Virus record (IMG/VR): IMGVR_UViG_3300009296_000163 | Coordinates: 1-26,975 of that record | Source of the DNA: a virus | Direction: 5' to 3' (one strand) | DNA length: 26,975 nucleotides | Part shown: positions 1 through 26,975 of the stretch, piece after piece | How positions within the stretch are numbered: the stretch's first letter is position 1 | Layout: every line of letters begins with the position of its first letter | Program-made: the position numbers and the translations under genes | The notes under the pieces: generated by a model | What the model was told of the DNA's origin: nothing | The model's input: the letters and a program-made list of their open reading frames with translations, nothing else | Databases searched by the model: none

Positions 1-818
1 AGCGACTGGTCCTGATGCGAGGTGGCGGTAGATATTATTGCGGCGCTGACGGTGGCCACGCCCGAAGCGGCCAGCACATTCGACTTGGTCGGGACCGAGA
101 CGGGCGCGTTACCGGGCACCCGGTAAAGCTCGTAGTGGTCAAGGTCCTGCAGCACGCCCTGATAGCGCATGACTATCCGGCTGCCTGCAGTGAACCCGCC
201 GGACAATTCGGTCAGCACTCCGGTAGCCAGGTCGAGATTGTAGTGCGTGCTTAAAGTCTTCGCGGTCATGGTCGCGGCCTTTACGGTCGCGCCGGAGGCG
301 TGCGGGTAGAACAGTCCGTCGACCAGCGTGAGATCTCCGGTGGAAGAATTAACCGATTTGACCTCGGCGTATTCCTCCTTGTTGGCCACGCCGTCGTCTA
401 TGACTATCCTCGCGCCGGTCACGATGTCTACGGGCACCGGCGTGCCGATGTTTATCACCCGCTGGCCGTGGATGGCTGACGCGGTCAATGTCTTTACGTT
501 TCCGGACACGCTCGCGCGTTCGTAAACCGTGAAGCTGCCGGCCGCTATCGGGTCAAACTGAGTTTCGTGCGTTCCTCCGGCCGAGCCGTCCGCCGTGTCC
601 GGGGTGCCGTCCGGATTTTTCAGAAGCTCGCCCGCGATAAATTCGTTCCTGGTCGGTGCCGTCCAGTTTAATGTGACGCGCGTCTTGCCTTTGGGCGTCA
701 AGCCGTCGATAAACTGGGACGCCTGTATGAGCCCCAGCAACGCGGGCTCGGGCGATAGTATATCCGCCGCCAGGTTGCCTATGATTTGCTGCGATAACTG
801 CGATTCAAGTATTGCCAT
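1..818 (-). CDS. Phage structural protein, partial (C-terminus off the window)
   Basis: A minus-strand frame is open from an ATG at 818 down to position 1 (272 codons) with no stop, so the gene continues beyond the window. The protein begins MAILESQLSQQIIG. It contains beta-rich stretches such as GQRVINIGTPVPVDIVTG and VMRYQGVLQDLDHYELYRVPG, with no cysteines or membrane segments in the visible part. A good ribosome site (AGGAGAG, about 5 bases before the ATG) sets the start. It lies just downstream of the tail fibre/spike gene (stop 843), so a virion role such as a fibre, baseplate or adsorption protein is likely. I do not recognise the family; the function is inferred from position only. 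Confidence 0.75.
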   Translation of the reverse strand, partial: MAILESQLSQQIIGNLAADILSPEPALLGLIQASQFIDGLTPKGKTRVTLNWTAPTRNEFIAGELLKNPDGTPDTADGSAGGTHETQFDPIAAGSFTVYERASVSGNVKTLTASAIHGQRVINIGTPVPVDIVTGARIVIDDGVANKEEYAEVKSVNSSTGDLTLVDGLFYPHASGATVKAATMTAKTLSTHYNLDLATGVLTELSGGFTAGSRIVMRYQGVLQDLDHYELYRVPGNAPVSVPTKSNVLAASGVATVSAAIISTATSHQDQS

Positions 819-842
819 GATTGCTCTCCTGTTTTTTCAAGT

Positions 843-2585
843 TTAAGCGTTTCCTGACTGCGTCCCGCCCGAATATCCGCTGAAACCGACATTGCCCGCT
901 ATGGTAACAGCTGTTGTCGACGCCCCGGCGTCTATATTACCTAGTGCGCCCGCTATGTAGCCCGTATTGCCTATTACCGACACACGGCCTGAACTTGTTG
1001 CCGAGCACGCTATGGCAGTTGCGGAGCCAACTCCGGTGCGCTGCATGTAATTCCCGACGATGGCGACCTGACAGTCGGTCCCGGCTACGCTGATGATAGC
1101 GCCGCTACAGACCGTAACCTCGAAGCGGTTATGGCAGATAGACGTCGGCATGTTATCTCCACCCGCTCTACGGATTATATAGGTCGCGCCAACCGAACAG
1201 ATGAAATCGCAATTAATAATCGCACTTGAGCCCAGGCTTATGCCGGTGGTGACACCGTAGCCGTTGAACATGAACTCGCTGTTCCGAGCCACGGATTTCG
1301 TACCTTCCAGCCGGATGGAGACCTCGTGCCCTGCATTGTTGACCAGCCTGACGGAATCCATTACGCAGTACGAGCCGTTAAGCCGAAGGTCGTCCCCCAC
1401 ATATCCAGCGCGAGACGCGTAATTCGCATCCAGTGTTAAATCCTTTACCGCAACTCTGTTGGAATGCGCGCCGCCAGTGAATCCGTCTATCATGTAGAAT
1501 GATCCGCTGGATGCCGCCGCGCGGATAGTGGTCACATTTTTGCCTTGCCCCTGTAGCGCGACATTGTCGTCCATTGTGAGCCCGGCATTTATAAGATAAA
1601 CCCCTTCCCTTAGTAGAACCAATCCTCCACCAGCTGCCGCCGCCGTATTTAACGCGTTTTGGATATTAGCGATATCCGTGGCGGCCACACCGGTAGGTGC
1701 GACAACCACGACTGTGGCGTATCCTCCGCCGCCAGCAGCAGGCGTTGCGGGCTCCCATTGCAGGTTAGCTGCGACGTATTTCAAAACCTGGCCGTCTGCA
1801 GGGGCAAGCGGTGACACCGCCTTGGTCTGCAGCTTTGCGACCGTTGGGCTGGGGTAACTCCCGCTTAAATCCCCGCTTGCCGTTCCAGCGGGTGTTCTGG
1901 CGTTGGTGTTTCTGGGATCGTTATCGCCGACAGCTATCGGGTTCGCGGCCACCGCTGGCGCGACCGAGAGCTTCGTGATGCCTTTTACTGAATCTGAGGC
2001 GTCTGCGGTCCCGGCGGCACCGGCGGCGTTTATGGTGACTTCGCCCGCTCCGTCAACCGGGGTGATGGTGATGTTGTTTCCGGCGATTATCCTGGAAACA
2101 GCGGTCCTTGCGGTATTGTCAGCCGGGACCGATATGCCGGTATTCACGGCTGCGCTGCCGTCATCGGTATAGATGGCTGACGACTCGTCGGATACGGAGG
2201 CCAGAAATTTCTCCTGGCCGGAGGCGGTCGATTTATAAATCTTGTAGCCGGACGCGCCTTTTGATGTTTCCCACTGCAGGATTACGGGGACCGGCGAGGC
2301 CGGTTGTGTTATCTGCGCTTCCGTTGCTGCCGGGATCTTGTTCTCGGTCGTTTCACCGGACGCGTTGAACGCGGTTATCTTGTAAAAATAGGTCGCGTTT
2401 CCGGTTAGGTTCGCGCCGGCCGACCCGCTGCCCAGGCTGGCTGACAGCGCCCTTGGCGGCCTGACCCGCGCCTGCTGGACGTGCTGGTCGATAGCCTCCA
2501 GATTGGAGTTCGCGCCCTGCCCCCAGTTGAGGTCGCCGGTGTCGCGTTTTGAAAGTTTGAGTTTGTCCGTGAAAGTTTCAGCCAT
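843..2585 (-). CDS. Tail fibre/tailspike with FnIII-like and beta-helix domains
   Basis: A 580-aa virion protein that probably binds, and may cleave, the host surface receptor. About residues 42-150 resemble a fibronectin type III domain (for example YFYKITAFNASGETT, then GYKIYKSTASGQ). Around residues 230-245 the stretch GTASGDLSGSYPSPTVAKL matches a motif common in phage tail fibres. From about residue 290 to the end the sequence has the look of a right-handed parallel beta-helix of the pectate-lyase-3 type: an opening IQNALNTAAAAGGGLVLL segment, then repeated short strands with N, V and G turns. Whether it has depolymerase activity cannot be told from sequence. The start has an AAGGGGC ribosome site. 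It follows the 141-aa FnIII-like protein after a short gap and precedes the truncated gene at the window edge. Confidence 0.85.
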   Translation of the reverse strand: MAETFTDKLKLSKRDTGDLNWGQGANSNLEAIDQHVQQARVRPPRALSASLGSGSAGANLTGNATYFYKITAFNASGETTENKIPAATEAQITQPASPVPVILQWETSKGASGYKIYKSTASGQEKFLASVSDESSAIYTDDGSAAVNTGISVPADNTARTAVSRIIAGNNITITPVDGAGEVTINAAGAAGTADASDSVKGITKLSVAPAVAANPIAVGDNDPRNTNARTPAGTASGDLSGSYPSPTVAKLQTKAVSPLAPADGQVLKYVAANLQWEPATPAAGGGGYATVVVVAPTGVAATDIANIQNALNTAAAAGGGLVLLREGVYLINAGLTMDDNVALQGQGKNVTTIRAAASSGSFYMIDGFTGGAHSNRVAVKDLTLDANYASRAGYVGDDLRLNGSYCVMDSVRLVNNAGHEVSIRLEGTKSVARNSEFMFNGYGVTTGISLGSSAIINCDFICSVGATYIIRRAGGDNMPTSICHNRFEVTVCSGAIISVAGTDCQVAIVGNYMQRTGVGSATAIACSATSSGRVSVIGNTGYIAGALGNIDAGASTTAVTIAGNVGFSGYSGGTQSGNA

Positions 2586-2597
2586 ATACCGTGCCCC

Positions 2598-3023
2598 TTA
2601 AAATCCATAAGCCTCGGACCCGAACGGCGCATCGCCGAAGCCTCTTAACGGCGCGCCCCAGGGCCGGGCGTTGAACGGCATCAGGTCGAATCCGCATGCG
2701 TCCGGCTGGCCGTATTGCCCGGTTCCGAACGGCCCCCCGCCCCAGCCGGATTCCTCCACCGCGACCAGCAGGTAAAACCGTTCGGGGCCCGCATCCGCCT
2801 CATGGTCGTCATATTGGAACGTCTCGGGGCCGAGCACCGCTTCGTCCGCTATCCTGCGGCCCAGCTCATCCCTGACGGGCGATTTATATAGCCGGTACCC
2901 CGCCAGCCTGCGGTTTTGGCGCAGGTCCACAGGGTAATCGGACCACGCCAGCCGGATAAACCCCGGTTCGACCGCCGCCACCCTGAAATTGGGCGGCGGA
3001 GGCAGGGGAAACGGTCCCGCCAT
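2598..3023 (-). CDS. Small virion protein with FnIII-like fold, Gly/Phe-rich C-terminus
   Basis: A 141-aa protein starting MAGPFPLPPPPNFRVAAVEP. Residues about 10-90 read like a single fibronectin type III domain (FIRLAWSDYPVDLRQNRRL, GYRLYKSP, RFYLLVAVEES). The C-terminal 45 residues are rich in G, P, F and W with repeated GxxxFG-type units (GPFGTGQYG, GFGDAPFG). The start is supported by GGAGGT 6 bases upstream. It lies between the capsid-side genes and the tail fibre, so a decoration, head-tail or adsorption role is likely. The family is not recognised; the fold call rests on motif likeness alone. Confidence 0.72.
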   Translation of the reverse strand: MAGPFPLPPPPNFRVAAVEPGFIRLAWSDYPVDLRQNRRLAGYRLYKSPVRDELGRRIADEAVLGPETFQYDDHEADAGPERFYLLVAVEESGWGGGPFGTGQYGQPDACGFDLMPFNARPWGAPLRGFGDAPFGSEAYGF

Positions 3024-3027
3024 CGCG

Positions 3028-3222
3028 CTACCTCCGTTTCTTGTCCGCGTGCTCCGGCTTGATTTCCGTGTACCCGGTTTTCAGCAGCCGGTCGCGGGTT
3101 TCGGGCAGCCTGACCGCGCACAGCCCGTCCACGACTTCAACCGTGCCTTCGGCATAAGACGCTTCTATAACCGGCGAGTCTTTGCTGCCGAATGGCGGGT
3201 ATAGTTTTTTAAGCCTGAACAT
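3028..3222 (-). CDS. Small phage protein between capsid and tail genes, unknown function
   Basis: A 64-aa basic protein (MFRLKKLYPPFGSKDSPVIE...) ending in a charged tail, HADKKRR. The start has GGGAGG 4 bases upstream. The gene sits immediately after the major capsid gene, where HK97-like phages often keep a small head-completion or head-decoration protein. The strand pattern (VIEASYAEGTVEVVDGLCAV) suggests a small beta-barrel. No family is recognised; the virion role is inferred from position only. Confidence 0.7.
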   Translation of the reverse strand: MFRLKKLYPPFGSKDSPVIEASYAEGTVEVVDGLCAVRLPETRDRLLKTGYTEIKPEHADKKRR

Positions 3223-3233
3223 CCGGCCTCCCT

Positions 3234-4136
3234 TTACAGCGTCACGCCAGCGAGCCTGGACGCCTTGATGTCGTTCGCGAGCACAAGCGCTATGTCCTCG
3301 AATATATCGAACTCGCTGAACTGCGAGGACTTTTGCGCCAGCCGGGCCATCTTGAGCGGGGTCAAGTCCCCGATCCAGACGGCGCTCGTGTCTAGGACGA
3401 AGATGTCAGTGGTGTTGTTGGCCGTGCCCTGTGCCTGGCTTTCTGAAACGAAGGCGGACCGGAAGATGGGTATTCCGTTGTAGACCTGAACGCGAAATCC
3501 GCCCTTGACCTCCATAGTGTCAACGAATCTCTGCTGGACCTGAAGCAGGGAGTTCAGCTTTCTGTTGGCCTTCTTCGACATTATCAGCATGCCGGGAACG
3601 CCGCGGTTTAAGTCTATGGCGGCATCCAAAAGCTCGAGGCTCAACGGAGCGCCGTTGGTCCCGGCTGTCACCACCTGGCCCCCAGGGATAAGTTTCCTTA
3701 TGCCGTTGAACTGCTTGGGGTTGGCGGTCGAGTCGCCATTGATAAGCGCATCCTCCTCGGCGTCCCTTACTGCCTGCAGGGCGTTTTCCACCTCCTCGGC
3801 CTCAATATCCAGGAGAGACTTCCCTACGGCCTGCAGTTTCCGCGTCACTTTCCCGCGCTGGATGATCGTCTTGTACGGGAATTTCTTCTGGACGTATGAC
3901 GCCTGCGTTTCCACCGGCTCGTCAGTGTCGTTTACAAAGGAACCGCCCGCTCCGCGCGAGGTCCTCTGGTTTAGGATCCACTCGGAACCCGACCCGGGCT
4001 TTCTCGGCAGGTTCTGTCTCAGCGGGTTGTTGACCTCTATGAGCTCCTGCAGGACGCGGTCGACAAGCGGCTGCTGCATCGCGCCGCCGGCCCCGGCCAT
4101 ATCCAACGCCTTCTTCAACTGTTCAAGATCGTTCAT
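3234..4136 (-). CDS. Major capsid protein, HK97 fold
   Basis: A 300-aa major head subunit. Signs of the HK97 family are the N-terminal helical region, an extended arm with SEWILNQRTSRGAGGSFV, the spine-helix segment LLDIEAEEVENALQAVRDAEEDALINGD followed by NPKQFNGIRKLI, and the C-terminal A-domain with GIPIFRSAFV and FVLDTSAVWIGDLTPLKM (each quoted in part). It is preceded by a protease/scaffold gene and AGGAGGA 9 bases before the ATG, the expected order protease-capsid. No long N-terminal delta domain is seen, which fits scaffold being supplied by the upstream gene. The length is typical of the family. Confidence 0.9.
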   Translation of the reverse strand: MNDLEQLKKALDMAGAGGAMQQPLVDRVLQELIEVNNPLRQNLPRKPGSGSEWILNQRTSRGAGGSFVNDTDEPVETQASYVQKKFPYKTIIQRGKVTRKLQAVGKSLLDIEAEEVENALQAVRDAEEDALINGDSTANPKQFNGIRKLIPGGQVVTAGTNGAPLSLELLDAAIDLNRGVPGMLIMSKKANRKLNSLLQVQQRFVDTMEVKGGFRVQVYNGIPIFRSAFVSESQAQGTANNTTDIFVLDTSAVWIGDLTPLKMARLAQKSSQFSEFDIFEDIALVLANDIKASRLAGVTL

Positions 4137-4156
4137 GTTTCAGTGTCCTCCTGTGA

Positions 4157-4681
4157 TTACTGCTTCTGCATGGCCAGCGCCACCTTCAGTTTCTTTTCAG
4201 GCGACAGGCTTTCGAATTCCTTTTTGACCCCGTCCGTTTCCGGCGCGGGCTCGATAATCCCTTTCCGCGCGGCCGGGATGGTTTTGATGGCGGCTTCCAT
4301 CTGCCTGGCCACCTCGCCCGCGATTATCTTCCCCAGTTCGGCTTTGCTCAAGCTTTTCGGGGCCGCCGGGGCCGGTTGCGGCGCGCTCATCACCGCGTTC
4401 AGCAGCATAGCCTTCACCTGCTCAGCCAGCGTGCCCGCCTGCCCGCCCATCGCCGTTATCTTGTCCAGCAGCGCCATCACGGGCGACAGCGCGCCAGTGC
4501 CGGGTGGATTGACGGCTTTCTGCGTTTCAGCGGGCTGCGCCGGAGCTTCCGGTTCGGCCGGCTGCGCGGCCGCCGCCGCTTCTGGCGGTTTCGCTTCCTC
4601 CGGCTTGGGCGGCTCCTGCGCCGCCTGTTGTCCGTCTTCCTTCTGGCGGATCTGCTCTATCGTGATTTCATCGTCTGACAT
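4157..4681 (-). CDS. Nested scaffold protein from internal start in the protease gene
   Basis: The in-frame ATG at 4681 inside the protease gene would give a 174-aa protein (MSDDEITIEQIRQKEDG...) holding only the disordered linker and C-terminal helices. Directly upstream, in coding sequence, is AAGGAGG with a 7-base spacer, the best ribosome site in this cluster. Known precedent: lambda Nu3 scaffold is made from an internal start within the C protease gene. I infer the same here: a small amount of protease-scaffold fusion and a larger amount of free scaffold. The extra start is read directly from sequence; its use is inference. Confidence 0.6.
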   Translation of the reverse strand: MSDDEITIEQIRQKEDGQQAAQEPPKPEEAKPPEAAAAAQPAEPEAPAQPAETQKAVNPPGTGALSPVMALLDKITAMGGQAGTLAEQVKAMLLNAVMSAPQPAPAAPKSLSKAELGKIIAGEVARQMEAAIKTIPAARKGIIEPAPETDGVKKEFESLSPEKKLKVALAMQKQ

Positions 4682-5218
4682 GTTATCTCCTCCTTCGGAT
4701 TCTTCGGCTGTTTGTCTGATGGCTTTTGCGATATACCAACCGATCGCGCGCGCCTCCGGGTTTGCCGGGACCGACACCAGCGAAACTTCCACCAGCGTCA
4801 TGCGCAGGATTACGTTCACCGTCCGCTCCAGCTCCGGCATGAACTTGCGTTCGCGCTCGAGCACCTGGCCGCGTATGGAGAACTTGTTAAGCACGCCCTC
4901 TTTTATCTTCTGGATTATTTCCGGCTCGGTCTGTGAGATGAGCGCGTCTATGAGCAGGCCGTGCTGGTCGAACTGGACCTTGGTCACTTTGCCGATGGGC
5001 AGCTTCAAATCGTGGTTCAACAATACGGTGGAATTCTGCAGCAAATCCAGCGAAGAACCCTGTAAGGCCTCCTCGGTTATGATGTCGCCCTGCAAATCCA
5101 GGTCGCTGGTGGCGGCGTAACCGACAATGTGGAATTCGCCGTTCTCCTCCACGGCTTTTATAAGCTGGATAGGGAACGCGAACGGGACTGTTTTCTGCGG
5201 CGTTGTTTTCGTTTTCAT
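4157..5218 (-). CDS. Prohead serine protease with C-terminal scaffold region
   Basis: A 353-aa protein. Residues 1-175 match the HK97 prohead protease family (peptidase S78): FHIVGYAATSDLDLQGDIIT, the histidine motif LLNHDLKLPIGKV, the serine segment NKFSIRGQVLE and the closing EVSLVSVPANPEA. It matures the prohead by cutting scaffold and capsid protein. Residues 180-353 are unlike the protease: an E/Q/P/A-rich linker, then helices (KSLSKAELGKIIAGEVARQM, FESLSPEKKLKVALAMQKQ), as in phage scaffolds. The start has GGAG a few bases upstream and follows an intrinsic terminator. An in-frame ATG at codon 180 has its own near-ideal ribosome site, so the scaffold part is probably also made alone. Confidence 0.9.
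   Translation of the reverse strand: MKTKTTPQKTVPFAFPIQLIKAVEENGEFHIVGYAATSDLDLQGDIITEEALQGSSLDLLQNSTVLLNHDLKLPIGKVTKVQFDQHGLLIDALISQTEPEIIQKIKEGVLNKFSIRGQVLERERKFMPELERTVNVILRMTLVEVSLVSVPANPEARAIGWYIAKAIRQTAEESEGGDNMSDDEITIEQIRQKEDGQQAAQEPPKPEEAKPPEAAAAAQPAEPEAPAQPAETQKAVNPPGTGALSPVMALLDKITAMGGQAGTLAEQVKAMLLNAVMSAPQPAPAAPKSLSKAELGKIIAGEVARQMEAAIKTIPAARKGIIEPAPETDGVKKEFESLSPEKKLKVALAMQKQ
4689..4695 (-). promoter_or_regulatory. Internal Shine-Dalgarno for nested scaffold
   Basis: AAGGAGG on the minus strand lies 7 bases before the internal ATG at 4681. It encodes part of the Glu/Gly-rich stretch EESEGGDN of the protease, so the codons also serve as a ribosome site. Confidence 0.65.
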
Positions 5219-5230
5219 GTTCTCCGCGAT

Positions 5231-5270
5231 AAAAAAAGCGCCGCCGCCCGGTTAAGGGGTGGCAGCGCTT
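5231..5270 (-). terminator. Intrinsic terminator upstream of prohead protease
   Basis: On the minus strand AGCGCTGCC (5269-5261) pairs with GGCGGCGCT (one G-U pair), giving a 9-bp GC-rich stem followed at once by seven T residues. It lies in the gap between the DUF2292-like gene and the protease gene, inside the leftward late operon, about 15 bases before the protease start. Read-through or antitermination would be needed for packaging-region transcripts to reach the capsid genes. Confidence 0.7.
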
Positions 5271-5306
5271 CGAATGTGCTCGGCCGCGCTTGCTACACGT
5301 TGAATG

Positions 5307-5504
5307 TTAGTCCGCCGTGAGGCGGCTTAAATCCTTGCCTAAAAACGTTTCCTGCTTCCTGACCCGCATAACCTGGCCTTTGCTGAAGTGCAGTTCCACC
5401 AATCCGTAGAACTCGCCTTTCTGCAGGGCGATAATGAATTTCAAAAGCTCATCGTCAGTCTGGCCGGTTCCCTGCGGTTTCGTCATGGTCATATTATGGC
5501 GCAT
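5307..5504 (-). CDS. Small DUF2292/YezD-like protein
   Basis: A 65-aa protein. The start at 5504 (MRHNMTMTKPQ) is chosen because AAGGGGG lies 5 bases upstream; the open frame extends further 5' but into the 38-bp boundary repeat and the methyltransferase gene. Residues 18-50 (ELLKFIIALQKGEFYGLVEL, then HFSKGQVMRVRKQE) resemble the short DUF2292 (YezD) family: a helix followed by a beta hairpin with a basic end. The biochemical role of that family is unknown. It sits between the double methyltransferase and the terminator before the protease gene. Confidence 0.65.
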   Translation of the reverse strand: MRHNMTMTKPQGTGQTDDELLKFIIALQKGEFYGLVELHFSKGQVMRVRKQETFLGKDLSRLTAD

Positions 5505-5515
5505 CAAATCCCCCT

Positions 5516-5553
5516 TGTCCATTAACAGTTCAAACTGATTATTTCCCGTCGGA
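5516..5553. repeat. 38-bp gene-boundary repeat, copy 1
   Basis: 36 of 38 bases are identical to 13699-13736. The first 26 bases are identical and include the palindrome CAGTTCAAACTG. On the minus strand the copy spans the last codons of the methyltransferase gene (Ser-Asp-Gly-Lys-stop), the short gap, and an ATGGACA that can open the next frame. See the finding on boundary repeats. Confidence 0.9.
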
Positions 5554-7947
5554 CGTGGGCTGGATTGGAGCAGCCAGCGTCTTCTCCGAATACAGATCGC
5601 CGGGCTTGATCTCGTAGTTGGAGACCAGCAGCTCATACTTCGTCCGCGAGCCCAGTTGGTGCATGCCGGTCCACAGCGTCTTCACGCGGTAGGTGTTGAA
5701 TTCCTTGAACAGCTTTTCTTTTTCAAGCTCGTAGCTTAAAAGAAACTTCCCCTTGATAGCGCGCAGCGCGGGCAGTAGGCTCTCCTCCTGGAAGAACTTG
5801 GAACCGTGCCGGCCCGCTTCTTTCGGCCAGTGCAGCGGATACGGCGGGTCCAGGTAAAACAAGGTGTCTTTAGAGTCGTATTCTTTCACCGCGTCCTGCC
5901 AGTCCCATGAGTGCAGCAATACGCTCTTGAGGCGTTCCTGTATCTCCGGAAGGCGCTCGGCCAGGTGTATCTTCGCGCCCTCGCCGGAACTGCCGTGCCG
6001 TCTGACGCCTTCCCGCGCGTCCGCGCGGCCCCAGTATGTCGCCTTGTTGAGATATGCGAACCGGTAGAACTTTTCACGCGCTGTTTCCGGCCGCCAATCA
6101 TAGAGCTTCTTGACCAGCGCGCGGCTGATTACCCAGTCCCGCTTCTTAAGCCATTCCCAGTCTGCGGTGGTCATGCTCTTTATAAATCGGTATGAGGCGA
6201 TTATGTCTGAGTTGACGTCGTTTATGACCTCCATGTCTGATCGCTTCTTGTGGAACAGTACCTGCGCACCGCCGCAAAACGCCTCGACATAGTTCTTGTG
6301 CTCAGGGAGGAAGCCGACCAGCTTCTTGCATAAGCGGAGTTTCCCCCCTGGGCTCTTGAACGCGCCCCGGATCTTCTCCACCTCGGACTGATCCTCCAGA
6401 TGCGGCAGCAGTTCCGGTTCTTCCGATTCAAAGCCCTCCGGCGCGATGTCCAGCTCCTTGCCGATGTATAGGTCCACTTTCTGCAGCGGGAAATTGGAGA
6501 CCAGTATCTCGGTCACCCATTCCTGGTTGCCGCCCGGCCCGCGCATCTGGTTGCGCCGCCGAACCTTGTAGACGTTATAGCCCTTGAAAGAATCAGCCTG
6601 CTCCACCGGGTATGACACTATCCATTTCGCTTTCAACGACTTGATGGCGCGCTTGAACTCGGCGTCGTCAAACCCGAAGTCGAACAGGTTGAACTTGCCG
6701 GGATATGGCGGGTCCATGTAGAAGAACGTGTCCTGCCCGTCGTAGTCCTTTAGAATGTCGCGGTAGTCTTTGTTATGAACGGCGGCATTTTTAAGCCGGG
6801 CTTGCGCCCGCTCTATGTTGGCCGGGAAGTCTATCCGGACACCGGCGTTGGCGTGATTGAATGAGCCGCCACGCATTTTGCCGTAGGACGACCGGGTCAG
6901 GTAGAACGATTTGTAAAACCGGTCGCGGTCGGTGGCTGGCTTCAGCTCTTTCAGACGCTCGTGTGTATTCTGGCGGATCACCCAGTCGCGCTTGGCCAGC
7001 GCTGCCCTGTCCTCAGGCGAATGGTCGCGTATAAACTTGTGCATGAACGCTATTTCGGCGTCGCGGTCGTTTAACACTTCCTGCGGGGACGGGTCCTTGG
7101 CGTATAGAACCGCCGCGCCTCCGGCGAACGGCTCGACGTAGGTTTTATGATACGGGATATAAGAGGCTATCTTGTGGGCCAGGAAGCGTTTTCCGCCGTA
7201 GGAACCGAACGCCTGCCGCACGCCTTTCATGTATTCCGTAACGAAATGCCAGACATCCGTTTCCCGGAGCAGACAGGCGGCGCGCGCGGTTTTGAGCGCT
7301 TCCCCGACCGTCATAACGGGCTTTGAGCCCGGCACGCTTGTTATGTCCAGCCCGGCCGCTGACAGTGCGAAATTGCCGTCGTCGCGCCTGCACAGGATAA
7401 GGCTTTCGCACTCCACATCCAGTATATCGCCCGGCTCGGGCCACGGGCCCGCACCGGCGACATGGCCGATTTCCAGCCACAGCTTGCCGTTTAGTGACCG
7501 TATGGGTTCCGGCGCGGCTTTCATGTTCTGGTAGTCCAGACCGAAGTAAGCGTTGCGCGTTTCCGGCAGGTATCCGTCCTCCACGCGCGTTACTATGGCC
7601 CGCATGACGAACGAGCGCGGCTTGTCCGCCGCCGCGAGCGGGTCCTCGGGCGCGTCCGGATCGTCCATTTCCGTGTGCTTGCGTGTCTCCGCGTCCAGTT
7701 CGTCGCTGAGCGTATGGGCGAACCCGCGCAGCGCCATCTCGGCGCATACTTCGGCGTGCAGGTTCAGGATATCCGGTGCCTGCCATTCTCTGCCGCCGGT
7801 CTGGTATACCGGGTGGCCCGCGCGTTTCATGGCCCATGCCCTGTGCAGGATGAAATCCATAGACAGCAGCTCCTGGGCCGCCAGATCGGCCGGAGCCGTG
7901 TTGAATAGCTCGCCGAACTCGGCTAAGTCGGTTTTTAGAACGTTCAT
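5539..7947 (-). CDS. Double DNA adenine methyltransferase (two D12-class domains)
   Basis: An 802-aa protein. The start at 7947 has GGAGG just upstream and an ATGA overlap with the portal stop. Residues 1-245 are a domain I cannot assign firmly; part (about 110-205: KLWLEIGHVAGAGPWPEPGD, then ILDVECESL) recalls an OB fold. Two Dam-like domains follow. Domain 1 (about 247-490) has GSYGGKRFLAHKI, SAM motif VEPFAGGAA at 271-279 and catalytic DPPY at 412-415. Domain 2 (about 528-780) has SPGGKLRLCKKL, VEAFCGGA at 554-561 and DPPY at 700-703. Both keep the key residues, so both may transfer methyl groups to adenine N6. The gene lies within the head cassette between portal and protease, which suggests modification of the virion genome before or during packaging. 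Domain identity is secure; target sites are unknown. Confidence 0.88.
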   Translation of the reverse strand: MNVLKTDLAEFGELFNTAPADLAAQELLSMDFILHRAWAMKRAGHPVYQTGGREWQAPDILNLHAEVCAEMALRGFAHTLSDELDAETRKHTEMDDPDAPEDPLAAADKPRSFVMRAIVTRVEDGYLPETRNAYFGLDYQNMKAAPEPIRSLNGKLWLEIGHVAGAGPWPEPGDILDVECESLILCRRDDGNFALSAAGLDITSVPGSKPVMTVGEALKTARAACLLRETDVWHFVTEYMKGVRQAFGSYGGKRFLAHKIASYIPYHKTYVEPFAGGAAVLYAKDPSPQEVLNDRDAEIAFMHKFIRDHSPEDRAALAKRDWVIRQNTHERLKELKPATDRDRFYKSFYLTRSSYGKMRGGSFNHANAGVRIDFPANIERAQARLKNAAVHNKDYRDILKDYDGQDTFFYMDPPYPGKFNLFDFGFDDAEFKRAIKSLKAKWIVSYPVEQADSFKGYNVYKVRRRNQMRGPGGNQEWVTEILVSNFPLQKVDLYIGKELDIAPEGFESEEPELLPHLEDQSEVEKIRGAFKSPGGKLRLCKKLVGFLPEHKNYVEAFCGGAQVLFHKKRSDMEVINDVNSDIIASYRFIKSMTTADWEWLKKRDWVISRALVKKLYDWRPETAREKFYRFAYLNKATYWGRADAREGVRRHGSSGEGAKIHLAERLPEIQERLKSVLLHSWDWQDAVKEYDSKDTLFYLDPPYPLHWPKEAGRHGSKFFQEESLLPALRAIKGKFLLSYELEKEKLFKEFNTYRVKTLWTGMHQLGSRTKYELLVSNYEIKPGDLYSEKTLAAPIQPTSDGK

Positions 7948-10025
7948 TTTTCCTCCAGTACTGTAATCCACGTGCATCTGCAGTTCGGATGCGCGGGTAA
8001 GACGTCTGACGCCTCGTCGATATCTATGATCTTCCCGAGTTTGCCGCCGGGCGCGGACTCGGCCGCGTCCACGCAGGCCGGGCAAGCGTCCGGAGACAAT
8101 AACCACTGCACGCGCTCCACCGAACCCTGTCGCAGCGCGTCCAGATTACCTTCGTTGTATGCGCGGTTGGCCTCGGTGCGGGCGATTATCTCAGCCGCGT
8201 CGGCCCGGCCGAGCTTGCGGACGCCGCCAGCGCGGATTATGTTGCCGTTCGCGTCCAGAACGGGCTTCACATTTATTAAAGCCACCGTGTCCAACTGGCT
8301 GTCCACCCGCGCCATCAGCTGCGGTATGGTTTCATTGGCCGCTATGCCCTCTATGAGCGCCTGCCGCAGGCTGGCTTGTATTGCCAGGGAGACGTGCCCG
8401 GCCAGGGCGGCGGAGCTGGCTTTAATCTTCTCCTGCAGTGCCCGGCTCAAATCGTCAACGTCCTCTATTCCGGCCCGCCGAGTTGATAATTGCAGGCCCT
8501 TGCGCGCCGCTTCAAGCGAGAACCTCTCCACTATCCTGGCTATCTTGTCGCTGTCCACCTGTTCCAGCAGGACCTCAATATCGTCCAGCTGTTTTGCCGC
8601 CTCCGGGATGACAGCCTGCCGGAACGCCAGGCCGCCGCAAACGCTGAATGAAGTCACGAACGGCAGCTTTACGGCTTTCACTTTCGGCAGGATCGCTTCG
8701 CGGTTCAAATGCGGAAGTTTGGCCGCTACGGCGGACTTTATATCGCGGAATAGCCGCGCCAGAGCGTCAGTGAATCTGTTCTCTATGGCGACCACCTCGC
8801 GGGTGGAGTTCACGATGGTCTCCTGCGGGCTCAGTGATTTTTGTATATCCGGCATGCGCGGCGCGACCAGCCTGCGGACCTCCTCGGGTGTGAATACGCC
8901 GTTCTGCAGGTAGATGCCGAATATCTCGGCCTGGTCCTTCTCGTCTATCGCGCGTTTGTTGAATTGGAACGACCAGTCCGTTATGCCGAAGCCCTGCCGG
9001 ACTATGTGCTTATTGAGCTTCTCGGCCACGCGCATCTGGAACGGCAGAATGGTTTCCTCATAAAAGGTCTGGGTCTGGTGGTCACCGGTGCCCGCGCCGA
9101 TATTGCCGGTCTCGATGATGGATACCTTGCTGGGCGGCACGCCGTAGACTGCCAGTATCTCGTTGCGGGTGAATTCCCGGAGCTGCAGGAACTCCATGTC
9201 TTTCTGGTTAACCCCCACCTGTTTGAACTCTATGTCGCCCTCAAGCACGAGGTCCGCGTGCGCGAGTTCGGGATTCTTGGCTCGGACGTTCAGGTAAGCC
9301 CGGTTGCGTTCCACCTGCTCCGGGGTGGCGTCCTTCATGATGAACGCGCCGCGTATCTTCGCGCCGTTCACGAAAAACGCGCGGTTGTAGACCTGCGCGA
9401 ATTTATCGACCGCGATCGGCAGTATAAGCGAAGCCAGCGGGGAAAGGCCGTACAGGGTAGCCCCCTTGGTTCCCAGTTTGAAGTGGATTACTTCACTGGT
9501 CTCGAATGCGACCTTTCCCTCCCGGCTCCGCGAATACCTTGGCGACTGGACGTAGCCCAGTATCGCGCCGTGCTCGTCCGCCCGGACGCTCATAGTGGTC
9601 GCGTCCAGATTCCAGATCTCGCGCGGCTTGCCGTCCGCGCCGTAAACAACCTCCACGAACGCGTTGCCGAACACGTAGACGTCGCGTGTTATGTCGTCCA
9701 GTATCTCTAGGAGCGTGTCGTTCGGGTTGCAGTTAGAGAAGAAGTCCTGTAAAGTCTCGGCGCTCTTCGGGTCCGCGCCCGGCTTGGCCGGTGTCAGCGT
9801 GTAGCCGCGTGCTGTGACCGCCTTGCAGATGACGCCGACCACCGCGCGCACCCAGGAGGTCTGCTCATACATCCGGTTGAATATTTCGAAGTCGATGTCC
9901 GGCAGTATTCCCTCTTCCATCGAGACGCCGGGCACGTGCGAGATTATCTGCTTCGCGGCTTTTTCAATTTCAGCCCCGATAATATTCCCGAACAGAATTT
10001 TGACCACCGTTTCACGTAATCTCAT
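7944..10025 (-). CDS. Portal protein fused to MuF-like head morphogenesis domain
   Basis: A 693-aa protein. Residues 1 to about 400 are a phage portal: DVYVFGNAFVEVVYGADGKP, VIHFKLGTKGATLYGLSPLA, FTRNEILAVYGVPPSKVSII and QTFYEETILPFQMRVAEKLN. Residues about 560-693 match the Mu F / SPP1 gp7 minor head family, with IARTEANRAYNEGNLDALRQ and the cysteine-rich end CPACVDAAESAPGG ... HPNCRCTW. The portal forms the dodecameric DNA channel; MuF proteins enter the head and help assembly or carry effectors. In many phages these are two genes, here one chain. The start has GAGGA upstream. The stop overlaps the methyltransferase start by ATGA, implying coupled translation. Confidence 0.9.
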   Translation of the reverse strand: MRLRETVVKILFGNIIGAEIEKAAKQIISHVPGVSMEEGILPDIDFEIFNRMYEQTSWVRAVVGVICKAVTARGYTLTPAKPGADPKSAETLQDFFSNCNPNDTLLEILDDITRDVYVFGNAFVEVVYGADGKPREIWNLDATTMSVRADEHGAILGYVQSPRYSRSREGKVAFETSEVIHFKLGTKGATLYGLSPLASLILPIAVDKFAQVYNRAFFVNGAKIRGAFIMKDATPEQVERNRAYLNVRAKNPELAHADLVLEGDIEFKQVGVNQKDMEFLQLREFTRNEILAVYGVPPSKVSIIETGNIGAGTGDHQTQTFYEETILPFQMRVAEKLNKHIVRQGFGITDWSFQFNKRAIDEKDQAEIFGIYLQNGVFTPEEVRRLVAPRMPDIQKSLSPQETIVNSTREVVAIENRFTDALARLFRDIKSAVAAKLPHLNREAILPKVKAVKLPFVTSFSVCGGLAFRQAVIPEAAKQLDDIEVLLEQVDSDKIARIVERFSLEAARKGLQLSTRRAGIEDVDDLSRALQEKIKASSAALAGHVSLAIQASLRQALIEGIAANETIPQLMARVDSQLDTVALINVKPVLDANGNIIRAGGVRKLGRADAAEIIARTEANRAYNEGNLDALRQGSVERVQWLLSPDACPACVDAAESAPGGKLGKIIDIDEASDVLPAHPNCRCTWITVLEEK

Positions 10026-10047
10026 TTTGTCCTCGTTCCGTTATTTC

Positions 10048-10053
10048 TATAAT
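10048..10053 (+). promoter_or_regulatory. Consensus -10 box just before the TrmO-like gene
   Basis: A perfect TATAAT ends 9 bases before the ATG at 10063. A transcript would begin about 2-3 bases before the start codon, so the mRNA would be nearly leaderless; no Shine-Dalgarno is visible. The -35 region is poor (TTTTGT at 17-bp spacing). Confidence 0.5.
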
Positions 10054-10062
10054 GTCTTTGTC

Positions 10063-10497
10063 ATGCCCGCCCGCAATTTACAGGCCCGCGCTATAGGCAG
10101 AGTCCGTGGGGACTCTGTTGTAATCCACAAACGCTATGTCAGTGCGCTGGACGGGATAGAGGGCTTTTCCCACATAATCGTCCTTTTCTGGCTTGATAAA
10201 TCCCGCAGCAAGCCGGCCATGAAAATCCACCCCAAGGGCCGCGCGGATATACCGCTCATTGGGACTTTCGCCACGCGTACGCCGCACAGGTTCAATCCCA
10301 TCGGCATGACGGTGGTCCGGCTCATCCGGCGCAACGGTTCCGAGCTTAAAGTCAAAGGGCTTGACGCCTGGCCGGGAACGCCGGTCCTGGACATCAAGCC
10401 GTATACCAGGCGCGAGTCCGTTCGGAAGTTCAATATTCCCGGTTGGGTCCGCAAGCTCGACAGCCTTGAAACCGATCCCTTGCGCAGGTACTCCTAA
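10063..10497 (+). CDS. trmO: TrmO/TsaA-like tRNA methyltransferase, antisense to phage operon
   Basis: A 144-aa protein of the TsaA/VirR/UPF0066 family. E. coli TrmO uses SAM to methylate t6A37 in threonine tRNAs. Family motifs in order are GIEGFSHIIVLFWLDKS (residues 31-47), FATRTPHRFNPIGMTVVRL (about 69-87) and GLDAWPGTPVLDIKPY (about 99-114). It corresponds to the N-terminal catalytic barrel, without the extra C-terminal domain of the longer E. coli protein. It lies on the plus strand between portal and Mom-like genes, ends 14 bases from the convergent Mom-like stop, and has its own -10 box. This looks like a cargo gene (moron) expressed in the prophage. The antisense frame 10078-10515 is a shadow. 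Confidence 0.87.
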   Translation: MPARNLQARAIGRVRGDSVVIHKRYVSALDGIEGFSHIIVLFWLDKSRSKPAMKIHPKGRADIPLIGTFATRTPHRFNPIGMTVVRLIRRNGSELKVKGLDAWPGTPVLDIKPYTRRESVRKFNIPGWVRKLDSLETDPLRRYS

Positions 10498-10511
10498 CAA
10501 TCCGGCGTTTC

Positions 10512-11255
10512 TCATAAAATTCCCCCCGGAAAAAGAAAAGCGGGGTTTCGGAACCGCCCCGAACCCTTGAGATTGGGAATCTCACGGCTCTCTCTTGAGC
10601 CCTCCCCCGCGTCTATCCACCATCTGAGGTCGCCGTTCTTGGGATATGCCGTCCGCCAGTTGAACGACGATTCCCTGAGCAGCGCCTTCCTGAGCTTGTG
10701 TGAGCACAGGAATTTGCAGTACCTGAACTGGTAGCCAGATATCTTCATGAGCCCCATCTTCCGCGTGAATTTATTCTCCCGGGTGCCGTACCGGGTTATC
10801 AGCAGCCTGGGATGCACCACCTCGCCTTCCGCCGTCCGGTAGAACTGGCTCTTGATGAATCCTCCATACAGCCAGCTCGCAGACTGGTACACATAACCCG
10901 GCTTGCCCCTGAGGCCGTCCGCCCAGCTGAACAGAACTTTAACGCCCGGGAAGTCCTCCTGTATCCACTCCGCGCACATTTTAAGGAACCGGCTTTCGGT
11001 ATTGCGCGGCATCTCGTCCAACACGCAGAACCTGTTCAGCTCCAGGTAGTCGTTCACGCCGAGCGACGGGAACAGCCGGCGTATCGTATGCATCGGCCTT
11101 GTGCCGAATCCCCATAGCGCCACCCCAACCAGCTTGTCGCTATTAAACAGGCCGTATGTCGCCTTCGTGATAGGCGGGCAGATGACGGCGTAATGATGGT
11201 CCGCCACGAACTGCCTGCCTGTCGCGTTATCTATCGGCCTGACGCTTAAATCCAT
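10512..11255 (-). CDS. Mom-like DNA modification protein
   Basis: A 247-aa protein starting MDLSVRPIDNATG. The start at 11255 is supported by AGGAG 7 bases upstream. Residues about 30-135 carry the pattern of the phage Mom family, a GNAT-fold group: ITKATYGLFNSDKLVGVALW, YLELNRFCVLDEMPRNTESR and FSWADGLRGKPGYVYQSASW. Mu Mom converts adenine to N6-carbamoylmethyl-adenine and so protects phage DNA from restriction. The C-terminal half (LRKALLRESSFNWRTAYPKN) is basic and could bind DNA. In the sequence as given the frame runs on from the terminase because of the 77-bp duplication, but I infer it is normally a separate gene. Family assignment is by motif likeness. Confidence 0.78.
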   Translation of the reverse strand: MDLSVRPIDNATGRQFVADHHYAVICPPITKATYGLFNSDKLVGVALWGFGTRPMHTIRRLFPSLGVNDYLELNRFCVLDEMPRNTESRFLKMCAEWIQEDFPGVKVLFSWADGLRGKPGYVYQSASWLYGGFIKSQFYRTAEGEVVHPRLLITRYGTRENKFTRKMGLMKISGYQFRYCKFLCSHKLRKALLRESSFNWRTAYPKNGDLRWWIDAGEGSRESREIPNLKGSGRFRNPAFLFPGGIL

Positions 11256-12698
11256 ACCATCGCTCCTATTCATCCAAATCGTCCGAGAACGATATCCTCG
11301 GTTCCATGCGCTGCGCCTGCACGCCCTGCAGCGCCAGCCAGAGCGCGTCCAGCATATCGTCCGAGCTGTGCGGGAAGTGTCCATGCGCTGCGCCTGCACG
11401 CCCTGCAGCGCCAGCCAGAGCGCGTCCAGCATATCGTCCGAGCTGTGCGGGAAGTGCAGCAGCTCTTCCTCCATCTCCGGCATGGTCTCGCGCGGCAGGG
11501 TAATGACGCCGTTTTCGAACAGCGGGGCGAGGCCGCGCAGGCGGGCGTGCTTGTCGCCCTGCGTCATGATGGCCTTTATCGGCAGCATCTTGGTCTCAGG
11601 GTCGGTGCGCAGCGACTCGATGAACGCGCTCTGGTAACCGTTCGACTCTATGCTTATAAGCCTAGGATGCCTGTGCCGGTTCATCCGTTTGACAGTCTTC
11701 AGCTGCTCATTGAACGGGATGCGTCCGCGATACGCCTCTATGATGAAAGCATCCCCGGCCTTGTTGATGCCGATTACGCAGTATGCGAACCGGGAATTGG
11801 ACTCGCGCCGGCCGATAGCGAGGTCAACTCCCGCGAACACGGTCAGGTCGTCCGGCAGCTTGTCATACCGGCCGGATTCCAGCCACGCCAGCTTGAAATC
11901 CGCGCCTTCCTGGCCGGACGGGTCGTTCAGGTACAGGCAGTTATAAGAGGCCGCGCCCAGCTGGGCACGCTGAAGGGCCAGTTTCTCCGCGTTGAATTTC
12001 TCCGGGAACAGGATATGCTTTTTCCCCGCCTCGTCATTCCATTCGGCGGCCAGATTGATGACCTTCCAGTTGCCGTAGCCGGGGTCGTTTTTCAGAAAGC
12101 CCGCGATATCGTCCGTATGCCAGCGGGTCATAACAACCACTATCTGCCCGTCATTATCGAGCCTGGGCAGCAGGTCGCGCTGGAACCAGCGGATAACTTT
12201 CTGCCGCTGGTGCGGCGTCATGGTGTTTCGGTTTGAGCACGGGTCGTCTATGACTATAAGGTTCGGATGCTGGCTGACCACCGTGCCCAGGACCGACGCG
12301 ACCGCGATAGACGGCTCCTTGCGGATCTCCGTGCGCGGTATCTGGACGCGTTCCTCCGTCCAGGTGTCAGCCGTCAGGTCCCAATGGCCGTAGCGGTCGC
12401 GAAACCGCTCGTTCTGCGTCAGGTGGCCTTTGATCTCCCGCATGAAGCCCTTGGCGTTGTCCAATATCTCGTTCACCAGCAGAATCCGCATGTTGTGGTC
12501 TTCGGCCAGCCGGAATAGCGGGTAGGCTATTGTGCAGGCCGTGGTCTTAAGATGCCCCACCGGCGCGAGCAGCAGGATAAACTGCTCCCGCAGCAGGGTG
12601 TCGAACCAGGAAAGGTGCAGCTCGGTCAACTGGCTGTAGCCCAGGACGTCCTTGGCGAAGAAAAACAGCTCTTCCAGCCGCTGCGCGTGGGGCTTCAT
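10512..12698 (-). CDS. terL: Terminase large subunit; frame runs through a duplication into Mom-like gene
   Basis: The frame as given encodes 728 aa; the terminase part is residues 1-439. It is the packaging motor and nuclease. The ATPase has Walker A APVGHLKTT (45-53), Walker B LIVIDDP (147-153) and coupling motif TRWH (191-194). The nuclease has VDLAIG (D292), ISIESNG (E351) and SSDDMLDALW (D421-D425). A 77-bp tandem repeat then shifts the frame: residues 440-480 are out-of-frame and Arg/Trp-rich, and reading continues into the Mom-like protein. With one copy removed the terminase would end EPRISFSDDLDE-stop at 11266, giving a normal 451 aa. The start at 12698 has AGGA upstream and overlaps the preceding small frame by ATGA. 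Confidence 0.9.
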   Translation of the reverse strand: MKPHAQRLEELFFFAKDVLGYSQLTELHLSWFDTLLREQFILLLAPVGHLKTTACTIAYPLFRLAEDHNMRILLVNEILDNAKGFMREIKGHLTQNERFRDRYGHWDLTADTWTEERVQIPRTEIRKEPSIAVASVLGTVVSQHPNLIVIDDPCSNRNTMTPHQRQKVIRWFQRDLLPRLDNDGQIVVVMTRWHTDDIAGFLKNDPGYGNWKVINLAAEWNDEAGKKHILFPEKFNAEKLALQRAQLGAASYNCLYLNDPSGQEGADFKLAWLESGRYDKLPDDLTVFAGVDLAIGRRESNSRFAYCVIGINKAGDAFIIEAYRGRIPFNEQLKTVKRMNRHRHPRLISIESNGYQSAFIESLRTDPETKMLPIKAIMTQGDKHARLRGLAPLFENGVITLPRETMPEMEEELLHFPHSSDDMLDALWLALQGVQAQRMDTSRTARTICWTRSGWRCRACRRSAWNRGYRSRTIWMNRSDGMDLSVRPIDNATGRQFVADHHYAVICPPITKATYGLFNSDKLVGVALWGFGTRPMHTIRRLFPSLGVNDYLELNRFCVLDEMPRNTESRFLKMCAEWIQEDFPGVKVLFSWADGLRGKPGYVYQSASWLYGGFIKSQFYRTAEGEVVHPRLLITRYGTRENKFTRKMGLMKISGYQFRYCKFLCSHKLRKALLRESSFNWRTAYPKNGDLRWWIDAGEGSRESREIPNLKGSGRFRNPAFLFPGGIL
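11303..11456. repeat. Perfect 77-bp tandem duplication in terminase C-terminus
   Basis: Bases 11303-11379 and 11380-11456 are identical at all 77 positions, and identity stops exactly at both ends. The length is not a multiple of three, so it frameshifts the terminase. The copy read second (11303-11379) is translated out of frame. Either a recent slippage or recombination event or an unresolved assembly overlap explains it. Confidence 0.97.
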
Positions 12699-12961
12699 AG
12701 GGCTTCCTGTTCCGTACGAAAAAAATAGGGCTTTGTGCGAAGAACGGGCGAGGCGATTTTCCGACGGGTGTTTCGTACAAGTAAAAATAGCCTGAACCGC
12801 TTTTCAGCGTGCGAAATAAAAGCGTAGGGGGAGCATGCGCGCTTTGGGCCGGTATTTTTACGCAAATTTTCCGGGGCCGTCCGGAGCGCGGCTCTCCGTC
12901 GGGGAAACACTGAACATAATGGCGCATTATGTGCAGTGAATCGCGTGTTACTTGGGGTCAT
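12695..12961 (-). CDS. Doubtful small basic protein between terminase subunits
   Basis: An 88-aa frame (MTPSNTRFTAHNAPLCSVFP...). In favour: AAAGGAG lies 7 bases before its ATG, it overlaps the end of the upstream HTH gene, and its stop overlaps the terminase start by ATGA. Against: the protein has no Asp and very many Arg, no recognisable motif, third-codon-position GC that looks lower than in neighbours, and it contains a large inverted repeat. If it is not a gene, 12699-12947 is a 249-base non-coding stretch holding the dyad, a possible terminase recognition region. Confidence 0.35.
   Translation of the reverse strand: MTPSNTRFTAHNAPLCSVFPRRRAALRTAPENLRKNTGPKRACSPYAFISHAEKRFRLFLLVRNTRRKIASPVLRTKPYFFRTEQEAL
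12908..12938. promoter_or_regulatory. 31-bp near-perfect inverted repeat between terminase genes
   Basis: The left arm CACTGAACATAATG and right arm CATTATGTGCAGTG are 14 bases each, complementary except for one position, with a 3-base spacer GCG. No T-run follows, so it is not a typical terminator. The location just after the small-terminase-like gene fits a protein-binding site such as a packaging (cos/pac) or operator site. An imperfect pair of GTACGAAAAAAATAG-like stretches (12715-12730 and 12774-12789) lies nearby. Confidence 0.55.
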
Positions 12962-13496
12962 TCCCTATCTCCTTTCGTGATTCGCCCGCGCCCTCCGGCT
13001 TACCGGGCGCTTCCGCTTCGCATTGTGCGACGGGCCGTTCCTCCTGCCTGACTTCCGACACCTGTGTAACCTGCTTGCGTAAATACTCCGCGACCGTGAT
13101 TTTCACCTTCTCGGACGACTCTTGAATATTCTGCGGCACTTGGTTCTTGCCGGTAAGCGCGCCGAACTGTCCTTGCCGGTCGAACAGTTCGCCCATGAGC
13201 ATAGTGAGCTCCTTCACCGTCGCTTCCGGCAACTTGCGCTTGATTTCCTTGAGCGCGGCGAATATTATGTCCCAGGCTTCACGCATCAGCCGGCCTTTCA
13301 GCCTGGCGGCCACAGGGTCATCACTTAGCGAGCTTTCAGCGATGAACTTGCTGGCGTTGTCGAGCCAGTATTTTACCGTGCTCTTCTTCACGCCCAGATC
13401 CCGCGCTATCTGGCTAAGCCTCGCGCCGCCCTCGAACATGATTATGGCGGTCTGCCTTAACTTATTGGTGTGTTTCTGTGGCCCTTTTCTGTTCAT
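12948..13496 (-). CDS. Small terminase-like DNA-binding protein (HTH)
   Basis: A 182-aa protein. The start at 13496 (MNRKGPQKHTNK) is chosen because it overlaps the upstream stop by ATGA; an upstream in-frame extension lies inside the preceding gene. Residues about 24-48 form a clear helix-turn-helix, ARLSQIARDLGVKKSTVKYW. The middle is helical, with LMREAWDIIFAALKEIKRKL and EATVKELTMLMGELFDR, as in phage small terminases that recognise viral DNA and load the large subunit. The C-terminal 50 residues are charged and probably disordered. Position directly before the large terminase supports the call; a plain regulator is the alternative. Confidence 0.75.
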   Translation of the reverse strand: MNRKGPQKHTNKLRQTAIIMFEGGARLSQIARDLGVKKSTVKYWLDNASKFIAESSLSDDPVAARLKGRLMREAWDIIFAALKEIKRKLPEATVKELTMLMGELFDRQGQFGALTGKNQVPQNIQESSEKVKITVAEYLRKQVTQVSEVRQEERPVAQCEAEAPGKPEGAGESRKEIGNDPK

Positions 13497-13672
13497 TCCG
13501 CGTCTTCCCATCCCGACTTCATCTTCTTGCGGAACCTGCGCTGATACGCGCACAGGTCTTTCATCCGCTTGAGCCTATGGCAGCGCTCGTGATACCTCTG
13601 GTTCGCGTAAAGCGGCTGAAACCCTTTGCCGCAAACCTTGCATTTTCTGTGTCTGAAAATCCGCTTATGCAT
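13493..13672 (-). CDS. Small Cys/His protein, possible zinc binder
   Basis: A 59-aa, very basic protein if started at 13672 (MHKRIFRHRKCKVCGKGFQP), where GAAGG lies about 10 bases upstream. An earlier in-frame ATG at 13705 (MDSGVFEGQN...) would give 70 aa but has no ribosome site and falls in the 38-bp boundary repeat. CKVCGKGF ... RYHERCHR gives a Cys-x2-Cys pair and a His/Cys pair about 15 residues on, like a small zinc finger. It overlaps the small terminase start by ATGA, so the two are probably translated together. Function unknown; nucleic-acid binding is a guess. Confidence 0.7.
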   Translation of the reverse strand: MHKRIFRHRKCKVCGKGFQPLYANQRYHERCHRLKRMKDLCAYQRRFRKKMKSGWEDAE

Positions 13673-13698
13673 AATATTCTGGCCTTCAAAAACGCCGC

Positions 13699-13736
13699 TG
13701 TCCATTAACAGTTCAAACTGATTACTTCTCGTCGGA
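13699..13736. repeat. 38-bp gene-boundary repeat, copy 2
   Basis: Matches 5516-5553 at 36 of 38 positions. On the minus strand it covers the last codons of the nuclease gene (Ser-Asp-Glu-Lys-stop), the palindrome CAGTTTGAACTG, and the ATGGACA that can open the next frame. The two flanking gene pairs are unrelated. Confidence 0.9.
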
Positions 13737-14075
13737 TTTCGTGTCGATTACACAGCTCGCGCCGTCCGCTTTGTGAATCCGGTAGACTCCGGCTCTTAAA
13801 TGTTCCCAGACCTCTGCCTGCGGCCAGACCGCGAATGTCTTCCTGCGGCGCACCGCTACCGCGCCGGAGGTCACCTGGATAAACCGCACTTCACCGGGCT
13901 GCCGTATGGCGACGATATCGAACGCGCCGAACAGATCCCGCGCGCAGAATACTACGCCTCGGCCCGGCAGCCAGCCGGGTTTGCCGAACGTGCGCTCCAC
14001 CAGATAGCCCTGGCTTTTGAGGTAATCCGCGACCTTCTTTTCGTGAACATTTCCCTTGGCCCTGTTATTCATCAT
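13722..14075 (-). CDS. PD-(D/E)XK-like nuclease, Hjc-type
   Basis: A 117-aa protein started at 14075 (MMNNRAKGNVHEKKVADYL), preceded by GGGAGGA; the open frame extends further 5' through a hairpin region. It resembles small resolvase-like nucleases: GNVHEKKVADYLKSQGY (helix 1 with Glu12), DLFGAFDIVAIR (Asp53) and VRFIQVTSG as the third strand. The usual E-x-K is Q-V-T here, a variation seen in some members of the fold. It could cut Holliday junctions or branched DNA for packaging or recombination. Context (between replication protein and terminase) agrees. Fold assignment is likely; activity is less sure because of the changed motif. Confidence 0.68.
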   Translation of the reverse strand: MMNNRAKGNVHEKKVADYLKSQGYLVERTFGKPGWLPGRGVVFCARDLFGAFDIVAIRQPGEVRFIQVTSGAVAVRRRKTFAVWPQAEVWEHLRAGVYRIHKADGASCVIDTKSDEK

Positions 14076-14115
14076 TCCTCCCATGCGGACACAGCGGACG
14101 TAGTCTCTGTATATC

Positions 14116-14151
14116 CCCGTCACGCGTGCGCGCGCGCACACGCGTAACGGG
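14116..14151. repeat. Long self-complementary hairpin near the replication gene
   Basis: These 36 bases are self-complementary except for two positions that form G-U pairs in the minus-strand RNA: arms CCCGTTACGCGTGTGC and GCGCACGCGTGACGGG around GCGC. GGTTAACC adjoins it, and GCGGACG (14094-14100) and CGTCCGC (14174-14180) form an outer inverted pair. No T-run follows. It lies in the gap between the primase-helicase stop (14215) and the nuclease start. An mRNA-stabilising structure, protein-binding site or origin-related element are options. Confidence 0.6.
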
Positions 14152-14214
14152 TTAACCGGAAGCTGCGCCCGCAACGTCCGCACTGTTCAAAAAGCTCTGA
14201 AAAAACAAGCGTTT

Positions 14215-16272
14215 TCACAGTATCGTCTCCTGAACCGTCTTTCCCTTGAGCCCGATACCCCGAAACGCGCGGCAGCGCGTGTGTCCTGATCTTCGGCGAA
14301 CAAATCCGCGTTTATCAAGATCATCGGAGAACCGCCGTTTTGTCCCCGCGTATTCACCCGATTTCTCGGTCCATAGCTGCCATGAGGCAAAAAGCTCATC
14401 CGTAGTTCCCTCGGCGTTAACGTCCTGGATGCATTCATCCTCAATCCACCGGCCTATCGCGTCCTCGGATTCGAGATACTCCTCCGTGGCCGACACCACG
14501 CTAGTTGGCGGTTTAAGCCCCGTTTTCTGCCATTCCAGGCAGCCGTCCAGCATCCAGCGCAGTATGCCGTCCTTCTCGGCCAGCAGCCGTTCCGACAAGG
14601 TCTGGTCGCGTTTTTCAGGAGGGATTGTCACCGTGAACGGGACAAGATGCAGCCTGCGCCGCATTGCCTCGTCCACGTCGCGGATGGCGGGCTTGTTGTT
14701 GCCGGCGACGATGAGCTTAAACTGAGGCCTGTACTCGAAGAAGTCCTGCCGCATGAACCGGGCTGATATCTTGTCGCCGCCGGTCAGCGACTTTATCTTG
14801 GTCTCGGCCCACCGCTTCCCCTTTTCGACTTCAATGGACGTGACGAGCCTTGCCCCGCGCAACCCGGCCAGATCGGTCGGGTGCTTCTCGTTTTTGTTCT
14901 CCAGGAACGTGTCTATCGGCGCGTTTACGGCGTAATCGCCCATGACGGACGACAGCGTGTTCAAAAAGACCGATTTGCCGTTCGCCCCGGTGCCGTAAAG
15001 AAAAAAGAGCGCATGCTCCGTTGTGACGCCGGTCAGCGCGTATCCCGCCATGCGAGCGAGATAGCGTTGCAGTTCCTCGTCTCCGCCTGTAATGTCAGCC
15101 AGAAACCTTCGCCAGGTCGGCGCGTCGCCTTGCGGAGTGGCGGCGGCTATCTTCGTCATGTAATCCGACCGCGCGTGCGGTTTCAGCTCGCCGGTGCGTA
15201 GGTCCGTGCTGGCCTCGAATCCATTGAGCAGCCACTGGTCGCGGTCCCAGATATCCAGGCCAGCGGCGTGCTTCCGGTCGGCCCGGGCGAGCCGCTCAAC
15301 GGCGGCTACCGTGCTCGCGCTGGCCACCTTGGCGGCTATATTTGCCTTCTCGCAACTGGCGGACGCCTCGCGACAGACGCGCCTGGCGAGGTCAAACGCT
15401 TTAAGTGTCGTCTCCCGGAGCCAGCGTGCGCCGTCCCAGTGCAGCCAGTGTCCCCATGGGGCGACGTAACGCCAGTCGTCTGCGTATTTCGAAGTGAATT
15501 TGAGCGCCAGCGCGTCATCTGTGAAGCCGGGCGGAACCGGTTCGTCTTCCTGCTCTCGCTCGGCCGGAGGATAACGGCTTATGCTCGCGGCGATGTTGTT
15601 TACCTCCTTGTCCGGCAGCGGCGGGTCGCAGCGCTGCGCGTTTATAGCCGACAGCGCCGCTTTTATCTCTCCGGCCGCCATGCCGCGCCTGCGCATCGTG
15701 CCCGCCAGGCTGGCGAGTGTGGAATTACGGCTGCCGTCTTGCAGCGCACCGGTCAGGCTCGGCGGTTGGACGGGTTTCCGCGTGAGAGCGAGGAACTCTT
15801 CCGACATTGCCGACATATGCTCTTCCGCGTTCTCCCACTCATAAGCCTTCCCGTCTATCGTGGACCCGGCGGCGACGATATAACCGCCGTCCGCCTTCAG
15901 GTCCACGCCTGGCAGAATTCCGTTCCGGCTCCGTAGCCCGCCTTCAGGGCAGACATAGTAGAGGTGCCAGCCTCCGCTGGGCGTCAGGACTTTAAGCGTG
16001 GGCGGCAGTCCTCCGTTTAGTGCGGCGGCCGACTCGCGGCCTTTCGCGCCTTTCTTTACGTCGATATCGACGGCGGCGATGCCGGACTCCACGCCGGTGC
16101 GCAAGCCGATATTCGCGTCCGGGTCGCGTTCCCACCATTGCCGGATTGTCTCCAGCGAGGTGGTGGCGTCCTTGAATCCGTTCGCTGTTATAGGCTTCTT
16201 GCCGTTCGGCTCCAGCGGAAATACCGGCCAGCCCAGCTCAGCCAGGCTGAGCGCCCATTTAAGCTTGCTCAT
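14215..16272 (-). CDS. Replication protein: Prim-Pol primase plus SF3 helicase
   Basis: A 685-aa protein. The start at 16272 (MSKLKWALSL) overlaps the upstream stop by ATGA and has GAGGTGA just upstream. Residues 1-160 form an archaeo-eukaryotic primase-polymerase domain: PNGKKPI, the metal-binding VDID at 68-71 and GGWHLYY with His103. Residues about 185-235 look like a primase C-terminal helical segment (MAAGEIKAALSAINAQRC). Residues about 330-560 form a D5/P4-type helicase: Walker A GTGANGKS (427-434), AGNNKP sensor region (523-528) and RRRLHLVPF arginine motif (538-546). The C-terminal 100 residues resemble a winged-helix domain of such proteins. It probably primes and unwinds phage DNA. 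Confidence 0.9.
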   Translation of the reverse strand: MSKLKWALSLAELGWPVFPLEPNGKKPITANGFKDATTSLETIRQWWERDPDANIGLRTGVESGIAAVDIDVKKGAKGRESAAALNGGLPPTLKVLTPSGGWHLYYVCPEGGLRSRNGILPGVDLKADGGYIVAAGSTIDGKAYEWENAEEHMSAMSEEFLALTRKPVQPPSLTGALQDGSRNSTLASLAGTMRRRGMAAGEIKAALSAINAQRCDPPLPDKEVNNIAASISRYPPAEREQEDEPVPPGFTDDALALKFTSKYADDWRYVAPWGHWLHWDGARWLRETTLKAFDLARRVCREASASCEKANIAAKVASASTVAAVERLARADRKHAAGLDIWDRDQWLLNGFEASTDLRTGELKPHARSDYMTKIAAATPQGDAPTWRRFLADITGGDEELQRYLARMAGYALTGVTTEHALFFLYGTGANGKSVFLNTLSSVMGDYAVNAPIDTFLENKNEKHPTDLAGLRGARLVTSIEVEKGKRWAETKIKSLTGGDKISARFMRQDFFEYRPQFKLIVAGNNKPAIRDVDEAMRRRLHLVPFTVTIPPEKRDQTLSERLLAEKDGILRWMLDGCLEWQKTGLKPPTSVVSATEEYLESEDAIGRWIEDECIQDVNAEGTTDELFASWQLWTEKSGEYAGTKRRFSDDLDKRGFVRRRSGHTRCRAFRGIGLKGKTVQETIL

Positions 16273-17210
16273 GTTCTCACCTCGTAATCCTTGGTTACCG
16301 TCCCGTGCGCGGCCGAGCCGCGCGCGTGCATGGGCCACCAGTATGTACCGGTGTATTTGCCGAAAAGTCCGCGTTCTCCGAAGTTTTTGAAGTGGCCACG
16401 GCAGATGTGAAGCGCGGCACCGCTGCTTCCCATATTCACGGCCGCCTGGTCGCGCGTCACAGGCCTAGACGAATCTATAACCAGAGTGTGGTGGCGGAAA
16501 AGCGGCGGTTTGCATCTTCGCGCGCGGGCGCGCTGCAGAGCTTCCGGTATCGGCTGGCTTTTTACGATTGGAACGTTCTTGCAGTGCATGAGAGAAAGCG
16601 CCAGCCAGCATGCCCTGGCGCCGACGCCAATGGTTCCACTGAAGTCGTTTTTTCGCTCCGTATCATATCTGGGGTGGAGAGTGTAGGCGAAGCCGTTGTT
16701 TTCTCCTGACGGCAGCAGCTCACCGTTATGGCCGACTCGCCAACCTATGACGCCAAGGATATGCGGCTTTTTTCCCGGCTCCAGTATTTGCGAGAAAACC
16801 ATGCCCATCACGCTCCATCGCGTTTCCGGGCCTGGCTCGATACCGCATTCCCGATAACTGTCCAGGATAGGCCCTGCCTCTTCCGGCCCGAGGACGGTCA
16901 GGTCCTCGGCGGAGCAGAGAACGCCAATTCTCAACCTGCCGGACCGGGATTCGCCGCTGGCAGGGTCGAGTATCAATTTCGTTCCCGCTACCCATTCGAA
17001 CCACATCCCCGGCATCGTTGGTGCCACGTTGGGATAATCCGCGCACAGTATCTTGTCGCGCAGCATATGCGCCTGGAAGTATTCCCAGACGTTTTGGTTT
17101 TTAACGACGAAAACGCTGCGGAACGCCTTGAGCAGCATTTCGCGCGTAATCTCGCCGCCTGGCCAATCCTTGGTGATTCCTTCCGACATCAGAACGTCGT
17201 CTATAAACAT
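16269..17210 (-). CDS. Conserved phage protein of the replication region, unknown function
   Basis: A 313-aa protein starting MFIDDVLMSEGITKDW, with GGAGG 4 bases upstream. The N-terminal 250 residues have several Trp and His (MWFEWVAGTKLILDP, HPRYDTERKNDFSGTIGVGA). The last 60 residues contain HICRGHFKNFGERGLFGKYT and GTYWWPMHARGSAAHGTV, a pattern I recall at the C-terminus of phage proteins of unknown function. It overlaps the primase-helicase by ATGA and follows the SSB-like gene after 17 bases, so it is likely in the replication complex. No catalytic motif is identified. Confidence 0.72.
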   Translation of the reverse strand: MFIDDVLMSEGITKDWPGGEITREMLLKAFRSVFVVKNQNVWEYFQAHMLRDKILCADYPNVAPTMPGMWFEWVAGTKLILDPASGESRSGRLRIGVLCSAEDLTVLGPEEAGPILDSYRECGIEPGPETRWSVMGMVFSQILEPGKKPHILGVIGWRVGHNGELLPSGENNGFAYTLHPRYDTERKNDFSGTIGVGARACWLALSLMHCKNVPIVKSQPIPEALQRARARRCKPPLFRHHTLVIDSSRPVTRDQAAVNMGSSGAALHICRGHFKNFGERGLFGKYTGTYWWPMHARGSAAHGTVTKDYEVRT

Positions 17211-17227
17211 GAAGCCTCCATGCGGTG

Positions 17228-17815
17228 TCAGAACGGTACGTCTTCATCGTTAGCCGGTTCCCTCTGGTCCGGCGGCGGCTGTTTGTGCTTGAGTAGTTCC
17301 CGCGCGTCTTTGAAGCCGTCCTTTTTCGGCGGTGGAACTGTCGCAGGCTCCGGATGCCTTTCCGTGTAAACCTCCTCTATGACATTTTTCTCGTTGACGT
17401 AAGTCTTCCCGTTGACGACCTTGTCATAGGTCGTTACGCCCAGAAGGGCGCGAAACTGGCGGCCCTGCAGGTCTGACTCGTCGAACGAGAAATCGCCCTC
17501 ATACTGCATCCCGATGGCATGGAGAAAATGGACGGCCATACCGTGCCCCGGGTTCGGCTTCTCGCCGTTACCGCGCGGAATCCAGACCACGTTGTGCCAC
17601 ACGCGCTTGCCGAATTGCTCTCCGGGGTCGGCTATCTCGCAGACCAGCTTTGTCCTGGGCGTGCCCGGGTTTTTGCCGCTCTGTGTGACTTCCCCATCCG
17701 AATAGTCGGCCACCTGCAGCGTGTAGATGCCGCGCGGTGCCGGCTGGAATTTCGTCTGGCCGCCCTGGCGGGGGCTATCGGCCCCCGCGTCGCCTCTGTA
17801 GTTTATTCTCGCCAT
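17228..17815 (-). CDS. SSB-like single-stranded DNA-binding protein (DUF669-like)
   Basis: A 195-aa protein. Residues about 22-150 are beta-rich (GIYTLQVADYSDGEVTQSGK, TKLVCEIADPGEQFGKRVWH, GRQFRALLGVTTYDKVVNGK), as in phage OB-fold proteins of the DUF669 type. The C-terminus is a Pro/Lys linker ending NDEDVPF, an acidic tail like the DDIPF tip of bacterial SSB that recruits partner proteins. It lies 2 bases after the Sak4-like gene stop, with AAGGGGG in the end of that gene as ribosome site. The pair Sak4-SSB is a known phage recombination unit. Function is inferred from tail, fold pattern and neighbours. Confidence 0.75.
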   Translation of the reverse strand: MARINYRGDAGADSPRQGGQTKFQPAPRGIYTLQVADYSDGEVTQSGKNPGTPRTKLVCEIADPGEQFGKRVWHNVVWIPRGNGEKPNPGHGMAVHFLHAIGMQYEGDFSFDESDLQGRQFRALLGVTTYDKVVNGKTYVNEKNVIEEVYTERHPEPATVPPPKKDGFKDARELLKHKQPPPDQREPANDEDVPF

Positions 17816-17817
17816 GA

Positions 17818-18654
17818 TTATTTATCCCCCTTGGCCTTTGCGGCCGGTTTTTTGTCGTCTTTCTGCTGCTCGGTCTTCCCCGGCGCTGGAGTCTTGAAGA
17901 TAGCCTCGACGGCCGCCCATTGGTTGGCGCGCGGCAATGCGATGACCTTATCTTCGAGCTCCGGTATTCTGCTTCCGTAAACTCCAAGAGATCCCCCCTG
18001 GAAGCTCAGGTAGTAGACGGTTACGCTGCCCACCTGTTTTTTGAAGACGTTGCCTATCGCGTCGGCCTCGGCGGCGATGTATGAGCCCAGCTTGCCGGGG
18101 ATTGATATGCCTGCCGGGATGACGACCTTGCCGCCGTCGTCGATTTTTACTTCTTTGCTGTGTGCCACGAGCAAGGCGAGCTTCTTGGACCTCTTGAGGT
18201 AACTGATGAGCCCTTCGTAGCGGGTGCGCAGCATTTTCCAGACTTCAAACGAATTAACTCCTTCCTTGCGCTCGCTTATGTTGTCGAGTCCGAACTTCTC
18301 GGCGATTTCCATCTCCGCCCAGTCATTGAAGATGTCAATGCTGTCGATCGCCACGGCCTTTACGGCCGGGTTCTCGACCGCCGCCTTAAGAGCAAGACGG
18401 AATGTTTCCAGGTCCGGGATATCCTGGACCCAGCCGTCAATGCGGTCTGCCCCGCCTCGCTCCAGCTCCAGCAGGACGCAGCCAGGGATGCTGGCCGCGA
18501 GGGTTGTTTTTCCTCCTTTCGGCAGTCCGACGATAATCCAGACGCCGTCCGTGGGTATTCCGGTCTTTGGCTTTGGGCGCGGCGGTACGAGTTTGAATTC
18601 CTGCGGCGGCTGCGCGGTCTGCGCCGATGTTTCTTGTTTCTCCGTGTTAGTCAT
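17818..18654 (-). CDS. Sak4-like RecA-core ATPase (phage nucleotide-binding protein)
   Basis: A 278-aa protein. The start at 18654 (MTNTEKQETSAQ) has AAGGAG 6 bases upstream; the frame extends further 5' but over the HNH gene. A short disordered N-terminus leads to Walker A GLPKGGKTT (43-51). Walker B is VAIDSIDIF (about 101-109, Asp104), followed by LALLVAHSKEV as a RecA-like third strand. The C-terminus (PGKTEQQKDDKKPAAKAKGD) is charged. This matches the AAA_24 family that includes Sak4, an ATP-dependent phage recombinase that anneals or pairs single strands with the help of SSB. Exonuclease upstream and SSB-like gene downstream support this role. Confidence 0.83.
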   Translation of the reverse strand: MTNTEKQETSAQTAQPPQEFKLVPPRPKPKTGIPTDGVWIIVGLPKGGKTTLAASIPGCVLLELERGGADRIDGWVQDIPDLETFRLALKAAVENPAVKAVAIDSIDIFNDWAEMEIAEKFGLDNISERKEGVNSFEVWKMLRTRYEGLISYLKRSKKLALLVAHSKEVKIDDGGKVVIPAGISIPGKLGSYIAAEADAIGNVFKKQVGSVTVYYLSFQGGSLGVYGSRIPELEDKVIALPRANQWAAVEAIFKTPAPGKTEQQKDDKKPAAKAKGDK

Positions 18655-18668
18655 GTGGTTCTCCTTTT

Positions 18669-19235
18669 TTAGATGTGCTTCCAGCTTTTTCTGTTTACGA
18701 TTTTTGTGATGGGAGTGAATCCCATCCCAAACTTGACGGCCAGGCGGTGGTAGCCATATTGGCCGGTGGCGTGCAGCCTTCTGATTTCGCGCACCTGTTC
18801 CTCTGTCAATTTCGCCGCGTAATGAGCGACGCCCCGACTGAGCCTTTCCGGGCGTAGTCTGTTGGGGTGGCGTTCGCCGCGCAGGAGGCATTCCGGATGC
18901 AGGCGGGATCCGTTGCTGTCGCCTTTGGCCTGACGCTCTTTGGCGTCCCGGTCCCTGATATTGTCGAGGTCCGTGCCGAGCCAGAGATGGTCTGGCCGAA
19001 CGCAAGGGGGATTGTCGCAGTGGTGCAAGACGCAGAGGCCTTCCGGGATAGGGCCTTTTTCAAATTCCCATGCGGCGCGATGCGCCCCGACAGTTTTTCC
19101 ATTCATTTTGAATTTGCCATAACGGTGCTTCCCGATCATTCGCCCTGCCTGCCATTCCCAGCACCCTGAGCCTTTCAGGACATGGGACCAGAAACGCTGT
19201 TCTGCCGGCATTCTTGGGAACACGCCTTTCGGCAT
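18669..19235 (-). CDS. HNH endonuclease, probable free-standing homing enzyme
   Basis: A 188-aa protein. Residues 25-95 form an HNH nuclease: CWEWQAG, YGKFKMNGKTVGAHRAAW, and the metal finger HHCDNPPCVRPDHLWLGT, with paired Cys and the catalytic His. After a Gly/Arg-rich linker, residues about 138-188 are a helical DNA-binding segment (KLTEEQVREIRRLHATGQYG) resembling the target-reading part of homing enzymes. Its ATG overlaps the exonuclease TGA (TGATG). It separates exonuclease from Sak4-like gene, which otherwise act together, so it probably inserted itself there. A genuine role in packaging or exclusion of rival phage DNA is possible. Confidence 0.85.
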   Translation of the reverse strand: MPKGVFPRMPAEQRFWSHVLKGSGCWEWQAGRMIGKHRYGKFKMNGKTVGAHRAAWEFEKGPIPEGLCVLHHCDNPPCVRPDHLWLGTDLDNIRDRDAKERQAKGDSNGSRLHPECLLRGERHPNRLRPERLSRGVAHYAAKLTEEQVREIRRLHATGQYGYHRLAVKFGMGFTPITKIVNRKSWKHI

Positions 19236-20113
19236 CAGAACCCCAGCGCCGAGGCGGCATTTTTTTTCCTGGCGGACACCGGCGACTCGACCGCGCGGAC
19301 CGTCTTGGTGCAGAAACTCGGCTCGCCTATCAACCGGACGTCGCCGCTCCTAGTCAAAGCGACTGCGGAAAGGAAACCGGCGGTGGCGGCCGGCAGGTCC
19401 GTTACGGCGCGCGCTTCCGAGTCGAATGGCGCGGTCTTTCCAAAGCGCACGATCTCAGCCCATGCGACATCGATGCCGTATTGTTCACTCAGGGCGGCGG
19501 CGTAGCCGCCGACCTGATAAGAATATTCGTTCCCATATTCCAGGGATTTAGAGGTTTTATAGTCCACAATCCCAAATCCACCGCGAGTCTTTGAATGCCC
19601 GACGGCGTCCAACCGCCCGCCGAACCGGTATTCGAGGGATGCGACAGGAAGTTCAAGAGCAACGATCTCGATGTCGCTCTGCATGCGCCAGCGTTTGAAA
19701 TCGAGCGTAGGTTCAACAAGCTCGCTGGGTATCATCTCCGGCTCTTTGCCCTGGATAATGGTCTGGAAGATTTCATGGCATTTAGAGCCCAGGTCGGCTG
19801 CATCCTTAGCCTTGCGGCGGTGCGCCCCGGCGGCATCCTTGGCCATCTGGTCGAGCATGGCGGGGTCCAAAGCAGTGCGTCCAAGCCGGAGCAACTCGGC
19901 CTTGAAGTAATTGGCGGCTTCGCGCGCGGCCCAGCCGATGAGCGCGGGCTTATTGAGAACTTGCAATATGCCGGTGACGGATTTAAGCGGTCCGATGGTC
20001 TCTCCGGCGGGGAGTACAATGCTGTATTTGTGGTTGTCCTCGCTAACTATGTATTTGGGCTCTGGTAGTTTCATCGCTTTATACAATGCCGACGGAATAT
20101 CAGTGTTTTCCAT
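19235..20113 (-). CDS. RecB/Cas4-type PD-(D/E)XK exonuclease
   Basis: A 292-aa nuclease. Motifs in order: LGSKCHEIFQ (His113), FGGRLDAVG (Asp169), GIVDYKTSK (Asp184, Lys186) and QVGGYAAAL (Gln200, Tyr204), the set found in RecB-like and Cas4-like nucleases. No Cas4-type C-terminal Cys cluster is seen. It probably resects double-strand ends to give the single strands used by the Sak4-like/SSB-like pair. About residues 20-70 contain VTGILQVLNKPALIGWAARE, typical of the phage branch of this family. The stop overlaps the HNH gene start. Confidence 0.87.
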   Translation of the reverse strand: MENTDIPSALYKAMKLPEPKYIVSEDNHKYSIVLPAGETIGPLKSVTGILQVLNKPALIGWAAREAANYFKAELLRLGRTALDPAMLDQMAKDAAGAHRRKAKDAADLGSKCHEIFQTIIQGKEPEMIPSELVEPTLDFKRWRMQSDIEIVALELPVASLEYRFGGRLDAVGHSKTRGGFGIVDYKTSKSLEYGNEYSYQVGGYAAALSEQYGIDVAWAEIVRFGKTAPFDSEARAVTDLPAATAGFLSAVALTRSGDVRLIGEPSFCTKTVRAVESPVSARKKNAASALGF

Positions 20114-20158
20114 GTTTTTTTCCCCTCTTTATTGGTTTTGCCAGTACAGGCCGCCCTG

Positions 20159-20653
20159 TTAGTCCGCGTGTGCCTTGCGCCAATCGCTTATCCAATCGCC
20201 GATCTCGTTCCATTTGCTCCCGAGGGCGGTTTTGACGTCCATGCGCTCTTGGGATGCTTCCAGAATCCTGCCGTTGCTGACTTTAAGCTGTTTTGGGACC
20301 GCAATCTCGCCGTTGAGGAATTTCTTGCCGAGCGCGGTGACTTGGTATATGCCTTGGTGCCAATGTTCAGGGTCTTGTTCCAGCAGATGCCAGTACTTGA
20401 GATCGCCCAGGCGGGCGTAGCGGGTCGTGAATCCTGCGTTGTTTCGGATATCCTTTGAGAATACGACGTCACGCAGGAACGCGGATTTGATGTGGCTCTT
20501 GGAATCGGCGCGGTCTGCCCGCCATTCCACTGTCGTGTCCTTCGACAGCTTTACGGCGGCGATGAACAACAGTGTCATGAACCGGTCGAGCGATTTAACG
20601 CCCGCTTTCAGCTTCCGGCCGCATGTCGGGCAGATTTCGGATTCGCAGCTCAT
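20159..20653 (-). CDS. Early phage protein with N-terminal zinc knuckle, unknown role
   Basis: A 164-aa protein. The start at 20653 (MSCESEICPTCGRKL) overlaps the upstream stop by ATGA and has AAGGGGG 6 bases before it; a longer frame reaches back into the upstream gene and is not used. The N-terminus has CESEICPTC, a possible metal site. Residues about 85-120 (RYARLGDLKYWHLLEQDPEH, then GIYQVTALGKKFL) read like a winged-helix DNA-binding domain. It lies between the sigma-like regulator and the exonuclease. I do not recognise a named family. Confidence 0.68.
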   Translation of the reverse strand: MSCESEICPTCGRKLKAGVKSLDRFMTLLFIAAVKLSKDTTVEWRADRADSKSHIKSAFLRDVVFSKDIRNNAGFTTRYARLGDLKYWHLLEQDPEHWHQGIYQVTALGKKFLNGEIAVPKQLKVSNGRILEASQERMDVKTALGSKWNEIGDWISDWRKAHAD

Positions 20654-20946
20654 GACCGGCCCCCTTTCGGAAGCCGGTCTACCCGGAAGCCGTTCTCGCC
20701 GAACTGTTTTATTAGGAAGCCGGACATCAGCTTCGCCAGGTGCTCGCCGCACTCGGTTCCGCCCTCTATGAGGCAGGCCGGGCGGTTCAGGACCAGCTTA
20801 TAGTCCGTCTCCAGCTTGAGCCTTGCGCTGCCGTAGATGATCTCCGTCTCTTTGACCGCCAGCGCAAGGATGGCCTTCAGGAGATCGGCATCCCCTCGCT
20901 TCGGTACGGTGAACTTGTAAACTATCGCGGATTCTGTTTTCGCCAT
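20650..20946 (-). CDS. Small early phage protein, unknown function
   Basis: A 98-aa protein. The start at 20946 (MAKTESAIVYKFTVPKRG) is chosen for GGAGGG 4 bases upstream; the frame could extend to a GTG at 21006, but this lacks a ribosome site and overlaps the sigma-like gene. The sequence alternates strand and helix: AIVYKFTVPKRGDADLLKAI, LKLETDYKLVLNRPACLIEG, HLAKLMSGFLIKQFGENG. It ends in an ATGA overlap with the next gene. Function not recognised. Confidence 0.65.
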   Translation of the reverse strand: MAKTESAIVYKFTVPKRGDADLLKAILALAVKETEIIYGSARLKLETDYKLVLNRPACLIEGGTECGEHLAKLMSGFLIKQFGENGFRVDRLPKGGRS

Positions 20947-20995
20947 TTTGCCCTCCGCAGAATAAAGACGCACGGGGGCATACGAAATGACGAAA

Positions 20996-21523
20996 CTATT
21001 TTTCACCGTTAAAACCGCGCTTGGCCAGCGAGGACTTGAGCTTGTCTATCCGGTATTTGACCGTCATCCGGGGCTTGCCTAGCCTTTCGGCCACGCGGAC
21101 CTGGTTCCCGCCCTCTTCCATCAGTAAGGCCCAGAGTTGCTGCAGCTCTGGCGATAGGCATTCCACCGCGAGCCGTATGTCTATTCCGGAATCCCTGAGA
21201 TCCCCGGGATGGGCGATTATCTCTTCTAGCGAGACCAATCTTCCGTCATTTCCAGGGCTTTCCATCGGCACGAACAGCCTTGCGCCGACTTTCCACCTGC
21301 GCAGATAGTCGTGCGCGGCGTTAAACAGCGATTTGGCGAGGAACGCCTTCCAGTCTATAACCTCCAGCCACTCGCCGCTTTTCATAACGGACAGCTTTCT
21401 GAACAGCTCGGCCTCCAGGTCGTTCCACTCCGGAAACCCGGCGAAAGAACGCGCAATGTTCTTCGCCAGCTCCACCTCCCAATCCTCTATCGGACATGCG
21501 TGAGCCTTCCCTTTAACGGACAT
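20996..21523 (-). CDS. Sigma-70-like (ECF-type) phage transcription regulator
   Basis: A 175-aa protein. Residues about 14-75 resemble sigma region 2 (a helical block with WKAFLAKSLFNAAHDYLRRW). Residues about 118-170 resemble region 4: LSPELQQLWALLMEEGGNQV then VAERLGKPRMTVKYRIDKLK, a helix-turn-helix. Such proteins either redirect host RNA polymerase to phage promoters or act as regulators of late genes (compare phage ArpU-type proteins). GAGGTGG lies 6 bases before the ATG. A 257-base structured, terminator-containing leader precedes it, suggesting that its expression is controlled by read-through. Family is likely; its promoters are unknown. Confidence 0.72.
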   Translation of the reverse strand: MSVKGKAHACPIEDWEVELAKNIARSFAGFPEWNDLEAELFRKLSVMKSGEWLEVIDWKAFLAKSLFNAAHDYLRRWKVGARLFVPMESPGNDGRLVSLEEIIAHPGDLRDSGIDIRLAVECLSPELQQLWALLMEEGGNQVRVAERLGKPRMTVKYRIDKLKSSLAKRGFNGEK

Positions 21524-21575
21524 AAGCCGCCACCTCGCGTTAAGGGGTGTGTTCTCGCGAGTAACGACGGCTCCA

Positions 21576-21721
21576 ATAAAAAAGAGCCCGATCGTTAAAA
21601 ACGGGAATACATCCCGAATTTAACGACCAGGCTCAAGTAGGCGCTGGCCCTCAAGGGGCTCTGGCCTGCTATGGTGGCTCTTTTAAGGTCGCCGGATCAC
21701 GCAGCCGTAGCTGCGCGTCCG
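21576..21721 (-). ncRNA. Candidate structured leader/attenuator RNA before the sigma-like gene
   Basis: In the minus-strand transcript the 257-base gap between the zinc-ribbon gene and the sigma-like gene holds three hairpins: one at 21721-21693 (CGGA outer stem, CGCAGC/GCTGCG inner stem), one around 21667-21640 (GCCC/GGGC), and a long terminator stem at 21634-21584. The terminator 3' arm GGCTCTTTT can instead pair with AAAAGAGCC at 21684-21676, a switchable arrangement as in attenuators. It matches no riboswitch class I know. Pairing is visible; regulation is inferred. Confidence 0.4.
21578..21634 (-). terminator. Strong intrinsic terminator upstream of the sigma-like gene
   Basis: On the minus strand GAGCCTGGTCGTTAAA (21634-21619) pairs over 16 bp with TTTAACGATCGGGCTC (21599-21584), including two G-U pairs. 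The loop holds a further CGGGA/TCCCG stem. Six T residues follow at once. It lies about 55 bases before the sigma-like gene start, so early transcripts from the repressor side should stop here unless read-through is induced. Confidence 0.85.
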
Positions 21722-21781
21722 TTATCGAATATTTTTACTATCTGCTATTGTGTGCCAGGAAAGAAATAAGCCTCGTAAGGT

Positions 21782-21964
21782 CTATTTGCCTTTTGCTGGC
21801 GGTGTTGATTCTTTTGGTTTTGTGGATGATGCTACTACGACTTCAAATTCATGACCGCAGTGTTTGCACTTTACTTCCATATCGCAGGTGCGGACCTTTG
21901 CGACTTTATGCCCGCATTTGGGACAGGCTACCCAGGTGTTCCGCTTGGTTGAAACTTCGTCCAT
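21782..21964 (-). CDS. Small zinc-ribbon protein, Com-like
   Basis: A 60-aa protein (MDEVSTKRNTWVACPKCGHK...). Two Cys-x2-Cys knuckles, CPKCG and CKHCG, are about 15 residues apart, separated by a basic stretch (HKVAKVRTCDMEVK); a polar Ser/Pro/Lys tail follows. The spacing resembles phage Mu Com, the zinc-finger protein that binds mom mRNA and switches on its translation. Because this prophage also encodes a Mom-like enzyme, a Com-like role is possible, but the genes are 10 kb apart and many phages have generic zinc ribbons. It lies between the LexA-like gene and the structured leader. Its ATG follows GGGGGC. Confidence 0.65.
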   Translation of the reverse strand: MDEVSTKRNTWVACPKCGHKVAKVRTCDMEVKCKHCGHEFEVVVASSTKPKESTPPAKGK

Positions 21965-21975
21965 AATGCCCCCAA

Positions 21976-22617
21976 TTATGCTCGTCTTAAATTTTTCGCC
22001 TTCCGAATTAACAGCGTCATCTTGCCCACTATGCGGAAGTCGGAATCCTCTGGAGTAACGACAATCGGTTCCATGTCGTCGTTCTCCGGGATTAGCAGAT
22101 GATTCCCTTTGGAATCACGGCCGTATTTCTTTAACGTCGCCCCGCCTTCGTATATGGCGACTACGATATCGCCAGGATCAGCAGTCGTCTGCTGCTTGGC
22201 TATCACGTAGTCGCCCGAGTATATTCCGGCTTTTACCATACTGTCGCCTTTAACTGGAAACATGCAGAACTCTCCTGCGCCGGTTAAAGACTTTGAAAGC
22301 CAGTGAACCTCATCCGTGTCGTCTGATAGTGTCTTTGGACTACCCAACGGGACCGTTGCCAGACACTCCGGAACCGGGGTAAGCGCTGCCCACTCCGGTC
22401 GCACCATCCCGGAGGTAGGCTTCAGACTGCGGAACTTCCGTTTCTCCTTTTTAATGAAGCCTTTTTTTACCAAGGCGTCTATATGCCCGGACACTCCTTT
22501 GATGGAGGCGAAGCCGAAATGGGTTCCTATCTCCCTAAAAGTCGGCGCTGCCCCGGTTTTCTGGATGGTATGCGTGATAAAATCCAGCACCTGCTGCTGT
22601 TTTTTTGTCAGTTCCAT
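21976..22617 (-). CDS. LexA-like repressor (S24 peptidase family)
   Basis: A 213-aa phage repressor. Residues 1-65 are a winged helix very like LexA: LTKKQQQVLDFITHTIQKTG, PTFREIGTHFGFAS, VSGHIDALVKKGFI. The C-terminal S24 domain has catalytic Ser126 in VKGDSMVKAGI and Lys163 in GATLKKYG. At the place of the LexA Ala-Gly cleavage bond the sequence reads LATVPLGSP, so Ala-Thr appears instead. It is divergent from the integrase side and has its own promoter with a palindrome in the spacer. It probably keeps the prophage silent and may respond to RecA. It could also be a co-opted host-type LexA; its location within the element favours a phage role. Confidence 0.87.
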   Translation of the reverse strand: MELTKKQQQVLDFITHTIQKTGAAPTFREIGTHFGFASIKGVSGHIDALVKKGFIKKEKRKFRSLKPTSGMVRPEWAALTPVPECLATVPLGSPKTLSDDTDEVHWLSKSLTGAGEFCMFPVKGDSMVKAGIYSGDYVIAKQQTTADPGDIVVAIYEGGATLKKYGRDSKGNHLLIPENDDMEPIVVTPEDSDFRIVGKMTLLIRKAKNLRRA

Positions 22618-22674
22618 TATTGCGTCTCCCGAGTAGTTTTGGAAAGGTCCTTACTGCTACTAACCCCGAATCAA

Positions 22675-22704
22675 ATAATAGTAAACAATTGTTCACTATG
22701 TCAA
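22675..22704 (-). promoter_or_regulatory. Promoter of LexA-like gene
   Basis: On the minus strand a perfect TTGACA (22704-22699) and TATTAT (22680-22675) are separated by 18 bases. Transcription would begin near 22668, leaving a leader of about 50 bases before the repressor ATG at 22617, which has GGGAGA 7 bases upstream. Confidence 0.75.
22681..22696. promoter_or_regulatory. Probable repressor operator in the promoter spacer
   Basis: GTAAACAATTGTTCAC is a 16-bp palindrome with a single mismatched pair, centred on CAATTG and lying between the -35 and -10 boxes. A dimer bound here would block the promoter, so autoregulation by the LexA-like protein is likely. It differs from the usual SOS boxes. 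Confidence 0.6.
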
Positions 22705-22770
22705 ATATTTCCGGCTTTACCTCTGGAAAATAGATGACAAAGCGGCCTCCCTGAGCGGGCTCAAATTCAC

Positions 22771-22796
22771 TTATTCGAAACTCTTTCTGCGAATAA
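22771..22796. promoter_or_regulatory. Inverted repeat in the divergent control region
   Basis: TTATTCG and CGAATAA are perfect inverted arms with a 12-base spacer. They lie between the repressor promoter and the rightward integration genes. The 285-base interval 22618-22902 has no convincing gene; it also holds a possible rightward -10 TATAAG near 22820 with no good -35. A second operator or an excision-factor site is possible. Confidence 0.35.
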
Positions 22797-22902
22797 ACGG
22801 TAGGAAACTGCTGAACAGTATAAGCATTCATTTCCACGCATGTCAAATTTTTCCTCGTTCGTCATTTTGGCCTCCTCAATCGTCTTTATTGGCGAGGCGA
22901 TT

Positions 22903-23082
22903 ATGACCGATATCAGAATAAAAATCATAGAAGAAATGACTCCCGACGAGAGGTTTAGTCGCGTTGTGGAGATCCTGACGGCGGCGTCACTACGGCTTTT
23001 GAAAAAGCAGAAAGAGGCGCAGTTGCCTGATGCCGAGCGAATCAAAAAGCCCTTGATTATCGATGAGAAAGAAGGTAAGTGA
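22903..23082 (+). CDS. Small protein next to the recombinase, unknown function
   Basis: A 59-aa protein started at 22903 (MTDIRIKIIEEMTPDERFSR), with GAGG 6 bases upstream; an ATG at 22840 in the same frame lacks a ribosome site. It appears all-helical and highly charged (VVEILTAASLRLLKKQKEAQ), ending in a Lys/Glu-rich tail. It lies 6 bases before the serine recombinase and is surely co-transcribed with it. Small genes beside serine integrases sometimes encode directionality factors or other helpers; there is no direct evidence for that here. Confidence 0.65.
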   Translation: MTDIRIKIIEEMTPDERFSRVVEILTAASLRLLKKQKEAQLPDAERIKKPLIIDEKEGK

Positions 23083-23088
23083 TCATAT

Positions 23089-24717
23089 ATGGCTAACAGA
23101 AGAATAGACCCACCGCCGGAGCCGGAAAAGCCCAAGATCATGTCCTGCGCTATTTATACGCGCAAATCTACCGATGAAAACCTGAACACAAATTTCAACT
23201 CGCTGGACTCGCAGAGGGAATACTGCCAGGCGTTCATAAAGAGCCGGGAGCCGGAAGGCTGGAGCGTATATCTTGAAGAATACAGCGACCCCGGGTTTAC
23301 TGGCGGCAACATGGACCGCCCGGCGCTAAAGAGGCTTATCTCCGATGCCCGGCAGGGAAAGTTTCATGTGGTCGTCTGCTATAAGTACGACCGGCTCAGC
23401 CGCAACACGCGGGATTTCCTTCATATCCTCGATACTTTTGAGAAGAACGGCGTGGCGTTCGTATCCGTAACACAGCCGATAGACACCACCTCTTCAGTCG
23501 GCAGGCTGATGCGGTCCATCCTGATGGACTTCGCCCAGTTCGAACGCGAGATGATAAGCGAGCGGACGCGCGACAAGATGGCGGCTATGGCCAGGAAAGG
23601 GAAGTGGGTCGGCGGCCATCCCATCATCGGTTACGAGTATGACAAGAAGAATAAAATTCTTCTGGTCAATCCAGATGAAGCGAAGCGGGTGCGGGAAATC
23701 TACGACACCTACATCCGGACTGCCTCGCTGATGGTCACGGCTAAATGGGCGACCGACAAGGGTTACACTATGAAAGGCTGGACCACGGAAAAAGGCCAGC
23801 AACGCGGCGGACGGACATTCAACAAGGCGAATCTGAGCTATCTCATAAACAATCCCGTTTTTACCGGCAAGATCGCTTATAAGCGGGAAATTTTCAAGGG
23901 AGAGCATCCGGCAATAATCCCGGACGATATTTTTGAACAGGCGCACAGAATCCTCCGGGGCAACTGGAAGGGAAAATCGCATAAACACTTCGAGGACCGG
24001 AAGCATAACTATCTTCTGGGTGGCCTTGTCCGGTGCGCGTTTTGTAATTCCACGATGACGCCGACCACCAGCCGCCCTCGTAAGGGCGAACGGTATTTCT
24101 ACTATCACTGCATCTCGGTCAACAAGATGGACAGGACCGCTTGTGATGTCAGACGGGTCCCAGCCAAGGCGCTTGAGGGCTTCGTGCTGAAACGGCTGGA
24201 ATTGCTGAGTAAGAGCAAGGATGTAGTGGAAACCGTCATTAAAGGCACGATTGACGACTCTGACCGGGTCCTGCCGGGCAAGCGCGACGAGAAAAGCCGC
24301 TTAAGCGCGGAATTAGGCCGGGTTGAGGGCGATGTCAGGAACCTTGTGAACGTTCTGGCGCAGGAGGGCGCGGATTCCCCCCGCTACAGGGTAATTATGG
24401 ACAGGCTGGACGAATCACAGGCCAAAAAGGACGCGGTGCGGACCAGGCTGTTCGCCCTGGACAAAGAAATCATGGAATACGAGGGCCGGGAGGTGGATGC
24501 GGAGATCGTCCGGCAAAATCTTGAGCATTTTCTGCGGCTTTTCGGGCAATGCAGCTATGAGGAGCAGAAAGAGCTACTGAAGCTCCTTATACGCGACGTC
24601 TACTACGACGGCAAGAATTCGCGCGTTAAAATAGCACTGAGGCCGGTTACCGGGGCTTGGGGCGATGTGGCCCACTTGGAAGGATTGTTCGATGACAGTC
24701 AAAAATGGGGTGGCTGA
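23089..24717 (+). CDS. Large serine recombinase (phage integrase)
   Basis: A 542-aa site-specific recombinase. Residues about 18-165 are the catalytic resolvase domain: YTRKSTDE with nucleophile Ser27, YKYDRLSRNTRDF, and LMRSILMDFAQFEREMISER. Residues about 190-300 are the recombinase DNA-binding domain (NKANLSYLINNPVFTGKIAY). A zinc ribbon follows (RCAFCNSTM ... YYHC ... ACDVRR). Residues about 395-475 are Glu/Arg/Lys-rich heptads likely to form the coiled coil that controls direction. The last 4 codons (Trp-Gly-Gly-stop) lie inside the 3' end of tRNA-His, so the gene end is part of the attachment region. Serine integrases use a 2-base crossover and need a partner factor for excision. Confidence 0.93.
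   Translation: MANRRIDPPPEPEKPKIMSCAIYTRKSTDENLNTNFNSLDSQREYCQAFIKSREPEGWSVYLEEYSDPGFTGGNMDRPALKRLISDARQGKFHVVVCYKYDRLSRNTRDFLHILDTFEKNGVAFVSVTQPIDTTSSVGRLMRSILMDFAQFEREMISERTRDKMAAMARKGKWVGGHPIIGYEYDKKNKILLVNPDEAKRVREIYDTYIRTASLMVTAKWATDKGYTMKGWTTEKGQQRGGRTFNKANLSYLINNPVFTGKIAYKREIFKGEHPAIIPDDIFEQAHRILRGNWKGKSHKHFEDRKHNYLLGGLVRCAFCNSTMTPTTSRPRKGERYFYYHCISVNKMDRTACDVRRVPAKALEGFVLKRLELLSKSKDVVETVIKGTIDDSDRVLPGKRDEKSRLSAELGRVEGDVRNLVNVLAQEGADSPRYRVIMDRLDESQAKKDAVRTRLFALDKEIMEYEGREVDAEIVRQNLEHFLRLFGQCSYEEQKELLKLLIRDVYYDGKNSRVKIALRPVTGAWGDVAHLEGLFDDSQKWGG
24706..24717. other. Overlap of integrase end and tRNA-His 3' end; likely attachment region
   Basis: The final 12 bases of the integrase gene are the complement of the CCA end and acceptor strand of tRNA-His. 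The prophage lies on the 3' side of the tRNA, and host genes start on the 5' side. The crossover should therefore be within or next to the tRNA 3' half. The partner site is outside the window, and no second copy of this segment was found in the window. Confidence 0.6.
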
Positions 24718-24782
24718 CGGGATTTGAACCCGCGACCTCTCGGGCCACAGCCGAGCGCTCTAACCACTGAGCTACAACCACC
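24706..24782 (-). tRNA. tRNA-His (anticodon GTG)
   Basis: 77 bases including an encoded CCA. The acceptor stem GTGGTTG pairs with CAGCCAC (one G-U), plus the extra 5' G paired with the discriminator C that marks tRNA-His. The anticodon stem CTCGG/CCGAG encloses a loop CTGTGGC, with GTG as anticodon. The T arm contains GGTTCAAATC. It is intact, so integration rebuilt or preserved the gene. Confidence 0.96.
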
Positions 24783-24862
24783 ATGAAAGAAGACCGGAAG
24801 ACTTGCTGTTTGTGGCTTTCAGGGCGCGCCTATTACAATCTACTGAGCGGCGCTGAAAGACT

Positions 24863-24891
24863 ATTCTAAAATTTTATAAGATTAATGGCAA
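24863..24891 (-). promoter_or_regulatory. Promoter of tRNA-His
   Basis: On the minus strand TTGCCA (24891-24886), a 17-base spacer and TAGAAT (24868-24863) lie about 80 bases before the tRNA 5' end. A weaker rightward promoter (CTGAAA, 16 bases, TATAAG at 24875-24880) overlaps it and may serve the AmmeMemoRadiSam gene. Confidence 0.55.
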
Positions 24892-24908
24892 TAGGGACGA
24901 AAGTTTAT

Positions 24909-24934
24909 GTTCCCGCGGCTTTAAGAGCGGGAAC
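24909..24934 (+). promoter_or_regulatory. Hairpin in leader of the AmmeMemoRadiSam gene
   Basis: GTTCCCGC and GCGGGAAC form an 8-bp perfect stem with a 10-base loop, ending 14 bases before the ATG and just ahead of the AAGGAA ribosome site. No T-run follows. It may affect translation or mRNA stability. Confidence 0.4.
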
Positions 24935-24948
24935 TATTTAAGGAAATT

Positions 24949-26376
24949 ATGGAAATACGCAAACCGGCGGTGGCGGGCAGCTTTTACGACGCGGACCCGG
25001 AAAAACTCAAAAAAAAGGTTTCACAATATCTGAACTGCGGGCCGGCAAAAACAGAGGGTGAAATTATGGGCGTGCTGGCGCCTCATGCGGGTTATTCCTA
25101 TTCGGGCGCGATGGCCGGCAGGGCTTTTGCCCGGCTTGGGGAAATAAAAGCGGATACTTTTGTGATTATCGGCACAGGCCATACCATGGCCTTGAAGCAT
25201 GGCGCGCTGGTGGCCGGCGGCTTTTTTGAAACTCCATTGGGCCGGGTTCCGGTGGACGAAAAACTGTCTGCGGAGCTTATGAAAACGCCGTCACTTTTTG
25301 AGAATCTGCCCGAAGCGCACCTGACGGAGCATTCCATAGAGGTTCAGTTGCCTTTCTTGCAATTGCTGAGGGGCGGAGATTTTAAAATCTTGCCGCTTCT
25401 TTTTAATACCGAAAACACCGACACTCTGGTTAAAGCCGGTAAAGCGTTGGGCGCCTGCATGAAAAAACACAAAGCCGTTATCTGTGTTTCTTCCGACTTG
25501 TCTCACTATCCTCCGGGCGATGTGGCCGCGGTATCGGATAAATCAATAATGCTTTCTCTTCAAACCGCTATCCGGAACGCGGACCCGGCATATTTTGACT
25601 TGGCCTGCCGGCTGGCGCATGAAAAGAACCGTTCACAGATGGACACAGCCGCCTGCGGGCAGGCGGCCATAATAGCCGGGGCCGCCGCCGCCCTTGAACT
25701 TGGAGCGGATGATTTTGAACTGGCCGGTTATTCCCATTCCGGCATGATTTCAGGTTCGGACAGCAATGTTGTGGGATACGCTGCCGGGGTATTTTCAAAG
25801 GCTGGCAAAAAGAAGACAGGAGCTATAACTCTCAGTCTGGAAATGAAATCGGAACTGCTTGCTCATGCCCGCAAAAGTATAGCCGATCATCTCAAAAACG
25901 GCAGAGTTACGCCTTTACCGATGAGCCAGCGGCTTGAGTTTAACCAGCCGGCTGCGGTATTTGTGACGCTTACCGAAAATGGGCAGCTGCGGGGTTGCAT
26001 AGGCTCAATGGAGCCGCATGCGGCGCTGGCGGATGCGGTTAATTATTACGCCGTTTCGGCGGCGTTAAAAGATTCGCGGTTTCCCCCCGTTACGCGCAAT
26101 GAACTGGCAAAGATAAAAATTGAAATTTCCGTCCTGTCCCCCCTTAAACCGGCCCACTCTTACTCGGAAGTGGAACCGCGTAGGCATGGGGTTTATGTGA
26201 AGAAAGGTTCAAGGAGCGGCACCTATCTGCCGCAGGTGTGGGAACATTTCAATACCCGGGAAGAATTCCTTTCTTCGCTCTGCCTTGAAAAAGCCGGGCT
26301 TGACGCTAATGCCTGGAAAGAAAAATCCACCGCGCTTTTTATTTACACGGTGGATTCTTTTGAGGAAAAAATATAG
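24949..26376 (+). CDS. amrB: AmmeMemoRadiSam system proteins B and A fused (Memo + AMMECR1)
   Basis: A 475-aa host protein. Residues 1-265 are the Memo domain: VAGSFYDADPEKL, APHAGYSYSGAMAGRAF (His46), IIGTGHT (His78), EHSIEVQLPFLQL and VSSDLSHYPPGDVA; the conserved His residues form a metal site in the family. Residues about 285-475 are the AMMECR1 domain with the hallmark LRGCIGSMEP and SALKDSRFPPVT-like segment, then EISVLSPLKP. The two are separate proteins in many genomes and work with a radical-SAM enzyme; the reaction is not established. No radical-SAM partner is in the window. AAGGAA precedes the ATG. Slightly lower GC than the prophage and opposite context mark it as chromosomal. Confidence 0.92.
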   Translation: MEIRKPAVAGSFYDADPEKLKKKVSQYLNCGPAKTEGEIMGVLAPHAGYSYSGAMAGRAFARLGEIKADTFVIIGTGHTMALKHGALVAGGFFETPLGRVPVDEKLSAELMKTPSLFENLPEAHLTEHSIEVQLPFLQLLRGGDFKILPLLFNTENTDTLVKAGKALGACMKKHKAVICVSSDLSHYPPGDVAAVSDKSIMLSLQTAIRNADPAYFDLACRLAHEKNRSQMDTAACGQAAIIAGAAAALELGADDFELAGYSHSGMISGSDSNVVGYAAGVFSKAGKKKTGAITLSLEMKSELLAHARKSIADHLKNGRVTPLPMSQRLEFNQPAAVFVTLTENGQLRGCIGSMEPHAALADAVNYYAVSAALKDSRFPPVTRNELAKIKIEISVLSPLKPAHSYSEVEPRRHGVYVKKGSRSGTYLPQVWEHFNTREEFLSSLCLEKAGLDANAWKEKSTALFIYTVDSFEEKI

Positions 26377-26381
26377 CTGGT

Positions 26382-26828
26382 TTATTGCACATTTCTGAGC
26401 AGCAGCAGGAACACCAGCATGATGCCCAGGCCTAGTACTGCTCCCGACATAACCGCGCCCATCAGGAAATAGCCGGTAAGCGCCCCTGCCGCGCCCGCCA
26501 TGGCGTAATTCAGCTTATTCTCTTTAACATCCGTGCCCATTCTTTCAATCAGGTTCGGTTTAGGCGGTGTTGGCGGGGTTACTACCGGAGGAGTTGTATC
26601 AACCAAAGGCGGGCTTCCCACCTGAGTGGTGGAAGAAGTGGAGTCAGCGGCCCGGGTATTTACGGCGGCAGCCGCCTCTTTTTTTGCAGCAGTGTTATCA
26701 TAGTTTGGAATGCCGTTTGAACCCTTTAGCATATCAAGAGTGGGGCTGTTCGCGGCAAAAACTAAACCGCAGCCCATTGATAAAACGAACCCGGAAACTA
26801 ATGTAAGGAACGCAATTTTGTTTTTCAT
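26382..26828 (-). CDS. Small secreted or membrane-anchored host protein
   Basis: A 148-aa protein started at 26828 (MKNKIAFLTLVSGFVLSMGC...). It has a signal peptide: Lys-rich start, hydrophobic core and LVFAANS as likely cut site. The middle (about 45-100) is low-complexity Ala/Thr/Pro (PPVVTPPTPPKPN). The C-terminus has two hydrophobic stretches, MAGAAGALTGYFLMGAVMSG and AVLGLGIMLVFLLLLRN, so it probably spans the membrane. It is convergent with the AmmeMemoRadiSam gene, 5 bases apart, with no obvious terminator between. The frame remains open upstream to the window edge, but the signal peptide and promoter favour this start. Function unknown. Confidence 0.72.
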   Translation of the reverse strand: MKNKIAFLTLVSGFVLSMGCGLVFAANSPTLDMLKGSNGIPNYDNTAAKKEAAAAVNTRAADSTSSTTQVGSPPLVDTTPPVVTPPTPPKPNLIERMGTDVKENKLNYAMAGAAGALTGYFLMGAVMSGAVLGLGIMLVFLLLLRNVQ

Positions 26829-26834
26829 ATCAAT

Positions 26835-26863
26835 AGTATAGGCAGTTTCCCCCGTTTTTGTAA
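26835..26863 (-). promoter_or_regulatory. Promoter placed for a leaderless start of the secreted protein
   Basis: On the minus strand TTACAA (26863-26858), 17 bases, and TATACT (26840-26835) stand 6 bases before the ATG at 26828. Transcription would begin at or next to the start codon, and no Shine-Dalgarno is present. The -35 box is weak. Confidence 0.45.
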
Positions 26864-26975
26864 GAGCAAAAATACCCAAACAGTGCTGGGTCAAAGGTCC
26901 CATCCCCGCTAAGATAATTTTCTCAAAAGTTTTGCTCCTCCCGGTATTTTTCTCCAGGAAAGCCAGGTGCTCCTC

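Follow-up and report, generated by a model that had tools for sequence, protein, structure and literature searches.

A Mom-family DNA modification gene between the terminase and portal genes of a prophage

The Mom protein of phage Mu attaches a bulky group to adenine, and restriction enzymes cannot cut DNA that carries it. Few enzymes are known to decorate adenine in DNA with anything larger than a methyl group, and Mom is one of them; most of what experiments have taught about it comes from phage Mu. According to PMC7824862, Mom belongs to the GNAT enzymes and targets adenine N6, and jumbo phages have Mom domains that are fused to nucleases. PMC11318856 classes PHROG 1384 genes of Clostridium prophages as anti-phage defence.

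Here we describe a mom gene in a viral DNA of 26,975 nucleotides (IMG/VR record IMGVR_UViG_3300009296_000163, hereafter the window). The gene is a genuine member of the Mom family within a prophage head cassette. It adds a further Mom protein, from a little-studied host group, to a family that is itself already known. A search of titles and abstracts for Mom in Elusimicrobia found no report of such a case.

Family membership, fold and active-site residues

The open reading frame at positions 10512–11255 on the minus strand encodes a protein of 247 amino acids. Both stretches that the original prediction had taken as Mom motifs occur in its translation, ITKATYGLFNSDKLVGVALW as residues 29–48 and YLELNRFCVLDEMPRNTESR as residues 70–89. 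In a Pfam profile search, the Mom family PF25680 matched the protein with 142.9 bits (E=1.4e-41; profile cut-off 27.1 bits), aligning residues 3–189 with profile positions 2–191 of 202, and no other Pfam family matched up to E=1. Likewise, PHROG 1384 ('Mom-like DNA modification protein') was the sole PHROG with a match (E=4.8e-37, 128.7 bits). Mu Mom (PDB 8bv8) was matched by sequence at 2.6e-17, and a PDB match to a TAL effector (3ugm, 0 stretches) was set aside as a repeat artefact. Using tblastn, relatives were found in 289 of 50,697 phage records, every one below 60% identity; 15 of 72,556 plasmid records also contained relatives.

A structure was predicted with AlphaFold from an alignment of 14 sequences, in which 13 relatives from IMG/VR accompanied the window protein (mean pLDDT 74). 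Mu Mom (8bv8) was the top Foldseek match to this model (4.2e-14; best other entry 1.3e-5). VIA-align 2 also ranked it first by a wide margin, with a Z-score of 19.4 over 193 residues (chain A, rmsd 3.8, 28% identity), whereas the runner-up, an unrelated GNAT, reached 11.5. The predicted structure thus has the Mom-type GNAT fold. Of the 999 aligned PDB chains, 579 scored a Z of 8 or more against the model.

The entry 8bv8 is titled as an inactive S124A mutant of the Mu protein. Residue S88 of the window protein aligns with this mutated position, and D113 aligns with Mu D149, which we take to be a catalytic-site residue of Mu Mom. Hence, both catalytic-site residues are present. Across 62 distinct Mom proteins including Mu, 15 columns were invariant (H21, Y22, G49, P54, Y70, A112, D113, G117, G120, Y123, Q124, Y139, H148, Y179 and K206). 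The S88 position was occupied by S in 59 of the 62 proteins, by T in two and by I in one. This and other positions vary among the more distant named phages; Salmonella phage SP-038, for instance, has T. Taken together, the profile matches, far above chance, and the structural comparison bear out the predicted Mom identity on both of the checks that had been proposed for it: the best structural match was Mu Mom itself rather than an unrelated acetyltransferase lacking the Mom residues.

Two stretches (R53, H56-T57-I58, F62-P63-S64-L65; W111, K118) hardly vary among the 61 remaining proteins and are changed in Mu. Furthermore, the C-terminal part that extends past the last residue of Mu Mom is conserved in the relatives of the window protein. 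In view of these stretches and this extension, a product identical to that of Mu should not be assumed; judged by sequence, the enzyme may have another donor, product or target site than Mu Mom. The tree of Mom proteins was built from 62 of 77 sequences, after short, truncated and identical rows had been dropped. The placement of Mu in this tree is unsure, owing to its very long branch.

The head and packaging cassette and its insertions

The minus strand of the window carries, in order, a helix–turn–helix protein, the large terminase gene terL, mom, the portal gene, a methyltransferase gene, a head maturation protease and the major head protein, with a plus-strand insertion between mom and the portal gene. 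The helix–turn–helix protein (12948–13553; HTH_23, E=1.9e-05) takes the position of the small terminase subunit, and its match to Terminase_5 (E=0.0037) stayed under the cut-off of that profile. The portal protein (7944–10025; phrog_2662, E=4.5e-62; phrog_115, E=1.6e-16) has a C-terminal minor-head domain. The protease lies at 4157–5218 (phrog_80, E=1.7e-23) and the major head protein at 3234–4136 (phrog_212, E=9.6e-30).

The same gene order, without the insertion, was found in five related loci (L002, L004, L006, L007 and L020). Locus L003 shared the order as far as the methyltransferase, and L005 was cut off in the portal gene. In all seven loci (L002–L007 and L020) mom was intact, at 79–94% identity and each time between terL and the portal gene, which indicates that it appears to be kept. 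In contrast, locus L041, with a terminase 71% identical to that of the window, proceeds directly from terL to the portal gene without mom, followed by a single-domain D12 methyltransferase. Hence, mom is an accessory gene of the terL–portal slot, a plug-in that is able to occupy it. In other lineages mom was found beside replication, recombination or tail genes.

Other genes in the window suggest that the phage was integrated. A serine recombinase (23089–24717) and a LexA-type repressor (21976–22617) are present. The recombinase gene and a tRNA-His gene of the opposite strand together span 23089–24781 and share 12 nt at the 3' end of the recombinase gene, which is a likely attachment site. Beyond the tRNA lies a fusion gene of the MEMO/AMMECR1 type (24949–26376), which we took as host flank. 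The relative L020 comes from an Elusimicrobia metagenome-assembled genome (MAG), in which its contig measures 154 kb, and the host of the window is therefore probably an elusimicrobiote. L020 and the IMG/VR locus L006 apparently represent the same phage.

Immediately upstream of mom, the large terminase gene (11266–12698, minus strand; phrog_38, E=6.3e-85 over residues 10–468 of the fused frame; Terminase_6C, E=3e-06) ends with a TAG at 11266–11268, a position that we set by comparison with L002. The mom ATG (11255–11253) follows in the same direction after 10 nt, in agreement with the placement directly after the terminase in the original prediction. In the deposited sequence, however, the frame runs open from 12698 to 10512 (728 amino acids) and resembles a terminase–Mom fusion. 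A true fusion protein would link modification with packaging, and if the underlying repeat were real, Mom would be produced fused to the terminase. This open frame is created solely by an exact tandem repeat of two adjacent 77-bp copies (11303–11379 and 11380–11456), the only exact tandem repeat with a period of 30–159 nt in the window. The extra copy shifts the terminase, the last part of which it disturbs, out of frame. In relative L002, with a Mom 94% identical, there is a single copy, and the terminase stops normally, 10 nt upstream of the mom ATG; terL and mom are also distinct genes in L003–L006 and L020. Since 77 is a common k-mer length in SPAdes-type assemblers, the repeat probably stems from an overlap that was not collapsed, and it is most likely an assembly artefact. 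We therefore rejected the fusion, which we consider highly unlikely, and treat terL and mom as separate, adjacent genes; 10512–11255 delimits the real mom gene.

The insertion between mom and the portal gene (10026–10510, ~485 bp) is absent from the relatives. In L002 there is an overlap between the stop of mom and the start of the portal gene, and homology with the window stops at 10511 and restarts at 10007; both flanking genes of the window retain a plausible stop and start. The insertion carries a gene on the plus strand, convergent with mom (10063–10497, 144 amino acids), which had gone unmentioned in the original prediction. Its product belongs to the TrmO_N family of tRNA adenine-N6 methyltransferases (PF01980, E=8.6e-28, 97.3 bits against a cut-off of 26.8; PDB 2nv4 at 3.6e-19 and 7btu at 4.1e-16). 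TrmO enzymes act on tRNA, where they methylate the modified adenine at position 37. In the surroundings of the gene, a promoter scan picked up a single minus-strand site and no terminator.

By tblastn, TrmO-like genes turned up in only 9 of 50,697 phage records; among these nine, one is a Salmonella contig (H46) and two look bacterial from how they are listed (H43 and H44). When viral contigs were scanned for relatives of the TrmO protein, none turned up, and a search of titles and abstracts for TrmO in phages yielded no report of such a case. The protein was at most 44% identical to nine compared TrmO loci, and at 41% identity to the copy of the Elusimicrobia MAG itself no recent capture from that host was seen. 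Beside mom, the TrmO-like gene looked like a third enzyme that modifies adenine. TrmO_N was found in none of the 65 other Mom virus records (17 + 48 scanned), and TrmO was thus rejected as a general partner of Mom. In L027, from a MAG of Phycisphaerae, it lies about 7 kb past mom, beyond a tail-fibre-like gene and beside methyltransferases and genes resembling type I restriction genes, as judged by eye. In L031 (7667–16687; Phycisphaerae MAG), the tail gene of the Mom prophage is followed by a row of genes that were identified by eye from their translations: TrmO, two DNA methyltransferase-like genes, one of HD type and others that resemble type I restriction genes.

Methyltransferases in the neighbourhood of mom

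The methyltransferase of the window (5539–7947, minus strand) is a single polypeptide that contains a pair of D12 (Dam-type) domains. It matched PF02086 (E=1.3e-35) and TIGR00571 dam (E=9.4e-40) in two stretches each, and the motif DPPYP occurs in both halves, so that the predicted double methyltransferase was confirmed. The PF02086 match and the DPPY motif place the frame (5539–8106) in the D12 class of adenine-N6 methyltransferases. Although the frame is listed from 8106, translation probably begins with the ATG at 7947, which overlaps the stop of the portal gene. The protein has an N-terminal extension, part of which is lacking in L003 and L004.

We counted methyltransferases, as matches to PF01555 and PF02086 only, in records with and without Mom. 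Controls were 43 of 57 terminase loci; L039 and L040 were excluded as Mom-bearing and 12 others, mostly short records, were left out. Among records of at least 20 kb, a methyltransferase was found in 17 of the 18 records with at least 51% Mom identity, in five of the 12 more distant Mom records, and in five of the 16 terminase-related control records without Mom. In 12 of the 18 closer records the nearest methyltransferase was within 5 kb of mom. Regardless of record length, the counts were 21 of 40 for the closer and 6 of 25 for the more distant Mom records, while PF01555 was found in six and PF02086 in one of the 43 Mom-less controls. The enrichment had a Fisher p of 1.8e-4, which ignores kinship and is thereby inflated in significance; related records were counted separately (G005 and G006, for example, do not differ in their Mom or in their D12 coordinates).

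The class of methyltransferase varied among lineages. Two-domain D12 enzymes accompany mom in the clade of the window, and N6/N4 types elsewhere; several of the latter match phrog_498 and have ParB-like N-terminal matches. The methyltransferase labels in the Mom tree were assigned by hand. In G074 and G075 (loci L113 and L114), the methyltransferase frame beside mom contains one internal TAG. An obligate coupling of the two genes was rejected, as L041 has the single-domain D12 gene without mom and the 28-kb record of L115 has mom with neither PF01555 nor PF02086. These sequence counts support that Mom and a methyltransferase often occur together in related records, not that they work together. 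Layered adenine modification by the two enzymes, as originally suggested, is plausible and consistent with gene content and the enrichment.

One broader reading, which we offer only tentatively and consider rather doubtful, would concern the Mom subfamily formed by the window protein and relatives of at least 51% identity, the tail of which ends near G-R/Q-F-R-x-x-A and is lacking in Mu. This subfamily might pair with a lineage-varying methyltransferase in a two-layer nucleobase modification in phages of Elusimicrobiota, Planctomycetota and Deltaproteobacteria, with a product that is possibly not Mu's.

Proposed role and comparison with known Mom proteins

We consider it very probable that the gene encodes a Mom enzyme that is expressed late from the head and packaging operon and modifies adenines of the phage DNA against host restriction. 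Late transcription would proceed through terL, mom and the portal, methyltransferase, protease and capsid genes. After replication of the phage DNA, Mom would then act on the exocyclic amino group of its adenines, either just ahead of packaging or while it proceeds, presumably giving the same modified base as in Mu. The bulky group would leave virion DNA refractory to restriction endonucleases of the next host cell. The double D12 methyltransferase may add N6-methyladenine at its own sites, as a second, sequence-specific layer.

Alternatively, the protein might share nothing but its fold with Mom and act as an unrelated GNAT acetyltransferase on proteins or small molecules. The Mom fold is indeed a GNAT fold, which more than half of the aligned PDB chains resemble. 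Yet Mu Mom stands far above the other GNATs in both structural searches, no other Pfam profile matches, and Mu S124 and D149 are kept, which makes this reading extremely improbable. It is less improbable, though still unlikely, that the protein is a Mom member with the same fold and base target that attaches another acyl-type group or has another role, such as marking its own DNA for packaging or controlling transcription. The signature stretches of the non-Mu proteins and their conserved C-terminal extension would fit this reading, as would the nuclease fusions of jumbo phages, which suggest that the family is used in more than one way (PMC7824862). The core active-site residues, however, are identical to those of Mu. 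The modification might also have a purpose other than protection from restriction.

These intact and conserved Mom relatives in prophages of uncultivated bacteria are proteins that lend themselves to experiments; they share a conserved extension, and a methyltransferase is a recurring neighbour of their genes. Host range, conserved tail and methyltransferase company add modest interest to a known family.

Among described proteins of the family, the Mom-like protein of Methylophilales phage Melnitz-3 (PHROG 1384/PF25680) is 41% identical to the window protein; its gene lies among small genes without assigned function and a hydroxylase. Those of Psychrobacter phage Y8A (31%; gene at the end of the record) and Salmonella phage FSL SP-038 (30%; near DNA polymerase I) are more distant, and all three lack the terL–portal context. 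A close counterpart, the prophage region L020 of the MAG RIFOXYA12_FULL_51_18, shares the order terL, mom, portal, double D12 methyltransferase, protease and capsid, with a Mom of 79% identity, but has neither the TrmO insertion nor the 77-bp repeat of the window. Mu Mom (NP_050657.1; 8bv8) and the window protein are both encoded by phage genes and share the GNAT-type fold and 64 aligned identical residues (about 30% identity), including S124 and D149. In Mu, com (769–957 in L019) overlaps the start of mom (878–1603). In contrast, the window mom has no com-like partner overlapping its start, its upstream neighbour being terL at 10 nt; it is located within the terL–portal operon, and its product carries about 40 extra C-terminal residues.

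Follow-up and report, generated by a model that had tools for sequence, protein, structure and literature searches.

In metagenome contigs, the lengths of terminal repeats peak at 55, 77 and 99 bp, which has been attributed to the k-mer lengths of assemblers (CheckV; PMC8116208, Extended Data Fig. 3). Chen et al. 2020 (PMC7111523) likewise described perfect k-length overlaps between contigs, together with the artificial concatenation of identical sequence, and gave the overlap between contigs as n for IDBA-UD and n-1 for metaSPAdes. The repeat studied here lies in IMG/VR record IMGVR_UViG_3300009296_000163, of which we analysed a stretch of 26,975 nucleotides (henceforth the window). It resembles these earlier cases in being perfect and in having the length of a common de Bruijn k (77), but it is internal and arranged head to tail, whereas the repeats of CheckV and Chen et al. 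sit at contig ends. Literature searches returned no paper that names an exact internal duplication as a SPAdes artefact.

The repeat joins a large terminase gene (terL) to a mom-like gene. The closest described relative of the latter product is the methylcarbamoylase Mom of phage Mu (PDB 8bv8), which belongs to the same family (PF25680) and is matched at E=5.7e-18 by the Mom of the window's close relative introduced below. The two differ in that identity to the Mu protein is only ~30% and in that the present mom sits in a packaging operon.

The 77-base unit and the joined reading frame

We found a single open reading frame on the minus strand (10512-12698; 728 aa), consisting of terminase residues 1-439, 42 out-of-frame residues and Mom from residue 482. 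Its parts, and the repeat units within it, are as follows:

11382..12698, minus strand: residues 1-439 of the large terminase subunit, with the ATPase and the RNase H-like nuclease both intact (PF17289 Terminase_6C, 27.8 bits, cut-off 22.6; phrog_38, E=6e-85)
11380..11456, minus strand: copy of the 77-bp unit within the terminase frame, containing the conserved DDxLDALWLA stretch (identical to 11303-11379)
11303..11379, minus strand: mom-proximal copy of the 77-bp unit, transcribed second (100% identical to 11380-11456; single copy in the close relative, at 34780-34856)
11256..11381, minus strand: the 42 out-of-frame residues (440-481) linking both frames, unlike any terminase tail in relatives
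11304-11266, minus strand: displaced terminase tail EPRISFSDDLDE with its TAG stop, in a frame other than that of the upstream part (tblastn match)
10512..11255, minus strand: Mom-like DNA modification gene, 247 aa, AGGAG at 11263-11267 (PF25680 Mom, 139.4 bits, cut-off 27.1; phrog_1384)

Both assignments are supported by family membership: the terminase part carries the ATPase and the RNase H-like nuclease domain, with PF17289 above its cut-off and a phrog_38 match, and the Mom part exceeds the PF25680 cut-off. The conserved DDxLDALW motif is retained in the terminase residues upstream of the junction, and the AGGAG (11267-11263) lies 7 bases ahead of the Mom ATG at 11255.

The sequence-only reading had claimed a perfect 77-bp tandem duplication at 11303-11456 that shifts the terminase frame at residue 440 and so produces the 728-aa frame, and both claims hold: positions 11303-11379 and 11380-11456 are identical at 77/77 bases and abut in exactly 2.00 copies, and terminase sequence stops after residue 439. 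Such an exact match cannot have arisen by chance. The periodicity ends at the flanks (T at 11302 vs G as the unit's last base; C at 11457 vs T as its first base), and there is thus no microhomology at the duplication. The unit has a GC content of 69%, and its foldback, considered as a candidate cause of slippage, is no more stable than that of shuffled sequences (z = 0.23). An exact search of viral contigs with a 21-base piece of the unit returned no further record. Elsewhere in the window we noted a dispersed direct repeat (5491-5566 and 13674-13749; 76 bases, 76% identical, with the exact shared core TGTCCATTAACAGTTCAAACTGATTA), each copy of which overlaps the end or the start of a small ORF; it is possibly a conserved regulatory or protein-coding motif.

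Relatives with the terL-mom pair

A search with the 728-aa frame identified a close relative, IMGVR_UViG_3300014208_001444 (loci L002, L007 and G001; hereafter G001), which is collinear with the window across most of the prophage, with DNA identities of 90.8% (mom side) and 92.2% (terminase side). In G001 the 77-base stretch occurs once, at 34780-34856, where the two BLAST alignments overlap by precisely 77 bases. The G001 terminase has 451 aa, ends in EPRISFSDDLDE and is followed by mom as a separate 247-aa gene. This is exactly the one-copy state (a 451-aa terminase and a separate Mom gene) that had been predicted from the window. At the protein level, the window's terminase residues 1-439 are ~98% identical to the G001 terminase, the Mom proteins are 94% identical, and by tblastn residues 416-451 of the G001 terminase match window positions 11376-11269 at 100%.

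A Mom query brought in further loci (L008, L009, L010 and L011, the last of which shows no difference from L012 or from the Elusimicrobia MAG locus L021 where they overlap). In all four the terminase has its own stop, either shortly before or shortly past the start of mom. The phages carrying the pair (IMGVR_UViG_3300014208_001444, 3300025309_000439, 3300014208_001436, 3300025154_002688 and 2711768513_000001, and MAG RIFOXYA12_FULL_51_18) share with the window the position of mom directly behind terL and before the portal gene, and are 49-98% (terminase) and 81-94% (Mom) identical to it. Unlike the window, they have a single 77-bp stretch and two separate genes. Altogether, 5/5 distinct phages with the pair (G001 and four other Elusimicrobiota-type phages, these four in six records) were single-copy with separate genes, and neither a fused terminase-Mom frame nor a tandem duplication was found among them. 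The absence of the same 728-aa frame from these homologues leaves standing both explanations put forward in the sequence-only reading, a damaged prophage terminase and a k-mer-length overlap, which both presuppose the one-copy ancestor seen in G001 and the four other phages. Given that the best cellular matches of the terminase are Elusimicrobia MAGs, similarity searches suggest an Elusimicrobia host.

The terL-portal junction is a cargo site in these Elusimicrobiota-type phages: mom is present there in L007-L012 and L021, nothing in L104, L105 and L022, and mom together with a TrmO gene in the window. Judging from this gene order, mom is optional cargo between terL and portal, and the terL-mom pair an ordinary cargo arrangement. 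The TrmO N-terminal domain gene (10024-10497, plus strand; PF01980, 98.6 bits, cut-off 26.8) lies antisense between mom and portal. It is missing in the other relatives and in G001, where only ~14 bases separate mom and portal, so that it represents a ~500-bp cargo insertion, made at the junction where mom was gained as well. Opposite the TrmO gene, the minus-strand ORF at 10078-10515 matches no family and is probably spurious. The window also encodes, at 5539-8106 (minus strand), two D12-class N6-adenine methyltransferase domains within a single frame of 855 aa, which together with Mom gives the phage both Dam-like and Mom-like DNA modification.

Origin of the second copy

The second copy of the 77-base unit is probably an artefact of assembly, i.e., an unmerged de Bruijn overlap. 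Two graph paths sharing one 77-base k-mer would have been concatenated without trimming the shared k bases, where we infer both the joining step and the assembler's k. That 77 is a common de Bruijn k, as had been proposed, agrees with the k-mer-related peak that CheckV reports at 77 bp (PMC8116208); since metaSPAdes overlaps are n-1 according to Chen et al. (PMC7111523), the match between 77 and k depends on the CheckV statement. The form of the repeat favours an artefact, as a unit of exactly 77 bases in 2.00 copies, with zero overrun, no microhomology and full identity is what an untrimmed overlap looks like, and so does its single-copy state in G001 and in the four other distinct phages that carry the pair. 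The terminase gene, otherwise under strong purifying selection, differs from that of G001 by ~2% in amino acids vs 8% in DNA, and an out-of-frame insertion that breaks such a gene likewise favours an artefact. The remaining window ORFs with a G001 counterpart align over their length, with no comparable interruption. The unit itself has 2 mismatches to G001 and falls within the 6.5% best-conserved 77-base stretches of terL-mom; co-occurring strains could share a k-mer at so conserved a place, making the graph branch there. Further support comes from sample 3300025111, where assembly broke a related phage inside this very gene. The two resulting contigs have a stretch of exactly 126 bases in common near their ends, and one of them carries six further, non-matching bases beyond it. 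These two IMG/VR records (IMGVR_UViG_3300025111_000096, the end of L106, and _000095, the start of L012) represent one phage split within terL and should probably be merged into one.

A point against an artefact is that identity to G001 in the 300 bp on either side (89% vs 92%) showed no haplotype change of the kind that a strain-mixing join might leave. No neighbouring contig sharing the window's first 31 bases, sought as a means to infer k, was found, nor one with a 77-base end overlap. We also considered whether the repeat could be the joined ends of a circular contig, which is unsupported, as the record runs on linearly into host-type genes at its right.

What chiefly competes with an artefact is a real 77-bp tandem duplication that arose very recently in the lineage of this prophage; we regard this as unlikely. 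The contig is a provirus (a serine recombinase, and a chromosomal Memo/AMMECR1 gene to the right) and proviruses decay, and the 69% GC of the unit is a further point for a real event; yet no other phage gene was seen damaged, the length coincides with an assembler k, the copies show neither microhomology nor differences, and the foldback of the unit is not unusual. In 3.49 Mb of other loci we found only two exact tandem duplications with units of 30-600 bp, one of 60 bp with a 3 bp overrun and one of 35 bp in nearly three copies. Real ones thus occur at ~0.6 per Mb in comparable loci, a point for a real event; yet both of these look biological and neither is an exact two-copy duplication comparable to the present one, which favours an artefact here. 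The same 3.49 Mb held no second internal duplication of k length, meaning that such artefacts are themselves rare in these contigs, which counts against an artefact; the case for one therefore relies on the exact length and form of the repeat and not on a counted rate. Between a damaged terminase and an assembly overlap, this indirect evidence favours the artefact.

By contrast, we regard as extremely improbable a genuine, selected terminase-Mom fusion that couples packaging to modification, with DNA modified as it is packaged. The 728-aa frame is uninterrupted and both domains exceed their Pfam cut-offs, but the fusion was found in no relative, mom is absent from some close phages in which terL is followed directly by portal (L104, L105 and L022) and is thus cargo, and the 42 joining residues are no more than terL read in its alternative frame. 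The joining of the frames is also readily obtained. Every one of the single-copy phages has 75-267 nt of open mom frame inside terL, ahead of the mom start, as is expected for overlapping or closely coupled genes. The starts of terL and mom are 1366 nt apart in G001, which puts mom in the +1 frame with respect to terL; one long frame therefore comes for free with an insertion late in terL whose length is 2 mod 3, as 77 is. The fusion thus requires no special explanation, and no new biology is needed to account for it.

Consequences for the prophage and for annotation

If the duplication were real, it would have left the ATPase and nuclease untouched, as well as the conserved DDxLDALW stretch; the terminase would lose no more than its last 12 residues, in place of which out-of-frame sequence leads into Mom. 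In relatives this tail retains the pattern P-x-I-x-[YF]. Contacts with the portal are common among terminase tails, so with the tail lost packaging would probably suffer, and the prophage would probably be impaired in this step. The Mom sequence would be intact and, with its own AGGAG and ATG kept, Mom may still be made.

If the second copy is instead an assembly artefact, as we favour, the real phage would most likely be in the one-copy state, with an ordinary terminase of 451 aa and, behind it, a separate Mom-like gene (247 aa) that is probably coupled to it in translation. Annotating the record unchanged would create a spurious terminase-Mom protein of two domains along with a truncated terminase, and such entries could find their way into family databases and distort the calling of defective prophages. 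The combination of an exact tandem unit of k length, zero overrun and a single copy in relatives offers a simple filter for such errors.
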